In this document: in pieces, positions 1 to 64,000 of the stretch
Numbering within the stretch: the stretch's first letter is position 1
Layout of the letters: every line of letters starts with the position of its first letter
NCBI RefSeq assembly: GCF_041821025.1
Contig: NZ_JBGUAY010000005.1
Span: forward strand, 310,001-374,000
Length of the DNA stretch: 64,000 nt
Direction of reading: 5' to 3'
Origin: Egicoccus sp. AB-alg6-2
GTDB lineage: Bacteria > Actinomycetota > Nitriliruptoria > Nitriliruptorales > Nitriliruptoraceae
Notes under the pieces: generated by a model
Told to the model about the DNA's origin: nothing
The model's database searches: none
Seen by the model: only the letters and a program-made list of their open reading frames with translations
Position numbers and translations under genes: made by a program

Positions 1-3000
1 GCTCGCGTTCCACGAAACGGCGCTCACCACGGCCGGCGTCCTGCAGCAGTGCGGACACGTCGAGTGTGGCCGCCCGCCCCTCGAGGTCCTGCCGCGCCTC
101 GAGCAGGTCGACCCGTCCGATCGCCTCGTCCAACGAGCGCAGTCCCATGCCGGCCAGGAGGTGGCGGACCTCCTCGGCGACCATCAGCAGGTAGCCGGCC
201 ACCATCTCGGGCGTACCCGCGAACTTGTCGCGCAACTCACGGCGCTGGGTCGCGATGCCGACCGGGCAGGTGTCGCGGTGACAGGCCCGGGCCATGATGC
301 ACCCCTCGGCGAACAGCGCGGCGGTGCCGAAGGCGTACTCGTCGGCGCCGAGCAGGGCGGCCAGGAGCACGTCGTGGCCGGTCTTGAAGCCGCCGTCGAC
401 ACGCAGCTTGACGCGGCCCCGCAGCCCGTTGACACGAAGCGCCTGCTGAACCTCGGTCAGGCCGAGCTCCCACGGCATGCCGGCGTGCTGGATGGACGAG
501 AGCGGCGACGCGCCCGTGCCCCCGTCGTTGCCCGAGATGTGGATCGAGTCGGCCAGGGCCTTCGCGACGCCCGCGGCGACGGTGCCGATGCCGGCGGCCG
601 CCACGAGCTTGACGTCGACCTGCGCCAACGGGTTGACCTGTTTGAGGTCGAAGATCAGCTGGGCGAGATCCTCGATGGAGTAGATGTCGTGGTGCGGCGG
701 CGGACTGATCAGCGTGACCCCGGGGGTCGTGTGGCGGAGCCGCGCGATCTCGTCGGTCACCTTGTGCCCGGGGATCTGCCCGCCTTCGCCAGGCTTGGAG
801 CCCTGCGCCATCTTGATCTGCAGCAGCTCGGCGTTGGCGAGGTAGGCGGGCGTCACACCGAACCGTCCCGAGGCCACCTGCTTGATGCGGCAGTCGAGGT
901 CACGGGCACTTCCGCGGGTGCGGAAGCGGGCCGGATCCTCACCACCCTCGCCGGAGTTGGCCTTACCGCCGATCATGTTCAGGGCCGCCGCCAGCGTCTC
1001 GTGCGCTTCGGCGGACAGGGCCCCGTGGGACATCGCCCCGGTCGAGAACCGTCGCGCGATGCTCCGCGCGGACTCCACCTCGTCGACCGCGATGGACGGG
1101 CCGGACCCGAGGGGACGCAGGAAGTCACGCGGATAGGCGACGGGGCGGTCGCGGACCGTCTCGGAGAAGCGCTGGTACAGGTCCCACCGCCCCTGTTCAG
1201 CCGCACTGCGCAGCAACGCGGCCGTCTGCCCGTCGACCAGGTCGCGGCTACCGTCCAGCGCCTCGGCCCCGGCACCAGCGCCCGCGAGCGTGAAGGGGTC
1301 GGTGCGTGGCTTGCGGCCGAGACCGAGCACGTCGTGCAGGGCGTCGATGACCGGCTTGTTCATGTCGTGGTACTCGCCGCCCTTGCGCCACTTGATGATG
1401 CCGGGACTGCTGAGGTCGGGCAGGTCGTCGACCGGGGCGCCGTACGCCTCGGCGTGCTGCGCGAGCACGTCCTCGGCGAGGTCGTCGAGGGTCAGGCCGC
1501 CCAACTTGGAGACCGTGCCGGTGAAACAGCGCTCGATCACCTCCGGACCGAGCCCGAGCGCCTCGAAGGTCTGGGCACTGCGGTAGCTGTCGAGCACCGA
1601 GATGCCCATCTTCGACATGATCTTGAGGACGCCGTCCTCGACGGCGTTGCGGTACCGCTCCTGCGCCACGTTCGCCGTCGGGTTGTCCCCGCCGATGCGC
1701 CCCTCGTCGGCCAGGTCGGCGATCGTCTGCAGCACCAGGCGGGGCACGATCGCGTCGGCGCCGTAGCCGAGCAGCGTGGCCGCGTCATGGGTCTCGCGGG
1801 CCTCGTCGGTCTCCGCGACGATCGAGGTCCGGGTGCGCAGCCCGACGTCGAGCAGGTGCTGGTGCACGGCGCCGACGGCGAGCAGGATCGGGATGCGGCA
1901 GCGGTCGTCGTCGGTGCCACCGTCGGAGACGACCACGATGCCCGCGCCGGCCCGCACGTGCGCCTCCGCCTCTTCGCCGAGACGGTCGAGCGCGGGGCGC
2001 AGGCCCCCAGTGCCTTGCGCGACGGGGAAGGTGGCGTCGACCGCCTGCACGCCGAACGGGATGTCGGGGTCGAGCACGATCCGTTGCAGTCCCTCGGGAA
2101 ACAGGAAGAACGAGCCGAGTTCGAGCAACCGGGCCGCCTCGGGACGCTCGGTGAGGATCGGCTGTCGCGGTCCCAGGTAGGTGCGCAGGCTCATGACCTG
2201 CGACTCGCGGTAATGGTCGATGGGCGGGTTGGTGACCTGGGCGAACCGCTGCTTGAGGTAGTGGGAGACGGGCCGGCGCACGTGCGAGAGCGGCTCGATG
2301 GGGGTGTCGTCACCCATCGACGAGATGGTCTCCTTGCCCTGCGTCGCCATGGGCCGCAGGATGGAGATCACCTCCTCCTTGGTGAACCCGTACGCGAGCT
2401 GGCGTCGCCGCAGGTCGGCCGGTGCCGTCTCGACCGGCAGGCCCGCACGCACCTGACGGACGTGCTCGTGCAGCCAGACGCCGTAGGGCGCCCGACGCCC
2501 GAGCTGGAGCTTGACCTCGCGGTCCTCCTGCAGCCCGCCCTCGTCGGGGTCGACGCACAGCATCTGTCCGGGTCCGAGACGCTCGCGCCTGATCGCCCCC
2601 GCATCGCCGGTGGGTACGGCGCCGACCTCGGACGAGGCGACCACGACGCCGTCCTCGCACACGTGGTAGCGCAGGGGACGCAGGCCGTTGCGGTCGAGCG
2701 TCGCACCCACGCGCCGCCCGTCGGTGAAGATCAGCCCGGCCGGCCCGTCCCACGGCTCGACCAGGGTGGCGTGATACCGGTAGAAGTCGCGGATCTCGGG
2801 GTCGAGGTCACGGGCACCCTCCCAGACCTGCGGGACGAGCATGGCCTGCGCGTGCCGGACGTCGCGGCCGCCGTGGACCAGCAGCTCCAGCGCCTGGTCG
2901 AGCTTGGCCGAGTCGGACTGCTCGTCGTCCACGACCGGCACCAGCAGCTGAGGGTCGACCCAGTCGCTGCCGTCCACGGACAACGATCCCGCGACGAGCT

Positions 3001-3880
3001 GACCTTCCCGGGCACGCATCAGGTTGCCGTTGCCGGCGATCGTGTTGATCTCGCCGTTGTGACACAGCATCCGGAACGGCTGCGCCCGCTCCCAGCTCGG
3101 GGTGGTGTTGGTTGAGAACCGCGAGTGGAACACCGCCAGCGCCGAGGTGTAGCGCTCGTCACCGAGGTCGGGATAGAAGACGTCGAGTTGGTCGGCGTTT
3201 GCCATCGCCTTGTAGACGACCGTCACGAACGAGCACGAGGCGGCGTAGAAGCGTGCTCCGGCTGCTTCGCACGTCTTGCGGGCGCGTCGACGCAACCGAT
3301 AGGCCAGGCGTTCGAGCTCCCGGTCGTCGCGGGCGCCACCCGGATCGGGACGCACGAACAGCGCCTGTTCCAGTGCCGGCTGGACGGCGGCCGCCAGCTC
3401 GCCGATGACCTCGGGGCGGTTGGGGACCGGCCGCCAGCCGACGAACCGCACGCCCTCGGTCGCGCAGGCCGCCTCGAACGCCGCTCGGGCCGTGGACCGG
3501 TCCGCCCGTGCCGCTTCGTCGTCCCCCGGACGCAGGAACAGAAATGCCAGTCCCAAGTCGTCGGCGGCGACGTCGTCGCTGCCCAGTTCGGCGGCCCACG
3601 TCGCGGCCAGCTGACGCGGAATCTGGGTCAGCACACCGGCACCGTCACCGGATCGACCGTCCGCGGCGACGGCACCACGATGCTCGACGCCCGTGAGTCC
3701 CTGCAACGCCATCGCGACGATGGAGCGGCGTGGCTGGCCGTCCACGTGCGCAACGAACCCGATGCCGCAGGCATCTCGCTCGGCGGTCGGGTCGAAGGCG
3801 ACGGCCCTGGCGGCGCGCCGCCGGGCGACGTCGGCATCGACGGCGTTCGACAGCGCGGGGCGCGACGAGGTCTCGGACAC
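1..3880 (-). CDS. gltB: Glutamate synthase (GOGAT) large subunit, 3' end outside the window
   Basis: Makes glutamate from glutamine and 2-oxoglutarate in the cytoplasm, together with a small subunit (gltD) that is not visible here. The GTG start is set by AGGAG nine bases upstream. Residues 2-37 look like the usual cleaved propeptide, because the class II glutaminase nucleophile is Cys38 in DACGIGFVA. Further on are the FMN/synthase domain, with GGNDGGTGASPLSS-type and IPGHKVTDEIARLR motifs, and the [3Fe-4S] cysteines in CIMARACHRDTCPVG near residue 1195. About 1293 of the usual 1500 or so residues are visible; the C-terminal beta-helix domain is cut off by the window edge. A divergent region with a terminator-like leader hairpin precedes it. 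Identification is secure. Confidence 0.96.
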   Translation of the reverse strand, partial: MSETSSRPALSNAVDADVARRRAARAVAFDPTAERDACGIGFVAHVDGQPRRSIVAMALQGLTGVEHRGAVAADGRSGDGAGVLTQIPRQLAATWAAELGSDDVAADDLGLAFLFLRPGDDEAARADRSTARAAFEAACATEGVRFVGWRPVPNRPEVIGELAAAVQPALEQALFVRPDPGGARDDRELERLAYRLRRRARKTCEAAGARFYAASCSFVTVVYKAMANADQLDVFYPDLGDERYTSALAVFHSRFSTNTTPSWERAQPFRMLCHNGEINTIAGNGNLMRAREGQLVAGSLSVDGSDWVDPQLLVPVVDDEQSDSAKLDQALELLVHGGRDVRHAQAMLVPQVWEGARDLDPEIRDFYRYHATLVEPWDGPAGLIFTDGRRVGATLDRNGLRPLRYHVCEDGVVVASSEVGAVPTGDAGAIRRERLGPGQMLCVDPDEGGLQEDREVKLQLGRRAPYGVWLHEHVRQVRAGLPVETAPADLRRRQLAYGFTKEEVISILRPMATQGKETISSMGDDTPIEPLSHVRRPVSHYLKQRFAQVTNPPIDHYRESQVMSLRTYLGPRQPILTERPEAARLLELGSFFLFPEGLQRIVLDPDIPFGVQAVDATFPVAQGTGGLRPALDRLGEEAEAHVRAGAGIVVVSDGGTDDDRCRIPILLAVGAVHQHLLDVGLRTRTSIVAETDEARETHDAATLLGYGADAIVPRLVLQTIADLADEGRIGGDNPTANVAQERYRNAVEDGVLKIMSKMGISVLDSYRSAQTFEALGLGPEVIERCFTGTVSKLGGLTLDDLAEDVLAQHAEAYGAPVDDLPDLSSPGIIKWRKGGEYHDMNKPVIDALHDVLGLGRKPRTDPFTLAGAGAGAEALDGSRDLVDGQTAALLRSAAEQGRWDLYQRFSETVRDRPVAYPRDFLRPLGSGPSIAVDEVESARSIARRFSTGAMSHGALSAEAHETLAAALNMIGGKANSGEGGEDPARFRTRGSARDLDCRIKQVASGRFGVTPAYLANAELLQIKMAQGSKPGEGGQIPGHKVTDEIARLRHTTPGVTLISPPPHHDIYSIEDLAQLIFDLKQVNPLAQVDVKLVAAAGIGTVAAGVAKALADSIHISGNDGGTGASPLSSIQHAGMPWELGLTEVQQALRVNGLRGRVKLRVDGGFKTGHDVLLAALLGADEYAFGTAALFAEGCIMARACHRDTCPVGIATQRRELRDKFAGTPEMVAGYLLMVAEEVRHLLAGMGLRSLDEAIGRVDLLEARQDLEGRAATLDVSALLQDAGRGERRFVERE

Positions 3881-3978
3881 GTGGCGGTACTCCTGCTCGA
3901 CCGGCGCCGAAGGCACCGTTGGGACGTCGGGCCGACGCCGAGCAGGGCCACCGAGGTGGTCCGGGAAGTGGCGGACGC

Positions 3979-4018
3979 AACAGAAAACGGCGCCCCGCTG
4001 GAGGTCGGGAGCGCCGTT
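3979..4018 (-). terminator. Terminator-like hairpin in the gltB leader (possible attenuator)
   Basis: Read leftward, 8 bp (AACGGCGC/GCGCCGTT) plus an inner CCCG/CGGG form a stem with one bulged base and an 8-nt loop, followed directly by TTTTCTGTT. Runs of four T are very rare in this GC-rich window. It lies about 100 nt upstream of the gltB start and just downstream of the predicted transcription start. No other leftward gene upstream needs a terminator. Attenuation of gltB is an inference. Confidence 0.6.
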
Positions 4019-4029
4019 GCTCGGTCCGA

Positions 4030-4059
4030 AGCGTATCGGCGGCCCGGCCCCGCTGTCCA
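4030..4059 (-). promoter_or_regulatory. Probable gltB promoter
   Basis: On the minus strand TGGACA (4059-4054) is followed after 18 bp by TACGCT (4035-4030). This is a good match to sigma-70 -35/-10 elements and would give a leader of about 140 nt that begins with the hairpin at 3979-4018. Confidence 0.5.
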
Positions 4060-4098
4060 TCAGGCGGGTCCTGAAACGGCGATCGCGCGCTGGCTGTC

Positions 4099-4104
4099 TA
4101 GCCT
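4099..4104 (+). promoter_or_regulatory. Probable -10 element of the enoyl-CoA hydratase-like gene
   Basis: TAGCCT lies 35 nt before the GTG start, matching the TASSST hexamers in front of many genes in this window. No convincing -35 is visible. Confidence 0.4.
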
Positions 4105-4139
4105 GCGCAGCAACGCGAGCACGACGAAGGGCACCGGCT

Positions 4140-4931
4140 GTGAGTGTGCGCACGCAACGTCGCGACGACGGCGTCGCGATCCTGACCCTGGACGAACCCG
4201 ACCGTCGCAACGCCATGACCCAGGACATGGGCGACGCGCTGCGCGACGCCGCGGCAGCATTGCACGACGACGACGGACTCCGGGTGGTGGTATTGACCGG
4301 GGCCCCGCCCGCCTTCTCCGCCGGCGGCGACCTGGCGATGCTTGAGGACCTCGCCCGGCGGACCCGGGACGAGGGCCTGGACGCGACCGGGTTCATGCGT
4401 GACTTCTACGCCCGCTTCCTCAGCCTGCGCGACCTCCCGGTGCCCGTGATCGCGGCGATCAACGGGCACGCGATCGGTGCGGGCCTGTGCGTCGCCCTGG
4501 CCTGCGACCTGCGCATCGTCGCCGAGGACGCGAAGGTCGGGCTCAACTTCGCCCGGCTGGGACTGCACCCGGGCATGGGCGGATCGTGGCTGCTCGCGCG
4601 CGCGATCGGTCATCAGCGTGCCGCCGACTGGCTCTACACCGGCCGGCTGGTGACCGGACGCGAGGCGGCGGACGCCGGTCTGGCCATCGACGCGGTTGCG
4701 GCGGACGAGGTGCTGCCCCGCGCCATCGCGCTGGCCGAGGAGATCGCGGCCGCCGCGCCGGTCACCGTGCGCCAACTGAAGGAGACGCTGGCGACGACGG
4801 CCGACGCCGACCTCGACACCGCGCTGGCGCGCGAGGCGGCCTGCCAGGCCGTCAGCTACGGCACCGACGACCTGCTCGAGGGTCTCGCCGCCGGCCGCGA
4901 CCGACGCACGCCCGTGTTCACCGGCCGGTGA
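4140..4931 (+). CDS. Enoyl-CoA hydratase/isomerase family protein
   Basis: A 263-residue crotonase-fold protein. The GTG start is set by GAAGG eight bases upstream. The fold is shown by the oxyanion-hole segment FSAGGDLAML (59-68), by INGHAIGAG (107-115) and by LGLHPGMGG (140-148). Aligned by eye with mitochondrial enoyl-CoA hydratase, the two catalytic glutamates (E144 in GCELAMMCD, E164 in QPEILLG) fall on Cys117 and Phe137. Classical hydration of a 2-enoyl-CoA is therefore doubtful; the protein may act as an isomerase, a thioesterase-like crotonase or on another CoA ester. It is monocistronic, divergent from gltB, and followed by two hairpins. Confidence 0.9.
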   Translation: MSVRTQRRDDGVAILTLDEPDRRNAMTQDMGDALRDAAAALHDDDGLRVVVLTGAPPAFSAGGDLAMLEDLARRTRDEGLDATGFMRDFYARFLSLRDLPVPVIAAINGHAIGAGLCVALACDLRIVAEDAKVGLNFARLGLHPGMGGSWLLARAIGHQRAADWLYTGRLVTGREAADAGLAIDAVAADEVLPRAIALAEEIAAAAPVTVRQLKETLATTADADLDTALAREAACQAVSYGTDDLLEGLAAGRDRRTPVFTGR

Positions 4932-4956
4932 GATCGTCAGCGGAGGGAGAGATCGG

Positions 4957-4979
4957 GTGGTGATCCGACTAGTCACCAC
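4957..4979 (+). terminator. Small hairpin downstream of the crotonase-family gene
   Basis: GTGGTGA (4957-4963) and TCACCAC (4973-4979) form a perfect 7-bp stem with a 9-nt loop, 26 nt after the stop codon. There is no T-tract. It may act together with the larger hairpin at 5011-5069. Confidence 0.4.
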
Positions 4980-5010
4980 GGCGCGTCCGCGCATGTAGGT
5001 CACCCGACCA

Positions 5011-5069
5011 TGTGACGCCAGATCGAGGATGTGATCCCACATCGGGGCCAACCTCGGTCTGGCGTCACA
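5011..5069 (+). terminator. Long two-part hairpin between convergent genes
   Basis: TGTGACGCCAGATCGAGG (5011-5028) pairs with 5052-5069 over 18 bp. The only non-Watson-Crick pair is a U:G wobble in the rightward RNA, which would be A:C in the leftward RNA. A second stem, ATGTG-ATCC-CACAT (5029-5042), stacks directly on it, leaving a 9-nt bulge. It lies between the stops of the crotonase gene and the ABC permease gene. Termination or RNA-end protection is likely but not proven. Confidence 0.55.
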
Positions 5070-5182
5070 ACCGCGATCTCACGTCACATCGCCAGCCGTC
5101 ATCCGTGCGGAGAAACCCCTGCGCGTCAGCGGCTCGACTATGCCCGGATCGCTACGCCGGCGACTGGTGGACACCTCGCGCG

Positions 5183-6394
5183 TCAGTCCTTGGCGCCCCG
5201 CCAGGCGGTGCGATACCCGACCTTGCCGCCGCTGCGCAGGATGGAGCCCTCGTAGAGGCGCGCCGCCAACAGGGTGAGCACGACCGCCGTGAGCACCACG
5301 ATCGCGCTGGACAGCGCGGCCTGCCACAGCGGCAGGTCCACCAGCGCCAACCGGACGGGGACCACGAACGGGGCGGAGAACGGCACGAAGGTCGCCACCA
5401 CGGCCAGCCGGCTCTCTGGCGCGTGCAACGTCGGGAACGCGAGCATGAAGGCGACGATGAGGATGGCCCACAGCGGCATGACGACGGCCTGCAGGTCCTC
5501 GAGGCGCGACGCCATGGCCGCGAGTCCGCCGGTCACGCCGGCGTAGAGCGCGAAGCCGAGGACGAAGAACACGATCACCGACGCGATGGCGGCGCCGATG
5601 CCGGGCGGGAGCAACTCCGGTTCGCGCACCAGCAGGAAGAGCAGTCCCGGAGCGATGATGACGAGCACCTGCACCGTCCCCACGATGCCGAGCCCGATCA
5701 GCTTGCCACCGAGGAGTTGGCGGGCGGGTACGGCCGGCAGCATCAGCTCGACGACGCGGGAGCCCTTCTCCTCGATGACCCCGGTGGCCACGATCTGCGC
5801 GAAGAAGATCAACGCCAGGTAGAGGAAGAACGAACCGGCGTAGGCGACGGCGAAGCGCGACTCGGCGGTCTCCGCGTCGACACCGGCACCCGTCTCGACC
5901 GTCTCGACGGGGACGGGCGGGGCAGTCAGCGCCGTCCGGACCTCCTCGGCGGCGACGCCGGCGGCGTCCAACTCGGCGGCAACGCCCAGGCCCTCGGCCA
6001 GCCCGAACGGAATCGGGGACGCAAACGGCCCGGAGGGGGGTGGCGCGAGCAGCCGCCTGCCGCCGTCGACCACGGCGAAGTCGGCACCCTCCGCCACGGC
6101 GGCGCGGGCCGCCGCCTCGTCGGCGACCTCGACGAAGCGGGGCTCGGCGCCGGCACTGGCCGCGATCGCGGCACGCGCGGCGTCCGAGAGCTCGCCGGCG
6201 ACCACGATCTCGACGGGTTCGGTCGTGGCCGTCTCGTCGTCGTCCCCGGCGAAGATCTGGTCGCCCATGGCGAACACGACCGCGCCGGCCAGGGTCACCA
6301 CCGCCAGCAGCAGCGTCGTACCGACGAACGCCTTGGATCGCAGGCGCTGGCGGATCTCGCGTCCGGCCACCAGCAGCATCTGTCGGGTCCGCAT
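5183..6394 (-). CDS. ABC-2 type exporter permease (NatB/YhaP-like)
   Basis: A 403-residue integral membrane protein. It has one N-terminal helix (about 20-42), a large acidic extracytoplasmic domain (about 45-185), and then a block of about five hydrophobic helices to the C-terminus. This is the topology of NatB/YhaP-type permeases, which export sodium, drugs or peptides. The ATG start overlaps the stop of the upstream ATPase gene by one base (TGATG), so the two are translationally coupled and should form one transporter. The substrate cannot be read from sequence. The gene ends a leftward run and faces the hairpins at 4957-5069. Confidence 0.88.
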   Translation of the reverse strand: MRTRQMLLVAGREIRQRLRSKAFVGTTLLLAVVTLAGAVVFAMGDQIFAGDDDETATTEPVEIVVAGELSDAARAAIAASAGAEPRFVEVADEAAARAAVAEGADFAVVDGGRRLLAPPPSGPFASPIPFGLAEGLGVAAELDAAGVAAEEVRTALTAPPVPVETVETGAGVDAETAESRFAVAYAGSFFLYLALIFFAQIVATGVIEEKGSRVVELMLPAVPARQLLGGKLIGLGIVGTVQVLVIIAPGLLFLLVREPELLPPGIGAAIASVIVFFVLGFALYAGVTGGLAAMASRLEDLQAVVMPLWAILIVAFMLAFPTLHAPESRLAVVATFVPFSAPFVVPVRLALVDLPLWQAALSSAIVVLTAVVLTLLAARLYEGSILRSGGKVGYRTAWRGAKD

Positions 6395-7287
6395 CAGACC
6401 GGCTCCCCGACCGCGCCCCGGAACAACTCGGACAGACGCGGCTGCTCGAGGCTCATCGCGGTCACCGTGCCGCTGCGACGGGCGTGCTGCAGTACCCCGA
6501 CGGGATCGACGTCGGGGCCGAGCACCAGGGTGACCTCGCCGTCGTCGTGCCCCACGATCTCGGCCTGCGCAGGGATCGATGCGAGCCAGTCGTCGCCACC
6601 GTCGACGACCACCCGCAGGCGGGTCGGCCCCCGACGCTTGAGCTCCCGGACCTCGCCGTGGAGCACGGTGCGCCCACGATTGACGATCGCGACGGTCGTG
6701 CACAGGCCCTCGACGAGGTCGAGCTGGTGCGACGAGAACACCACGGCCGCGCCGTGTGCCGCCTGTTCGCGGAGCAGCTGCGACATCGTGTCGACGGCCA
6801 ACGGGTCGAGCCCGCTGAATGGCTCGTCCAGAACCAGCAGATCCGGCTCATGGACCAGCGCGGCCGCGAACTGCACCCGCTGCTGATTGCCGAGACTCAG
6901 GGTCTCGGTGGCGTCACCCGCGCGATCGCCGAGACCGAGGCGAACGAGCAGCTCGTCCACACGGATCGCGGCTTCGGCCTTCGACCGACCGTGCAGCCGG
7001 GCGAAGTACACCAACTGCTCCCCGATGGGCATCTTGGCGTACAGGCCCCGTTCCTCGGGGAGATAGCCGGTGGCCGCCCGCATCTGGTCGGTGATGGGGG
7101 CGCCCTGCCAGCGAACCTCGCCGCCGTCGAGCCTGGTGACCCCGAGGACGGCACGCATCGCGGTCGTCTTGCCGGCCCCGTTCGGGCCGAGGAAGCCGCA
7201 CAGCTGCCCCGGCTGCACCGCGAAGGACAGGCCGTCGAGGGCGACGACGGGGCCGAACGCACGCCGAAGTCCGTCGAGTTCGAGCAC
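6394..7287 (-). CDS. ABC transporter ATP-binding protein (NatA/YhaQ-like)
   Basis: A 297-residue cytoplasmic ATPase that energises the permease encoded next to it. Walker A is GPNGAGKTT (34-42), the signature is TLSLGNQQR near 130, and Walker B with the catalytic Glu is LLVLDEP (about 150-156), followed by the D-loop SGLDP. The C-terminal 80 residues, after the SSHQLDLVE switch region, match the DUF4162-type tail of NatA-like exporters. The start is GTG, and a G-rich stretch is the only ribosome-binding candidate. The acyl-CoA dehydrogenase gene ends 73 bp upstream. Confidence 0.92.
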   Translation of the reverse strand: MLELDGLRRAFGPVVALDGLSFAVQPGQLCGFLGPNGAGKTTAMRAVLGVTRLDGGEVRWQGAPITDQMRAATGYLPEERGLYAKMPIGEQLVYFARLHGRSKAEAAIRVDELLVRLGLGDRAGDATETLSLGNQQRVQFAAALVHEPDLLVLDEPFSGLDPLAVDTMSQLLREQAAHGAAVVFSSHQLDLVEGLCTTVAIVNRGRTVLHGEVRELKRRGPTRLRVVVDGGDDWLASIPAQAEIVGHDDGEVTLVLGPDVDPVGVLQHARRSGTVTAMSLEQPRLSELFRGAVGEPV

Positions 7288-7360
7288 GGGTCCCCGCCCC
7301 TGGTGTCCGCCGGATGTTGGGCGCGCCGGACCCTACACCGGTGTCCGCGGCTGCCGCGCC

Positions 7361-8992
7361 TCAGGCACGCAAGGCGTCGGTGAGCAGCGTCCTGGCGATC
7401 ACCCGGAGTGCCAGCACCTCGTCGGCGCCCTCGAAGATCGACAGGACGCGTGCGTCGACGAACAGCCGCGAGACGGTGTACTCCTCGGCATAGCCGTAGC
7501 CGCCGTGGATCTGTTGTGCCTCGCGCGTGACCCATTCTGCCATCCGGCACGACAGCTGCTTGAGCTGGCTCGCGCCCAGCGCGGCGTCGGCGTCACCGCG
7601 GGCGAGTCGCCGGGCCACGTCGGTCGCGAACACCCGGCACGCGGCGATGACCGCGGCCATGCGCGCGATCTTCGTGCGGTTGAGGCCGTAGTCCGCCAGC
7701 GGCGTGTCGAAGACGTGGCGCTCCTTCGCGTACCCGGTGGCGAATTCGAGCGCCGACTGCATCACCCCGAGTGCCCGGGCCGCGGTCTGCAGCCGGGCAT
7801 TGGCGAACGCCTGCATCTGCAGGTAGAAGCCGCGCCCCAGACCGTCGTCCTCGCCGATCAGGTTGCGGTGCGGGACCCGCCAGCGGTCGAAGCTGATCTC
7901 GAACGAGTGCATCCCGCGGTACCCGATCGTGGGGATCGCGCGCGCGTCCATGGAGCCGCCGTCTTCCTGCTCGGCCCGCCACTCGTGTCCCTCGAACGAG
8001 GGCTTCTCCACCACGAACAGGCTCAGGCCCCGGTGCCCGAGCGAACGGTCCGGATCGGTCCGCGCCAGCACCAGCAGGTACTCGGCCCGTCCTCCGAAGG
8101 TGCACCAGGTCTTGACGCCGCTGATGATCCAGTCGTCGCCGTCGCGCGTGGCGGTGACCTTGACACCGGCGACGTCGGAGCCGTGGTCCGGCTCGGTCAC
8201 GGCGACCCCGCACATCTTCTCGCCCGAGGCGATGGCCGGCAGCCACGTCTGCTTCTGCTGATCGGTGCCGCCCTTGAGGATGGCGGTGCCGATGATCTCG
8301 GGCCGGGTGATCAGCGACCCCGCGACCCCCAACGAACCCCGTGAGAGCTCCTCGGTGACCAGCACCATGTTGAGCAACTCGTCCTCGCCGCCCGCGGAGA
8401 ACCCGCCGTACTCCTCGGGGATCGACAGGGCGAAGCAGCCGAGTTCCGCCAGGCCCGCGATGACGGATTCGGGGATGTCCCGATCGTGGCGGTGCACCTC
8501 CTCCGCGACAGGAACGACCTTGTCCTCGGCGAAGCGCCGGAAGGTCTGGCGCACCATCTCCAGTTCCTCGCCGAGGTGGCGCGGGCCGGCCTCGCCGTTG
8601 ACCAGGACCGTCTCGGCGATGCTCGACGCCAACTGCGGGTCGCGGCCGGCGGCAAGGGCATCCGCCACCCCGGTCAACGGGTCGGCGTCGAGTCCCCACA
8701 GGGCAGTGCGTCCGGCGACGCGCGACTGCAGGTCCACCGCAACGTCTGCGGCATAGGCCAGCGCCAGCGCCGCCTCGTGGTCACCGCGCTCGCCGTAACC
8801 GAGCAGATGCCGTGCCGCGGCAACGGCGGACGCCAGCGAGGCCAGGTCATAGGCGACCGTCTGGTGCTCGTCGAGACGGGTGGTGCTGATGCGGCCGTCC
8901 TCCGCCGTCGTTCGGGCGAGCGCACCAACGGCGGCGTCGATGGCCGCCTGCATGGCCTCCACGAGTGAACGGGCGTGCTGCAGATCGGACAC
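7361..8992 (-). CDS. Acyl-CoA dehydrogenase with N-terminal helical extension
   Basis: A flavoenzyme of 543 residues predicted to oxidise an acyl-CoA to its 2,3-enoyl-CoA. The GTG start has GAGGAG six bases upstream; this removes 22 codons of open frame that have no ribosome-binding site. Residues 1 to about 135 form an alanine-rich helical extension absent from short acyl-CoA dehydrogenases. The usual core follows, with the FAD/substrate segments VTEPDHGSDVAG and WCTFGGRAEY, the C-terminal GGYGYAEEYTVSRLFVDAR and the probable catalytic base Glu521 in SIFEGADEV. Substrate is unknown; AidB-like or benzylsuccinyl-CoA dehydrogenase-like relatives are possible. Neighbours are a ROK kinase upstream and an ABC exporter downstream. 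Confidence 0.92.
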   Translation of the reverse strand: MSDLQHARSLVEAMQAAIDAAVGALARTTAEDGRISTTRLDEHQTVAYDLASLASAVAAARHLLGYGERGDHEAALALAYAADVAVDLQSRVAGRTALWGLDADPLTGVADALAAGRDPQLASSIAETVLVNGEAGPRHLGEELEMVRQTFRRFAEDKVVPVAEEVHRHDRDIPESVIAGLAELGCFALSIPEEYGGFSAGGEDELLNMVLVTEELSRGSLGVAGSLITRPEIIGTAILKGGTDQQKQTWLPAIASGEKMCGVAVTEPDHGSDVAGVKVTATRDGDDWIISGVKTWCTFGGRAEYLLVLARTDPDRSLGHRGLSLFVVEKPSFEGHEWRAEQEDGGSMDARAIPTIGYRGMHSFEISFDRWRVPHRNLIGEDDGLGRGFYLQMQAFANARLQTAARALGVMQSALEFATGYAKERHVFDTPLADYGLNRTKIARMAAVIAACRVFATDVARRLARGDADAALGASQLKQLSCRMAEWVTREAQQIHGGYGYAEEYTVSRLFVDARVLSIFEGADEVLALRVIARTLLTDALRA

Positions 8993-9093
8993 GGACGGCT
9001 CCTCGGGGATGACGGCCACGACGAGCGGAGCCTGCCACCGCGGCGACCTCCACTCCAACCCCGGCGAGGTGCCGAACGGTCGCGCGCCCCGGA

Positions 9094-10044
9094 TCAGCCC
9101 TCGGTGGCCAGCAGAGCGGCCCCGATGGCGCCGCCCTCGTCACCGAGCTCGGCGGAAACGACCCGTACCCGCGGCGGCTGCAGGAACAGGTGCGGCCGCA
9201 TCGCGGCGTCGACCCGCATGCGGAACCATTCCCCGAAGCGGTCCGCCAGGCCACCGCCGAGTACCACGACGTCCACGTCGAGCAGGTTGACGGCGCTGGC
9301 GATCCCGGCTCCCAGCGCGTCGATGGCCTCGTCGAGGAGGTCGGCGACGAGCGGATCCCCGCGGTCGTACGCCTCCTGGAAGATGCCCGACGTCGCCCGG
9401 GGCTTGCCCTTCTCGCGCATCACGTCGAACAGGATCGTCTGGCCGCCGCTCGCCAGTGTCCGCTCGGCGGCCAACTCCATCGCGCGGCGCCCGGCGTAGG
9501 CCTCGACGCAGCCGCGACGCCCGCACGGACAGACCGCACCACCCTGGCGGACGACGATGTGGCCGAACTCGCCGGCACCGCCGGCGCCACCCTCGAACGG
9601 CTTGCCGCCCAGGATGATCCCGCCACCGACACCGGTCCCCACGTGCACGCCGAGCAGATCGTCGGTGCCGCGTCCGGCTCCGAGCCGGTGCTCGGCGACG
9701 GCGGCGGCGGTGACGTCGTTGGCGACCCGGACGTCGCGGCCGACCTTCTGCTTGAGCAGGTCGGCCAACGAGAACCGTTCGAGGAACCCGGGCACGTTCG
9801 AGGCACCACCGACGGTGCCGGCCATGACGATGCCGGGCGAGCCGACGCCCACCCCGGTCACGTCGTCCATCCGACGCCCGGCGTCGTCGAGCGCGTCGCG
9901 GACCGCGGCGTCGATGACGTCGATGACCTCGGAGCGTTCTCCGGACGGCGGCGTCCGCAACTTGGCACGTCCGACCGCCGCATCGCCCTCGAGCACGACC
10001 GCATAGATGTTCGCGCCACCGAGATCGATCCCGATCGTGACCAC
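9094..10044 (-). CDS. ROK family sugar kinase, probable glucokinase
   Basis: A 316-residue cytoplasmic kinase likely to phosphorylate glucose or a related hexose. The N-terminal phosphate motif is IGIDLGGANIY (4-14). The catalytic Asp is D110 in VANDVTAAA. The ROK zinc site is H162 with C172, C174 and C179 in VCPCGRRGCVE, and GTGVGGGIILGG (137-148) completes the pattern. The GTG start follows GGAGG; no HTH domain precedes the kinase, so it is an enzyme rather than a repressor. Its own TAGGCT -10 element overlaps the stop codon of the transporter gene upstream. Glucose specificity is inferred from family resemblance only. Confidence 0.9.
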   Translation of the reverse strand: MVTIGIDLGGANIYAVVLEGDAAVGRAKLRTPPSGERSEVIDVIDAAVRDALDDAGRRMDDVTGVGVGSPGIVMAGTVGGASNVPGFLERFSLADLLKQKVGRDVRVANDVTAAAVAEHRLGAGRGTDDLLGVHVGTGVGGGIILGGKPFEGGAGGAGEFGHIVVRQGGAVCPCGRRGCVEAYAGRRAMELAAERTLASGGQTILFDVMREKGKPRATSGIFQEAYDRGDPLVADLLDEAIDALGAGIASAVNLLDVDVVVLGGGLADRFGEWFRMRVDAAMRPHLFLQPPRVRVVSAELGDEGGAIGAALLATEG

Positions 10045-10072
10045 TCGTCCTCCATTGCACCAGGGGCGGGCC

Positions 10073-10078
10073 AGCCTA
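10073..10078 (-). promoter_or_regulatory. Probable -10 element of the ROK kinase, fused to the upstream stop codon
   Basis: TAGGCT on the minus strand lies 29 nt before the kinase GTG. Its first three bases are the TAG stop of the EamA transporter gene. Confidence 0.4.
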
Positions 10079-11014
10079 GCGTTCGCCCGCGATGCGCCCA
10101 CGGGCCCCGGCGGGCTCGGCGGGGCCCTGGCGGCGGCGTCCGGCGAGTCCCAGGCCGGCGGTCACGAGGGCTGCGCCGGCGACCGCGGCCGGGGTCAGCC
10201 GCTCCCCCACCGCGACCACGGCCAGCACCGTCGCGGTCAGGGGTTCGGCGAGGGTCAGCGTCGTCGCCGTCGGTGCGTCGACGGTGCGCAGACCGGCGGC
10301 GAACAAGGTGTAGGCCGCGGCGATCGTGGCGAGGGCCAGCCAGGTCAGCATGAGCATTCCCGGACCCGACCAGGCCCAACCGAGGTCGCGGGCCAGCAAC
10401 GCCGGAGCCAACAGGATGCCGCTGATGGCGAAGGTCATGGCCATGGCACACGTGCCGTCGGCCCCGCGGTCGATCAGGCGCTTCGACACCACCGTGTACA
10501 GCGCGTACGCCGCGCCCGCGGCCAGGGCGGCGGCGATTCCGACGCCGTCGACGTCCACCTCCGCGCGGCCGCCGTCGACGCCACCGAGGACCAGCAGCGC
10601 CGTACCGGTCACCGTGATCGCCGTGGCGGCCACCCAGCGACGCCCTGGCCCGCGACCGGCGACCGCCTCGAGCACCCCGGCCCAGATCGGCGCGCTGCCG
10701 ATCGCCAGCAGCGTGCCGACGGCGACACCGGTGAGCCGGATGCCGGTGAAGTAGGCCCATTGGAAGCCGGAGATCGCGGCTGCGGCCGCGAGCAGCAGCC
10801 CCGGGGCGACCCGGACGACCTGCGCGAGGGCACCACGACCGCGCCAGGCCAGCACGACCACGACCAGGACGGCGCCCCCGGCCAGGCTGCGGAGTCCCGC
10901 GACGGCGGGCGGCCAGGCATCGGCCGGGCCCAGTTCCTGCGCTGTTCCCGCCGTGCCCCACAGGGTGGCGGCGGCGAGTACCAGCAGCCGGCCCGGCGCC
11001 GCGGACCGGGTCAC
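10076..11014 (-). CDS. EamA/DMT family transporter
   Basis: A 312-residue membrane protein with about ten hydrophobic helices in two homologous halves. The N-terminal segment LLVLAAATLWGTAGTAQEL and the C-terminal segment LAEPLTATVLAVVAVGERLT are both typical of EamA domains in drug/metabolite transporters. The GTG start shares four bases (GTGA) with the stop of the oxidoreductase gene upstream, so it belongs to that operon. It probably exports a small metabolite; the substrate cannot be inferred. The tail after the last helix is short, basic and cytoplasmic. Confidence 0.9.
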   Translation of the reverse strand: MTRSAAPGRLLVLAAATLWGTAGTAQELGPADAWPPAVAGLRSLAGGAVLVVVVLAWRGRGALAQVVRVAPGLLLAAAAAISGFQWAYFTGIRLTGVAVGTLLAIGSAPIWAGVLEAVAGRGPGRRWVAATAITVTGTALLVLGGVDGGRAEVDVDGVGIAAALAAGAAYALYTVVSKRLIDRGADGTCAMAMTFAISGILLAPALLARDLGWAWSGPGMLMLTWLALATIAAAYTLFAAGLRTVDAPTATTLTLAEPLTATVLAVVAVGERLTPAAVAGAALVTAGLGLAGRRRQGPAEPAGARGRIAGER

Positions 11015-12021
11015 CCGGCCAGGTCCTGCGCCAGCCGGCGGACGTCGTCCGCGGACGGCACGAATGGCGTGTAGAGGCTGATGCGGTCCACGAGCGTGCC
11101 GTAGCGCGCGCGGATCACCGTCCCGAGCTGCCCGGGCGGCGCCGCCACCGCGAAGGTGTCGAGCACGTCGTCGTCGATCAGCGCCGGCATCGCCTCCCAC
11201 TCGCCCCGGATCGAGCGGGCGTGCAACCGTTCGTGGAGGCCGGCCCAGCCGTGGAGGTCGAGCACGGGGCGGTAGGCCGGCGTCGAGCCGTAGAAGGCGA
11301 TCTGCTGTCGGACGAACGCCTCCGCGCGGCGGGCCTGGTGGGCGTCGTGGCCGGTGACGGCGAAGACCGGCAGACACACCTCGAGGTCGCTGCGGGTCCG
11401 ACCGGCTCCGATCGCCCCCTCCTCGAGCGCGGGCAGCGTCACCTCACGCAGGTAGCGGTCCGTCGTGAAGCCGTGGCACAACAGCCCGTCGGCGACCTCC
11501 CCGGCAACCGTGGTCATCTTCTGCCCCACCGCCGCCAACCACACGGGCGGTGCACCGTGGCCGTGCGGCGGCGGGGTGAAGAACGGGGTCATCAACGTGT
11601 GGCGGTAGAACTCGCCGCGGTGGGCCAGCCGCTCCCCGGTCTCCCAGGCGTCCCAGATGGCCCGGAGCGCGAGGACGTAGTCGCGCATCCGCGCTGCCGG
11701 TGCCGACCAGGTGGCACTGAACCGCTTCTCGACGTGTGCCTTCACCTGCGAGCCCAGCCCGAGCACGAACCGTCCGCCGGTCAGCGCCTGCAGGTCGTGC
11801 GCCGCCTGGGCCACGTGCATGGGCGAGCGCGGAAAGGCGACGGCGATCGCCGTGCCGACCTGGATCCGCTGCGTCGCGGCGCCGGCCGCCCCGCAGGCGA
11901 GCAGCGGCTCGTGCGCGGTCTCGCCGGTGAACCAGCCGTCGTAGCCTGCGGTCTCCGCCGCGGTGGCGGCGGCGCCCGCGTCGACGAGCGGCGTACCGAG
12001 CACCATCGCGTCGAACTTCAC
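11011..12021 (-). CDS. LLM-class (probable F420-dependent) oxidoreductase
   Basis: A 336-residue protein of the luciferase-like monooxygenase fold. The N-terminal TIM-barrel strand is MVLGTPLVDAGAAATAAE, followed by GYDGWFTGE and the cofactor-side segment RIQVGTAIAVAFPRSPMHVAQAA. FVLGLGSQVKAHVEKRF is typical of actinobacterial F420-dependent members, close to the TIGR03617 type. The GTG start overlaps the stop of the thioesterase gene upstream (GTGA), and the stop overlaps the transporter start downstream, so three genes are translationally coupled. The cofactor is inferred from family resemblance and the reaction is unknown. Confidence 0.9.
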   Translation of the reverse strand: MKFDAMVLGTPLVDAGAAATAAETAGYDGWFTGETAHEPLLACGAAGAATQRIQVGTAIAVAFPRSPMHVAQAAHDLQALTGGRFVLGLGSQVKAHVEKRFSATWSAPAARMRDYVLALRAIWDAWETGERLAHRGEFYRHTLMTPFFTPPPHGHGAPPVWLAAVGQKMTTVAGEVADGLLCHGFTTDRYLREVTLPALEEGAIGAGRTRSDLEVCLPVFAVTGHDAHQARRAEAFVRQQIAFYGSTPAYRPVLDLHGWAGLHERLHARSIRGEWEAMPALIDDDVLDTFAVAAPPGQLGTVIRARYGTLVDRISLYTPFVPSADDVRRLAQDLAG

Positions 12022-12494
12022 GCGCCGCCCATCCGGTCGGCCGGCAACGACTGCACGCGCAGCTGGCCCCGCGCCACCGGCTTGCCGTCCTCGCGGGTGA
12101 CGACCACCTGCCACAACTGCTGGCTGCGTCCGACGTGGATCGGCACCCCCTCGATCTCGACCCGACCGGAGCGGTGGGGTCGAAGGAAGTCGGTACTGTT
12201 GGTGACCCCGACCGCGACCTCGCCGCGACCGGCCGCGTGCAACGCCGCACCGATCGACCCGATCGTCTCCACCAGCGTGCACCAGACGCCGCCGTGGACG
12301 ATCCCGTAGGGCTGGTGGTGCCGCTCGTCGACGTCGAGGTGGGCGGTGACGCGATCCAGCGCGAGGGTGTCCCAGCGCAGGCCGACCACCCGGCTGGCGA
12401 ACTGGTCCTCGCCGAGCAACTCGAGTTCGGAGGCCGGGATGGTCTCGCCGGCCTGGAGGCGTGGGACGAGGGACGTGAGCGCCGCGTGGGACAT
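12018..12494 (-). CDS. PaaI-type hotdog thioesterase
   Basis: A 158-residue single hotdog domain expected to hydrolyse an acyl- or aryl-CoA ester in the cytoplasm. The family signature is [15 protein letters not shown], where HGG precedes the long hotdog helix, and the later strand [15 protein letters not shown] is typical of PaaI/MenI-like enzymes. The chosen ATG ([10 protein letters not shown]) has CGGAG upstream; earlier in-frame codons would add a low-complexity, proline-rich stretch. It is the first gene of a leftward operon with the LLM oxidoreductase and EamA transporter. A menaquinone role (DHNA-CoA hydrolase) is possible but nothing nearby supports it. Confidence 0.88.
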
Positions 12495-12531
12495 GGAACG
12501 GCTCCGAGGTGGCGGTTCGGCGGGAGCGGGC

Positions 12532-12537
12532 ACGCTA
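12532..12537 (-). promoter_or_regulatory. Probable -10 element of the thioesterase operon
   Basis: TAGCGT on the minus strand lies 38 nt before the thioesterase ATG, in the divergent region shared with ilvD. Confidence 0.35.
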
Positions 12538-12633
12538 GCGGCGGGTTTCGACGTCCATCCGTCGGTGTGGTCAGATGGGCGCGACGGTGGCCGCCGTCCC
12601 CTCGGCCGCCGAGCCCCCGCCAGGAGTTGCACG

Positions 12634-14316
<1,683 letters not shown>

Positions 14317-14325
14317 GAGGGCGGC

Positions 14326-14805
14326 ATGCAGTTCGAGGAGCTCCGCTACGTCTGCCAGGAGGCGGCGATCGATGTCGTCGCACGGGGCCGGCCGGTGCCG
14401 CCGACCATCGTGCTGCCCGGCCCCGAACGGACGCAGTTGGTCGCCCTGACCGACTTCCCCGACGACGACGAGACGCGCCACGCGCTCATCGCCCAGTTCG
14501 CCGCCGACCGGGTCACCCCCGAGGCGATTCCCGCATGGGGGTTCCTCGCCGAAGCCGAGGTCGGTGGCCTCGACGCCCTGGTGGTCGCCTTCGGCGCACG
14601 CCGCCACGCGCCACACATCACCGCATCGCGGTTCGGCGTGGAGGGAGGGCTCGAGGAGTTCGCGCCCTCCGAGGAGCTCGACCCGACCGCCCTGCCGTTC
14701 CTGCATCCGCTCCAGCACGCCGTGGATGCGTTGCCGGCGCAGGCACCCGAAGGCAGCCCGCCCGGTGACGTCTTCGGCGGCACACTCCCGATCCACCCCG
14801 AGTGA
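14326..14805 (+). CDS. Hypothetical protein following ilvD
   Basis: A 159-residue soluble, acidic protein that I do not recognise. It starts with ATG after GAGAGGGCGGC, only 9 bp after the ilvD stop, so it is probably cotranscribed. Visible features are a TIVLPGPERTQLVALTDFP strand pair, a DALVVAFGARRHAPHITASR segment and a C-terminal proline-rich stretch. There is no signal peptide, membrane helix or cysteine motif. It lies between ilvD and the convergent DNA glycosylase gene. Its conservation across relatives cannot be judged from the sequence. Confidence 0.75.
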   Translation: MQFEELRYVCQEAAIDVVARGRPVPPTIVLPGPERTQLVALTDFPDDDETRHALIAQFAADRVTPEAIPAWGFLAEAEVGGLDALVVAFGARRHAPHITASRFGVEGGLEEFAPSEELDPTALPFLHPLQHAVDALPAQAPEGSPPGDVFGGTLPIHPE

Positions 14806-14839
14806 CGCCGCATCGTCCCGGCTGCCCCGGCGCCCCGGG

Positions 14840-15406
14840 CTACAGGATCCCGGCGGCCTCGGCGACCTGGCGGTACCAGTCGGCGAGGCTGTCGACGGTC
14901 TCGTGGGCGTTGAGGCCGCTCGGGTTGGGCACGACCCAGAGCTCGGCGCCCGCCAGCGGCTCCGGCTGGCGTCCCATGCGCGCCTTCGGTACCGCGAAGG
15001 CGGTCCGGTAGGCCGTCACGCCGGCGATGGCGACGACGCGGGGGCGCCATTCCGCGAGGCGGGTGACCAGTGCCTCGCCGCCGGTCCGCAGTTCCTTCCG
15101 CGTCAGCTCCGAAGCGGCTGCCGTGGCCCGCGGCACGACGTTGGTGATGGCGATCCCACGGTCGGTCAGCTGGCGCCGGTCGGCGTCGGTCAGACCCGCG
15201 ACCCGGTCCAGCACCCGGTCGGTGATACCCGCCCGGTGCAGCGCCGGATAGAAGCGGTTGCCGGGGTGCGCGAAGTGGGTCTGCGTCGCGGCGGTCCACA
15301 GTCCCGGATTGATGCCGACGAACACGAGTCGAGGCGGCAGGTCACCGACCAGGTCGGGCACCACGGCGTCGCGGTGTGCCAACAACTGCTCGCGTGTGAA
15401 GCCCAC
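14840..15406 (-). CDS. mug: Mismatch-specific uracil/thymine-DNA glycosylase (Mug family)
   Basis: A 188-residue base-excision repair enzyme predicted to remove U or T from G:U and G:T mismatches. The Mug/TDG signatures are GINPG (31-35), where Asn positions the water molecule, and VVPNPSGLNAH (158-168), the minor-groove wedge. NRFYPALHRAGIT and ITNVVPRATAAASELT are typical of the family. The start is GTG, with GAAGG six bases upstream. The gene converges on the unknown gene after ilvD and stands apart from other repair genes. Confidence in the family is high; substrate preference is inferred. Confidence 0.9.
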   Translation of the reverse strand: MGFTREQLLAHRDAVVPDLVGDLPPRLVFVGINPGLWTAATQTHFAHPGNRFYPALHRAGITDRVLDRVAGLTDADRRQLTDRGIAITNVVPRATAAASELTRKELRTGGEALVTRLAEWRPRVVAIAGVTAYRTAFAVPKARMGRQPEPLAGAELWVVPNPSGLNAHETVDSLADWYRQVAEAAGIL

Positions 15407-15473
15407 GTCGCGCCTTCGTCCCGGCCGGCGCGCAGCCTGTCAGGGCGCCCGAGAGATCGCGAACCGACGTGCT

Positions 15474-15698
15474 TCAGAAGCGCGGCACCAGGCCGGACCA
15501 CGCGTCGGGGCCCATCGGGGTCGCCGGGGGCCGGCACCGGATGGCGGCCACCTCGCCGTCGCGGTGCTCGACGTGCTGCAGCGCGGGGCAGGCCATGCAC
15601 AGCGCCACGTTGACGTCCTGGCCGACCCGCGTGCAGCCGACGCGGCCGCCGTCGACGAGGTGGAGCCCGGCGTCGGAGCGGGGGCGGAGGCGCCTCAT
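15474..15698 (-). CDS. Small four-cysteine protein, function unknown
   Basis: A 74-residue protein whose ATG has GAGGA seven bases upstream. Cysteines at 22, 34, 37 and 55 (GCTRVG, LCMACPAL, AIRCRPP) suggest a single metal-binding knuckle, with a CxxC pair in the middle. It has no signal peptide. It sits between the Mug glycosylase gene and the hairpin that ends the surface-protein gene. The good ribosome-binding site and cysteine pattern favour a real gene, but the small size and high GC leave doubt. Confidence 0.55.
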   Translation of the reverse strand: MRRLRPRSDAGLHLVDGGRVGCTRVGQDVNVALCMACPALQHVEHRDGEVAAIRCRPPATPMGPDAWSGLVPRF

Positions 15699-15771
15699 GT
15701 CGCGTTCCTCTCGTGCGGCGACCGGTAGCAGCGTCACCCGCCGCCCCCTCCTGCGGGCAGGGCCGGAAGTC

Positions 15772-15806
15772 ACGCCGGCGGTGGCCGAGATGCCCACCGC
15801 CGGCGT
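15772..15806 (-). terminator. Hairpin terminator of the SLH surface-protein gene
   Basis: ACGCCGGCGGTGG (15772-15784) and CCACCGCCGGCGT (15794-15806) form a perfect 13-bp stem with a 9-nt loop, beginning 13 nt after the stop codon. There is no T-tract, as is common in GC-rich actinobacteria. Confidence 0.65.
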
Positions 15807-15819
15807 GCTCCTCCCGTCG

Positions 15820-17589
15820 CTACCCGTTCGGCAGGTTCAACTCGCCTTCCGCGACGAGCGTGCTGGCCACCCGTGCGAGCACCGAGGCGGTCTGGCCGCG
15901 CGTGATCGAGCGTCCGGGGGCGAACCGGCCATCACCCGTCCCGGCGATCCAGCCTGCGGCCGCCGCGCGGTCGATGTTGCCCGCGTGGACGCTGCCGGCC
16001 GTGTCGCTGAAGCGTCCGCCGGTCGCGGGCGGGAGGGACGCGCCGGTGAGCGCGTAGGCACCGACCATCATCGTGACGGCCTGCGCGCGGGTGATCGGTG
16101 CACCCGCCCGGAACGTGCCGTCGGGGAAGCCGCTGACGACCCCGGCGTTGGCGAGGCGGTGGATGGCGTCGCGGTGCACGCTCGGACCGACGTCGGGGAA
16201 GGTCCGGCTCCCCGCTGGCAGCCCGGTTCCCGTGGCGTCGAGCAGACGCACGACGGCGCTGGCGAATTGGCCGCGGGTGATGTTGCCCTGCGGCCCGAAT
16301 CGTCCGTCGTCGAATCCGCGGAACAACTCGTGCCAGGCCAGGCACAGGATCGCCTCGCCGTGGACGTTGTCACCGATGTCGGTGAAGCCGGCCGCGCGCA
16401 CCGCATCGGGCGGACAGGCCTCCTGCAGCGCCGGGTCGCCCGCGAGCGAGGGATCGATGCGCAGCAACGTTCCCACCGGCGTCACGGCCCCCGTGCTGAC
16501 GTAGAGCATGCCGTCGGGGCCGGCCGCGATGCCGTACGGCAGGATGAGCTCGGGGGCGAACAGGTCCGTGCGGGCTCCGTTCGGCCGAATTCGAGCAATC
16601 GATCCACGTGGATCGTCCTGCGCACCGAGCAGACCCCCGCGCGCGAGTTGGACGGCGAACAGATCGTCCCCGCGCGTCGCCACTCCCGTCACCGCGGTGA
16701 GCCCGGCGGCCCGGACGACCGGAGTGCCGTCGCTGTCGATCTCGAACACGTTGGCATCGCCAGCGGGAAAGGGGAACCCGGTGAGCTGCCCGACGAGCAC
16801 GTTGCCGTCGGCATCGGTGGTCACCGAGGTCGGCACCGCCTGCATCGGCATGGTCGCGGTCCCGTCGCCGCCGATGAACGGCGGCACGATGGCCGGCCGC
16901 TCGGGGAACAGCGTGAGCAGGTCCACCTCGCCGGTGGCCGCATCCACCTCCAGCAGCGTGTTGCCGCCGGCGTCGACGACGTAGATGGCGTCGCCGTCGA
17001 CGTGCACACCGTTGGGATTGCTGTCGGGCTCCTCCGGCGGCATGTCGTCGGGGTTGTTGTCCTGCTCCCACCGGGCGAGGTCGGCGACCACGACCAGCGA
17101 GCCGTCCGGTGCGACCCGCGACAGGGTGCCGAAATGGGCCGCCGGCGGGAAGTCCTCGACCAGTTCGTCGCGCAGGTCCGCGGACTGTCCCCAGCCGAAG
17201 GTGAGGTAGATGGTGCCGTCGGCCGCGATGGCGACGTCCGACGCACCGATGACGTCGTCCTCGCCGAGGGCGAGTGATGGCAGCCCGCCCACGTGACCCC
17301 GTTGCACGGTCCCGTCGGCCCGCACGCGCGTCACCATCGAGGTGGTGCCCATGCAGATCTCGGTCGGCTCCCCGTCGAAGTCGACGTCCATGCACAACTC
17401 GTCGCCGCCCGTCCCCGACTCGGTGACGTAGACGTTGCCGTCGGCATCGGCGGCCACCCCACGCGGCTGCTGCAGCCCGTCGACGAGCACGGTGACCCGG
17501 CCGCCGGTCTGGGCCATCGCCGGCGCCGCGGCCAGTGCCGGCAGCACCATGGACACGGCCACCAGCCCCGCTTGCAGTCTGCGTTTCAT
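15820..17589 (-). CDS. Secreted ScyD/ScyE-like beta-propeller protein with C-terminal SLH domains
   Basis: A 589-residue exported protein. The ATG has GGGGAG just upstream; the next 27 residues form a signal peptide (MKRRLQAGLVAVSMVLPALA ending AMAQ). Residues about 30-390 carry repeated VAADADGNVYV, VAIAADGTIYLTF and VTTDADGNVLVG strands, as in ScyD/ScyE-type NHL-like propellers. The last 190 residues hold three SLH repeats (FTDIGDNVHGEAI...FDDGRFGPQGNITRGQF, FPDVGPSVHRDAI...FPDGTFRAGAPITRAQA, FSDTAGSVHAGNI...GDGRFAPGRSITRGQT). SLH domains anchor proteins to pyruvylated wall polymer, so this is probably a cell-surface protein. The propeller ligand is unknown. It appears monocistronic, with its own -10 element and terminator. 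Confidence 0.9.
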   Translation of the reverse strand: MKRRLQAGLVAVSMVLPALAAAPAMAQTGGRVTVLVDGLQQPRGVAADADGNVYVTESGTGGDELCMDVDFDGEPTEICMGTTSMVTRVRADGTVQRGHVGGLPSLALGEDDVIGASDVAIAADGTIYLTFGWGQSADLRDELVEDFPPAAHFGTLSRVAPDGSLVVVADLARWEQDNNPDDMPPEEPDSNPNGVHVDGDAIYVVDAGGNTLLEVDAATGEVDLLTLFPERPAIVPPFIGGDGTATMPMQAVPTSVTTDADGNVLVGQLTGFPFPAGDANVFEIDSDGTPVVRAAGLTAVTGVATRGDDLFAVQLARGGLLGAQDDPRGSIARIRPNGARTDLFAPELILPYGIAAGPDGMLYVSTGAVTPVGTLLRIDPSLAGDPALQEACPPDAVRAAGFTDIGDNVHGEAILCLAWHELFRGFDDGRFGPQGNITRGQFASAVVRLLDATGTGLPAGSRTFPDVGPSVHRDAIHRLANAGVVSGFPDGTFRAGAPITRAQAVTMMVGAYALTGASLPPATGGRFSDTAGSVHAGNIDRAAAAGWIAGTGDGRFAPGRSITRGQTASVLARVASTLVAEGELNLPNG

Positions 17590-17652
17590 GCTCCCCGTCC
17601 TCCCCGGCGCCCCCGGCGCCACCAGCGCTCCTCGGAGCGGAGCGACCGGCTG

Positions 17653-17658
17653 ACGCTA
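17653..17658 (-). promoter_or_regulatory. Probable -10 element of the SLH protein gene
   Basis: TAGCGT on the minus strand lies 64 nt before the ATG. The rest of the 169-bp gap to the next gene shows no other clear signal. Confidence 0.35.
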
Positions 17659-17758
17659 GACCTGAAGCGCGCCTGGAATGCGCCGTTTGCGCGGCGAATC
17701 TCGATCCGCACGACCGCCGCACAGGCTGCGCGGCAGGCGGGTCGGGCGAGCCGGACGG

Positions 17759-18397
17759 TCAGGTGCGCAGACGCGCCGTGTCGATGAGCACGAACGTCGC
17801 CCGTGCGGTGGCGACGACCTCGCCCTCGCCGTCAGGCGTGATGACGCGCGCCTCGGCCGAGGTCGACAGCTTCCGCCCGTCGAGCCCCTCGACGCGGGCG
17901 CGGAAACGCAGCGGCTGACCGATCGGGGTCGCGGCCAGGTAGCGCACCGTGAGCTCACCGGTGAACCCCGGCTGCTGGCGCAGGGTCAGCAGGTACCCGA
18001 GGACGTCGTCGAAGATCGCCGCGACGATGCCGCCGTGGGAGCGGCCCGGCGCCCCCTCGAAGGCGCCGCCGAGCGAGACCTCGGCCACGGCTTCCTCGCC
18101 CTCGCGGTGGACCTCGATCGCGATGCCGAGCGGGTTCCAGGGCCCGGAGACGAAGCACTCGTCGAAGTGCACGACCGTCGCACCCTCGGGCACGTCGATG
18201 TCGAACATGCGCCGCTTGAGCTCGAGCAGGTCACGTCGACGGGGTGGCTGCTCCTCGAGGTCGGCCGCCACACGGTCGGCCGTCACCGCCACCCGGTCGA
18301 GCAGTTCCTCGTCCGCCTCGTGCGTGATGAGCGCGTGCCCGAGCCGGCGCAGCGCCGCCGCAGCACGGGAGCGGACGTCGAGCTCGGTGTCGGCCAC
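17759..18397 (-). CDS. Hotdog-fold (THEM4-like) thioesterase
   Basis: A 212-residue cytoplasmic protein. After an approximately 65-residue helical N-terminal region comes a hotdog domain with GRSHGGIVAAIFDDVLG (119-135), the HGG helix of PaaI/THEM4-type acyl-CoA thioesterases. WNPLGIAIEVHREGEEA precedes it and strands such as FTGELTVRYLAATPIGQPL follow. The GTG start has GAGGAAG six bases upstream. It lies between the surface-protein gene and two CorC-type genes; its -10 element TAACCT overlaps the stop codon of the gene upstream. Substrate unknown. Confidence 0.88.
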   Translation of the reverse strand: MADTELDVRSRAAAALRRLGHALITHEADEELLDRVAVTADRVAADLEEQPPRRRDLLELKRRMFDIDVPEGATVVHFDECFVSGPWNPLGIAIEVHREGEEAVAEVSLGGAFEGAPGRSHGGIVAAIFDDVLGYLLTLRQQPGFTGELTVRYLAATPIGQPLRFRARVEGLDGRKLSTSAEARVITPDGEGEVVATARATFVLIDTARLRT

Positions 18398-18423
18398 TCG
18401 GCTTCCTCGTACGGGGCGGGCCG

Positions 18424-18429
18424 AGGTTA
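18424..18429 (-). promoter_or_regulatory. Probable -10 element of the thioesterase gene, fused to the upstream stop codon
   Basis: TAACCT on the minus strand lies 26 nt before the thioesterase GTG. Its first three bases are the TAA stop of the CNNM/CorC gene. Confidence 0.35.
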
Positions 18430-19824
18430 GTGGTCCGCGTCGCCGTCGCCGTGATCGGGTCCGACCGCCAGTTCCGGCCCCCGCACCTCGACCTCACCGG
18501 CACGCCGACCCTCGAGGTCGAGCACGGTCAGCTCCCAGCCGTCGTCGGTCACGACCCGGTCTCCCGCTTCGAGCAGGCGGCCCAGCTGTTCGACGATGGC
18601 CCCGGACACCGTCTCGGCGTCGCCGCCGAGGTCGAGCCCGGTGAGCCGCTCCAGCTCGTCACGCCGCATCGTGCCGGGTACCACCCAACGGCGTTCGTCC
18701 TCGACGCGGGCGTGCTGCTCGGCGTCGAACTCGTCGGCGATCTCGCCCACCAGTTCCTCGATGACGTCCTCGAGCGTGAGCATCCCGGCGGTGCCGCCGA
18801 ACTCGTCGACGACGAGCACGGCATGGCTGCGTTCGTCGAGCATGTCACGCAGCAGCTGCTCGAGATCGCGTGACTCGGGCACCGCCGGGATGGGGCGCAA
18901 CAGATCGGCGACGGTCAACGCGGCCAGTTCGGGGTCCTCGCGGATGAGCACGTCCTTGACGTGCACGAGCCCGACGACGTGGTCGATGTCGTCGTGGTAG
19001 ACGGGGATGCGGGTGTGCCCGGTCTGCGACGCGAGCGCCAGGACCTCGTGGAGCGAGGCACTGTCGGGCAGCGCGGCGAGGTCGACCCGCGGCGTCATGG
19101 CCGCCTCGGCGTCGATGGATGCCAGGCCCAGCGCGGCGTCGAGCACGCTGGCGTCCTGGTGGCTGATGGTGCCCAGCTGCCGGGATTCGGCGAGTGCCAG
19201 GGACAGCTCGTCGGGGGTGTGCACGAGCTTGTGCTCGTCGACCGGATCGACCCGCACCAGCCGCACCAGCAGGTTCGCCATGCCGTTGAGGAGCAGGATC
19301 AGCGGCCGCAGTGCCGCGACGAACCACCCGAACGGGCGCGCGAGCCGCAGCGCCACCTCCTCGGCGCGGGCGAGCGCGAGATTCTTCGGGGCCATCTCGC
19401 CGACGACCATGTGCAGGAACACCACGATCGACAGGGTGATGACCAGCGCCACCGCCGGGACCAGGCCGGTCGGCAGCGCCGTGACACCGAGCCAGCGGAC
19501 CAGCAGCGCGGCGACGGCGGGTTCGGCCACCGCGCCCAGCCCCAGCGAACACATCGTGATGCCCAGCTGGGCCCCACTGAAGGTGACCGACAGCTCGCGC
19601 AGCGCCTTCAAAGCCCGCTCGGCGCGCGGGTCGCCCGCCTCGGCGGCCTCCTCGATACGGGTCCGCCTGGCGGCGAGCAGGGAGATCTCGGCGGCGACGA
19701 AGGCACCGTTGGCCAGCAGCAGCACCACGCCGAGCAGGATGGCCAACAGGTTCACCGGCCCGTCGGCGGCGGCGGTCACGTCGACCGCCAACGGTCCGAC
19801 GGCCAGCATCGCGATCGGGCTCAT
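18427..19824 (-). CDS. CNNM/CorC family membrane protein (hemolysin-like), copy 2
   Basis: A 465-residue membrane protein of the HlyC/CorC family, linked to Mg2+/Co2+ efflux or homeostasis. It has an N-terminal DUF21 (CNNM) domain with about four helices (residues 1 to 195), including GAQLGITMCSLGLGAVAEP and VVGEMAPKNLAL. A CBS pair follows (about 215-340; MTPRVDLAALP, TRIPVYHDDIDHVVGLVHVKD, VVDEFGGTAGMLTLEDVIEE). A transporter-associated CorC_HlyC domain (about 365-450) ends the protein. The ATG start overlaps the stop of a paralogue upstream by four bases, so the two are co-translated and may pair. Confidence 0.93.
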   Translation of the reverse strand: MSPIAMLAVGPLAVDVTAAADGPVNLLAILLGVVLLLANGAFVAAEISLLAARRTRIEEAAEAGDPRAERALKALRELSVTFSGAQLGITMCSLGLGAVAEPAVAALLVRWLGVTALPTGLVPAVALVITLSIVVFLHMVVGEMAPKNLALARAEEVALRLARPFGWFVAALRPLILLLNGMANLLVRLVRVDPVDEHKLVHTPDELSLALAESRQLGTISHQDASVLDAALGLASIDAEAAMTPRVDLAALPDSASLHEVLALASQTGHTRIPVYHDDIDHVVGLVHVKDVLIREDPELAALTVADLLRPIPAVPESRDLEQLLRDMLDERSHAVLVVDEFGGTAGMLTLEDVIEELVGEIADEFDAEQHARVEDERRWVVPGTMRRDELERLTGLDLGGDAETVSGAIVEQLGRLLEAGDRVVTDDGWELTVLDLEGRRAGEVEVRGPELAVGPDHGDGDADH

Positions 19825-21140
19825 GCGCCGACCTCCGCATCCGCGGCGCGCCGCCGCAGGGCGAGCTCGGTGATGCGCACGCCCTCGACGCGCGTGACCG
19901 TCAGCTCCCAGCCATCGAACGAGGCCCGCTCACCGGGTTCGGGGATGTGCCCCAGACGGTCGAGGACGAAACCGGCGATCGTCTCGTACTCCCCGTCCGG
20001 CACCTCGGCACCGAACAGTTCGCCGAGCCGCTCGATCCGCAGGGATCCCTTGACGAGGTGCCGTCCGGCGCCGATGCGGCGCACGTCGTGCCCGGCCCGG
20101 TCGAACTCGTCCTCGATGTCGCCGACGAGCTGTTCCAGCACGTCCTCGACCGTGACGATGCCCGCCGTCCCGCCGTACTCGTCGATGACGAGCGCGAACG
20201 TCCGCTGCTCACGTCGCAGGTCGGTCAGCAGGCGCCGCAGGAGCTCGCTCTCGGGAACCGCGAGGGCTGGCGCGAGCACCGCGGTCACCGGCGTCGAGGC
20301 ATGGTCGTCGAGCGGGACGGCGAGCAGATCCTTGACGTGGACGGTGCCGAGCACGTCGTCCTCGTTCCCGGCATGCACCGGGAAGCGGCTGTGTCCGGTC
20401 CGGCGGGCCCGCAGGCGCAGGTCCGCCAGCGTGTCGGCCTCGGACAACCACACCACGTCGGGACGCGGCACCATGACCTCGCCGACGCGGATGTCGCCCA
20501 GCCCGACCGCCCGACGCAGCAGCTCGGTCTGCTCGGCGCTGAGCGATCCCTCGGCACCCGACGCCGAGATGATGCGGGCCAACTCGTCCAGCGAGTGTCC
20601 GCCCTCGAGCTCCGACGGCGTGTCGATGCGGAACACGGCCCGGGCGACCGCTTCGGCGGACCGGTCGAAGACGCGGATGACGGGCCCGAAGACGATGCCG
20701 AACGCCCTGGTCACCGGGGCGATGGTCAGCGCCACGCCCATCGGACGCGAAATGGCGAGGTTCTTCGGGAACAGCTCCCCGAGCACCATCTGCGCCATCG
20801 TGGACAGCAGGAAGGCCGCGGCGACCGAGATGGGCAGCGCCGCCGTGGCCGGCAGACCGAGCGCGTCGAGCACCGGACGCAGGATGGTCTCGCCGATGGC
20901 CCGCTCGGCGACGTAGCCCAGGATCAGCGAGGTCGCGGTGATGCCGAACTGGGCCGACGACAGCGCGAACGACAGGTGCGACAGCTCCTTGACCACCGCC
21001 CGCGCACGCCGTTCGCCGCCCTCGGCGAGTTCCTCGACGGCGGGACGACGCAACGACACGAGCGCGAACTCGATCGCCACGAACAACCCGTTGGCGGCGA
21101 TCAGCGCCACCACGAGCAGGAGTGCGACGGCTCCGTTCAC
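19821..21140 (-). CDS. CNNM/CorC family membrane protein (hemolysin-like), copy 1
   Basis: A 439-residue paralogue of the next gene with the same order: DUF21 membrane domain (1 to about 185; SAQFGITATSLILGYVAER, VLGELFPKNLAI), a CBS pair (about 210-330; VMVPRPDVVWL, HSRFPVHAGNEDDVLGTVHV, VIDEYGGTAGIVTVEDVLEQ) and a CorC_HlyC domain to the C-terminus. It starts at GTG without a clear Shine-Dalgarno sequence. A TAGGCT -10 element lies 60 bp upstream, overlapping the TetR stop codon. Tandem CNNM pairs are common in actinobacteria; a heteromeric ion transporter is a reasonable inference. Confidence 0.92.
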   Translation of the reverse strand: MNGAVALLLVVALIAANGLFVAIEFALVSLRRPAVEELAEGGERRARAVVKELSHLSFALSSAQFGITATSLILGYVAERAIGETILRPVLDALGLPATAALPISVAAAFLLSTMAQMVLGELFPKNLAISRPMGVALTIAPVTRAFGIVFGPVIRVFDRSAEAVARAVFRIDTPSELEGGHSLDELARIISASGAEGSLSAEQTELLRRAVGLGDIRVGEVMVPRPDVVWLSEADTLADLRLRARRTGHSRFPVHAGNEDDVLGTVHVKDLLAVPLDDHASTPVTAVLAPALAVPESELLRRLLTDLRREQRTFALVIDEYGGTAGIVTVEDVLEQLVGDIEDEFDRAGHDVRRIGAGRHLVKGSLRIERLGELFGAEVPDGEYETIAGFVLDRLGHIPEPGERASFDGWELTVTRVEGVRITELALRRRAADAEVGA

Positions 21141-21200
21141 GAAGGGTCCGGGGCCGGGCGCAGGCGGGGGTTGGGATGGCTGGGGTCGTCCACAGCCGAA

Positions 21201-21206
21201 AGCCTA
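21201..21206 (-). promoter_or_regulatory. Probable -10 element of the CNNM pair, fused to the TetR stop codon
   Basis: TAGGCT on the minus strand; the TAG is the stop codon of the upstream tetR-type gene. It lies about 60 nt before the first CNNM gene. Confidence 0.35.
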
Positions 21207-21785
21207 GCGCCGCCCGGGGTCCCCGCCGCCGGCATCGCTGCCGGCCAGCAGCCGGCGGGCATGCGCACGCATGTCGAAACCGGGGTCGAGCAGCGAGGTG
21301 ATGCCGAGCCCGGTCAGGCCCGCGAGCAGGGTCTCGGCCAACGCCTGGGCGTCGCCGGGTGCGAGATCGGGGTCGGCGCGCCGGGCCGCGTCGGCGAACC
21401 GCTCCACGCGACGCCGGTGACTGCGCAGCGTCCTCGCACCGATCGCGGGGTCGGTGAGCCCACGCCCGACGGCGAGCTGGAGATAGATGCGGGCGATCGG
21501 CCCGGCGGCGGTCATGAAGGCGACGAAGGCGTCGACGAGATCGGCGAGGGAGTCGGTGCCCGCGCCCGCCGGGTCGGGGTCGACGGCCTCGATCGCCTCG
21601 CGGACCACCTCGAAGATGGCTGCTTCCTTGGACTCGAACAGGTTGTAGAAGCTGCCCGCGCCGACCCCGGCCTCGTCGGTGATGGCTTTCAGCGTCACGG
21701 CTTCGACGCCGAACTCCGACACCAGCGTGCGCGTCGCGGCCAGGATCCGCTCGCGGGTCTCGAGGCCCACCCGGTACCGCGCCAC
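21204..21785 (-). CDS. TetR family transcriptional regulator
   Basis: A 193-residue repressor-type protein. The N-terminal helix-turn-helix covers about residues 8-52 (TRERILAATRTLVSEFGVE, then VTLKAITDEAGVGAGSFYNL and FESKEA). An all-helical ligand-binding domain follows. The GTG start (VARYRVGLETR) has GGAG upstream; earlier in-frame codons run into the divergent promoter. It is transcribed away from a large acyl-CoA dehydrogenase gene, with repeated TTGGARCGT sites between them, so it probably represses that gene in response to a fatty acyl-CoA. Ligand and target are inferred from this layout. Confidence 0.92.
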   Translation of the reverse strand: MARYRVGLETRERILAATRTLVSEFGVEAVTLKAITDEAGVGAGSFYNLFESKEAAIFEVVREAIEAVDPDPAGAGTDSLADLVDAFVAFMTAAGPIARIYLQLAVGRGLTDPAIGARTLRSHRRRVERFADAARRADPDLAPGDAQALAETLLAGLTGLGITSLLDPGFDMRAHARRLLAGSDAGGGDPGRR

Positions 21786-21831
21786 GTCCGCTCCGCTCGT
21801 TCGTTGCCTTCGGCGTCCAGACTTGCAGATC

Positions 21832-21866
21832 TGGAATGAACGCTCCAATATGTAGCAGACGTTCCA
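21832..21866. promoter_or_regulatory. Candidate TetR operator in the divergent region
   Basis: On the minus strand TTGGAGCGTTCATTCCAG is an imperfect palindrome (YTGGA-N8-TCCAR), and a second half-site TTGGAACGTC lies two helical turns away. Both are in the 137-bp region between the TetR gene and the acyl-CoA dehydrogenase gene, where an autoregulated operator would be expected. Confidence 0.45.
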
Positions 21867-21922
21867 AAGCCGGGCAGGTGCGCCGGCGGGGCGGACGTCC
21901 ATGCCGAGAGGGGAAGCGTCCG

Positions 21923-23812
21923 GTGAGCCACTACAAGAGCAACCTGCGCGACATCGAGTTCAACCTCTACGAGGTCTTCGGTGCCGCGGACTACTTCGGT
22001 ACGGGCCCGTTCCGGGCCGTGGACGCCGACCAGGCCCGGATGCTGCTGGGCGAACTCGAGCGCTTCACGCGCGAATCGGTGTGGGCGGACTCGTTCGTGC
22101 CCGCCGACCGCACCCCCCTCGAGCTCTCGCCCGAGGGCGACATCACGATCCCGCAGGAGCTCGACGAGGCGCTGCGCGCGTTCTACGAGGCCGGCTGGCA
22201 CCTGCTGCCGTTGCCCGAGCACCTCGGCGGCTTCGGCGCACCACCCAGCATCCGCTGGGCGGCCTCCGAGTTGCTCTCGGGTGGCCACGCCACCGCGATG
22301 CTGTGGCCGATCGGCGCCCTCATGGGCGCCATCATCGACCAGGTCGGCACCGAGGGGCAGAAGGCCCGCTTCGGACGCCCGATGATCGAGCGCTGCTGGG
22401 GCGGCACGATGGTGCTGACCGAGCCGGACGCCGGCTCCGACGTCGGGGCGGGCACCACGCGTGCCGTCCGGGTCGAGGACAGCGGCGACGACGACCTCGG
22501 CGCCGTCTACCACCTCGAGGGGATCAAGCGGTTCATCACGTCCGCTGATGCGCAGACCCACGAGAACACCGTCCACCTCGTGCTCGCCCGGCCCGAGGGC
22601 GCCGGCCCCGGCACCAAGGGCCTGTCGCTGTTCATCGTCCCCAAGCTCCACGTCGACGCCGATCTCGGCCTGGGTGCACGCAACGGCGTGCGGGTGTCCA
22701 ACATCGAGAAGAAGATGGGCATCAAGGGCTCGGCGACCTGCGAGCTCTCGCTGGGCCAGGACGGCACCCCCTGCGTCGGCTACCTCGTCGGTGACGTCCA
22801 TGACGGCATCCGACAGATGTTCCTGGTCATCGAATACGCGCGCATGATGGTGGGGACCAAGGCGATGGCGACGCTGTCGACGGGTTACCTCAACGCCCTC
22901 GAGTACGCCAAGGTCCGTCAACAGGGCGCGGACATGACCCAGATGGCCGACAAGACGGCGCCGAAGGTCGAGATCATCAAGCACCCGGACGTGCGCCGGA
23001 TGCTGATGGAGCAGAAGGCCCACGCCGAGGGCATGCGCGCACTGGTGATGTTCGCCGGCTACGTGCAGGACCAGGCCGCCTTGTGCGCACCCGGTACCCG
23101 CGAAGAGGCGACCGGCGAGGTCGACCACGAGGAGCACGCGCGCTGGATCGCGCGCGAGGACCTGCTGCTCCCGCTGGTCAAGGGCTACTGCTCGGAGAAG
23201 GCCTACGAGCTGCTGGCGCTGTCGCTGCAGACCTTCGGTGGGTCGGGATTCACCCAGGACTATCCGATCGAGCAGTACATCCGCGACGCCAAGATCGACA
23301 CCCTCTACGAAGGCACGACCGCAATCCAGGCGCTCGACCTGCTGTTCCGCAAGATCGTGCGTGACCAGGGCGCCACGCTGACCTGGCTCGCCGACCAGGT
23401 CCGCGAACTCGTCAAGGCCGGCCGCGACGACGACCCGTTCGCCGCCGAGCGCGAAGGGCTCGGGCAGGCGCTCGACGACGTGCAGCAGCACCTCGGCGTC
23501 CTCATCCAGCACGCGATGGCGTCGATGGATGCCTCCACCCGCAGCGAAATCTACAAGGCGGGGCTCAACTCGACCGAGTTCCTGTACTCGCTCGCCGAGG
23601 TCGTCATCGGCTGGCTGTTGCTGCGGCAGGCAGAGGTCGCCCAGGACCGCCTCGATGCCGGCGCCGTCAACGGCGATGCCGACTTCTACACCGGCAAGCT
23701 CGCCTCGGCGCGCTGGTTCCTGCGCACGGTGCCCGCCAAGGTCGCGCTGCGCCGGCAGAAGGCCCAGGCCGAGGACGGCTGGCTCATGGACGTCCCCGAG
23801 TCGGCCTTCTGA
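21923..23812 (+). CDS. Large acyl-CoA dehydrogenase (FadE5-like)
   Basis: A 629-residue flavoprotein expected to carry out the first step of fatty acid beta-oxidation. It has the acyl-CoA dehydrogenase core, with TMVLTEPDAGSDVGAG, the substrate/FAD segment EGIKRFITSADAQTHEN and VRVSNIEKKMGIKGSAT. The C-terminal all-helical domain has QTFGGSGFTQDYPIEQYIRD, with the probable catalytic Glu463 in TLYEGTTAI. An extra 150-residue C-terminal domain follows, as in mycobacterial FadE5-type enzymes. The GTG start follows a GAGGGGAAG stretch. It is divergent from a TetR regulator and ends with a strong hairpin, so it is a single-gene unit. Confidence 0.94.
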   Translation: MSHYKSNLRDIEFNLYEVFGAADYFGTGPFRAVDADQARMLLGELERFTRESVWADSFVPADRTPLELSPEGDITIPQELDEALRAFYEAGWHLLPLPEHLGGFGAPPSIRWAASELLSGGHATAMLWPIGALMGAIIDQVGTEGQKARFGRPMIERCWGGTMVLTEPDAGSDVGAGTTRAVRVEDSGDDDLGAVYHLEGIKRFITSADAQTHENTVHLVLARPEGAGPGTKGLSLFIVPKLHVDADLGLGARNGVRVSNIEKKMGIKGSATCELSLGQDGTPCVGYLVGDVHDGIRQMFLVIEYARMMVGTKAMATLSTGYLNALEYAKVRQQGADMTQMADKTAPKVEIIKHPDVRRMLMEQKAHAEGMRALVMFAGYVQDQAALCAPGTREEATGEVDHEEHARWIAREDLLLPLVKGYCSEKAYELLALSLQTFGGSGFTQDYPIEQYIRDAKIDTLYEGTTAIQALDLLFRKIVRDQGATLTWLADQVRELVKAGRDDDPFAAEREGLGQALDDVQQHLGVLIQHAMASMDASTRSEIYKAGLNSTEFLYSLAEVVIGWLLLRQAEVAQDRLDAGAVNGDADFYTGKLASARWFLRTVPAKVALRRQKAQAEDGWLMDVPESAF

Positions 23813-23836
23813 GCATGCGCCTCCAGCGGCACGACC

Positions 23837-23871
23837 TGCGGCCCGTCCCCTGCTCCCGGGGACGGGCCGCA
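23837..23871 (+). terminator. Strong hairpin terminator after the acyl-CoA dehydrogenase gene
   Basis: TGCGGCCCGTCCCC (23837-23850) and its exact complement (23858-23871) form a perfect 14-bp stem with a 7-nt loop, 24 nt after the stop codon. Confidence 0.75.
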
Positions 23872-23903
23872 ACCACGTTCCGGGGCGACACCAGCACGTT
23901 GGG

Positions 23904-23909
23904 TAACGT
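23904..23909 (+). promoter_or_regulatory. Probable -10 element of the penicillin-binding protein gene
   Basis: TAACGT lies 58 nt before the GTG start, just after the preceding terminator. Confidence 0.35.
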
Positions 23910-23967
23910 CTGCGCCGACATCGTGACGCGTTCCCGTCGCGTTGCACTCCCAAGGACCTGACGACAC

Positions 23968-26379
23968 GTGGCCTCTCGAACCACGCCGACGGGCACGCAG
24001 GGCGGCGCCGCCAAGCGTTCGACCCCGCGCGGCCGCCAGACCGCGACCAAGAAGCCCTGGTACCGACGCTGGTGGATCGGGCTGCTGGTGCTGCCCGCCA
24101 TCTTCCTCGGGGCGCTGGCGCTGCTGGTGTTCTACCTCGTCTTCTCGAGCGTCCCCCTTCCCGGCGACATCGCCGCGGACGCCTCGGTGGTCTACGACAA
24201 GAACGGCGCGGAGATCGGCGGCTTCGCCGGCCCCGACCAGGCCACGCGTGAGGACATCGACCTCGCCGCCATCCCCGACCACGTCGGTCACGCCGTGCTC
24301 GGAGTCGAGGACCGCGACTTCTACGAGCACCGCGGCGTCTCGGTGACGGGCGTCGGCCGGGCGCTGTTCACCAACGTGCGTGCCGGTTCGGTCCAGCAGG
24401 GTGGCTCCACGATCACCCAGCAGTACATCAAGAACGCCGCGGTCGGCGCGGACCAGACCTACACCCGCAAGGTCCAGGAGGCCGCGCTCGCGCTGAAGCT
24501 GGAGCAGGCGTACGAGAAGGACGAGATCCTCGAGTTCTACCTCAACACGATCTACTGGGGTCGTGGGGCCTACGGCATCCAGGCGGCGGCGCGCAGCTAC
24601 TTCGACGTCCCGGCCAGCGAACTGACCATCAACCAGTCCGCCACCCTGGCCGGCATCATCGCTTCGCCGGAGAACTTCGACCCGCACGAGAATCCCGAAC
24701 GTGCCGAGGCGCGTCGCCGGGTGTCGCTGGCCGGCATGCTCGAGAAGGGGTGGATCGACCAGGCCACCCACGACGAGTTGCGCGCGGCGGGCCTGCCCGA
24801 GGTCATCGAGCGTCGCGGCATCGAACTCGGCCCCAACGCGTACTTCCTCGACGGCGTGCGTCGCGAGTTGTCGACCATCCCCGAGTTCGCGGCCGGCGAG
24901 CTGTTCCGCGGCTTCCGCATCCACACCGAACTCGACCCGCGGATGCAACGGCTCGCCCAGGCGACACTGACCCAGGCGGTCGGCGACGGGCCGACGGACA
25001 CCGGCGCGATCGTGACCGTCGACCCGGCCACCGGTGGTGTCCGGGCCCTCGTCGGGGGACCCGACTTCGGCCAGCAGCCACGCAACGACGCGTACCGCTC
25101 GGCGCGGCAGGTCGGCTCCACCTTCAAGGCCTTCACCCTGCAGGCGTTCCTCGAGGCCGGGTTCTCGCCCGAGTCGCGTTTCCCCGCCCCCGCCGAGCTC
25201 GACGTGTCCGAGCCGGACGACGACGAACCGGTCTTCATCCGCAACTTCGGCGGCAGCGATCCGGGCGAGCAGACGGTGCTGCAGGCGACGGCGTCGTCGA
25301 CCAACACCGTCTACTACCAGATGCAGGAGGAAGCCGGCCGGGAACGGACCATCGACGCGGCCCGACGGGCCGGACTGCCCGTCAGCCGTGAGGTCACGCA
25401 GGACGGCGAGGTCGTCAGGCGCGACACGATGGCGCCGGTCCGCTCGCTGACGCTCGGTGTCCACTCCTTCACGCCGCTGGAGATGGCCGGCGCGTTCGCG
25501 ACCTATGCCGCCGAGGGCACCCGCATCGCGCCCCGACTGGTCTCGCGGGTCGAGACCGCGGACGGCCGGGTCGTGTACGAGGCACCCGACAACGGCCAGC
25601 CCGACGTCGACATCGAGGTCGCGCGGGCTGTGACCCAGGCCCTGCGCGGCGTCGTCGACTCGGGCTCGGGTCAGGCGGCCCAGCTCGGACGCCCCACCGC
25701 GGGCAAGACGGGCACGACCCAGAACAGTCAGGACGCCTGGTTCGTCGGCTACATCCCGCAGCTGGCGACCGCCGTGTGGCTCGGCAACGCCGACAACACG
25801 CCCATCGAGGGCGAGGCGACCGGCGGCGGGCTGGCCGCTCCGGTGTGGGGCGAGTACATGTCCCGGGCCATCGAAGGGCTCGAGGTCGTCGACTTCACGG
25901 CGCCGGACCTCGACCTCGAGTTGTTGAACGAGGAACTGCCGGAGTGCCCGGAGGGCTACGCCTTCGCCGACCCGCCGGCCGGCGACGCCGACCCGATGCC
26001 CGACGTGCTCAGCGACGTGACCAACGCCGACGGCCAACCCTGCGTCGAACAGAACCCCGAGCCCGAACCCGAGCCCGAACCGGAATGCCCACCGGGCTAC
26101 GCGTTCGCGGACCCGCCGGCGGGCGACGCCGACCCGATGCCCGACGTGCTCAGCGACGTGACCAACGCCGACGGCCAGCCGTGCGTCGAGCAGAACCCCG
26201 AGCCCGAACCCGAGCCGGAACCGACCGAGGAACCCGAGCCCGAGCCCACCGAGCCCGAGCCCGAGCCGGAGCCCACCGTGACCCTGCCCGTGCCGGGGCC
26301 GACCGAGCCCGAGGAGACCGAGGGCGGTGGCGAGGGCGACGGTGGATCCGGGGACGGCGACGGCGACGAGCAACCGTGA
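23968..26379 (+). CDS. Class A penicillin-binding protein (transglycosylase/transpeptidase)
   Basis: An 803-residue, membrane-anchored, bifunctional peptidoglycan synthase. A basic cytoplasmic tail precedes one helix (about 36-60). The GT51 glycosyltransferase follows, with catalytic Glu114 in VEDRDFYEHRG, QGGSTITQQ (144-152) and LEFYLNTIYWGRGAYGIQ. The transpeptidase has Ser384 and Lys387 (STFK), S444-T-N446 and KTGT starting at K580. After about residue 650 comes an unusual tail: two 47-residue copies of a cysteine-containing segment, then Glu-Pro repeats and a Gly/Asp/Glu-rich end. The GTG start has AAGGA about eleven bases upstream. The catalytic assignment is firm; the role of the tail is unknown. 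Confidence 0.95.
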   Translation: MASRTTPTGTQGGAAKRSTPRGRQTATKKPWYRRWWIGLLVLPAIFLGALALLVFYLVFSSVPLPGDIAADASVVYDKNGAEIGGFAGPDQATREDIDLAAIPDHVGHAVLGVEDRDFYEHRGVSVTGVGRALFTNVRAGSVQQGGSTITQQYIKNAAVGADQTYTRKVQEAALALKLEQAYEKDEILEFYLNTIYWGRGAYGIQAAARSYFDVPASELTINQSATLAGIIASPENFDPHENPERAEARRRVSLAGMLEKGWIDQATHDELRAAGLPEVIERRGIELGPNAYFLDGVRRELSTIPEFAAGELFRGFRIHTELDPRMQRLAQATLTQAVGDGPTDTGAIVTVDPATGGVRALVGGPDFGQQPRNDAYRSARQVGSTFKAFTLQAFLEAGFSPESRFPAPAELDVSEPDDDEPVFIRNFGGSDPGEQTVLQATASSTNTVYYQMQEEAGRERTIDAARRAGLPVSREVTQDGEVVRRDTMAPVRSLTLGVHSFTPLEMAGAFATYAAEGTRIAPRLVSRVETADGRVVYEAPDNGQPDVDIEVARAVTQALRGVVDSGSGQAAQLGRPTAGKTGTTQNSQDAWFVGYIPQLATAVWLGNADNTPIEGEATGGGLAAPVWGEYMSRAIEGLEVVDFTAPDLDLELLNEELPECPEGYAFADPPAGDADPMPDVLSDVTNADGQPCVEQNPEPEPEPEPECPPGYAFADPPAGDADPMPDVLSDVTNADGQPCVEQNPEPEPEPEPTEEPEPEPTEPEPEPEPTVTLPVPGPTEPEETEGGGEGDGGSGDGDGDEQP
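25942..26223 (+). repeat. Two 141-bp (47-codon) coding repeats in the penicillin-binding protein tail
   Basis: Unit 1 (25942-26082) and unit 2 (26083-26223) each encode ECP(E/P)GYAFADPPAGDADP, a PDVLSDVTNADGQPCVEQN segment and a run of EP. The protein copies are almost identical while several third codon positions differ, so the duplication is not recent. Confidence 0.9.
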
Positions 26380-26383
26380 GAGG

Positions 26384-26424
26384 ACCGACCTGCGTGGGCG
26401 TCAGGCGCGTCCGCGCAGGTCGGT
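26384..26424. terminator. Hairpin between convergent genes, overlapping the SDR 3' end
   Basis: ACCGACCTGCG (26384-26394) and CGCAGGTCGGT (26414-26424) form a perfect 11-bp stem with a 19-nt loop. The right arm lies inside the last codons of the SDR gene, so one hairpin could serve both converging transcripts. Confidence 0.5.
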
Positions 26425-27126
26425 GACGGTGCCGGTCACGACGTCAGGCTCGTCCAGCAGCTGCCACAACCGGCCGGCAACGACGTCGGGCTCGAGCAGC
26501 GTCCCTTCGTCGTGCATGCGGCGGAACCGCTCGACGCCGGGAAAATCGCGGTCCGCGGTGGCCCGGATCTGTTCCTGCATCGCCGTCGCGACCACACCGG
26601 GCGCGACCGCGACCACCGTGGTGCCCCCACGTTGGGCCTGTTCCTTGCCGACGGCGCGAACCCAGTGGTCGACGGCCGCCTTCGCCGCGCCGTAGGACGA
26701 CCAGCCCGCGCGCGCGTTGGTGGCCGCTCCCGACGAGATCAGCACGAGCTCCCGGCGCACTTCCAGGCCGGCGACAGCGCGGAGGAACGCGTCGCCGAGC
26801 ACCTGCGGCGCGGCGCTGTTGAGCAGCACGTTGCGGGTGTAGGCGGCCGGATCGACCTCGCCGGCGAAGCCGATCGGTTCGAGCGTGCCGGCGTTGTGGA
26901 CCATCGTGACGCGGTCCCAGTCCCGGTCCGCGACCAGTCGGTGGATCTGAGCATCGAACCGGGCCCAGTCGGCCGGTTCGGCCAGGTCCAGGGCGAGATG
27001 TTCGCCGCCGTCCGGCGCTGTCCCCGAACGGCTGACATCGACGCGGTAGGCGGCGTCCGGAGCGGCCGCGAGCAGGGCGGCGCCGAGACCCGCCGAGCCG
27101 CCGGTCACCACGACGAGCGTGTGCAT
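26401..27126 (-). CDS. Short-chain dehydrogenase/reductase (sepiapterin reductase-like)
   Basis: A 241-residue NAD(P)-dependent oxidoreductase. The Rossmann motif is TGGSAGLG (8-15) and NAG is at 78-80. The catalytic residues are Ser132 and Tyr145/Lys149 in YGAAK. The ATG start has AGGAG seven bases upstream. Its overall layout, with an LDLAEPADWARFD segment and a VAPGVVATAMQEQIR segment, resembles YueD/sepiapterin reductase-type SDRs. An alpha/beta hydrolase gene lies 67 bp upstream on the same strand. The substrate is unknown. Confidence 0.9.
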   Translation of the reverse strand: MHTLVVVTGGSAGLGAALLAAAPDAAYRVDVSRSGTAPDGGEHLALDLAEPADWARFDAQIHRLVADRDWDRVTMVHNAGTLEPIGFAGEVDPAAYTRNVLLNSAAPQVLGDAFLRAVAGLEVRRELVLISSGAATNARAGWSSYGAAKAAVDHWVRAVGKEQAQRGGTTVVAVAPGVVATAMQEQIRATADRDFPGVERFRRMHDEGTLLEPDVVAGRLWQLLDEPDVVTGTVTDLRGRA

Positions 27127-27193
27127 GGTCGGTCTCCTGGAGATCGGGATGTTGGCTGCTGCGTGCGTACCGTCCGAGGGTTCGTGACCGGGT

Positions 27194-28033
27194 TCAGGTC
27201 GACGCCCGCCCCGGCGTCGGATGGTGCGCATCGACGAAGGCGAGGACACGGCGGGCGAACCGGGTCCGCGCCTGCTCGGGGAAGCCGTGCGCCAGTCCGG
27301 TGAACACCTCGAAGTCGGCGCCCCGGATACCGACGGCCAGTTCGCGGCCGAGATCGGGCGGGCAGACGGGGTCGTGTTCGGCGGCGAGCACGAGGGTCGG
27401 GCAGTCGATCCCGGCCAGCCGGTCGCGGGCGTCGTGGCTCGTCGCCGCGGCGGTGAGCGCGACGTGGCGTGCCACCCGGGCGTCCGGGTGTGCCGGCGGG
27501 GGTGACAGCCTCAGGAGCAGCCGCCGGCGGGAGCGCTCGACACCGGTGTAGGACGCATCGACGGCGGCGCGTGCGAAGCGGGGCCAGTCCCGCGCGGTGA
27601 CGGCGTCGCACCAGCGTCCGAGGACGTCGCGCAGACGCCCGTCGGCACGGGCGCAGCTCGCCGACAGCACCATGCCCGCAACCAGGTCGGGACGTTGCGC
27701 GGCGAGGTGTTGCGCCACCATCGCGCCCATCGAGTGCGCGAACAGCCAGGCCGGTCCTTCGGTGGTGACGTCGAGGATCGTGGCGACCTGCTCGGCGAGC
27801 TCGGCCGTCGTCGGCGGCGCGGCGCCGTCCGGATCGGGATAGGACACCACGAGACCGCGGAACCGGCGCATCGGCAGCGGCGCGTCGCGCATGAGCGCCT
27901 GCGTCGCCGGCAGGTCCACGGGGGCGAGACCGTCGCTGAGCCCCGGCACGAGCACCGCCGGCGGCGCCGCCGGAGAACCGTCGACCAGCACGGGCGCACG
28001 CCGGCCCCCGCAGTCGACCCAGCGCAGTTCCAC
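27194..28033 (-). CDS. Alpha/beta hydrolase
   Basis: A 279-residue cytoplasmic hydrolase. The catalytic triad is readable: Ser101 in FAHSMGAM, Asp221 in AAEHDPVCPP and His249 in TGLAHGFPEQ. The oxyanion region is VLVPGLSDG (28-36). The GTG start has GAGG six bases upstream. An esterase, lactonase or C-C hydrolase role is possible; nothing in the neighbourhood decides. It is divergent from a secreted protease-like gene and probably cotranscribed with the downstream SDR gene. Confidence 0.9.
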   Translation of the reverse strand: MELRWVDCGGRRAPVLVDGSPAAPPAVLVPGLSDGLAPVDLPATQALMRDAPLPMRRFRGLVVSYPDPDGAAPPTTAELAEQVATILDVTTEGPAWLFAHSMGAMVAQHLAAQRPDLVAGMVLSASCARADGRLRDVLGRWCDAVTARDWPRFARAAVDASYTGVERSRRRLLLRLSPPPAHPDARVARHVALTAAATSHDARDRLAGIDCPTLVLAAEHDPVCPPDLGRELAVGIRGADFEVFTGLAHGFPEQARTRFARRVLAFVDAHHPTPGRAST

Positions 28034-28111
28034 GCGTGACCTCGATCGGCCGCCGAACGGGTCGCCGACCCTACTGGTCCGGCGAGAGCGGAGCGGTACC
28101 GTCGCCGGACC

Positions 28112-28954
28112 GTGACGACCTCGCCCACCTCCGCACCCGAACCAGCGGCCGACGCGCCGTCGGGGCCGCGCCCGGGAGCCGTCGTCACGCTGCTCGCACT
28201 CGCGGCACTGGTCGCCGCCGGGGTCGCCGCGGTGGGCGTGACCCGTGGGTTGCCCGCCACGGCAGACACGGGCGGGATCCCCCACCACGCGGAGCCGGGC
28301 GTCGAGGCGGCCGGTGGGTACGCGGTGTGGGCCTACAACGACGACGGACGCCCCATCCGCTGGGACCCGTGCACCCCGATCGACATCGTCGTGGCTCCCG
28401 AGGGCGCGCCGCCTGGCACCGATGCCGACCTCGAGCGTGCCATCGCCGAGGTGGGCCGGCACAGTGGGCTGCACCTGCGCGTGATGGGCGAGACCGACGA
28501 GCGACCGGCCGCACGTCGGTCCGCGTACCAGCCGCGACGCTACGGGTCACGATGGGCGCCGGTCCTGCTGGCGTGGGCCGCTCCCCACGAGAACGGGCTC
28601 TCGCTGCGCGACACCGACCGGGGGCTGGCGATTCCGGTGGCCGTCGGCCATCCCGGCGCGCGGGTCTACGTGACCGGCCAGGTGGTCCTCAACGCCGAAC
28701 GCGACGACCTCGAGGCGGGCTTCGGTGACCGTGCCGACGCCTGGGGCGCCACGTTGTTGCACGAGCTGAGCCATCTCGTCGGACTCGCGCACGTCGAGGA
28801 CCGCGACCAGCTCATGTCGGTCCATCCCGGCGAAGGGCCGGTGACACTCGGTTCCGGCGATCGCGCGGGACTCGCGGCGATCGGCGCCGAGCACGGATGC
28901 CTCGATGTGCCGCCGCCACGTGACGTCGAGGTAGCGCCGCCTCCGCAGCGGTGA
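28112..28954 (+). CDS. Membrane-anchored zinc metalloprotease-like protein (metzincin motif)
   Basis: A 280-residue protein with a proline/alanine-rich cytoplasmic start and one hydrophobic segment (about 24-44). The extracytoplasmic domain carries the extended zinc site H217-E218-x2-H221-x5-H227 (LLHELSHLVGLAHVED). A possible Met-turn, QLMSVHPGEG, starts near residue 233. This is the matrixin-like arrangement. A WAYNDDGRPIRWDPCTPI segment (73-90) resembles a strand preceding the catalytic domain. There is no clear Shine-Dalgarno sequence; TACCGT lies nine bases upstream of the GTG, so translation may be leaderless. Proteolytic activity is inferred from the motif only. Confidence 0.85.
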   Translation: MTTSPTSAPEPAADAPSGPRPGAVVTLLALAALVAAGVAAVGVTRGLPATADTGGIPHHAEPGVEAAGGYAVWAYNDDGRPIRWDPCTPIDIVVAPEGAPPGTDADLERAIAEVGRHSGLHLRVMGETDERPAARRSAYQPRRYGSRWAPVLLAWAAPHENGLSLRDTDRGLAIPVAVGHPGARVYVTGQVVLNAERDDLEAGFGDRADAWGATLLHELSHLVGLAHVEDRDQLMSVHPGEGPVTLGSGDRAGLAAIGAEHGCLDVPPPRDVEVAPPPQR

Positions 28955-28981
28955 CGCCAACGACGGACCCGCTGCGTCCGG

Positions 28982-29743
28982 TCAGCCCGGGAGGCCCGCC
29001 GACGCGCCGGTCGTGCCCCCGTCCACCGGCAGCACGACGCCGGTGATCCACGCTGCAGCATCGGACAGCAGGAAGACCACCGCCCGGGCGACGTCCTCCG
29101 GCGTGCCCAACCGCTGCAGGGGGTGGGCACGTGCCGCCGCTTCCTCGTCGTCGGACCACAACATCTGGGACAGGCGGGTCTTGACGACTGCCGCGGCGAC
29201 GGCGTTGACCCTGACAGCCGGCGCCAACTCGTGTGCCAACTGCAGCGTGAGGTGGTGCACGGCGGCCTTGGAGATGTTGTACGCGCCGATCAGCGGGCTG
29301 GGTCGGAGGCCGCCGACCGAGCCGATGTTCACGATCGCACCGCCGCGGGTGTGCATCGATCCGCGCCAGGCCGCCCGTGCCCAGACCAACGGCGCGCGCT
29401 GGTTGATCTCCCAGGTCTTGTCCACGGCCGCGAGGTCGACCTCGGTCAGCGGACCGGCGCCGGGATTGGTGCCGGCGTTGTTGACCAGCAGGTCGCAGCT
29501 GCCGAACCGGTCGACGGCCGTCGCGACGGCGGACGTGGCATGGCGCTCGTCGGCCACGTTTCCCACGACGGCGACCACGCGGTCGCCGAGGTCGGCGGCC
29601 AACGGCTCGAGCGTCTCCGCCTTCCGGCCCGTGATCACCACGCCCGTCGCGCCGGCATCCAGCAACTCGCGGACGATGGCCTCGCCGATCCCCCGGCTCG
29701 CGCCCGTCACCAGGCCCACCTTGCCATCGACCCGCACCTGCAC
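28982..29743 (-). CDS. SDR family oxidoreductase (FabG-like)
   Basis: A 253-residue NAD(P)-dependent dehydrogenase of the classical SDR type. The cofactor motif is TGASRGIG (13-20) and NNAG is at 88-91. The catalytic Ser142, Tyr155 and Lys159 lie in NIGSVGG and AYNISK. LLSDAAAWITGVVLPVDGG near the C-terminus is typical. The GTG start has GAGGAG eight bases upstream. It converges on the protease-like gene and is divergent from the Lon-domain gene. The substrate is unknown; 3-ketoacyl or sugar dehydrogenase roles are possible. Confidence 0.92.
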   Translation of the reverse strand: MQVRVDGKVGLVTGASRGIGEAIVRELLDAGATGVVITGRKAETLEPLAADLGDRVVAVVGNVADERHATSAVATAVDRFGSCDLLVNNAGTNPGAGPLTEVDLAAVDKTWEINQRAPLVWARAAWRGSMHTRGGAIVNIGSVGGLRPSPLIGAYNISKAAVHHLTLQLAHELAPAVRVNAVAAAVVKTRLSQMLWSDDEEAAARAHPLQRLGTPEDVARAVVFLLSDAAAWITGVVLPVDGGTTGASAGLPG

Positions 29744-29775
29744 GTTCGCCGCTCCTCGTCGCTCGTGAGCCGGCG

Positions 29776-29781
29776 ACGCTA
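29776..29781 (-). promoter_or_regulatory. Probable -10 element of the SDR gene
   Basis: TAGCGT on the minus strand lies 33 nt before the GTG. A rightward TAGGCT at 29800-29805 in the same divergent gap could serve the Lon-domain gene, though it is 100 nt from that start. Confidence 0.35.
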
Positions 29782-29906
29782 GCGCTCGCGCGACGGCCGT
29801 AGGCTGGCGTCGCAGTCGCGCATGCACCGCTATCCGACAGCGGTGCCCCGGCGAGCCGGACCGGCTCCGGCGACGAACCACCCCGCAACCACGATCAGGA
29901 CGCCCT

Positions 29907-30527
29907 GTGGCCCCGCTGCCCATGTTCCCCCTCGGGACGGTGCTGCTGCCGCACATGCTCCTGCCTCTGCACGTGTTCGAGCCGCGCTACCGAACCCTGA
30001 TGCAGCACGTCCTGGGTGGACACCGCGAGTTCGGGGTGACGCTCATCAGCCGCGGGCACGAGGTCGGCGGCGGTGACCAGCGCTACGACGTCGGCACGGT
30101 CGCCCGCGTCCTGCAGGCCGAGGAGCTCGACGACGGGCGGTGGCTCACGGTCGCCCTCGGCACGCGGAGGGTGCGCGTACGGCGCTGGCTGCAGGACGAT
30201 CCCTACCCCCGCGCCGACGTCGACGCGCTCCCCGACGGGCCGTTGGCGCCGCCGGAGGTGGCGCTGCGCGACGTCCTGGCGGACCGGCTGCGTCGCATCC
30301 TGGCGCTGCAGGTGGAGTTGGGGCACGACGACGTCGACACCGAGCTCGAACTGGCGGACGATCCGGCCGTGGCCTGCTGGCAGCTCGCCGTGCTCGCCCC
30401 CCTGAGCGCCCACGACGCGCAGCGCGTCCTGCAGGCCGACGGGTGGGGGCACCGACTCGGCGTGCTGGACGGTCTGCTCGACGACCTGGAGCAGACGCTG
30501 ATCCTGCAACGACGGCACGGCGGCTGA
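29907..30527 (+). CDS. Stand-alone Lon N-terminal (substrate-binding) domain protein
   Basis: A 206-residue cytoplasmic protein made only of a LON substrate-binding domain. The opening PMFPLGTVLLPHMLLPLHVFE and RYRTLMQHVLGGHREFGV are characteristic, followed by a YDVGTVARVLQAEELDDGR strand pair and a C-terminal helical bundle. It lacks the AAA+ and protease domains, so it is not Lon protease. The GTG start has AGGA six bases upstream. Such proteins are widespread in actinobacteria and their role is not settled. Confidence 0.9.
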   Translation: MAPLPMFPLGTVLLPHMLLPLHVFEPRYRTLMQHVLGGHREFGVTLISRGHEVGGGDQRYDVGTVARVLQAEELDDGRWLTVALGTRRVRVRRWLQDDPYPRADVDALPDGPLAPPEVALRDVLADRLRRILALQVELGHDDVDTELELADDPAVACWQLAVLAPLSAHDAQRVLQADGWGHRLGVLDGLLDDLEQTLILQRRHGG

Positions 30528-30591
30528 CCACGGCCGACTGCGGCTGACAGCAGCCTACGACGGCCCGTGCCGACAACCGGATGCCGGCCGG

Positions 30592-30597
30592 TAGGTT
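30592..30597 (+). promoter_or_regulatory. Probable -10 element of the methyltransferase-acetyltransferase gene
   Basis: TAGGTT lies 37 nt before the GTG start, in the 107-bp gap after the Lon-domain gene. Confidence 0.35.
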
Positions 30598-30634
30598 GCG
30601 CGGCTCCCCCGCCGCAGCCAGGAACGCCCCGCCC

Positions 30635-31855
30635 GTGTCCATCCTCCCCTTCTACGGCGCCACCGACCCCGAGTCGTTCGCGATCGAGCGCGCCGCCATG
30701 GACCGCGCCGGTCGGGTCGTGGAACGCCTCGACCAGGTGCTGCCCCGCAATGCGATGGTCCTGGACGTCGGCGCCGGCGATGGGTTCGTCGCCGGACGCC
30801 TCGCGCGGCCGGACCGGCACGTCCTCGCGCTCGAGCCGTCGGAAGGCATGCTCGCCCAGCGGCGCCCCGCGGACGGCGTGAGCTGGGTCCGCGCCGAGGC
30901 GGGAGCGCTGCCCTTCGCCGACGCCAGCGTGAACGCCGCGTACGCGACCTGGGCCTACTTCTTCCCCTCCTCCATGGACCCCACGCGGGGGCTTGCGGAA
31001 CTGCACCGCGTCGTCGAACCGGGCGGCCCGATCGTGCTGGTGGCCAACGCCGGCGACGACGAGCTGACCGGGCTGGGGACCGCCAGCGGAGGCGAGCCGG
31101 CCACCTGGTTCACCGACCGCGGATTCACCACCGAGATCGTCGACACCGAGTTCGTCTTCGCCGACGTCGACGAGGCCCGGCGACTGCTGTCCCGCTATCT
31201 CGGTGGCGCGCAGCACGTCCCCGACCCGGTGCCGTTGACGTTGTCGCACCGGGTCCTGGTGGCCGTGGCACGCGCACAGGGACCCGCCGACATCCGGGTC
31301 CGAGGGATGCGTCTGGACGAGGCAGAGCGGGTCGGCCGGCTCACCCTGGAGGCCTACGACCGGTTCGGACGGATCGAAGGTGACTACCGCGACTTCCTCG
31401 CCGACCCGCTTCGTCGTCTCGACACCTCGACCGCCGTGCTGGTCGCCGAACACGCGGGTGAGGTCGTTGGCACGGTGACCTACGTCCTGCCTGGCGACGG
31501 GGAGTGGGAGGGACCGGCGGAACGGCCCGGAGACTGCGCGTTCCGCGTCCTGGCGGTGGACCCGGATGCGCAGGGACGCGGAGTCGGCCCACGACTGGTC
31601 GCGGCCTGCCGCGAGCGTGCCGGCGAGGAGGGCCGTCAGCGCATGTTCATCTCGTCGATGGGCTGGATGGAGCGGGCACATCGGATGTACGAGGCAGCCG
31701 GCTTCGTCCGCCGGCCCGACCTCGACGTCATGTTCCCCGGTGGCGTCGGCGTCATCTTCACGCTCGACCTCAGCGACACCGCAGCCGAGCACTTCCCGCC
31801 ACCCGGGCCGGTCCCGTCCGAGCCGCCCTGGTACGCCGAGGCGTGGGCACCCTGA
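30635..31855 (+). CDS. Fusion of SAM-dependent methyltransferase and GNAT acetyltransferase
   Basis: A 406-residue two-domain protein. Residues 1 to about 205 form a class I methyltransferase, with motif I VLDVGAGDGF (42-51), an acidic ribose-binding LALEPSEGML segment, and a motif IV region AEAGALPFADASVNAAYATW. Residues about 219-385 form a GNAT domain with ADIRVRGMRLDEAERVGRL, FRVLAVDPDAQGRGVGPRLV (acetyl-CoA loop) and MERAHRMYEAAGF. The start chosen is GTG, with AGGAA about ten bases upstream. One protein could methylate and acetylate the same small molecule or protein, but no partner gene indicates the substrate. The next gene converges on it. Confidence 0.88.
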   Translation: MSILPFYGATDPESFAIERAAMDRAGRVVERLDQVLPRNAMVLDVGAGDGFVAGRLARPDRHVLALEPSEGMLAQRRPADGVSWVRAEAGALPFADASVNAAYATWAYFFPSSMDPTRGLAELHRVVEPGGPIVLVANAGDDELTGLGTASGGEPATWFTDRGFTTEIVDTEFVFADVDEARRLLSRYLGGAQHVPDPVPLTLSHRVLVAVARAQGPADIRVRGMRLDEAERVGRLTLEAYDRFGRIEGDYRDFLADPLRRLDTSTAVLVAEHAGEVVGTVTYVLPGDGEWEGPAERPGDCAFRVLAVDPDAQGRGVGPRLVAACRERAGEEGRQRMFISSMGWMERAHRMYEAAGFVRRPDLDVMFPGGVGVIFTLDLSDTAAEHFPPPGPVPSEPPWYAEAWAP

Positions 31856-31882
31856 AGCCATCAGCGGGCGACGTCGCCAGCC

Positions 31883-33220
31883 TCAGGACAGGGCGACCAG
31901 CTCGCGCAGCGCCTCGATCGCCATCGGCAACAGCACGACCAGGGCCGCGATGCCCAGGATCGTCGCGATCAGCCACCGGCCGGTGCGACGCGGCTCGCGG
32001 GCGGCGGGAATCGCCAACGTCGGCTCGCCCGCAACAGGATCGGCGGAATGGGCGACGACCGGGTCGGCCTCGACCGGGGCCGCCGGCGCCTGCGAACGCT
32101 CCAGCGTCGCGACCGGCACGCGCATGGTCGCGTCCGGATCCTCGTCCTCCTGGGGCGGCAGGACCGCGGTCGTCTCCGGTGTTCCGACGTCGTCGGGGAG
32201 GTCGTTCGCGCCGGTCTCCGGCGTGAGCGCGACCGTGGTCTGCGGCTCGGGTTCTGGCGCGAGCTCGGACTCGGGCGCGAGTTCGGGCTCTGACGCGAGT
32301 TCTGGCTCTGACGCGAGCTCGGACTCTGACGCGAGCTCAGGCTCTGACGCGAACTCGGGCTCCGACGCGAGCTCAGGCTCGGGCGGGAGTTCGGGCTCGG
32401 CCTCGGTCGCGACCTCGGGCGACACCAGCTCCGGCTCGGCCGCGACCGGCTCCGGCTCGGGCGTGGGCGGCTCGAGCACCCGCGAGCCGTGAACGACGAC
32501 CGGGTCGACGTCGTCGAGCTTCTGCGAGCCGTGAACGACGACCGGGTCGACGTCGTCGAGCGTCTGCGAGCCGTGAACGACGGCCGGGTCGACGTCCGCG
32601 TCGTCGGCCGTCTCGTCGAGGACCGCCGAACCGTGTGCCACCAGCGGTGCTGCCTCCGGGGAAGCGGGTGGCTCGGCCACCGCCGGGGGTGCCGGGTCGT
32701 CGCTGGCCGGGACCGGGCGACGGAGTGCGGCGGGCAGCGGAGGCGGACCGTCCTCGGCATGTTGCGACAGCACCGAGGCGACGATCCGGCGCGCGATCGC
32801 GACCGCGTCCTCGGCGACGCCCTCGGCGGGGTCGACGCTCGGCGCGTGGGGGACGGCGGGGACGGCCGCCGGTCGGCCTGCGACCGGCTGCAGCACCGGT
32901 GAGGCAGAGGCCGGTCCGGGTTCCTCGGCTTCGGCAACGACCGGGAGGTCCTCGGTGCGCGACCGGCTGGCCTCGGCGTGGGCCGCGAGCACTTCCGCCA
33001 CGATACGCCGAGCGGCCTGTCGCGCCGGACTGTCGTCCAGGACGTCGGCGACGACGTCGGCGGCAGCGGGGCCGCCCTGGGGGTGCAACGCATGTTGCGA
33101 CGTGGCGTCCGGGAACGAGTGCTCCGCGTTCGGCGTGTCGCCCGCCGCCCGCGACGCGGCATGTGCGTCGAGTACCTCGCGGACGATGCGCTGCGCGATG
33201 ACCCGCGCGTCCTCGGCCAC
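31883..33220 (-). CDS. Repeat-rich acidic protein with C-terminal membrane anchor, function unknown
   Basis: A 445-residue protein I do not recognise. Three copies of an amphipathic helix of the form ARxIVxxVLxxHA occur near residues 6-20, 68-83 and 140-155. They are followed by four VVHGSxxLDDVDP-type repeats (about 205-260), eight six-residue ASEPEL-type repeats, and one hydrophobic helix at the end (WLIATILGIAALVVLLPMAI). It would be tail-anchored with its bulk in the cytoplasm; there is no signal peptide. The GTG start has AGGAGA upstream and a TAGCCT -10 element about 50 nt upstream. The repeats suggest a multivalent scaffold, which is inference. Confidence 0.8.
   Translation of the reverse strand: MAEDARVIAQRIVREVLDAHAASRAAGDTPNAEHSFPDATSQHALHPQGGPAAADVVADVLDDSPARQAARRIVAEVLAAHAEASRSRTEDLPVVAEAEEPGPASASPVLQPVAGRPAAVPAVPHAPSVDPAEGVAEDAVAIARRIVASVLSQHAEDGPPPLPAALRRPVPASDDPAPPAVAEPPASPEAAPLVAHGSAVLDETADDADVDPAVVHGSQTLDDVDPVVVHGSQKLDDVDPVVVHGSRVLEPPTPEPEPVAAEPELVSPEVATEAEPELPPEPELASEPEFASEPELASESELASEPELASEPELAPESELAPEPEPQTTVALTPETGANDLPDDVGTPETTAVLPPQEDEDPDATMRVPVATLERSQAPAAPVEADPVVAHSADPVAGEPTLAIPAAREPRRTGRWLIATILGIAALVVLLPMAIEALRELVALS
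32259..32402 (-). repeat. Eight 18-bp coding repeats (SEPELA type)
   Basis: Eight consecutive 18-bp units of the form GCGAGYTCNGGCTCTGAC (plus-strand reading) encode alternating ASEPEL, ASESEL and APESEL hexapeptides. Units differ mostly by single bases. Confidence 0.85.
32482..32607 (-). repeat. Three 42-bp coding repeats (VVHGSQxLDDVDPV type)
   Basis: Units at 32482-32523 and 32524-32565 differ at one base; a third (32566-32607) diverges in its last third. Each encodes a 14-residue repeat. Confidence 0.88.
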
Positions 33221-33268
33221 GAACGTCTCTCCTGGTCGGTGGCAGGCTGATGGTCCGGCCGACCTATC

Positions 33269-33274
33269 AGGCTA
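33269..33274 (-). promoter_or_regulatory. Probable -10 element of the repeat-protein gene
   Basis: TAGCCT on the minus strand lies about 49 nt before the GTG start, back to back with the rightward TAGCCT at 33315. Confidence 0.4.
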
Positions 33275-33314
33275 GTACGCCCGGGTGTGGCCGAGAAGCG
33301 CGGTGACTGGCCGG

Positions 33315-33320
33315 TAGCCT
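33315..33320 (+). promoter_or_regulatory. -10 element suggesting a leaderless HMCES-type gene
   Basis: TAGCCT ends 7 bases before the GTG start, the distance expected if transcription starts at the first base of the codon. No Shine-Dalgarno sequence is present between them. Confidence 0.5.
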
Positions 33321-33327
33321 GGGACCC

Positions 33328-34020
33328 GTGTGTGGTCGCTTCCTGTCGCTGTCCCAGCCTGAACAGCTCGCCGAGCGGTTCGAGGTCGACGAGTTGCGCA
33401 CCGAGGCCCTCCCCCGCCGGTACAACGTGGCGCCGACCCAGGACGTCTACGCCGTCATCGAGAAGGACGGCGCGCGTCGACTCGGGTCACTTCGGTGGGG
33501 CTTCGTGCCGTACTGGACCCGACAGCTCAAGGGCGCCCGCCAGCCGATCAATGCCCGCATCGAGTCGGTCGCCACGTCCAAGATGTTCGCCGACGCCTTC
33601 CAACGGCGGCGCTGTCTGGTGCCGGCCGACGGGTTCTACGAGTGGCAGTCCCTGCCCGAGGAGGACCGCAAGCAGCCGTTCCACCTCGCCGATCCCGACG
33701 GCGAGCCGCTGGCGTTCGCCGGCATCTGGACGGTGTGGCGCGATCCACAGGTCGACGACGCCGAACCCCTCTTCAGCACCGCCATCGTGACCACCGCCGC
33801 GTCCGGTGAGATGGAGCGCCTCCACGAGCGGATGCCCGTGATGCTGCCCCGGAACCTGTGGCGCGACTGGCTCACCGCCACCGAGGACGAGGCGCCCCAC
33901 CTGCTCGAGGCCGTCACCGCACTCGGCCCGCCGCGGTTGACCGCGACCCCCATCGTCGATCGGGTCAACAACGTCCGCAACGAGGGTCCCGAACTGCTCG
34001 AACGCGCGACCGACGACTGA
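33328..34020 (+). CDS. SOS response-associated peptidase / abasic-site protein (HMCES/YedK, SRAP family)
   Basis: A 230-residue protein that shields abasic sites in single-stranded DNA by forming a thiazolidine crosslink through Cys2 after removal of Met1. All active-site residues are present: Cys2 (MCGRF), Asn75 (QPINARIES), Glu105 (DGFYEW) and His166 (RLHERMP), nearly matching E. coli YedK numbering. NVAPTQ and RWGFVPYWT are also family hallmarks. The start must be this GTG because Cys2 has to be exposed. A -10 element seven bases upstream suggests leaderless translation. No LexA box is obvious. Confidence 0.95.
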   Translation: MCGRFLSLSQPEQLAERFEVDELRTEALPRRYNVAPTQDVYAVIEKDGARRLGSLRWGFVPYWTRQLKGARQPINARIESVATSKMFADAFQRRRCLVPADGFYEWQSLPEEDRKQPFHLADPDGEPLAFAGIWTVWRDPQVDDAEPLFSTAIVTTAASGEMERLHERMPVMLPRNLWRDWLTATEDEAPHLLEAVTALGPPRLTATPIVDRVNNVRNEGPELLERATDD

Positions 34021-34033
34021 CGGTGGCGGCCCG

Positions 34034-35422
34034 TCAGCGGCGTCGGACGGCCGCTGCCAGCCGTTCGGCATCCTTGGCGCGCGCCGCGATGCCGAGCCCG
34101 TCCAGTGCCGCACCACCCAGGTGCAGCCCGTCGACGGAGGTCAGCGCGTGGCGGATCCGGTCGACGCGCGCCCGGTGACCGACCTCGTACTGCGGCAGCG
34201 CGTCCGGCCACCGTTGGACGAACCACGCACGGGCCGGACCACGCATGCCGGTCGCCTCGCGTACCTCGCGGTCGACGCGGTCGACCAGCTCCGCGTCGTC
34301 GAGCTCGAGGGCAGACGTGTCGTCGACGCGACCGACGCTGGCGCGGAGCAGGAACTGCGGCCGATCCGCGTGGTGGGGCCACTTGCGGGAGCTGAAGGTG
34401 ACCGCCTTGATCACGCGGCCCTCCGAGCGCGGGACCAACAGCCCGCTGCCGGCAGGAACCGCGGCTGCGTCGTCGCGGTCGTAGACGAGGGCGACCACGC
34501 CGACCGAGGCGGTCGCGATGCCGGCGAGTTCACGGGCCGCGTCGTCGCAGACGTCGACGAGCAACCGGGCCGCGACGGCCGCGGGTACGCACAGCACGAC
34601 GTGGTCGGCCACGACCTCGCGGCCGTCGACCTCGATCCGCCAACCGTCCGGCTCACGCCGGATCGCCCCGACCGGACTGGTGAGTCGGACGCGTTCACCG
34701 AGGTCGTCCCGCAGCCGGCCGACGACCCGGGCCATCCCCCCACGCACGGTCAGGAAGACCGGCCGGTCGTCCGCGGCGGCCGACGCCCGCTGCGCCCGGA
34801 GGCCGCGGAGCAGCGAGCGGCGCGCGCCGGCGGCGTTCCAGACGGCAGGCACCGTCGCCTCGGCACTCAGGCGATCCGCGCGACCCGCGTAGACGCCGCC
34901 GAGGAGCGGTTCGACCAGCGCGTCGACGACCGCCCCACCGAAGCGCTCGCCGACCAGGTCCGCGACGCTTCGGTCACCGATCGTGCGGCGGCGCGGCAGC
35001 AGCGGTTCGGCGGCGGCTCGAACGAGCGAAGCCGGCCCGAGCACGCCGCTGCGCGCGACCGCTCGCAGGCTCGTCGGCACGCCGAAGACGGTCGCGGTCG
35101 GTAGCGGCCGCAGCCGACCGCGGATCCAGAGGTGTACCTGGCCCGTTGCGGGAGCCACCAGGTCCTCGTCTCCGAAACCCAGCGAACGGGCGAGCCGTTC
35201 GGCCTCCGGGTGCCGCGCGAGGAACGCGTCCGCGCCGACGTCCATCGGCGCGTCGCCGAGCCTGATGGTGTGGATCTCGCCGCCGAGACGGGCGCTCGCC
35301 TCGAACACCGTGACGTCCGCTTCGTCGCGTAGGTGCCACGCCGTCGCCAGGCCGGTGACACCGCCACCGACGACCGCGACGCGTGGACGACGCCGGGTCG
35401 GCGCTCCGCTCGGCACGCTCAC
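34034..35422 (-). CDS. hemY: Protoporphyrinogen/coproporphyrinogen oxidase
   Basis: A 462-residue FAD enzyme that oxidises coproporphyrinogen III (in Gram-positive bacteria) or protoporphyrinogen IX during haem synthesis. The dinucleotide motif is VAVVGGGVTGLATAWHL (from about residue 15), followed by FEASARLGGEIHTIR. The C-terminal LHLGGAALDGLGIAARAKDAE closes the FAD site. Internal ALVEPLLGGVYAGRADRLSA is typical of HemY/CgoX. The GTG start overlaps the stop of the preceding gene by four bases (GTGA), so it is co-translated with the gene between it and hemE. Whether the coproporphyrin or protoporphyrin route is used cannot be decided here. Confidence 0.93.
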   Translation of the reverse strand: MSVPSGAPTRRRPRVAVVGGGVTGLATAWHLRDEADVTVFEASARLGGEIHTIRLGDAPMDVGADAFLARHPEAERLARSLGFGDEDLVAPATGQVHLWIRGRLRPLPTATVFGVPTSLRAVARSGVLGPASLVRAAAEPLLPRRRTIGDRSVADLVGERFGGAVVDALVEPLLGGVYAGRADRLSAEATVPAVWNAAGARRSLLRGLRAQRASAAADDRPVFLTVRGGMARVVGRLRDDLGERVRLTSPVGAIRREPDGWRIEVDGREVVADHVVLCVPAAVAARLLVDVCDDAARELAGIATASVGVVALVYDRDDAAAVPAGSGLLVPRSEGRVIKAVTFSSRKWPHHADRPQFLLRASVGRVDDTSALELDDAELVDRVDREVREATGMRGPARAWFVQRWPDALPQYEVGHRARVDRIRHALTSVDGLHLGGAALDGLGIAARAKDAERLAAAVRRR

Positions 35423-36120
35423 GCGTCGGGACCGGTGCCGGGCCCGTCCTCGTCCGGGTCGTCGAGCTCGTGACCGGCGACGGTGCGCACCACGGCGGTC
35501 AGCAGATCCAGCTGGGTCGCCCGGCCGAGGTCGACACAGGTCAGCCGCGCACCCAGCTGCTCGGCGGTCGCGACGAGGTCCGCGTCGGCGCCGGTGCCCG
35601 GCGCGACCGGACACTCGACGATGTCGTGGCGGCCGTGGGCCTCGACAACACTGGTCAACGCGTCGACGGCGGTTGGCGTGCGGGTCTGCCCGCGCCAGGC
35701 GATCGAGCGCGAGGCGAGGTCGACCCGCTCCTCGATCGCGGCGGCCACCTCGCGCAGGAACATCAGGTCCTGGGGCTCGACGTCGGGTCCCGGGTCGGGC
35801 GCCGTGACCAGCACGTGCGCCCCGAGCTTCGCGCCGGGCGCGACCGCCTGTGCGAGCGCGTCGGCGAGCTGCGGCAGGGCGTACCAGGACACGACGCCGG
35901 CGTAGGCGGGCAGGGTCGCCGAGCCCTCGGCGTGCAGGTCCGGCAGCACGGGCCACGGCACCGCCGCCATGCCGACGACCAGGTCGGCCTCCTCGCCCAA
36001 CCGCGCGGCCACCGCGAGATGGTCGTCCACGGTGGTGGCCACGACCTGCACGCCGGTTCGTTCACCCAGCGGGGCGGTCAGGCCGGCACCGCCGAGCAGG
36101 GCGACGGCGAACTCAGCCAT
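35419..36120 (-). CDS. Unknown haem-operon protein, possibly a degenerate ferrochelatase-type domain
   Basis: A 233-residue soluble protein locked between hemE (8-nt overlap) and hemY (4-nt overlap). I see no standard family motif. The order of segments recalls the C-terminal half of ferrochelatase: HVLVTAPDPG (102-111) where a SAHSIP-type motif would be, then VAAAIEERVD, AWRGQTRTP (141-149), and DIVECPVAPGTGAD (166-179) where PIGFVSDH would be. The catalytic His and the downstream Glu are not conserved. It is also about 100 residues shorter than ferrochelatase. A haem-related role rests on position; the ferrochelatase link is a tentative by-eye comparison. Confidence 0.8.
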   Translation of the reverse strand: MAEFAVALLGGAGLTAPLGERTGVQVVATTVDDHLAVAARLGEEADLVVGMAAVPWPVLPDLHAEGSATLPAYAGVVSWYALPQLADALAQAVAPGAKLGAHVLVTAPDPGPDVEPQDLMFLREVAAAIEERVDLASRSIAWRGQTRTPTAVDALTSVVEAHGRHDIVECPVAPGTGADADLVATAEQLGARLTCVDLGRATQLDLLTAVVRTVAGHELDDPDEDGPGTGPDA

Positions 36121-37219
36121 CGGCCGGCTCCGCCCCGCGGCCACGCCGGTCCTCAACGCGCCCCTCACGGTGGACGAGGTCGACCACCCGCTGTAGAACC
36201 GCCGGGTCGGTGGCGGGCAGGACGCCGTGCCCGAGGTTGAAGATGTGGTCGACGGCACCGTCGGCCGCCGTGAGCACGTCGCGGACGCGCTGCTCGACGC
36301 CCTCCCAGGGTCCGAGGCACGACGCGGGTTCGAGGTTGCCCTGCATGCCGACCCCTGTCGGGATCCGGCGCCGGGCCGCCGCAAGCGGGACCCGCCAGTC
36401 GACGCCGACGACGTCGGCCGCACCGCCGGCCGCCATGGCCCCCAGCAGCTCGCCCGTGCCGACGCCGAAGTGGATCCTCGGCACCCCGAGCGCACCGACC
36501 TCATCGAGGATGTGTCGGCTGTGCGGCAGGACGTAGCGCACGTAGTCGTCGGGATGCAGCGCCCCGGCCCAGGAGTCGAACAGTTGCACGGCACTGGCGC
36601 CACGTTCGACCTGCCCGGTGAGCGACGCCAGCGTGATGCCGGCGAGGCGCTCCATCAGCCGGTGCCAGGTCGGCTCTTCGCCGTACATCAGTGCCTTGGT
36701 ACGGCTGTACGACTTCGACGGTCCGCCCTCGATGAGGTAGCTCGCGACCGTGAACGGCGCACCCGCGAATCCGATCAGCGGAACGGGCAGCTCACGGACC
36801 AGGATCGACACCGTGTCGAGCACGAAGTCGACGTCGTCGGGCTCGAGGGGGCGGAGGCGGTCGAGGTCCCCGGTCGTGCGGAAGGGCCGCTCGACGACCG
36901 GGCCCACGCCCGGCTTGATCTCGACACCCACACCCAGGGCCTGCACCGGCGTGACGATGTCGGAGAACAGGATCGCGGCGTCCACGCCGTAGCGGCGCAC
37001 CGGCTGCAGCGTCACCTCGGCGGCCAGCTCCGGGGTGTGCACGACCTCCTCGAAGGTGTGGCGTTCGCGGATGGCGCGGTACTCGGCGAGCGCCCGGCCG
37101 GCCTGACGCATGAACCACACCGGGACGTGGTCGTGCGGCAACCCGCGGCAGGCACGCACGAACGGGCTGTCGTCGTGCGGGCGGACGGAGGCGGCGGTGT
37201 CGAGGTCCGTGGCGGACAT
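36113..37219 (-). CDS. hemE: Uroporphyrinogen decarboxylase
   Basis: A 368-residue cytoplasmic enzyme that decarboxylates uroporphyrinogen III to coproporphyrinogen III. The N-terminal signature PVWFMRQAGRALAEYR starts at residue 33. The substrate Asp lies in AAILFSDIVTPVQALG, and GFAGAPFTVASYLIEGG and QLFDSWAGAL are further family blocks. The ATG start has GAAGG six bases upstream. It leads a three-gene haem operon with an unknown gene and hemY. The last 20 residues are charged and poorly conserved, and overlap the next start codon. Confidence 0.97.
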   Translation of the reverse strand: MSATDLDTAASVRPHDDSPFVRACRGLPHDHVPVWFMRQAGRALAEYRAIRERHTFEEVVHTPELAAEVTLQPVRRYGVDAAILFSDIVTPVQALGVGVEIKPGVGPVVERPFRTTGDLDRLRPLEPDDVDFVLDTVSILVRELPVPLIGFAGAPFTVASYLIEGGPSKSYSRTKALMYGEEPTWHRLMERLAGITLASLTGQVERGASAVQLFDSWAGALHPDDYVRYVLPHSRHILDEVGALGVPRIHFGVGTGELLGAMAAGGAADVVGVDWRVPLAAARRRIPTGVGMQGNLEPASCLGPWEGVEQRVRDVLTAADGAVDHIFNLGHGVLPATDPAVLQRVVDLVHREGRVEDRRGRGAEPADG

Positions 37220-37389
37220 CTGTGGCCTTCGGATACGGCGGACGCGTGGGCGGCACGGTACCCGCGGTCAACGGTCGCACCGCGCCGTCCCGGACCATGC
37301 GCCCCGGAGCACCAGCACCACGCCGTGATGCAACAACGCGGCCGTGCGCCAGACCCGAGGTGGACCTCCGATCGGCCGCACCACCGCGC

Positions 37390-37414
37390 CGCGCCGACAC
37401 CTCGCGTCGGCGCG
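37390..37414 (-). terminator. Hairpin downstream of RNase P RNA
   Basis: CGCGCCGAC (37390-37398) and GTCGGCGCG (37406-37414) form a 9-bp stem with a 7-nt loop, about 40 nt past the RNA 3' end. An 8-bp unit CGCGTCGG is repeated three and a half times at 37403-37430, so alternative pairings exist. No other clear signal lies in 37220-37453. Confidence 0.45.
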
Positions 37415-37453
37415 TCGGCGCGTCGGCGCGCGCCCGGTCGCCGTCGGGGTGTC

Positions 37454-37855
37454 GGGAGGAGCCGGCCGATAAGCCGGATTCTGTCCCGCCGGTGCGTTAC
37501 CGCGTCCGGCGGGGGCGACCATCTCTCTGGGGCGACGGTCTCCCGACGCCTCGTTGCGGCCCACCTGGGACTGACGGACGGCGCGAGCGCCATCCGGTCG
37601 GGCGGGCAACCCTGTCCCTGCTTGGCCTTGCTCCGGGTGGGGCTTGCCGAGCCACGACGGTCACCCGCCGTGCTGGTGAGCTCTTACCTCACCGTTTCAC
37701 CCTTACCGCGAACACGCCGCGGCGGTTTGTTTTCTGTGGCGCTTTCCACGCGTTCCCGCGCCTGGGCGTTACCCAGCACCCTGCCCTGAGGAGTCCGGAC
37801 TTTCCTCACCGCACGGCGAACCGTGCTGGCGCGGCCGCCTGGCCGACTCCTCCCG
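37454..37855 (-). ncRNA. rnpB: RNase P RNA, bacterial class A
   Basis: The catalytic RNA that trims 5' leaders from tRNA precursors, about 400 nt. The conserved 5' block GAGGAAAGTCCGGACTCC reads leftward from 37809. The 3' P4 strand ACAGAATCCGGCTTATC reads from 37484. The ends, CGGGAGGAGTCGGCC and GGCCGGCTCCTCCCG, pair as helix P1, which sets the boundaries to within a few bases. A TACCCT -10 element lies just upstream. The gene fills most of the gap between hemE and the DUF4442 gene. Confidence 0.95.
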
Positions 37856-37865
37856 ATACCTGCCG

Positions 37866-37871
37866 AGGGTA
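37866..37871 (-). promoter_or_regulatory. Probable -10 element of rnpB
   Basis: TACCCT on the minus strand lies about 10 nt before the predicted RNA 5' end; the same hexamer precedes the tRNA-Val gene. Confidence 0.5.
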
Positions 37872-37906
37872 GCGCTGCGTACGACCACCGGGAGTGCGAG
37901 ATCGCA

Positions 37907-38392
37907 TCACGCCGAGGACGGCAGGGGAATGAACACGAAGTGGAGGCTGGCGCGCAGGACCTCGGTAGCGGCGGCGTCGGTGACCACCACCTCGACGTCG
38001 AACCGCGGCTTGTCGCCGGCGTCCACGGCGACGAGCGCCGGCGCGAGCACGTCGTGACCGACCTCGGCGGTCGCGACCAGCTCGCCGACGGCCGGCGCCG
38101 TGTAGCGGACCTGCAGGGCACCGACGACCGGCACCAGGCCGCGCTCGAACAGCGGCGTCACGCGGCTCGACAGCGCCAGCGCGCCGGCCAGCTCCACCGG
38201 CGCGAGTTCGGCGATCGCGTGCACGCCGCCGACGTGGTTGGCCAGCCGCTCGTCAGCCGGCAGTCGTGTACGGGCCCAGCCGGGCTGCACCTCGACGACC
38301 TCGACGCCGAGGTGACGGTTGAACGGCAGCCGCTCCCCCAGCTCGCGCACGCCGTCGATCACGGCAGCCTGTCGGTCGTCCGAGCTGGTCAC
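37907..38392 (-). CDS. DUF4442-type hotdog protein
   Basis: A 161-residue hotdog-fold protein, probably acting on an acyl thioester. The central ERLANHVGGVHAIAELAPVE region resembles the DUF4442 family, in which an N...G.VHA segment precedes the long helix; VPVVGALQVRYTAPAVGE and LRASLHFVFIP are edge strands. The GTG start has AGGGAG nine bases upstream. It is divergent from the class IV aminotransferase gene, with overlapping -10 elements. The substrate is unknown, and no classical HGG thioesterase motif is present. Confidence 0.8.
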   Translation of the reverse strand: MTSSDDRQAAVIDGVRELGERLPFNRHLGVEVVEVQPGWARTRLPADERLANHVGGVHAIAELAPVELAGALALSSRVTPLFERGLVPVVGALQVRYTAPAVGELVATAEVGHDVLAPALVAVDAGDKPRFDVEVVVTDAAATEVLRASLHFVFIPLPSSA

Positions 38393-38424
38393 CGCTGCAC
38401 GCTCCCTCGCGTTCTGAGCGGCGG

Positions 38425-38434
38425 AACCTAGCCC
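38425..38434. promoter_or_regulatory. Overlapping divergent -10 elements
   Basis: AACCTAGCCC contains TAGGTT on the minus strand (for the DUF4442 gene) and TAGCCC on the plus strand (for the aminotransferase gene). The two share a CTAG core, so the promoters should compete. Confidence 0.35.
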
Positions 38435-38454
38435 GTGTCTGGTTGGATGACGGC

Positions 38455-39294
38455 ATGGCGAACGACACCGATGACCACACCTCCACTGACCACACCCGCA
38501 CGACGCGCAACCGTGCGATCGCGTGGGTCGACGGGCGTGTCCTGCCCGCCGCCGACGCGACCGTGCCGCTGACGGACGAGGGCTTCCTGCGCGGCGACGC
38601 GGTGTTCGAAGCCATGCTCGTGCGCAACGGGCGTACCCACGCCCTCGAGCCCCACCTCGCCCGGATGCAGCGGTCCGCGCGGGCGCTCGAGCTGTCGTTG
38701 CCGCCTGTCCGGCAGGTGGTTGCCGACCTGCTCGCCGCATGGGGTGAACGCGACGGCGCGCTGCGGCTGATCGTCACCCGGGGCGGCGCGGTGCGGGGCA
38801 TCCTCGGCGCCGTGTCCTGGCCACCGACCATCGCGCTCGCGACGGTCTCGGTTCCCTGGCGCACCGCGATCTCCGGGGTCAAGACGCTGTCCTACGCCGC
38901 CAACCAGTGGGCACTGCGGCAGGCGCAGGCCCGCGAGGCCGACGACGCGCTGATCGTCGACGACGGCCTGCTGCACGAACTGCCGAGCGGCGCGCTCGTC
39001 CTGGTCCGCGACGGCCGGCTGTCGACGCCGGACCCGGCACGCCTGCCGATCCTTGACTCGGTGACCGTCGCCTCGCTGGCCGAGATCGTGGACGTCGAAC
39101 GCACGCTTCCCGACTTGGACGCGCTGCGGTCCGCCGACGAGCTGTTCGTCGTCTCGGCGACACGCCCCGTGCTGCCGGTGCACGCCGTCGTCTTCGATGA
39201 CGGCGACGAACGCGAGTACCCGGCTCCCGGGCCGGTGACGAAGACTCTGCAGGCATCGTTCGCACAACACGTCGTGGACCACCTCGACCCCTGA
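38455..39294 (+). CDS. Class IV PLP-dependent aminotransferase / aminodeoxychorismate lyase family
   Basis: A 279-residue PLP enzyme of fold type IV. The N-terminal LTDEGFLRGDAVFEAMLV and the PLP lysine Lys143 in SGVKTLSYAANQWALRQA are typical of D-amino acid/branched-chain aminotransferases and PabC (4-amino-4-deoxychorismate lyase). The order of motifs does not decide between them; no pab or ilv gene is adjacent. The ATG was preferred, but a TTG twelve bases upstream is possible as a leaderless start. A basic, threonine/aspartate-rich stretch opens the protein. It stands before otsA on the same strand, 87 bp away. Confidence 0.88.
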   Translation: MANDTDDHTSTDHTRTTRNRAIAWVDGRVLPAADATVPLTDEGFLRGDAVFEAMLVRNGRTHALEPHLARMQRSARALELSLPPVRQVVADLLAAWGERDGALRLIVTRGGAVRGILGAVSWPPTIALATVSVPWRTAISGVKTLSYAANQWALRQAQAREADDALIVDDGLLHELPSGALVLVRDGRLSTPDPARLPILDSVTVASLAEIVDVERTLPDLDALRSADELFVVSATRPVLPVHAVVFDDGDEREYPAPGPVTKTLQASFAQHVVDHLDP

Positions 39295-39356
39295 GCGCAC
39301 GCCACCGGGCGTCCGTCCGGCCGGCTGGCGCCGCCGGGAGGATGCCCGGCGCTGGT

Positions 39357-39362
39357 TAGGCT
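39357..39362 (+). promoter_or_regulatory. Probable -10 element of the otsA-otsB-GGDEF operon
   Basis: TAGGCT lies 19 nt before the TTG start, leaving a short leader that holds GAGGAGGG. Confidence 0.45.
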
Positions 39363-39381
39363 CGTCGACGAGGAGGGATCC

Positions 39382-40821
39382 TTGTCGATGTCGAATGCAT
39401 TCCAGAACGGGGACGGTCCGAAGCGCCAGCTTGTCGTGATCGCCAACCGTCTCCCGGTGAAGCAGACCGATTCCGGCTGGGAGACGTCGGCCGGGGGCCT
39501 GGTGACCGCGCTGCGGCCGGTCGTTGCGGAGACCGGTGGCGCGTGGATCGGTTGGGACGACAATCCCGACGGGGTCCCCCGCCGCGTCGACGGGCTGTCC
39601 GCGGACCTGCACGCCGTTCGGCTCGACGCCGAGGAGGTCGCGGGCCACTACCACGGGTTCTCCAACCGGACCCTGTGGCCGCTCTTCCACGATTTGGTCG
39701 TCCAGCCGGTCATCGACCGCAGCTCGTGGCAGGCGTACGAGGCGGTCAACCGCCGTTTCGCGGAGAAGACGGCCGAGGTCATCGCCGACTTCGACGAGCC
39801 GCCGGTGCTGTGGGTGCAGGACTACCACCTGATGCTGCTGCCCGACCTCCTCCGGCGCATCAGCCCGAAGAGCCCCATCGGGTTCTTCCTGCACATCCCC
39901 TTCCCTCCGCCGGAACTCGTCGCCCGCCTGCCGTGGCGCGACCAGCTGCTGCAGGGACTCCTCGCCGCCGACTCCATCGGCTTCCACACCGCCCGCTACC
40001 GCGACAACTTCGTCCGTTCGGTGCAGCAGTTGTTCAGCGGCATCACCTCGCTGGGCGACATGCTCGTGCTGCCCGACAGCCGCCAGGTCCGGGCCGTCGC
40101 CCACCCGATCTCGATCGACGCCGAGGAGTTCGCCGAGCTGGCGACCGACCCCGAGACCGAACGAGAGCTCGGTGAGCTGCGCGAGCAGTTCGCCGGCCGC
40201 CGGGTCTTCCTCGGTGTCGACCGTCTCGACTACACCAAGGGCATCCGGCACCGGCTGCAGTCCATCGAACTGCTCCTCGAGGAACATCCCGAACTGCGCA
40301 ACGAGATCGCGTTCGTGCAGATCGCGGTCCCGAGCCGCGACGACGTCGAGGAGTACCGCGACCTGCGCACCCAGGTCGAGACCGAGGTGGGTCGCATCAA
40401 CGGCCGCTTCACCGAGCCGGGGCACGACGTCCCGGTGCACTACTTCTACCGCGGCATCCCGCGACACAGCCTCGCCGCCTACTACCGCCTCGCCGACGTG
40501 ATGTGCATCACACCGCTCAAGGACGGCATGAATCTCGTCGCCAAGGAGTTCGTGATCGTGCAGGCGGCCGCCGGCGAGGCCGGCGTGCTCCTGCTGAGCG
40601 AATTCACCGGTGCCGCGCAGGAGTTCGAGCACGACGCGGTCCGGTGCAACCCCTTCGACGTCGAGGGCACCAGCCACCTGATGGCCTCGGCGCTGGACCT
40701 CGAGCCGTCCGACCGTCGGGCGCGGATCGGGCGCATGGCAGAGGCCGTCCGCTCCTGCGACGTCTTCCGGTGGGTCGACGACGAGCTCACCGACATCGAA
40801 CGCGGGCACGCCGCCCCGTGA
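39382..40821 (+). CDS. otsA: Trehalose-6-phosphate synthase
   Basis: A GT20 glycosyltransferase of 479 residues that makes trehalose-6-phosphate from UDP- (or GDP-) glucose and glucose-6-phosphate. Hallmarks are VVIANRLPVK with TSAGGLVTAL, VLWVQDYHLMLLP, FFLHIPFPPPE, FLGVDRLDYTKGI and the nucleotide-sugar motif LKDGMNLVAKEFV. GAGGAGGG is five bases before TTG (used here) and eleven before an in-frame ATG at 39388; the choice is open. otsB starts within its stop codon. Trehalose fits osmotic-stress protection. Confidence 0.96.
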   Translation: MSMSNAFQNGDGPKRQLVVIANRLPVKQTDSGWETSAGGLVTALRPVVAETGGAWIGWDDNPDGVPRRVDGLSADLHAVRLDAEEVAGHYHGFSNRTLWPLFHDLVVQPVIDRSSWQAYEAVNRRFAEKTAEVIADFDEPPVLWVQDYHLMLLPDLLRRISPKSPIGFFLHIPFPPPELVARLPWRDQLLQGLLAADSIGFHTARYRDNFVRSVQQLFSGITSLGDMLVLPDSRQVRAVAHPISIDAEEFAELATDPETERELGELREQFAGRRVFLGVDRLDYTKGIRHRLQSIELLLEEHPELRNEIAFVQIAVPSRDDVEEYRDLRTQVETEVGRINGRFTEPGHDVPVHYFYRGIPRHSLAAYYRLADVMCITPLKDGMNLVAKEFVIVQAAAGEAGVLLLSEFTGAAQEFEHDAVRCNPFDVEGTSHLMASALDLEPSDRRARIGRMAEAVRSCDVFRWVDDELTDIERGHAAP

Positions 40822-41609
40822 CCCTCGACCATCCACTGGAGCTGGCCGCCGAGCTCGGCCCGGCGGCGAGATGGCTGTTGGTCCTCGACTTCGACGGGGT
40901 GCTCTCCCCCATCGTCGAGCACCCCGAGGACGCCGCCGCCACCCCCGGCGTGGTCGATGCCGTCGGCATCCTCGCGCAACAGACCACCGTGGCGATCGTG
41001 TCGGGCCGGCCCATCGCCGAGCTCGACGCCAGGCTCGGCGTGTTGCCCGTCGTCTACGCCGGCGGCCACGGCGCCGAGGTCCGCACGGCCGACGGTCACC
41101 GGACCGCCTTCGTCGATCCCGATCGCGTCGCTGGACCGCTGGACACGGCGGAGGAGTCGCTCGAGGCGCTGCTGCCCGGCTCCGAGGGCTGGCAGATCGA
41201 ACGCAAGGCCGCCTCCCTGGCGGTCCACCACCGGCGGGTCGACGACGCGACCGCCGACGCACTGCTGCCGCGCGTCCACGCCATTCTCGAAGCGCAACGC
41301 CAGGCCGGAGCGGGGTTCGAGGTACTGGCCGGCAAGTCGGTGGTCGAGCTGCGCCCCTCCGGCGTCGACAAGGGGCGCGCCCTGGCCTGGATCGCCGAGC
41401 GGTCCGGCGACCGGCCACCGCTCGTGCTCGGCGACGACGTCACCGACGAGGACGCGTTCCACGAGGCGGAACGGCGCGGTGGCATGGGCATCCTGGTGGC
41501 GGACGCGCCACGCGCTACCGTGGCACGTCGCCGCCTGCGCGACCCCGACGAGGTCGCCACCTTCCTGCGCGCGCTGGGGACCGGAACGGCTTCCGGCGCG
41601 CCCGACTGA
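40818..41609 (+). CDS. otsB: Trehalose-6-phosphate phosphatase
   Basis: A 263-residue HAD phosphatase that releases trehalose. The nucleophile and acid/base pair are Asp24 and Asp26 in LVLDFDGVLSP; motif II Ser lies in AIVSGRPIAELD, and motifs III/IV in VDKGRAL and VLGDDVTDEDAFHEA. The GTG start shares four bases with the otsA stop (GTGA), so synthase and phosphatase are translated in step. A GGDEF gene follows 16 bp later. Confidence 0.96.
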   Translation: MTLDHPLELAAELGPAARWLLVLDFDGVLSPIVEHPEDAAATPGVVDAVGILAQQTTVAIVSGRPIAELDARLGVLPVVYAGGHGAEVRTADGHRTAFVDPDRVAGPLDTAEESLEALLPGSEGWQIERKAASLAVHHRRVDDATADALLPRVHAILEAQRQAGAGFEVLAGKSVVELRPSGVDKGRALAWIAERSGDRPPLVLGDDVTDEDAFHEAERRGGMGILVADAPRATVARRRLRDPDEVATFLRALGTGTASGAPD

Positions 41610-41625
41610 GGACGACGAGGACACG

Positions 41626-42507
41626 GTGGGAAAGCCCACGCTGCCGGGCAGGACCCGTGCGCTGCTGGCCGACATGGCCGCGGCGCTGCGCCCGGAACCC
41701 GTCCGTATCGCCGTGCTGGTCGGTTCGCTCGCCATCAGCATCGGTCTGCACCTGGCGCTTCGCGACGGCACGGTCGCGTGGCTGCTCGTGCCGTTCGTCC
41801 TGGTGGCGGGCATCGCCGGCGGAACCCGCACCGCCCTGGCGCACGCCACGGTCGGTGCCCTGGGCCACGCCGCCCTCGACGTCGCCTTCGGCATCGGCCC
41901 CGCCGAGGTGCTGGGGCTGCTGCTGCGTTCCGCGGCGCTGCCCGGCGTCGGTCTGGTCGGCGCTGCGGCCGCCGACCTGACCCGTGCCCGTGACCAGGCG
42001 GTGCGGCGGTCGGTACGTGAGGACGCGGTGACCGGCCTGCTCAACGTCCGCGTCTTCTACGAGGAGCTGGCCCGGCTGCGTGAAGCGGGTACGCCGTTCA
42101 CGGTGCTGCTGGCCGACATCCGTGGCATGCGGGCGCTCAACGAACGCTACGGACATCCCACCGGGACCGAAGCGGTGCGCGTGCTCGCGCACGTGCTGCG
42201 CCGGGCGGCCGGGGACGAGTTCACGGCCTGCCGGCTCGGCAGCGACGAGGTCGCGGTCGCCCTGGCCGGCGAGGACCGCGAACGGACCCGCGAGATCGTC
42301 CAGCGCGTCATCTCACGCCTGCACGACGAACAGGTCGTTCTCCCCGACGGCGAATGGTTCGAAGTGCATGCCGCGTACGGGCTCGCGCGCTTCCCCGAGG
42401 ACGGTGTCGACGAGGTGGCCGTGCTCCGTGCGGCGGACCGGGCCAAGGAACGTGCGAAGTCGGCCGGACTCGATCGCATCGCGTCGGCCGACGGCAGCGT
42501 CGGCTGA
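41626..42507 (+). CDS. Membrane GGDEF-domain protein (possible diguanylate cyclase) in the trehalose operon
   Basis: A 293-residue protein with about three to four N-terminal hydrophobic segments (28-115) and a GGDEF domain (about 130-285). The domain opens with DAVTGLLN (133-140) and keeps Asp164, the ALNERYGHPTG segment and the active-site loop GSDEV (205-209) in place of GGDEF. The catalytic Glu is kept but the loop and the usual GD after GH are altered, so cyclase activity is uncertain. GAGG lies five bases before the GTG start. Being 16 bp after otsB, it is likely cotranscribed, linking c-di-GMP signalling or sensing to osmoprotection; this link is inference. Confidence 0.88.
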   Translation: MGKPTLPGRTRALLADMAAALRPEPVRIAVLVGSLAISIGLHLALRDGTVAWLLVPFVLVAGIAGGTRTALAHATVGALGHAALDVAFGIGPAEVLGLLLRSAALPGVGLVGAAAADLTRARDQAVRRSVREDAVTGLLNVRVFYEELARLREAGTPFTVLLADIRGMRALNERYGHPTGTEAVRVLAHVLRRAAGDEFTACRLGSDEVAVALAGEDRERTREIVQRVISRLHDEQVVLPDGEWFEVHAAYGLARFPEDGVDEVAVLRAADRAKERAKSAGLDRIASADGSVG

Positions 42508-42771
42508 TCAGGCGCCGGCAGGCGGCTCCTGCGCCTGCGTCGGGTCGATCTCGCCCTCGGGACTGGGGCCGCCCGTCCGCAGCGACATCGCGACCTCGGC
42601 GACCAGCCGGTTCGCCTCGCCCCGCGAACCGGCCCGCCACACGCGCTTCTCGTCGTGCGTCGTCGCCTCGACGAGCCAGCTCGTCGAGGGCAGCAGCGAG
42701 GCGAACGCATGCGGCTGCGCCGGCCGACGGGCAACCTCCCACACGCGTCCGTCCGGACCGTGTGCCCTCAC
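42508..42771 (-). CDS. Small conserved-looking protein after the DUF164 gene, function unknown
   Basis: An 87-residue protein starting at a GTG that overlaps the DUF164 stop by four bases (GTGA), the best evidence that it is real. GRVWEVARRPAQPHAF and WLVEATTHDEKRVWRAGSR give alternating strands rich in Arg and Trp; the C-terminus is proline/glutamate-rich. There are no cysteines or membrane segments. Its stop codon abuts that of the convergent GGDEF gene. Confidence 0.65.
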   Translation of the reverse strand: MRAHGPDGRVWEVARRPAQPHAFASLLPSTSWLVEATTHDEKRVWRAGSRGEANRLVAEVAMSLRTGGPSPEGEIDPTQAQEPPAGA

Positions 42772-43496
42772 TGGCCGACCACGAGCAGGCGGCGGCACTG
42801 CGGGCAGGTCGTCAGCGGCGGACCCTCGAACAGCTCACCGACGTCGGCATAGCTCATCTCGATGCGGCAGGCCGTGCACGCGTTGCCGTCGAGCTGGCCG
42901 ATACCGGTACCTCCGCCACGGACGGCCGCCTCCTGGTAACGGGTGAGCAGGGGCTCGGGTATGGCCGCGGCCTGGCGGTCACGGATGGCCTGGAGCTCCG
43001 CGAGCTCCGCCAGCCACTCCTTGGCGGACTCGTCCAGGGCGACCTCGAGCTCCGTGACGTGCTGTCGTTCGGTGTCGGCGGCGGCGAGCAGCTCGCGGCT
43101 GCGGGACTCGAGTTCGTCCAGGCGCTCCATCACCGCCAGCATCGCGTCCTCGTGCTCCTCGATGCGGCGCACGGTGGCGTCGACCTCGGCCTCGACCGAT
43201 TTCAGTTCGCGCGCGTTGGTGACCGAACCGTCGTAGAGGCGCACCCGTTCGGCGTCGCGACGCTCGATGAGGACGTCCGTCTCGCGTTCGAGCTGGCGCT
43301 GCTCGGAGTTGGCGCGCTCGAGCTCGACCCGCAGGTCCTCGTGTTCGCGGCGCAGCTCGGCCACCCGCTCGTTGGCCGCGACCAGCTGCTGCTGCTCGGG
43401 CAGATCGTCGAGGATGTGCTGCACCTTGCGGATGCGATGGTCGGTGGCCTGCAGCTCGAGCAGTCGCTCGAGGTCGTCGGGACTCGGGTCCGCCAC
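42768..43496 (-). CDS. DUF164-type coiled-coil protein with C4 zinc ribbon
   Basis: A 242-residue cytoplasmic protein. Residues about 8-175 are a long heptad-rich coiled coil; the C-terminus has a zinc ribbon with CTAC and CPQC pairs (ACTACRIEM, TTCPQCRRLL). This is the Rv2229c/CT398 type found next to Nif3-like genes. GGAGG lies five bases before the GTG used here; an earlier GTG that would overlap the nif3 stop sits directly on that ribosome-binding site and is less likely. Its function is not established; a nucleic-acid or scaffold role is usually suggested. Confidence 0.9.
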   Translation of the reverse strand: MADPSPDDLERLLELQATDHRIRKVQHILDDLPEQQQLVAANERVAELRREHEDLRVELERANSEQRQLERETDVLIERRDAERVRLYDGSVTNARELKSVEAEVDATVRRIEEHEDAMLAVMERLDELESRSRELLAAADTERQHVTELEVALDESAKEWLAELAELQAIRDRQAAAIPEPLLTRYQEAAVRGGGTGIGQLDGNACTACRIEMSYADVGELFEGPPLTTCPQCRRLLVVGQ

Positions 43497-43498
43497 CG

Positions 43499-44620
43499 TC
43501 ACCTCCAGGGGCTCGTCGGCGTGCTCGACGCTATCACCGGTGCGGTCAGGCCCCGTTCGCCAGCGGCCACGGTCAGGCGGTCGATCCAGTGCGGCAGGGC
43601 GGCGGACTCGGTCGCGTGGTGTCCGGCGTCGATCAGCGACAGGCCCTGCTCGAGGGCGTCCAGGGTGACGTGGTGGCGCAGGTCGCCGGTGACGTACACG
43701 TCGGCGCGGGCGCGCAGCGCGTCGTCGATGTGGCCGTCACCGGCACCGCCGACGACGGCGACCGTGGTGATCTCGCGGTCGGGGTCGCCGGCGAAGCGCA
43801 GGTGCGGCGCCGGCAGGCGCTCTCGCACGGCGGCCGCGACGGTTTCCAGACGCTGCGGTTTGGGCAGGACACCGATCCGGCCGAGGCCCACCTCGGCGCC
43901 CGCGACCCGCGGGTAGAGGTCGTAGACGACCTCCTCGTAGGGGTGCGTGCGCCGCAGCGCGCTGACGACGTCGCCGGCGCGGGACCGCGGCATCACGACT
44001 TCGAGGCGCCACTCGTCCTCGGCGGCGTCCTCGCCGATCCCCTCGCCGCTGTAGGGGGCGCTGCCCGGCAGCGGACGGAACGTCCCGGTTCCGCGGACCC
44101 GGAAGCTGCATCGCTCGTAGTTCCCGATCGTGCCGGCGTCGGCGCCGGCGACCGCATCGAGGACGGTGTCGAGCGCTTCCGGCGGGACGAACGTCACCAG
44201 TTTGAGGTCGCGTCCATCGCGCAGTTCGGTGGTCAGGGGCCGGACCTGCTGGAGTTCGAGCACGCGCACCACCGGGTCGGAGGTCCCCGCCCCGTCCCGG
44301 GCGACGTCGAGGTTGGTGTGCGCGGCGGCCACGGCGATCCCTGCCCGCGCCGCGGCGAGGGCGATGCGTCCGCTGGCGGTGTCGGGGGTGAGGCTCGGCA
44401 GGGGCCGGAACAGCAGCGGGTGATGGGCGAGCACGAGCGTGCCCGGCTCGGCGGCCGCTTCCGTGACGACCGCTCCGGTCACGTCGAGGGTCACCAGCAC
44501 CCGTGACACGGACCAGGACCGGTCGCCGACCTGCAGGCCGACGTGGTCCCAGCTGGCCGCCTCCGCCGGTGGGTACAGCTCGTGCAGCAGTCCGAGCCAG
44601 TCCGCGACCTGCTCGCTCAA
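43499..44620 (-). CDS. Nif3-like dinuclear metal centre protein
   Basis: A 373-residue protein of the NIF3/YbgI family, possibly a GTP cyclohydrolase 1 type 2-like hydrolase. Metal ligands are visible in VLAHHPLLF, AAHTNLD and the C-terminal IDAGHHATES. A middle insertion (about 145-240) with THPYEEVVYDLYP is the PII-like domain of long NIF3 members. The start is TTG, with AAGGG six bases upstream. The DUF164 zinc-ribbon gene follows, a pairing conserved in actinobacteria. The exact reaction is not known. Confidence 0.92.
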   Translation of the reverse strand: MSEQVADWLGLLHELYPPAEAASWDHVGLQVGDRSWSVSRVLVTLDVTGAVVTEAAAEPGTLVLAHHPLLFRPLPSLTPDTASGRIALAAARAGIAVAAAHTNLDVARDGAGTSDPVVRVLELQQVRPLTTELRDGRDLKLVTFVPPEALDTVLDAVAGADAGTIGNYERCSFRVRGTGTFRPLPGSAPYSGEGIGEDAAEDEWRLEVVMPRSRAGDVVSALRRTHPYEEVVYDLYPRVAGAEVGLGRIGVLPKPQRLETVAAAVRERLPAPHLRFAGDPDREITTVAVVGGAGDGHIDDALRARADVYVTGDLRHHVTLDALEQGLSLIDAGHHATESAALPHWIDRLTVAAGERGLTAPVIASSTPTSPWR

Positions 44621-44662
44621 TCCTCGCCCTTCGCCATCGCTTGGGCCGGGCAGCCTACGGGC

Positions 44663-44668
44663 TACCCT
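44663..44668 (+). promoter_or_regulatory. Probable -10 element of tRNA-Val
   Basis: TACCCT lies 11 nt before the mature tRNA 5' end. Confidence 0.45.
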
Positions 44669-44679
44669 GCGCGCAGTTC

Positions 44680-44753
44680 GGGCGGTTAGCTCAGCTGGCT
44701 AGAGCGCCTCGTTTACACCGAGGAGGCCGGGGGTTCGAGCCCCTCACCGCCCA
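44680..44753 (+). tRNA. tRNA-Val, anticodon TAC
   Basis: A 74-nt cloverleaf. The acceptor stem GGGCGGT pairs with ACCGCCC, the anticodon stem-loop is CCTCG-TTTACAC-CGAGG with anticodon TAC, and the T-arm contains GGTTCGAGC. The discriminator base is A; CCG follows, so CCA is not encoded and must be added. It lies between the Nif3-like gene and the convergent pgi. Confidence 0.95.
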
Positions 44754-44763
44754 CCGAACCCGG

Positions 44764-46290
44764 TCAGAGCCGCCCGAGCTCCTCGGGTGTGATCCGCACC
44801 GCACGCCGGCCGGCCGCCCGCAGTGCGGCGAGGTCGCCGGCCGCCTGCGCCCGCTTCAGACGCCCGAAGGTGAACGCCCGTCCCGGGATCTCGACGTCGT
44901 GATCGTCGTCGCCGACCACGACCAGGAACCGGCCCGTGTCCGGACCGCCCTTGTGCAGCTGCCCGGTCGAGTGCAGGTAGCGCGGCCCGATGCCGACCGT
45001 GACGGGCACGCCGAGGCGGCGGCGAAGGCGTGCGGCGGCGGCGTGCAGCGACCGCTCCTCGGCGCCGCCGGGCGTGACGAACCCGAGCAACGCGACGTAG
45101 TCGCCCGCGACGACGTCGCCCAGCACGTCGTCCGGATCGCCGGCTGGCGGGACGTCCTCGCCGGTGTCGAGGACCCGGTCGGTCGCCGTCTTGGCCGACT
45201 GCACGTCGGGCTGGTCGAAGGGATTGATGCCCAGCAGTGCGCCAGCGACCGCGGTGGCGAACTCCCATCGCACGACCTCGCCGGCGAGCTGCCCGGGACC
45301 GGACCAGGGCAGCTGCACCACGGGGTGTCCCGCCCGGGCGATCGTCTCTGCGTCGGGTGTCTCGCCGAGGACGACGACCAGGCGGTCGTCACCCCACGCG
45401 TCCATCCCGTCGAGGTCGGCCTCGAGGACCGGCAGGACGCCCATGCCCCCCTTGCCGGTCGACTCGGCCACCAGCTGTTCGACCCACAGGCCGAAGGTGC
45501 GGACCTCCTCGGGCAGGACCAGCACGAGCTTGTCGCGGCCGGCGCGGTGGGCCGCCGCGAGGGTGGCGCCCAGCACGGCGGGGCCGTTGGACTCTGGATC
45601 GCTGCTCCGGGCGGCCGCGAGCTCGTTCCGAGCCGGCGCGAGGTGTTCGTCGAGGTCGATGCCGAGCAGCGCCGCCGGCAGCAACCCGAACGGCGTGAGT
45701 GCGCTGAAGCGCCCGCCGACGTCGGGTTGGCCGTGGACCACCGTGCGGTAGCCCTGCTCCCGCGCTTCTCGCTCGAGGGCGCTTCCGGGGTCGGTGATGG
45801 GCACGATGTGGTCGCCCGCACCGGCGCCGTGGACCTCCTCGAGCCGCTGCCGGAACCGCGCGAGATGGCACGCCATCTCGATGGTGCCGCCGGACTTGGA
45901 GGCGGGGACGAGCAGCGTCGCCTGCCAGGGCAATTCCTGCTCGACCGCCCGAACGGCAGCGGGGTCGACACTGTCGAGCACGCGCAGGCGGGGGAAGCCG
46001 GCCGCCGGGCCGTAGGTGGTCGCCAGCACCTCGGGATACAGCGACGAGCCGCCCATGCCGACGAGCAGCACGTCGGTGATCCCGTCGGCGACGACGTCGG
46101 CCGCCACCCGTTCGAGCGCGGCCCTCACCTCGTCGGCACGGGACGGGGCGTCGAGCCAGCCGAGCCGATCGCTGATCTCGGTCGGGTCGTCCCGCCAGAC
46201 CGTGTGGTCGCGGTCCCAGATGCGCGGGACGATCGCCATCGCCCGGGCGGTCGCTTCAGCGACGGCGTCGGTGAGGGGGCCGAGGGTCAT
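44764..46290 (-). CDS. pgi: Glucose-6-phosphate isomerase
   Basis: A 508-residue cytoplasmic enzyme interconverting glucose-6-phosphate and fructose-6-phosphate. Family blocks include VLLVGMGGSSLYPEVL, the phosphate-binding ASKSGGTIEM, GGRFSALTPFGLLPAALLG and the late LHKGGPDTG segment; the sequence resembles the PGI half of transaldolase-PGI fusions but has no transaldolase domain. GGAG lies seven bases before the ATG. A TAGGCT -10 element is about 43 nt upstream, divergent from the DUF3467 promoter. It links trehalose and amino-sugar products in the window to central metabolism. Confidence 0.94.
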   Translation of the reverse strand: MTLGPLTDAVAEATARAMAIVPRIWDRDHTVWRDDPTEISDRLGWLDAPSRADEVRAALERVAADVVADGITDVLLVGMGGSSLYPEVLATTYGPAAGFPRLRVLDSVDPAAVRAVEQELPWQATLLVPASKSGGTIEMACHLARFRQRLEEVHGAGAGDHIVPITDPGSALEREAREQGYRTVVHGQPDVGGRFSALTPFGLLPAALLGIDLDEHLAPARNELAAARSSDPESNGPAVLGATLAAAHRAGRDKLVLVLPEEVRTFGLWVEQLVAESTGKGGMGVLPVLEADLDGMDAWGDDRLVVVLGETPDAETIARAGHPVVQLPWSGPGQLAGEVVRWEFATAVAGALLGINPFDQPDVQSAKTATDRVLDTGEDVPPAGDPDDVLGDVVAGDYVALLGFVTPGGAEERSLHAAAARLRRRLGVPVTVGIGPRYLHSTGQLHKGGPDTGRFLVVVGDDDHDVEIPGRAFTFGRLKRAQAAGDLAALRAAGRRAVRITPEELGRL

Positions 46291-46332
46291 CAGGGCGCTC
46301 CGTCGGGTGTGCGGTCGGTGAGCAGGGAGGCC

Positions 46333-46338
46333 AGCCTA
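46333..46338 (-). promoter_or_regulatory. Probable -10 element of pgi
   Basis: TAGGCT on the minus strand, 43 nt before the ATG, in the divergent gap. Confidence 0.4.
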
Positions 46339-46369
46339 GGGCCAGGGCCACCGACCGCCGACCGCCGGA

Positions 46370-46375
46370 TAGCCT
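46370..46375 (+). promoter_or_regulatory. Probable -10 element of the DUF3467 gene
   Basis: TAGCCT lies 41 nt before the GTG start of the DUF3467-HAD-DUF5522 run. Confidence 0.4.
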
Positions 46376-46416
46376 CGACGGACCTGCCCGTCCCCGCCAC
46401 TCGCGAAGGTCTCCCC

Positions 46417-46713
46417 GTGTCCGACCAGCCCACTCCCGACCAGCCGCGCCAGCAGCCCCAGGTCCAGGTCGTCGTCCCCGACGACACCAAGCACGGGGAG
46501 TACGCCAACTTCCTGGTGGTCTCGCACTCGCCACACGAGTTCACCCTGGACTTCTGCCAGCTGCTGCCCGCTGGCGAGGCCGGCAAGGTGAACGCCGAGG
46601 TGGTCAGTCGCGTCCGCATCGCCCCGACCATGGTCGGTCGCGTCCTCAACGCCCTCAACACCAACCTGTCGAACTACGAGGAACGGTTCGGACAGGTCAA
46701 GGCGCTCGGCTGA
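46417..46713 (+). CDS. DUF3467 family protein
   Basis: A 98-residue protein with a Gln/Pro-rich start and a compact domain. It reads HGEYANFLVVSHSPHEFTLD, then FCQLLPAG, and SRVRIAPTMVGRVLNALNTN, the pattern of DUF3467. GAAGG lies seven bases before the GTG. A HAD phosphatase gene starts one base after its stop, so they are coupled. The function of the family is unknown. Confidence 0.85.
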   Translation: MSDQPTPDQPRQQPQVQVVVPDDTKHGEYANFLVVSHSPHEFTLDFCQLLPAGEAGKVNAEVVSRVRIAPTMVGRVLNALNTNLSNYEERFGQVKALG

Positions 46714-46714
46714 G

Positions 46715-47608
46715 ATGACGGCGACCCCGAGCACCACGCTCCCCGCAGGCATCCGGCCCGGTGGCCGTTTCGACCGCTGGCTGCGGCCGGTGCCGGCGTA
46801 CGTCGTGTGCGACGTCGACGGCACGCTGGTCGGTCCGCAGGCCGACGCGACCGACGAGGTGGCCGACGCCGTCACGGTCGCGCAGGCCGCCGGTCTGCGC
46901 GTGGGTCTGGCCACCGGCCGGGCGCGGCTGGGTGTCCAGGCCCTGTGGCAGCAACTGCGGGCCGACGGGCCGCACCTGCTCCACAACGGCGCCGAGGTCC
47001 GCGCCGACGGCCGCACGGTCGCCGCCTGGTCGTTGACCGTCCAGCAGGTCGACGCCCTGCTGGACTTCGCCCGCGGCCGCGACGACGCCTACCTCGAGGT
47101 CTACACCGACGACGGCTACTGGGTCTCGTCGTGGGACGAACGGGCCCGGCCCCATTGGGACATTCTCGGTCACGAGCCCACGGGCGTACTCGGTGACGCC
47201 GGGTCGCTCGCGGGTCAGCCGATTCCGAAGATCACGATGACGGTCTTCGAGACCGCGGCCGTGCCGGCGGTCCTCGCCGGCATCACCGACCTCGGACTGG
47301 CCCCGGGGCAGGCGGACTCACCGCGGGCACCGACGTTGCACTTCGTGAACGCCACCCATCCCGACACCGACAAGGGTCGGGCACTGGCCCGGGCCGCCGA
47401 GCACCTCGGCATCGGCATGGAGCAGACCGTCGCGATCGGCGACGCGGCCAACGACCTGTCCATGCTCGCCGTCGCCGGCACCGCCATCGCCATGGGTCAG
47501 TCGCCGCCCGAGGTGCAGGCGGTCGCCCACCTCGTGGTGCCGGACGTCGATGCACACGGCGTCGCCGTCGCCCTGGATGCCGCCCGGACCTGGCGCGAGC
47601 AGGCGTGA
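46715..47608 (+). CDS. Cof-type HAD superfamily phosphatase
   Basis: A 297-residue phosphatase. Asp33 and Asp35 in CDVDGTLVG form HAD motif I; ATGRARLG holds motif II; DKGRALARAAEHLGI and VAIGDAANDLSMLAVAG hold motifs III and IV, and a type C2 cap lies between. Members act on sugar phosphates or flavin-related phosphates; the substrate is unknown. The ATG is one base after the DUF3467 stop, and the next gene overlaps its stop. Confidence 0.92.
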   Translation: MTATPSTTLPAGIRPGGRFDRWLRPVPAYVVCDVDGTLVGPQADATDEVADAVTVAQAAGLRVGLATGRARLGVQALWQQLRADGPHLLHNGAEVRADGRTVAAWSLTVQQVDALLDFARGRDDAYLEVYTDDGYWVSSWDERARPHWDILGHEPTGVLGDAGSLAGQPIPKITMTVFETAAVPAVLAGITDLGLAPGQADSPRAPTLHFVNATHPDTDKGRALARAAEHLGIGMEQTVAIGDAANDLSMLAVAGTAIAMGQSPPEVQAVAHLVVPDVDAHGVAVALDAARTWREQA

Positions 47609-47949
47609 CCCCGGGCCACGAACCCCTCCCGACCGACCCGTCCGGCCCGGCGTCGACGGACGCGTGGCGACGTCCGCTGGTGACGCGCTTCGGACCGGGG
47701 GATCCCGGTTTCGACGCCGCCATCCGCGCACACGAGATCGCACTGCGTCGTGGCGAACCGGGGTACCTCGATCCGCAGAGCGGCGCGTTCGTCTTCACCG
47801 CCGCCGCCCATCTCGCCCGCGGCCGGTGTTGCGGGTCCGGCTGCCGGCACTGCCCGTACGAGGCCGGTGAACGGGTCGACTGCTGCGAGACCGGCTGCCC
47901 CGGGTGTCCGTTCACCGATGCGGATCAGCGCTTGCCGGGCACCGAGTAG
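47605..47949 (+). CDS. DUF5522-type protein with duplicated cysteine motif
   Basis: A 114-residue protein with GTG overlapping the HAD stop (GTGA). PGYLDPQSGAFVFTAAAHL leads into CCGSGCRHCPY (75-85), the DUF5522 hallmark. A second motif of identical spacing, CCETGCPGCPF, follows 18 residues later (93-103). Eight cysteines in two CC-x3-C-x2-C sets suggest one or two metal or Fe-S sites. Its 3' end overlaps the convergent guaB by 25 bases. Function unknown. Confidence 0.85.
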   Translation: MTPGHEPLPTDPSGPASTDAWRRPLVTRFGPGDPGFDAAIRAHEIALRRGEPGYLDPQSGAFVFTAAAHLARGRCCGSGCRHCPYEAGERVDCCETGCPGCPFTDADQRLPGTE

Positions 47950-49445
47950 TTGGGGGCCTCGTGGACCACGTCGAGGTCGTGGACGTGGGACTCGCGGGCG
48001 CCGGCGGCCGACTGACGCACGAAGACGGCCTTCTCGACCAGGCTCGGCAGGTCAGGAGCGCCGACCAGCCCCATGCCGGCCCGGAGCCCACCTTCGAGTT
48101 GGGCGGTGACCTCGGCCAGGGCGCCGCGGTAGGGCAGCAACCCGGACACCCCTTCGGGCACCAGCTTCGAGGGCTGGCTGGCCTCGCGGGCGCTGCCGGC
48201 GAGCTTGTCACTCTGGAAGTACCGGTCGGCCGAGCCGGCCCGCATGGCGTCGATCGACCCCATGCCGCGGTACTCCTTGTAGCGGCGTCCCCCGACGAGC
48301 ACCTGCTCGCCGGGTGACTCATCGGTCCCCGCGAGCAGGTTGCCGACCATCACCGCGGTCGCTCCGGCCGCCAGGGCCTTGACGAGGTCTCCCGAGTACC
48401 GCACGCCGCCGTCGGCGACGGAGGTGACACCGAGCTCGGCGGCCACCTCGGCGCAGTCCATGACCGCAGTGAACTGCGGCATGCCGACCCCGGTCACAAC
48501 CCGGGTCGTGCAGATCGAGCCGGGCCCGACCCCGACCTTGACCACGTCGGCACCATGATCCACGCACGCACGCACGGCGTCGCCCGTCGCCACGTTGCCG
48601 ACCATCAGCGCCACGTCGGGCAGGCGGTCCTTCAGCTTGGCCGCGAACTCGAGGATCCCGGCCGCGTGGCCGTGCGAGGAGTCGATGGCCACCAGGTCGA
48701 CCCCGGCGGCCGCCAACGCCTCGGCACGCTGTTCACCTTCGGGTCCGACCCCGACCGCGGCGGCGCAGAGCAGGCGGCCCCTGGTGTCCTTGGCGGCCGT
48801 TGGGTACTGGCGCACCTTCTCGATGTCCTTGAAGGTGAACATGCCGGTGAGCCGTCCGAGGCCCGGCCCCTCGCCCGCGTCGTCCTCGACGATGGGCAAC
48901 TTCTCGACCCGATGTTCCTGCATCAGGTCGCGGGCCTGGTCCAGTGTGGTGCCTGGCCGCGCGGTGACGAGCCCGCGTGAGGTCATGAAGTCGGCGACAG
49001 GACGTCCCGGTTCAGCGCCGAGGCGCAGGTCACGGTTGGTGACGATCCCGACGAGGCGACCGGCGGCGTCGACGACCGGGAAGCCCGACACCTTGTAGCG
49101 CGCCATCAGTTCGAACGCGGTGTCGACGGTGTCCTCGGCGCGCAAGGTGACAGGGTCGAGGATGAAGCCCGACTCGGACCGCTTGACGGCCTCGACCATG
49201 GCGGCCTGCGCCTCGACCGAGCAGTTCTTGTGGATGACGCCGAGCCCACCCTGGCGGGCGAGGGCGACGGCCATCGGCGCTTCGGTCACCTTGTCCATCG
49301 CCGCCGACAGCAGGGGCAGGCCGAGCTGGATCCGCTCGTGCAGCCGGGTCGAGGTGTCGACGTCGCGCGGCAGCACCGCAGAGGCCTGCGGTACCAGCAG
49401 CACGTCGTCGTAGCTGAGGGCTTCGCGGATCTCGGACACGGCCAC
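47925..49445 (-). CDS. guaB: Inosine-5'-monophosphate dehydrogenase
   Basis: A 506-residue enzyme oxidising IMP to XMP, the committed step to GMP. The catalytic Cys lies in [15 protein letters not shown] near residue 311. A CBS pair is inserted at about 95-225, and [13 protein letters not shown] is the flap region. The GTG start has AGGAGGAAG upstream. It runs convergent to, and overlaps by 25 bases, the DUF5522-type gene. A TACCGT -10 candidate is at 49493-49498. Confidence 0.97.
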
Positions 49446-49526
49446 GCCGCTTCCTCCTGGCCCCCGAAGGGCCGTCGCTGCGGGATGCGGACACGGTACC
49501 CGCCGAGCCGGTCGGGCCGGGGACCG

Positions 49527-50459
49527 TCACCGCAGGTCGCGTCCGTGGTCGGCGGCCGGGTCGCGCCACACGGTGTGGACGTGGTTGGCGCCGTTCTGGG
49601 TGTTGTCGAGTTCGGCCAGGAACCGGGGCCCGGCGATGCGGTAGTAGTGGCCCGGCCGGTCCTCCGCCCGCGGCGCGGAGGGTCGGCCACCCGCCCAGGC
49701 GAAGCGGAGGTCACCGAAGATGTGGGGCACCACGTCGTCGAGGTAGTGGCGTCGCAGAGGTGCCGCCAACCGGTCCAGGTAGACGGCGACGAGGTCGTCC
49801 GCGACCCGCCGTGCCTCGCGGTCGAGGTCTGCCAGGCGCACCCCCGCGGTGGGCGGCAGGTCGTCGAGCAGCAGTGCGTCACCGGTCACGATGTCGTCGG
49901 GCGGCCGGCGATCGACGAGCGCGTGCGTGAGGTGGCGTTCGGGGAGGACCGCGAGCAGCTGGAAGGCGAGCTCCTCCTCGGGCGCAAGGGGCCGGCTCGT
50001 GACCACGCCCGCGTGCTCGACGCGGGCCGGGTTGGCTCCGAGGAACAGCGGGGTCGGTCGCACCCGACCGTCCGCGACGGTGGTCCGCACGGACACGTGG
50101 TGGCCGCCGAGCCGCCAGCTCCAGGCGGTGTCGGCCGGGTTGCCGTGGATGGCGACCCAGTAGTCGCCGGCATGCCGGTCGCGTCCGTCGGCGGCACCGA
50201 GGGGGTCCTCCAGACCCATGATCGCCGCCACCTGGACGTGTGCATGGTGGGACAACGTCGCCGCGAGCAGTCCATGGACGGCCTTCGCGCCGTCACGATC
50301 GAGTTGGGCGAGCGGGACCCCGTGGCGCACGCCTGGCAGGTAGGTCCACCGCAGCCGGCGGGGGTCGTCGAAGTCGAACTGCAACGATGCCCGGTGCGGT
50401 CCCGATGATTCGAGCAGTCTCGAGGCGGCCGTCGCCAGCCGGTCCACGGATTCGTCCAC
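49527..50459 (-). CDS. DUF3500 family protein
   Basis: A 310-residue soluble protein matching the DUF3500 layout. WTYLPGVRHGVPLAQLDRDG comes early, then a leucine-rich AVHGLLAATLSHH, IMGLEDPLG, WSWRLGGHHVSV, and an ALVDRRPPDDI segment; the late GHYYRIAGPRFLAELDNTQN and NHVHTVWRD close the pattern. GGAG lies six bases before the GTG. It has no signal peptide here, although some family members are exported. The biochemical role is not known. Confidence 0.85.
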   Translation of the reverse strand: MDESVDRLATAASRLLESSGPHRASLQFDFDDPRRLRWTYLPGVRHGVPLAQLDRDGAKAVHGLLAATLSHHAHVQVAAIMGLEDPLGAADGRDRHAGDYWVAIHGNPADTAWSWRLGGHHVSVRTTVADGRVRPTPLFLGANPARVEHAGVVTSRPLAPEEELAFQLLAVLPERHLTHALVDRRPPDDIVTGDALLLDDLPPTAGVRLADLDREARRVADDLVAVYLDRLAAPLRRHYLDDVVPHIFGDLRFAWAGGRPSAPRAEDRPGHYYRIAGPRFLAELDNTQNGANHVHTVWRDPAADHGRDLR

Positions 50460-50495
50460 GTCTCGCTCCGCGTCGGCGGGGATGGGGCGTGCGAG

Positions 50496-50966
50496 CTAGG
50501 GGATCGCGCCGATCTCGCGGAGGGCGTCCTTCCAGGCGTCCTGGTCCCGGGCGTGCGGGACCGGACTGTTGTCGGTGTAGGCGACCATGCCGTCGCGGTC
50601 GACGATGAACGTGCCGCGGATGGCGGTCCCGAGCCGCTCGTCGAACACGCCGTACGCCTGCGCCACCTCGCCGTGTGGCCAGAAGTCGCTCAGCAGCGGG
50701 AAGTCGAACCCCTGCTCGTGTGCCCACCGTTGGTGGGTCGGCGGCGCGTCGACCGAGATGGCAAGCGTCTCGACCTCTTCGTTGCGGAACACCTCGACCG
50801 AGTCGCGGATACCGCACATCTCCGCTTCGCAGACACCGGTGAACGACAGCGGGTAGAAGACGATCACGACGTGCTTCTTGCCGCGGTAGTCGGACAGACG
50901 CACCGGTTGCCCGGTCTGGTCCCTGAGCTCGAAGTCGGGCGCTTCCTGGCCGATCTGCACGGTCAC
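50496..50966 (-). CDS. Peroxiredoxin (AhpE/BCP type)
   Basis: A 156-residue thiol peroxidase reducing hydroperoxides. The peroxidatic Cys46 lies in FYPLSFTGVCEAEM; Cys51, five residues later, could act as a resolving cysteine. RGTFIVDRDGMVAYT is typical of the fold. The length and spacing resemble mycobacterial AhpE. AGGAG lies a few bases before the GTG, and a TAGCCT -10 element is 45 nt upstream. It is separate from the amino-sugar operon. Confidence 0.93.
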   Translation of the reverse strand: MTVQIGQEAPDFELRDQTGQPVRLSDYRGKKHVVIVFYPLSFTGVCEAEMCGIRDSVEVFRNEEVETLAISVDAPPTHQRWAHEQGFDFPLLSDFWPHGEVAQAYGVFDERLGTAIRGTFIVDRDGMVAYTDNSPVPHARDQDAWKDALREIGAIP

Positions 50967-51010
50967 GGGGGGCTCCTGTCGACGGCGCGGTTGTGCGGCC
51001 GCGGCGCGGC

Positions 51011-51016
51011 AGGCTA
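51011..51016 (-). promoter_or_regulatory. Probable -10 element of the peroxiredoxin gene
   Basis: TAGCCT on the minus strand lies 44 nt before the GTG, in the short gap after the SIS-domain gene. Confidence 0.4.
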
Positions 51017-51044
51017 CTGGCGGCGGGAGCGGACGAACGACCGG

Positions 51045-52079
51045 TCAGCGCGTGCGCGTCACCTTGGTCAGGCCGCGCGGCGACTCGGGATCGCCGCCCC
51101 GCGCCACGGTGACGTGCAGGCACCACAGCTGGGCCGCCACGATCGCGACGATCGGGGACAACCACTCGGCGACACCACCGGGAACGGCGAGCACGTCGTC
51201 GGCGACGTGGCGGACGTGCTCCGGCCGGTCGGCGAGCACGAGCGTGCGTGCGCCCTGCTGCCGGAGGCCGGCGAGGGTGTCGAGCATGCCGGCGAGCCAC
51301 CTGCCGTCGGTGGCGACGGCGAGCACGGGGAAGTCCGGCTCGACCACCGCACGCGGTCCGTGCGCGAAGTCCGCCGGCGACGCCGGCTGAGCCAGCACGT
51401 AGGCCAGTTCCTGCAGTTTCAGGGCCCACTCGTGGGCGGTGGCGAGTCCGGTCGCACGGCCGAGCACCGCACAACGGTCGAAGTCGGCCCAGCGCGCCGC
51501 GACCTCGGCGACGACCGCCTCGTCGGCGAGCGCGGAAGCCACGGCGTCGGGGACCCGTCCCAGGTCATCGCCGTCGTCCGCGGGGGCCAGGGCGGCGGCG
51601 ATGAGGGCGACGGCCCCGAGTTGCGCCGTGTACGTCTTGGTCGCCGCAACGGCCCGCTCCGGGCCGGCACCCAGCGCCAGCACCTGGTCGGCGACCTCGG
51701 CCAGCGGTGACGCCGGCTCGTTGGTGATCGCGAGCGTCGGTCGGCCCTGGCGGCGGGCCTCGGCGAGTACGGCGACCAGGTCGGGCGACGCGCCCGACTG
51801 GGAGATGCCGACCACGACCGCACCATCGAGGCGCGGCGAAGGCGTGCCCTCGGCGAACAGCGCGGGTGCCGCGAGACCGACCGTCAGCCGGGCGCGCTGC
51901 CCCCACAGGTACTGCGCGTACCGGGCCGCGTTGTCGGAGGTGCCCCTGGCAGCGATCACGACATGGGTCGGCGCGGCGTCGCGCCACTGCCGGGCGACCG
52001 CCGCGGCCGTCGGGTGCTGCGTCGCGAACAGTCGGCGCAGCACCTCGGGTTGTTGGAGGATCTCCTCGTGCGGGGTCAC
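51045..52079 (-). CDS. SIS-domain sugar isomerase, probable glucosamine-6-phosphate deaminase
   Basis: A 344-residue protein with two SIS domains (AARGTSDNAARYAQYL and VVGISQSGASPDLVAVL in the first; CAVLGRATGLATAHEWALKL and DFAHGPRAVVEPDFPVL in the second). It lacks the glutaminase domain of GlmS. Together with NagA encoded just upstream (GTGA overlap), it probably converts glucosamine-6-phosphate to fructose-6-phosphate and ammonia in place of NagB. It ends the amino-sugar operon. Galactosamine-type substrates (AgaS) are an alternative. Confidence 0.88.
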   Translation of the reverse strand: MTPHEEILQQPEVLRRLFATQHPTAAAVARQWRDAAPTHVVIAARGTSDNAARYAQYLWGQRARLTVGLAAPALFAEGTPSPRLDGAVVVGISQSGASPDLVAVLAEARRQGRPTLAITNEPASPLAEVADQVLALGAGPERAVAATKTYTAQLGAVALIAAALAPADDGDDLGRVPDAVASALADEAVVAEVAARWADFDRCAVLGRATGLATAHEWALKLQELAYVLAQPASPADFAHGPRAVVEPDFPVLAVATDGRWLAGMLDTLAGLRQQGARTLVLADRPEHVRHVADDVLAVPGGVAEWLSPIVAIVAAQLWCLHVTVARGGDPESPRGLTKVTRTR

Positions 52080-53332
52080 CGGCCGGGCTCCTCCCCCACC
52101 GACGACGCCCCACCCAGCTCGGGCGGCAGCGGCAGACGGTCCGGCCGGGGATGCGCGGCCAGGCGACCGGCGACGAAGGTCGCGACGACCTCGAGGTCGG
52201 AGGTGAGCACCACGACGTCACCGTGTCCCCCGACGGCCAGGACGCCTCGGCGCCGCTCACCGAGCAGCCCCGCCGGGGTCGCGGTGGCGGCACGCAGCGC
52301 GGCGAAGGGGTCGGCGCCGGTGGCCGCCACCAGTTCGCGCAGAGCGCGGTCCATCGTGACGGTGCTGCCGGCGAGTGCCCCGTCCTCGTCACGGACGACC
52401 CCGTCCGCGATGGTGACGGTGCGTCCGCCGAGGACCGCTTCCCCGCCGTCGGTTCCGGCGGCGGCGATGGCATCGGTCACCAAGGCGATCCGCCGAGGCC
52501 CGAGGAGCCGCCACAGCGCCGCCACGGTCCCCGGGTGCAGGTGCACCCCGTCGACGATGAGTCCGACGACGGCGTCCGGGTCGGCGAGCAGCGCACCGAT
52601 GGCGCCCGGCTGGCGGGCCGTGAATCCCGACATCGCGTTGCCGAGGTGGGTGCCGGCACGGGCGCCGGCTTCGAGTCCAGCCGTCGCCTCCTCGAAGGTG
52701 GCGTCGGTGTGGCCGAGAGCCACGACCACGTCACGACGGACGAGTTCGGCGATGATCCCGCATGCGCCGGGAAGCTCCGGCGCCACCGTCACCAGGACCA
52801 GACCGGCGTCGCGGGACCACCCCTCGATCAGTGACGGGTCCGGTGGTCGGAGTGCCTCGGGTGCGTGGGTGCCGCGTTTGGCTGGCGCGAGCATCGGCCC
52901 CTCGGCATGCACGCCGAGCGCCGTGGCGCCGACGTGGTCCGCGGGCCGTCGGGCGAGCGCGGTCAGCGCCGCCGCGACCGCCTCGGAGGACGAGGACACG
53001 ATGGTGGGCACGAAGGCGGTCACGCCCTGGGCGGGCAACCGGGCGGCGAGCTCCCACAGGCGATCGGGCCGCTCACCGAGCTCGGACGTGAGGTCGATGC
53101 CGTGACCACCGTTGACCTGCAGGTCCACGAACCCGGGCGCGACGAGCAGCCCGCTCACGTCGACCGTCACGGCCGAGCTGTCGTCGGCGTCGGCGGAACG
53201 GACGGGAAGCTCGTCGACGGCGTCCGTACGGATGGCATCGATGCGGCCGTCACGCAGGACGAGGTCGCCGGTTCGTGGGCCGTCGGGAAGCGCCAGCCGA
53301 CCACCGGTCAGCCGGATCGTCGACCGGGTCAT
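52076..53332 (-). CDS. nagA: N-acetylglucosamine-6-phosphate deacetylase
   Basis: A 418-residue amidohydrolase. GFVDLQVNGGHGIDL is the NagA-type replacement of the HxH motif; HAEGPML, VVALGHTDATFEEA and LVTDAIAAAG carry the metal-ligand and catalytic Asp positions, and HLGNAMSGF closes the active site. The ATG overlaps the nagZ stop and its own stop overlaps the SIS gene. It deacetylates GlcNAc-6-phosphate delivered by the ROK kinase in this operon. Confidence 0.95.
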   Translation of the reverse strand: MTRSTIRLTGGRLALPDGPRTGDLVLRDGRIDAIRTDAVDELPVRSADADDSSAVTVDVSGLLVAPGFVDLQVNGGHGIDLTSELGERPDRLWELAARLPAQGVTAFVPTIVSSSSEAVAAALTALARRPADHVGATALGVHAEGPMLAPAKRGTHAPEALRPPDPSLIEGWSRDAGLVLVTVAPELPGACGIIAELVRRDVVVALGHTDATFEEATAGLEAGARAGTHLGNAMSGFTARQPGAIGALLADPDAVVGLIVDGVHLHPGTVAALWRLLGPRRIALVTDAIAAAGTDGGEAVLGGRTVTIADGVVRDEDGALAGSTVTMDRALRELVAATGADPFAALRAATATPAGLLGERRRGVLAVGGHGDVVVLTSDLEVVATFVAGRLAAHPRPDRLPLPPELGGASSVGEEPGR

Positions 53333-54984
53333 CGGGACCGCCCCACCGGCGCGGAGACGGGGAGGCGACCTGTCGCGGCCGCTTCCCCGCACAGGACCGC
53401 GGCCAGTGCGTCGATGGTGGGCGGCAGGATGCCGTAGCTGCAGAGCACGGTCGGGGCAGCCGCGAGGACCTCGAGGTCGGACGGCGTGCGCAACGCCACG
53501 GCGACGACGGGGGTGCCCGCGTCGAGGACGGCGCGGACGAGTTCCGCCTGTGCGGGCTCGAGGCTGGCGGCGCTCGTCCCGAGCACGACCATGCCGGCGT
53601 CGTGGGCCGCGGACACCGCGGCGGCGGTCTCGGCGCGGTCCGGAGGGTCGGTGACGACGAGGCTGCGCACGCGGGGCAATCGCTCCCGGAGGGCGGCGGC
53701 GAGCAGCGGCGGGACGGTCGAGGTCGTGTCGGCCGGTGTCAGGTCGCGTGGCTGCGGCTGGATCACCAGGACCTCGGTCTCCTCGGACACCGAGATGGGC
53801 AGGAGCGCGTCGTCGTCGCGGACCAGGGTGATGGATCGCTGCGCCAGTTCGGCGGCGAGTACGGCGTGCTCGGTGCCACCGACGGCGTCCGGCGGCGGTG
53901 CCACCAGGGCACCCGCGCGTCGGCGCAGCGCCGTGAGCCGCCGGGCGGACGCGGTGAGACGGTCGGCGTCGAGCAGGCGCCGGTGCAACGCCAGTCGCAA
54001 CCCGTCTCGGAGCCGGACGTTGGCGTCCTCGTCGTGGCCGCACAAGAGCAGGTCGACGCCGGCGTGGAGGGCGGCGACGGCGTCGACGATCTGGCCGGCG
54101 CCCTGCGTCAGGGCCTTCATGTCCAGCGCATCGGTGATGATGACGCCGTCGTGACCGAGCTCTTCGCGCAGCAGACCGGTCATCACCTCGGCCGCCAGGG
54201 TGGCCGGCAGGTCGTCGCGACCGGTGAGTGCCGGCACGGCGAAGTGTCCCGACATCACCAGGTCCGGTCCGGCCCGCAGCGCGGCGCGGAACACCGCCAG
54301 CTCGCGGGCGTCGAGCACCTCGCGGTCCACGTCGACGGCCGCGAGACGGTGGTGGGTGTCGACGGCGACGGCACCGGTCCCGGGGAAGTGCTTGAGGGTC
54401 GCGGCGACGCCGGTGGAACGCACCCCCCGGACGAACGCGGCCGCGAGCCGACCGGCGGCGACCGGCTCGTCCCCGAAGGCGCGCAGACCGAGACCCGGCG
54501 CGGTGGGGTCGCTGAGGAGGTCGCAGACGGGCGCGTAGACGACGTTGACGCCGCAGGCGGCGGCCTCGCGACCGATGGCGGCACCGACGCGTTCGGCGAG
54601 ATCTGGATCGTCGGCGGCGCCCAGCGCGAGGTTGCCCGCGAACGGGGTGCTGTGGTCGCCGAGGCCGAGCAGCTGTCCGCCCTCCTGGTCGATCGCGACG
54701 AGCAGCGGCGGGGCGGCGGGCGGTCGTGCCGCCTGCATCGCGTCGGTGAGCGCGCGCAGCTGGTGCGGGGTGTCGACGTTGTCGTGGCGGAACAGGGTGA
54801 CCCCGGGCACCTCGCCGGCCGCGATCTCGGCCGCCGCGTGCGCGGGCAGCTCGCGGCCAGCATACGCCCGCAGCAGGTGGGCATCGGTCGGGTGGGCCCC
54901 GGGAGGCGACCCGGTCGGGTGGGCCCCGGGAGGCGACCCGGTCGGGTGGGCCCCGGGAGGCGACCCGGTCGGGTGGGCCGTCAT
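53329..54984 (-). CDS. nagZ: Beta-N-acetylhexosaminidase, GH3 (NagZ type), cytosolic
   Basis: A 551-residue glycoside hydrolase that removes terminal beta-GlcNAc. The NagZ catalytic loop is KHFPGTG (198-204) with D209-T-H211; the nucleophile is probably Asp285 in IITDALDMKAL. VAIDQEGGQLLGLG is also typical. A C-terminal Rossmann-like domain (about 385-545) is present as in Gram-positive NagZ. There is no signal peptide, so it acts on imported sugars. The ATG overlaps the permease stop; residues 5-31 are three perfect TGSPPGAHP repeats, whose DNA is listed separately. No other start downstream of the repeats has a ribosome-binding site. Confidence 0.93.
   Translation of the reverse strand: MTAHPTGSPPGAHPTGSPPGAHPTGSPPGAHPTDAHLLRAYAGRELPAHAAAEIAAGEVPGVTLFRHDNVDTPHQLRALTDAMQAARPPAAPPLLVAIDQEGGQLLGLGDHSTPFAGNLALGAADDPDLAERVGAAIGREAAACGVNVVYAPVCDLLSDPTAPGLGLRAFGDEPVAAGRLAAAFVRGVRSTGVAATLKHFPGTGAVAVDTHHRLAAVDVDREVLDARELAVFRAALRAGPDLVMSGHFAVPALTGRDDLPATLAAEVMTGLLREELGHDGVIITDALDMKALTQGAGQIVDAVAALHAGVDLLLCGHDEDANVRLRDGLRLALHRRLLDADRLTASARRLTALRRRAGALVAPPPDAVGGTEHAVLAAELAQRSITLVRDDDALLPISVSEETEVLVIQPQPRDLTPADTTSTVPPLLAAALRERLPRVRSLVVTDPPDRAETAAAVSAAHDAGMVVLGTSAASLEPAQAELVRAVLDAGTPVVAVALRTPSDLEVLAAAPTVLCSYGILPPTIDALAAVLCGEAAATGRLPVSAPVGRSR
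54887..54979 (-). repeat. 27-bp tandem repeat, 3.4 identical copies, in the nagZ 5' end
   Basis: Three identical 27-bp units (54887-54913, 54914-54940, 54941-54967) and a 12-bp partial copy encode TGSPPGAHP repeats right after the nagZ start codon. Perfect identity suggests recent slippage or unequal crossing-over. Confidence 0.93.
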
Positions 54985-55946
54985 CCCTTCACCCCGCCGG
55001 TGAGCAGGCCCCGGACGAAGTAGCGCTGCATCGTCAGGAACACGACCAGCGGCACCACCATGGACACGAACGCTCCGGCGGTGAGCAGGTGCCAGTCCTC
55101 GCCGCGGGTGCCGACGAGCTGCTGCAGCTGGGCGGTGAGGACCGCGACGTCGGAGCTGGTGCCGAGGAAGATGTAGGCCACGAGGAAGTCGTTCCACACC
55201 CATAGGAACTGGAAGATCGCGAAGGCGGCCAGCACGGGGGCGGCGAGTGGCAGCACCAGGCGGAGGAACGCGGTGAAGTGGCTGGCCCCGTCCACGTAGG
55301 CCGCCTCCATCAGCTCCTTTGGCAGGTCCGCCACGTAGTTGTAGAGCAGGAAGATCGCCATGGGCAGCCCGAACCCGGTGTGCGCGAGCCAGGTGCCGAG
55401 GTAGGTGCCCGTCAGGTGCCAGCCCACGTAGAGCTGCAGGAGGGGGACCAGGGTCATCTGCAGCGGGACCACGAGGAGGCCGACCACCACGGCGAACAGC
55501 ACCTTGCGTCCAGGGAACTCGATCCAGGCGAAGGCGTAGGCGGCGAAGGCGGCCAGGCTGATGGGGATCACCGTCGCGGGGATGGCGATGACCAACGAGT
55601 TGACGAAGGCGTCGAACATGCCGCGGTCGCCGAGCACGCTGACGTAGTTGGCCAGCGTCCACTGCGAGGTCTCGAACGGATGGGCGATGGCGGTCCACCA
55701 GCCGCTGGTCGCGATGGCGCCGGGTGCGCGCAGCGAGCTGATCAGCAGGCCCGCGGTCGGCAGCGACCACACGAAGGCGATGACCACGACCAGCAGGCGG
55801 ACGAGCAGCGAACGGCGACCGGGTTCGTGGCCCCGCCGCCGGGATCCGCGGCGCCACCGCAGCGGGCGCGGCTCGCTGCGCCTTTGGGTTCGGCGTCGCT
55901 GCGAGGTCGGTGACTCGACCGTCCGCGGCGGGACCAGGGCCGTCAT
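54981..55946 (-). CDS. Carbohydrate ABC transporter permease (MalG-like)
   Basis: A 321-residue inner-membrane permease with six predicted helices after a basic N-terminal tail. The EAA loop EAAYVDGASHFTAFLRLVLP, which contacts the ATPase, and the C-terminal MQRYFVRGLLTGGVKG are typical of MalG-type CUT1 permeases. Start and stop overlap the neighbours by four bases each. No ATPase gene is in the operon, so a shared MsiK-type ATPase elsewhere is likely. Confidence 0.93.
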   Translation of the reverse strand: MTALVPPRTVESPTSQRRRTQRRSEPRPLRWRRGSRRRGHEPGRRSLLVRLLVVVIAFVWSLPTAGLLISSLRAPGAIATSGWWTAIAHPFETSQWTLANYVSVLGDRGMFDAFVNSLVIAIPATVIPISLAAFAAYAFAWIEFPGRKVLFAVVVGLLVVPLQMTLVPLLQLYVGWHLTGTYLGTWLAHTGFGLPMAIFLLYNYVADLPKELMEAAYVDGASHFTAFLRLVLPLAAPVLAAFAIFQFLWVWNDFLVAYIFLGTSSDVAVLTAQLQQLVGTRGEDWHLLTAGAFVSMVVPLVVFLTMQRYFVRGLLTGGVKG

Positions 55947-57133
55947 GCGCCCACCCCCTGCCGGTGCATGTTGCGGATGTTGACGACCATGACCGGAACG
56001 ACCACCAGCAACAGGATCACGGCCAGCGCGCTGGCACGCCCGAAGTTCTGGAACTGGAACATCTCCTTGAACATGCGGGTCGCGACCACCTCGGTCTCGA
56101 AGTTGCCGCCCCGTCCCATGACCCAGACGATGTCGAACACCTTGAGGATGGCGATGAAGATCGTCGTGGCGACGGTCAGGATGGTGCCGCGGATCATGGG
56201 AACGACGATGCGCCGGAACACGGTGAACTCCCCGGCACCGTCCAGGCGGGCCGCCTCGATCACCTCGCCGGGCACCGACTTGATCGCGGCGGAGAAGATG
56301 ACCATCGCGAAGCCCGTCTGCAGCCAGATCATGACCACGATCAGGGCGACCGTGTTGAGCGGGCTGATCGAGAGCACCGGGATCGCCTCGAATCCCAGCC
56401 CGGTGACGATGGCGTTGAGCAGGCCCGTCTGGGGGCGGTTCGTCGGCTGCCAGGCGTAGACGAAACGCCAGATGACGCTGGCGCCGACGAACGAGATCGC
56501 CATCGGCAGGAAGATGAACGTCTTGGCGAGCGCCTCGCGCTTGAGCCGGTCGACCAGGGCCGCGAAGCCCACGCCGATCACGACGCTGCCCAGCGTGCCG
56601 AGCACCAGCCAGAGGACGTTGTTGCGGAACGCGAGCAGCATCGCCGGGTCGGTGAGCGCGAAGCGGTAGTGGGCGAGCGTGAACTCGCCGGCCCGGTTGG
56701 TGAGGCTCTGGCGGATGGTGCCGATCGTCGGCACGACGAGGTAGATCGCGATGAGGGCGACCGCCGGACCGACGAACAGCCACGGACGCACCTGCTCCCG
56801 CACCTTATCGCCGAACACCGTGTCGATGGCGTGGTTGGCGGTCACGAACAACGCCCACACCCCACCCACGCCGACGAGCAGGGCGACGCCGGCACCTCCG
56901 AGCTTGCGCGACGCCGGGGTGAGGCCGCGCGACGCGACCGCCTCGGCCGAGGCGTCGGCGCCCAGCAGGCCGAGGATCCGGCTCACCGCACGGTCGGTCG
57001 CCAGCGGGTCGGCGAGGAATCCCACGCTCCACCACAACAGGGCGACCACGACGCCGAGGGCCGCGAGGGCCAGGAGCGCCCGGGCAACCCTGGCCGGGCG
57101 ACCAGATCGCCCGTCGAAGGTGACGCTGGCCAC
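55943..57133 (-). CDS. Carbohydrate ABC transporter permease (MalF-like)
   Basis: A 396-residue permease with about eight hydrophobic helices; the extra N-terminal pair and periplasmic region (30-110) resemble MalF/AglF. The EAA loop is EAARLDGAGEFTVFRRIVVP. The GTG (VASVTFDG) has GGGAGGGGG six bases upstream; an upstream in-frame GTG would start inside the intergenic hairpin and is rejected. It partners the MalG-like permease and the lipoprotein encoded upstream. Confidence 0.92.
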   Translation of the reverse strand: MASVTFDGRSGRPARVARALLALAALGVVVALLWWSVGFLADPLATDRAVSRILGLLGADASAEAVASRGLTPASRKLGGAGVALLVGVGGVWALFVTANHAIDTVFGDKVREQVRPWLFVGPAVALIAIYLVVPTIGTIRQSLTNRAGEFTLAHYRFALTDPAMLLAFRNNVLWLVLGTLGSVVIGVGFAALVDRLKREALAKTFIFLPMAISFVGASVIWRFVYAWQPTNRPQTGLLNAIVTGLGFEAIPVLSISPLNTVALIVVMIWLQTGFAMVIFSAAIKSVPGEVIEAARLDGAGEFTVFRRIVVPMIRGTILTVATTIFIAILKVFDIVWVMGRGGNFETEVVATRMFKEMFQFQNFGRASALAVILLLVVVPVMVVNIRNMHRQGVGA

Positions 57134-57156
57134 GATGCACCCCCTCCCGGGTGGTG

Positions 57157-57196
57157 GGGGTGCCGGATCGACCGTCTCCGGTCGTTCCGGCACCCC
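57157..57196 (-). other. Intercistronic hairpin between binding-protein and permease genes
   Basis: GGGGTGCCGGATCGAC (57157-57172) and GTCGTTCCGGCACCCC (57181-57196) form a 16-bp stem with one mismatch and an 8-nt loop, midway in a 126-bp gap. Such hairpins often raise binding-protein mRNA over permease mRNA by partial termination or 3' protection; that role is inferred. Confidence 0.6.
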
Positions 57197-57259
57197 TGGT
57201 GGGTGATTCCCGAGGACTCCGGACCGGCGGACCGACCAGAGCGCCCGAGCTTGTACGGC

Positions 57260-58762
57260 CTACTCCTCGCCGTCCCATTCCAGGGCGTCGAGTCGGGCCA
57301 GGATCTCGTCGGTGTTGCCGCCCCCTGCCCGGATCCAGTCGACCATCGCGGCGTTGAAGGCCGATCCGACCGCGGCGGGCATGCCGTCGGAGGCGTCGTC
57401 GCGCAGGGTGGACGCTGCGGCCAGGATGGCTGCGGACTCCTGCGAGGAGTAGTCCTGGTACCAGTCGTCGGGCACGCTCTCGTTGGGCGAGATGAACCCG
57501 CCGGCAGCGATCATCGGCTCGACGGCGGCCGGAGTCGCGAGGAACTCGAGCAGGGCCCGGACCGGTTCGCGGTCGTTGAACGCCACGAACTGGTCCGCGG
57601 CGCCGAGCACCGGGGTGCCGTAGGCGTCCTCGATCGGGGGCAGGACGAAGAACTTCGCGTCCTCGCCCGCGGACAGGCGCTCCGCCTCGGGGTCATCGGC
57701 CGATGCGTTCGGGTCGGCGAGGAAGAAGTCGGCGATCCAGGTGGCCTGCTTGTGGAACCAGCAGTCCGGACCGTCCTGGCCGTGGAACATCGGCAGCGGG
57801 GTCGCGCCGACCCAGGTCTCGTTCATCCAGGTCGGCCCGCCATAGGCGTAGCCGTCCGTGAAGAACAACTCGGCGGTGCGCTCGAACGCCTCGGCGACCT
57901 CGGGATCCGAGAAGTTCCGCTCGCCGGCGGCCCACTCGTCGTAGACCTCGGGCGGTGCGGTGCGCAGCAGGACGTCCTCGACCCAGTCGGTCGCGGGCCA
58001 GCCGCTGAAGTCGCCGTGCTCCACGCTGATGCACCACGGGCTGGACCCGCTCGCGACGATCTTGTCGGAGAGGGCGGTCAGCTCGTCCCAGGTGGTCGGA
58101 ACCTCGTAGCCGGCGTCCTCGAACGCCTGCGCCGGGTACCAGACCACGGACTTGGTGAAGGCGCCCCAGGTGATGCCGTAGACGTCGCCGTCGGCACTGG
58201 TCATCTCCAGCCAGGCGTCCCCGAAGTCGGCACCGAGCTGGTCGCTGTCGATCCAGTCGCCGACCGGTACGAGGTGGCCGTTCCCGGCCAACGTCCGCAT
58301 CAGCCCCGGTTGGGCGACCTGGGCCACGTCAGGTGGGTTGCCGCCCTCGGCGCGGGCAACCAGGGTGGTGGTGTAGTCGGCGACACCGTCGATCTGCACG
58401 GTGATACCGGTGGCGTCCTCGAAGGGGCGCACGGCCTCGGTGAACCGTTCGCCGTCCTCGGCGATCCACTGGCTGAGCACGGTGACGGTCTCGCCCTCGT
58501 AGGCGCCCTCCAGCGCGTCGGCCAGGTGGGTGTAGCCGGCGGGGACGTCGAATGCGGGCTCGCCCGCGTCGGTGTCCTCGCCGTCGTCGTCGGTCGCTGC
58601 GCTGTCGTCGTCGGTCGCTGCGCTGTCGTCGGTGTCGGCGTCCTCGTTGCCTTCGGCGCTGCTCGGTTCGCCGTCGGCCTCGGGGGCGGGGTTCGCGCAC
58701 GCGCCTGCGAGCAGCGTTATGGCTGCCCCGGCCGCGAGCGCCGCTCGCATCCCTCTACGCAT
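57260..58762 (-). CDS. Sugar ABC transporter substrate-binding lipoprotein
   Basis: A 500-residue secreted lipoprotein. The signal peptide ends in the lipobox LAGAC with Cys22. A very acidic linker (about 25-70), built partly from a 21-bp duplicated unit (58584-58625, DSAATDD), spaces the domain from the membrane. The body is a CUT1-type solute-binding protein, with VTVLSQWIAEDGERF, PDVAQVAQPGLM, WDELTALSDKI and FFVLPPIEDAYGTPVLGAADQF. GGAGAGGG lies just before the ATG. It should capture the sugar for the two permeases; GlcNAc disaccharides are inferred from nagZ and nagA. Confidence 0.93.
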   Translation of the reverse strand: MRRGMRAALAAGAAITLLAGACANPAPEADGEPSSAEGNEDADTDDSAATDDDSAATDDDGEDTDAGEPAFDVPAGYTHLADALEGAYEGETVTVLSQWIAEDGERFTEAVRPFEDATGITVQIDGVADYTTTLVARAEGGNPPDVAQVAQPGLMRTLAGNGHLVPVGDWIDSDQLGADFGDAWLEMTSADGDVYGITWGAFTKSVVWYPAQAFEDAGYEVPTTWDELTALSDKIVASGSSPWCISVEHGDFSGWPATDWVEDVLLRTAPPEVYDEWAAGERNFSDPEVAEAFERTAELFFTDGYAYGGPTWMNETWVGATPLPMFHGQDGPDCWFHKQATWIADFFLADPNASADDPEAERLSAGEDAKFFVLPPIEDAYGTPVLGAADQFVAFNDREPVRALLEFLATPAAVEPMIAAGGFISPNESVPDDWYQDYSSQESAAILAAASTLRDDASDGMPAAVGSAFNAAMVDWIRAGGGNTDEILARLDALEWDGEE

Positions 58763-58805
58763 GGTCCCTCTCCATCCATCTCGTCTTGCCAGTGCCCGTC
58801 GGGAG

Positions 58806-59759
58806 TCAGCCCGGCGTGGCTGGATTCATCGCGACGACCGGTGTCGCCGCGTCTTCGAGAGGTCGCGCGGTGGCTCCCACCAACGCGGCCGCACCCACCG
58901 CACCGAGCGGACCCTCCGCCGGTGCACACCTGATGCGCTCGGGTCCCAGGAGGAACCCGGCGACTTCGGAGCGGGACGCCTGCTCCGCGAGACGCCCCCG
59001 TACGGCTTGCAACAACGGTTCGCCGATGCGACCCACGCCGCCGCCCAGCACGGCCACGTCGGCGCCGTACGCGACGACCAACCAGGTGATGGCCGTCGCC
59101 AGATGAGCGGTGACCTCGTCGGCGAGGACGCGCGCGTCGGGATCGCCGACGGTCGCGCGGCGGAACAGGTGCGCGGCCGCCTCGGCGCCCCCGGCGGGCC
59201 AGCGATCGCGCAGGGCGCCACCCGACACCAGGGCCTCGAGGCAACCGCGTTGACCGCACCGGCAGGCGGGACCAGTCGGGTCGACGACGACATGACCGAT
59301 CTCGCCCGCCATGCCGTTTCGGCCCCGATGGATCCGGCCGTCGATGACGACCCCGGCCGCCACGCCGGTGCCGATGCCGAGGAAGACCAGGACGTCGGCG
59401 TCGGGGGCGAGATGCACGTGGGCGCCGAGCGCGGCCGCGCGGGCGTCGTTCTCGACCTCGACGTGGGCGTCGAAGGCGGCGGCGAGCCGGCTGCCCAGCG
59501 GAAGGCGGACGCCGTCGATGCCGAGGTTGACGGCCAGTCCGACCGAGCCGTCGACGCGGTCGACCTGGCCCGGGATGCCCACGCCGATCCGGTCGACACC
59601 GCCGGTGGGCGCCACGCGTCGGATCGCTTCGATCGTGCCGTCGACGAGCGCGGCACCGGGACGGGTCGGCACGAGTGCGTGCCCCTCGATCCCGCCGTCG
59701 GGTCCGATCCGCACCACTTCGGTCGTCGAACCGCCGATGTCCACGCCGATGGCGGTCAT
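58806..59759 (-). CDS. ROK family kinase, probable N-acetylglucosamine kinase
   Basis: A 317-residue ROK kinase without HTH domain. IGVDIGGSTTEVVRI is the N-terminal phosphate motif; VENDARAAALG has the catalytic Asp; GEIGHVVVDPTG with CRCGQRGCLEALVSG is the zinc site. It is coupled by an ATGA overlap to the ROK repressor upstream and precedes the sugar uptake genes. In this setting it most likely makes GlcNAc-6-phosphate, the NagA substrate; glucose cannot be excluded. Confidence 0.9.
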   Translation of the reverse strand: MTAIGVDIGGSTTEVVRIGPDGGIEGHALVPTRPGAALVDGTIEAIRRVAPTGGVDRIGVGIPGQVDRVDGSVGLAVNLGIDGVRLPLGSRLAAAFDAHVEVENDARAAALGAHVHLAPDADVLVFLGIGTGVAAGVVIDGRIHRGRNGMAGEIGHVVVDPTGPACRCGQRGCLEALVSGGALRDRWPAGGAEAAAHLFRRATVGDPDARVLADEVTAHLATAITWLVVAYGADVAVLGGGVGRIGEPLLQAVRGRLAEQASRSEVAGFLLGPERIRCAPAEGPLGAVGAAALVGATARPLEDAATPVVAMNPATPG

Positions 59760-60925
59760 GGCCGCACCATCCCGAGTTCGCCGGCCAACACCAGGGCGTG
59801 CGCGCCGTCGAGCACCAGGTCCTCGGCGTCGACCGCCGCACGCACGTCGACGTCGTGGGCCAGGCGCGGCAACAGACAGTCGCCGACCACCTGCCGCACC
59901 CGCTCGGCGAGCGCTTCACCGACGCCGGGGATCTCGACCGACAGCACGACGTCGGAGACGTCGACGATGGCGATCATGTGGGCCACGACCGAACCCAGAT
60001 GGTCGGCCGCGAGATCCAACGCTGCCCGCACCGGCGCCCCACCGGCCGCCAACAACGCGGCGAGATCGGTAGGCGGGTGCGCGAGGTCGAAGCCGCCCGC
60101 GGCCAGGATCGGGCGCAGGCTCGCCACGGTCTCGAGGCAGCCGTTGTTGCCGCACGAACACGGCGCCCCGTCGGGCACCACGACGAGATGTCCGACCTCG
60201 CCGGCTGCTGCCCGACTGCCCGCGTAGGGGCGGCCCCCGAGCACCAGGCCGGCGCCGACACCGGCACCGATCCGCACGAGGGCCAGGCCGTCGCGCCCCT
60301 CGGGCAACCGGCCGAACTCGACCAGTGCGGCCGCATCCGCGTCGTTGGCGACCCAGACCGACAACCCGGTCCGTGCCTGCAGTTGCGCGCCGAGCGGCCG
60401 GTCGTGCCAACCGAGGTTCGCCGCCTCGACGACGGTGCCGTCGGCGTGCACCAGGCCGGGCGTGCCGATGCCCACGCCCGCGATCGGCGCGCTCGCCTGC
60501 GCGGCGAGGTCCTCGATGAGGTCCGCGAGGGCGGCGACGAGTTCGTCGCCGTGCATCGGCTCGTGCAGCGTGCCCGACGCGAGCGGCCGACCGGCGAGGT
60601 CGCTGAGCAGCCCGACGACGACGTCGGTGCCCACGTCGATGGCGACGACCTGGCGGGCCCCTGCGTCGATGGCGAGCAGCGTGGGCCGCTTCCCGCCGGC
60701 CGACTCCCCCGGCCCGGCCTCGACCACCAGCCCGTCGTCGACGAGCTGGTCGATCAGGGAGGAGATGGTGGGGCGGGTCAGTCCGGTGAGCCGCGCGAGG
60801 TCGGCGCGGGTCACCGCCGTGCCCGAGGCGACGGCGTGCAGGACGGAGCGGCGGTTGACCTCGCGAGCCTGTTGCCCCGAGGCCGTACGGACCGAACGCA
60901 ACGGTCCGACCAGCAGGTCAGCCAC
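59756..60925 (-). CDS. ROK family transcriptional repressor (NagC/XylR type)
   Basis: A 389-residue regulator. A winged HTH lies at about 22-78 (NRRSVLHAVASGTAVTRADL, then ARLTGLTRPTISSLIDQLVD). A ROK sugar-binding domain follows, with VVAIDVGTDVVVGLL, WVANDADAAALVEF and the zinc motif CSCGNNGCLET. GGGGAGGAC precedes the GTG. It heads the operon, with a GTTAG-N9-CTAAC palindrome covering the -10 region upstream, so autoregulation with induction by an amino sugar or its phosphate is likely. Confidence 0.93.
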   Translation of the reverse strand: MADLLVGPLRSVRTASGQQAREVNRRSVLHAVASGTAVTRADLARLTGLTRPTISSLIDQLVDDGLVVEAGPGESAGGKRPTLLAIDAGARQVVAIDVGTDVVVGLLSDLAGRPLASGTLHEPMHGDELVAALADLIEDLAAQASAPIAGVGIGTPGLVHADGTVVEAANLGWHDRPLGAQLQARTGLSVWVANDADAAALVEFGRLPEGRDGLALVRIGAGVGAGLVLGGRPYAGSRAAAGEVGHLVVVPDGAPCSCGNNGCLETVASLRPILAAGGFDLAHPPTDLAALLAAGGAPVRAALDLAADHLGSVVAHMIAIVDVSDVVLSVEIPGVGEALAERVRQVVGDCLLPRLAHDVDVRAAVDAEDLVLDGAHALVLAGELGMVRP

Positions 60926-60987
60926 GTCCCGTCCTCCCCTCGGTCTCCCAACCGGCGCGTCGTCGCGCTCCCCCAGCGACGAACTTC

Positions 60988-61028
60988 GTTAGGAAACAAA
61001 ACTAACACTGGTGAAGCGCGCCGGTCAA
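60988..61028 (-). promoter_or_regulatory. Promoter with overlapping ROK operator
   Basis: On the minus strand TTGACC (61028-61023), an 18-bp spacer and TAGTTT (61004-60999) form a near-consensus promoter. The palindrome GTTAG-N9-CTAAC (60988-61006) covers the -10 element. This AT-rich patch stands out in the GC-rich region. Confidence 0.65.
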
Positions 61029-61041
61029 GGGTTTCCCGCGC

Positions 61042-61089
61042 CCACTTCGGCGGGTCGAGGCGGCGCCACTTCGGCGGGTCGAGGCGGCG
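61042..61089. repeat. Perfect 24-bp tandem duplication
   Basis: Two identical adjacent copies (61042-61065 and 61066-61089) lie between the cyclo-ligase stop and the ROK promoter. I see no coding or hairpin role. Confidence 0.9.
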
Positions 61090-61098
61090 CCCGGTCGG

Positions 61099-61875
61099 CT
61101 ACGGCGCGGGCGGGGCCAGGGGCGCCAGCAGCGGGATCGCCGCGACCTTGTCAGGCGTGAGTTGCTCCCAGTGGATCCGCCCGGCACGCCAGTCCCCCGT
61201 GCGGGGCACTCGCAGGACCCGTTCGGGCGTGACGATCAGGTCGACCCGCACGTCGTGGTCGGCCCGGGGGATGCCTCCGGCGGGCAACACCTGCAGTTCA
61301 TGCACCGTGGTGGCGACCAGCGTCCCCGGCCCGATCATCCCGGCCTCGCAGGCGAGGGCGAACTCGAGGTCACTGAAGCCGCCGCCCTTGCCGAGCCGGG
61401 TCCCGTCCTCGGCGACCGCGACACAGCCGGTGACGACCAGGTCCACCGGTTCGAGTTCGGTCACCGCGACGGTGCGGGCGCTGGCCGACGCACCCTTGAT
61501 CGACGAGGCCCTCCGGGGCGTGTCGGCGAGGTGGTCGGGGTCGAGGAGGAAGAACGGGTCCTCGCCGGCCAGCCGCGGCACTGCCATGTAGACGAGCTTG
61601 CCGTCCTCGAGCGCCCGCTGGCGCACCGGCCACTGGGGACTGTCCGGATTGGCCTTCAGCGTCGCCGCCGTCTGCCACTCGTCGGTACCACGGAGCCGCT
61701 CGGCTGCCGCCTCGGCGCCCACGAAGTTGCTGATGCGGTGGTGCGCACCGGGGAAGCGGGTCACCTTCGCCGCGGCGAGCGCGTCCCACGTGCGGCTTCG
61801 CAGCGCGGCCTTGCGGTCCAGCAGGTCCCGGTCGCCGACGGCGTCGTGGTCATGGCGCTTCGGCGTCCGCGCCAC
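61099..61875 (-). CDS. 5-formyltetrahydrofolate cyclo-ligase family protein
   Basis: A 258-residue protein of the MTHFS-like family, which converts 5-formyltetrahydrofolate to 5,10-methenyltetrahydrofolate. The C-terminal LGKGGGFSDLEFALACEAG matches the ATP/Mg GKGGGYYD-type motif, and LVATTVHELQVLPAGGIPRADHDVRVD follows in place. The N-terminal part, with FPGAHHRISNFVGAE, is longer than in canonical enzymes and resembles the archaeal/actinobacterial branch, so activity on folate is not certain. The GTG starts two bases after the rmuC stop. Confidence 0.85.
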   Translation of the reverse strand: MARTPKRHDHDAVGDRDLLDRKAALRSRTWDALAAAKVTRFPGAHHRISNFVGAEAAAERLRGTDEWQTAATLKANPDSPQWPVRQRALEDGKLVYMAVPRLAGEDPFFLLDPDHLADTPRRASSIKGASASARTVAVTELEPVDLVVTGCVAVAEDGTRLGKGGGFSDLEFALACEAGMIGPGTLVATTVHELQVLPAGGIPRADHDVRVDLIVTPERVLRVPRTGDWRAGRIHWEQLTPDKVAAIPLLAPLAPPAP

Positions 61876-61877
61876 GC

Positions 61878-63158
61878 TCAGCCCACCGTCGCCGCGGGGG
61901 GGCGATGCTCGTCGGCCGCGCCGCCCTCGTCGTCGGCGCGGTCGACGCCCGGACCTGAGGGTCCGGTCGGGTCCGGGAGGCGGAGCAACCGGGGTCGGTC
62001 GTCGACGGTCGCCGGCAGGACGCCACGCTCCTCGCGGACCTCCTCGATGCGCTCGAGTTGGCGTTCGAGCTGGCGTCGACGCGTGGTGGCGAGACCGTCG
62101 TAGGTGCGTCGGACGGTGTCGAGCTGTCGTCCGAGCTTGTCGACCTCGTCGGTGTAGCGACCCCATTGCTGCGTGAAGCCGGACAACAGCGCCACGATCT
62201 GGTCCGAGGTGCGCTGCAGGGCGACGCCGTCACAGGCCTGACGGACGACCGCGAGCACGGCGAACAGCGTCGAGGGCGAACACATGACCACACCCTGGCG
62301 AAGCGCGTCGTCGAGCAGGGTCGGGTCCTGTTCGTGCACGTAGCCGTAGACGTGTTCGTTCGGCAGGAACAGCACCACGAAGTCCAGCGTGCCCGCATCG
62401 GGATCGACGTACCCACGGATCGCCAGCTCCTTCACGCGGCCCCGGACGTCGCGCAGGAACGCCTTGCGGCACTGCTCCCGGTCGGACTCGCCGTCGCACT
62501 CGAGCATGGCGAGGTAGTTGGCCAGCGGGAACTTCACGTCCATGTGCAGGCACAGTTCACCGGGCAGCAGGAACGTCACGTCGGGACGGCTGCCCGAGGC
62601 CAGGGTGCGCTGGGTCACGTAGTTGACGCCGTGCTTGAACCCGGCCGCGGTCAGGACGTCCTCGGCCATGCGCTCACCCCACTGTCCACGGGCCTGCGAC
62701 GAGGTGAGCGCCTCGCGGATGGCACCGGTCGTGGCGGCCAGCTGCGCATGTGTCCGGGTCACGCCCTGGAGTTGCTCACGGACCTGACCGAGCTGGTCGG
62801 CCCGCTCCGACTCGAGCGTGCGGACCAGGTCGACGACCTGACCGAGGGTCGTCCCCATCCGCTGCAGCTCGGCGTCGATCAGCGCCTTGCGCCCGTCGAG
62901 TTCGGCGACGCCGGTGCGGTTGGTCGCCGCCACCTGCCGGTCGGCCTCGGCCACCAGCGCCTGGATCGCGTGCTGCAGATCGTCGCGACGCGCCACCGCG
63001 GCGTGCTCGGCCGCCTGCTGCTGTTGGGCGAGCAGTTCACCACGCAGCCCGTCGATCAGGACCTGGGCGTCGTCGCGCTGCTGGCGCGACATCCACCAGG
63101 CCACGGCCAGCCCGACGACGGCCGCCGCCAGCGTGGCGGTCAGCATCGTGGTCAACAT
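61878..63158 (-). CDS. rmuC: DNA recombination protein RmuC
   Basis: A 426-residue protein with an N-terminal membrane helix (about 5-22), a long coiled coil (about 30-155) and the RmuC nuclease-like domain (about 160-360). Family blocks are ARGQWGERMAEDVLTAAGF, HMDVKFPLANYLAML and FLPNEHVYGYVHEQDP. GGGGGAC lies before the ATG. RmuC limits inversions at short repeats. The proline/aspartate-rich C-terminal tail is lineage-specific. The cyclo-ligase gene follows two bases later. Confidence 0.94.
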   Translation of the reverse strand: MLTTMLTATLAAAVVGLAVAWWMSRQQRDDAQVLIDGLRGELLAQQQQAAEHAAVARRDDLQHAIQALVAEADRQVAATNRTGVAELDGRKALIDAELQRMGTTLGQVVDLVRTLESERADQLGQVREQLQGVTRTHAQLAATTGAIREALTSSQARGQWGERMAEDVLTAAGFKHGVNYVTQRTLASGSRPDVTFLLPGELCLHMDVKFPLANYLAMLECDGESDREQCRKAFLRDVRGRVKELAIRGYVDPDAGTLDFVVLFLPNEHVYGYVHEQDPTLLDDALRQGVVMCSPSTLFAVLAVVRQACDGVALQRTSDQIVALLSGFTQQWGRYTDEVDKLGRQLDTVRRTYDGLATTRRRQLERQLERIEEVREERGVLPATVDDRPRLLRLPDPTGPSGPGVDRADDEGGAADEHRPPAATVG

Positions 63159-63238
63159 CGGTGTCCCCCTGCGCGTTCGGTGGGAGCACCGTACGAACCG
63201 GGTGTGACACGACCGCGGATTTCCTCCCGCCTGGCCAT

Positions 63239-63276
63239 GTCGCGGCAGATCGTCGATGTCGCGGCAGATCGTCGAC
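63239..63276. repeat. 19-bp tandem duplication in the rmuC upstream region
   Basis: Units at 63239-63257 and 63258-63276 differ at the last base. CATGTCGC (63236-63243) and GCGACATG copies at 63291-63298 and 63310-63317 are mutually inverted around them. Confidence 0.8.
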
Positions 63277-63333
63277 CGTGCGGGGCTGGCGCGACATGGA
63301 CGCGGAGCTGCGACATGGCGGTGGCCCGGCCCG

Positions 63334-64000
63334 TCAGGCCTCGTAGTCGTCGGGGAACGGCTCCTTCTCGACCAGTTCGGGCGCCTCGGGGTCCCATTCG
63401 GGTTCGCGCCGGACCGGCTGGACCGCGGTCGACGGGAAGTCGCGGAGCGGGCCGCTCGGTTCGGCGTCCCACTTGGCGAAGGTCAGCGGGGTCTGCAGGT
63501 ACAGGGCCAACAGCTCACCGGTGGCCACGATCGCATCGAGGTGCGTGCGCTCCCACCCGTGGGTGGCGTCGACGCCGAACCCGAGCAGCGCGGCGCGCGT
63601 CTCGGCGCCCGCCTCGAGGGCGGAGGCGACGTCCGAGCGGTAGAACCGGAACACGTCGCGATGCGCCTCGATGCCGTGCTCACGGGCCAGGCCGTGCAGC
63701 TTGCGCGACAGGTGGTAGTCGAAGGGGCCGTGCAGGTCCTGCATCGCGATGGAGACGCCCGTCTCCGTGGAGTGCTGGCCCGGCGCGACCACCGCGGCGT
63801 CGACCGACACCAATTCCGCGACGTCGTGGTACAGCCCCGACGATGCGCCGTGCCCGACCTCCTCGGCGGTCGTGATCAGCAGGTGGGCCCCGACCTCGAG
63901 CTCCTCGCCACGCTCGAGCAGCGCCTTGAAGGCGGCCAGGGTGGCCGCGACCCCGGCCTTGTCGTCGAGGTGCCGCGAGGTGACGAAGCCCGAGCGCGTG
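63334..64000 (-). CDS. M42-type zinc aminopeptidase family protein, 5' end outside the window
   Basis: The last 222 residues of a binuclear metallopeptidase-like protein. SRHLDDKAGVAATLAAF carries the bridging Asp, TTAEEVGHGAS the catalytic Glu pair, and THGWERTHLDAI a late metal His, the order seen in M42/M20 peptidases. The remaining segment VAPGQHSTETGVSIAMQDL and the C-terminal acidic tail fit the M42-like branch. The start lies beyond the right edge. The substrate is unknown; some relatives sit in osmolyte dipeptide clusters. Confidence 0.88.
   Translation of the reverse strand, partial: TRSGFVTSRHLDDKAGVAATLAAFKALLERGEELEVGAHLLITTAEEVGHGASSGLYHDVAELVSVDAAVVAPGQHSTETGVSIAMQDLHGPFDYHLSRKLHGLAREHGIEAHRDVFRFYRSDVASALEAGAETRAALLGFGVDATHGWERTHLDAIVATGELLALYLQTPLTFAKWDAEPSGPLRDFPSTAVQPVRREPEWDPEAPELVEKEPFPDDYEA

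Follow-up and report, generated by a model that had tools for sequence, protein, structure and literature searches.

The leader of gltB, the gene encoding the large subunit of glutamate synthase, presents two overlapping hairpins in a 64,000-nucleotide stretch of DNA from Egicoccus sp. AB-alg6-2 (hereafter, the window): a small hairpin with a six-base loop and a terminator-like hairpin that uses part of the same sequence. Both are conserved before gltB in related genomes, the loop of the small hairpin is constrained, and the element is associated with ANTAR genes and with genes of nitrogen assimilation. We propose, with a probability of roughly two in three, that the gltB leader is a natural transcription attenuator of the ANTAR type that works with a single hexaloop and controls glutamate synthase.

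The gltB gene lies on the minus strand and extends beyond the window (positions 1–3880; Pfam domains GATase_2, Glu_syn_central, and Glu_synthase), with a GTG start codon at 3880 and the Shine-Dalgarno sequence AGGAG at 3890–3894 (minus strand). The promoter predicted in an earlier note on this DNA is present as quoted: a −35 box TGGACA (4054–4059, minus strand) and a −10 box TACGCT (4030–4035, minus strand) are separated by 18 bp, and TGGACA or TCGACA is found at the same position in most family members. The small hairpin (4022–4009) starts 7 nt after the −10 box. We inspected a sample of 80 leaders, composed of leaders from the class and others fetched from further families, and a TAnnnT motif was observed 6–14 nt 5′ of the element in at least 60 of these 80 leaders of relatives, most commonly at a spacing of 7–8 nt. 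The gene on the other side of the gltB leader encodes an enoyl-CoA hydratase and is divergent (plus strand). The statement of the earlier note that no leftward gene lies upstream is thus borne out, and the hairpin at 4018–3986 does not end another leftward gene, which rules out a read-through terminator.

The GC-rich, terminator-like hairpin reported in the earlier note is confirmed by its sequence and by its folding energy (−22.4 kcal/mol; z = −3.0 relative to shuffled sequences). Its stem runs on the minus strand from 4018 to 3986 (AACGGCGC-U-CCCG...CGGG-GCGCCGUU) and is followed by the T-rich tail TTCTGTT (3985–3979); no other candidate stem with a T-tract on that strand of the window is as stable. 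T-runs had been described as scarce, and TTTT indeed occurs only four times, counting both strands together, in a window of 72% GC; the distance to the GTG, given as about 100 nt, was measured at ~105 nt from the end of the terminator. Neither the window copy nor much of the window's family has a perfect T-tract, and at least four T within the 8 nt after the stem were found in 42 of 79 leaders. A simple scan for promoter and terminator consensus sequences found 2 sites against 2.1 expected in shuffled sequences, a number not above chance. The consensus scan alone therefore does not set this site apart, and the case for the gltB hairpin rests on its conservation. A pairing of the 3′ arm of the terminator with AACGGTGCC near the Shine-Dalgarno sequence of gltB (3912–3920) is possible in the window, but we set it aside since no equivalent was seen by eye in the relatives.

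At the predicted 5′ end of the transcript, the small hairpin (GAGCAACGGCGCTC; 4022–4009, minus strand) consists of a 4-bp stem, GAGC/GCUC, closing the six-base loop A1 A2 C3 G4 G5 C6, and folds alone with a free energy of −4.0 kcal/mol. Its loop and the 3′ strand of its stem are also part of the 5′ arm of the terminator, so the two structures are mutually exclusive. The competing terminator hairpin was formed in 79 of the 80 leaders, and the exact 14-mer GAGC[AACGGC]GCUC was present in 47 of them.

We further analyzed the conservation of this arrangement among related genomes. The gltB gene was located by protein search in 57 of 61 of them, and a DNA search using only the leader matched 23 genomes, most matches near gltB being centred on the hairpin. 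Of 50 gltB leaders inspected within the class, 47 showed the same arrangement: a TAnnnT motif, mostly 7–8 nt, a GAGC[RAYGGN]GCUC core, the arm that pairs with it, and a tail that is T-rich to varying degrees. The exact 14-mer was found once per genome, at gltB, with the exception of a duplicate contig end (G021) and of one further copy in the Egicoccus genome itself (G000:C13, L091), which is devoid of a terminator arm and was taken to be a chance occurrence. In an alignment of 36 sequences (A1), changes on both sides were found in 7 of the 12 pairs of the terminator stem, and the covariation score was reached by none of 500 shuffled alignments. For the small hairpin the covariation signal is weak (35 of 500 shuffles), as the inner pairs are invariant; its outer two pairs present double changes (A-U, C-G, and G-C replacements). 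The earlier note had asked for a search of relatives' gltB leaders for conservation of the stem, and the outcome is strong conservation with compensatory changes. Its suggestion that nitrogen assimilation is controlled by an attenuator or a ligand-sensing leader gains support from these results and from the exclusive 5′ hairpin that it had missed. Because the conserved stem covaries and a second, mutually exclusive hairpin precedes it, we favor attenuation, and it is highly probable that this attenuation operates through the two exclusive hairpins.

The loop of the small hairpin is itself constrained. Across the 80 leaders, A2 and G4 were found without exception, and position 1 was A in 62 leaders and G in 18. 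The variants observed in distant families (AAAGGC, AACGAC, AAAGAC, and AAUGGC) all keep A1, A2, and G4, and position 3 can be A or U (e.g., AAAGAC and GAUGGC). About 19 distant leaders have a terminator that starts only at loop position 4 or beyond, and positions 1–3 are therefore dispensable for termination; these leaders still present AA[C/A/U] or GAC there, indicating that the loop itself is under selection. We take this pattern of conservation as a sign that a trans-acting factor recognizes the loop. A CsrA-type site (AnGGA) was rejected, as the loop presents ACGGY and not GGA. The mini-ykkC (guanidine-II) motif was considered because of the ACGG loops; that motif has two hairpins with ACGR loops, whereas the gltB leader has one hairpin, whose loop carries A or U at position 3. 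No Rfam family matched above its gathering threshold in this region of the window or in 8 related loci. Elsewhere in the window, Rfam identified a class A RNase P RNA (37454–37850, minus strand) and a tRNA gene (44680–44753, plus strand).

The properties of the element are those of the targets of ANTAR proteins in most respects. An ANTAR target has been defined as a short stem that carries a hexaloop with A1 and G4 and overlaps an intrinsic terminator, and such targets were reported before genes for glutamate synthase, glutamine synthetase, and ammonium and nitrate transporters (Ramesh et al. 2012, PMC3369931). The window copy, GAGC[AACGGC]GCUC, presents a hexaloop with A1 and G4 on a stem of at least 3 bp, the loop overlaps the 5′ arm of the terminator, as the 79 of 80 leaders and the covariation indicate, and the genome encodes ANTAR proteins, with eight ANTAR domains. 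As in the dual-hexaloop attenuators (EutV/eut, NasR/nasF, and AmiR/amiE; PMC3369931), the hexaloop carries G4 and mostly A1, overlaps the 5′ part of the terminator, and stands before nitrogen genes. However, known ANTAR attenuators require two hexaloops (PMC3369931), whereas the gltB leader has a single one, at or near the 5′ end of the transcript, and no recruitment hairpin P1. A pair of hairpins with a short linker was not found in the gltB leaders, and additional AxxGxx hexaloops were no more frequent there than expected by chance (3 vs. 3.6 upstream; 6 vs. 5.4 downstream); given the position of the predicted start site, most leaders lack the room for a second one. About a fifth of the gltB elements also carry G1, whereas A1 is required in EutV. 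We therefore do not file the gltB element as a standard member of the ANTAR targets: the second hexaloop is absent, and G1 is a further departure.

Starting from the class, a covariance model (R1) yielded strong matches in other families of the phylum, and the gltB element extends to six or more further family groups. The matches inspected from the top of the R1 list lie directly 5′ of gltB and are followed by terminators such as TTTTTTTTGTTT or TTTTTTATG. Other covariance-model matches in actinobacterial genomes, away from gltB, were ordinary hairpins or coding sequence and were discarded. A scan of ~85,000 genomes for the exact pattern identified five stretches outside the phylum: before an ammonium transporter (Amt) gene in a Bacillota MAG, before a type III glutamine synthetase (GSIII) in two Lachnospiraceae (Bacillota MAGs), before a Limnobacter gene whose product Pfam identifies as a nitrate-binding protein, and in Chitinispirillales (L147), where the same 14-mer is accompanied by a perfect terminator. 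The product of the gene downstream of L147 resembles what we take to be a circularly permuted ATP-grasp protein, and the genome contains one ANTAR gene. In two GSIII leaders of Pullilachnospira (L156 and L164), the tip of the terminator forms a second hairpin, UGGG[AAUGGU]CCCA or UGGA[CAUGGU]UCCA, which might be a second, downstream ANTAR loop. The Limnobacter leader (L157), whose 5′ neighbors are a nasT-like ANTAR gene and a nasS-like gene, carries an upstream hexaloop, GGGUGAUC[AAUGUU]GAUUGCCC, and a second hexaloop identical to the window copy, GAGC[AACGGC]GCUC, that overlaps the terminator. Judging by its sequence, this leader is arranged like a canonical dual-loop leader, its second hairpin being the same as the gltB element; the upstream hexaloop is absent from the gltB leaders.

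ANTAR genes were detected in 208 of the 396 genomes of the phylum sample. Outside the class, 24 of the 27 genomes carrying the element possess an ANTAR gene, relative to 145 of 330 other genomes (Fisher test, P = 4 × 10−6, shared ancestry being ignored). All five non-actinobacterial carriers possess exactly one ANTAR gene, as opposed to 0 of 14 control genomes, and no ANTAR gene was detected in the genomes of close gltB relatives that are devoid of the element (G274, G246, G216, and G313). The three carriers without an ANTAR match are G243, G281, and G301, and two of these three genomes are less than 70% complete. Two genomes are ANTAR-positive without the element (G162 and G220). The element-less gltB leaders of these two genomes (L183 and L186, respectively; family f45) present another strong inverted repeat near the start codon, which in L183 is CCCGCCGG...CCGGCGGG. 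Reading of open reading frames indicated that the sole ANTAR protein found resembles PdtaR in seven genomes; in G061 the sole one is a GAF-ANTAR protein. In two genomes, G086 (L187) and G072 (L188), a PdtaR-like response-regulator-ANTAR gene lies directly 3′ of gltB on the same strand. An ANTAR protein is likely to be the factor that acts on the gltB leader, its binding and its antitermination being inferred.

These observations can be assembled into a mechanism. Transcription would start at or just 5′ of the GAGC hairpin. When nothing is bound, the loop and the 3′ strand of the hairpin would pair with the downstream arm, the terminator would form, and transcription would stop ~45 nt in, leaving a short leader RNA of ~45 nt as the terminated product. 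An ANTAR protein, most likely a phosphorylated response regulator of the PdtaR type, would bind the AACGGC hexaloop; the small hairpin would then be held, the terminator would be blocked, and gltB would be transcribed.

If an ANTAR protein is involved, a single hairpin is probably sufficient, albeit with somewhat less assurance than for the involvement of the protein itself. The receptor NmPAL from Nakamurella carries an ANTAR domain. This light-controlled RNA-binding protein recognizes single small RNA hairpins sequence-specifically (PMC11381354), as we propose for gltB, but the known targets of NmPAL are selected aptamers and not a natural leader. In structural work, EutV was found to bind single hexaloops in isolation, with contacts to G4, and the minimal binding motif was redefined as one hexaloop (PMC8934654). 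A natural attenuator with a single loop is thus plausible.

Alternatively, the same attenuator could be operated by a protein of another kind or a small molecule bound to the small hairpin, for instance as a mini-riboswitch sensing glutamine or 2-oxoglutarate. This explanation, which we regard as unlikely, would account for a loop that departs from the strict ANTAR consensus in allowing G1 and keeping A2 invariant, for the presence of only one hairpin in the leaders, and for the three carriers in which no ANTAR gene was detected. However, 14 nt would be a very small size for an aptamer that binds a metabolite, the element matches no Rfam family, and both the identical hairpin in the NasT leader and the association with ANTAR genes favor an ANTAR protein. 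Ligand sensing is therefore less likely at the gltB leader than a trans-acting ANTAR protein. It is considerably less probable still that the hairpin is a constitutive stabilizer of the 5′ end or an unregulated early terminator, or that the 45-nt RNA is the main product as an sRNA: either case agrees with a stable 5′-terminal hairpin and with the weak tails of some members of the window's family, but the leaders encode two exclusive structures, the conserved loop is not needed by the terminator, and the gltB element always stands before gltB, without independent copies. Finally, the 14 bp conserved at the start site might be a DNA operator for a repressor, the hairpin being incidental, as the 14-mer is partly palindromic and coincides with +1 or lies close to it in almost every leader of the class, but this is very improbable given that the downstream arm covaries with the 14-mer at a variable distance, that U-tracts come after the stem, and that the asymmetric centre, namely the loop, ranks among the best-conserved parts.

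Two leaders present the hexaloop hairpin without a T-tract. A second, distantly related gltB of the Egicoccus genome (L061; G000:C5:242200-242900, minus strand) is preceded by GGC[AACGGC]GCC after TAGGAT, and its pairing arm, AGGGGUGCCGU, seems to include the Shine-Dalgarno sequence and the start codon. Similarly, the pairing arm of the gltB element in L019 (G010), CGGAGCCGCCGTG, includes the Shine-Dalgarno sequence and the GTG start codon. This suggests a possible translational version of the same switch.

In the open-access literature, we found no paper that describes the gltB element, or ANTAR in connection with gltB or with a single hexaloop. The survey of ANTAR-target RNAs in actinobacteria (PMC8164766) covers the same phylum, with ANTAR proteins that include PdtaR-type regulators; it called for a pair of stem-loops, and neither gltB nor glutamate synthase is named in the main text. 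The chances are about even for the broader reading, in which the gltB leaders of actinobacteria are natural single-hexaloop ANTAR attenuators: an ANTAR regulator in its activated state, probably PdtaR, would reach the lone hairpin near the 5′ end without a recruitment hairpin and couple glutamate synthase to its signal, and the leaders would be an ancient, previously unrecognized target of PdtaR. If our interpretation is correct, surveys that require two hairpins miss targets, and leaders with one hexaloop would constitute a direct natural test of why ANTAR attenuators need two. The PdtaR-type ANTAR regulators of actinobacteria would also gain a concrete target in central nitrogen metabolism.
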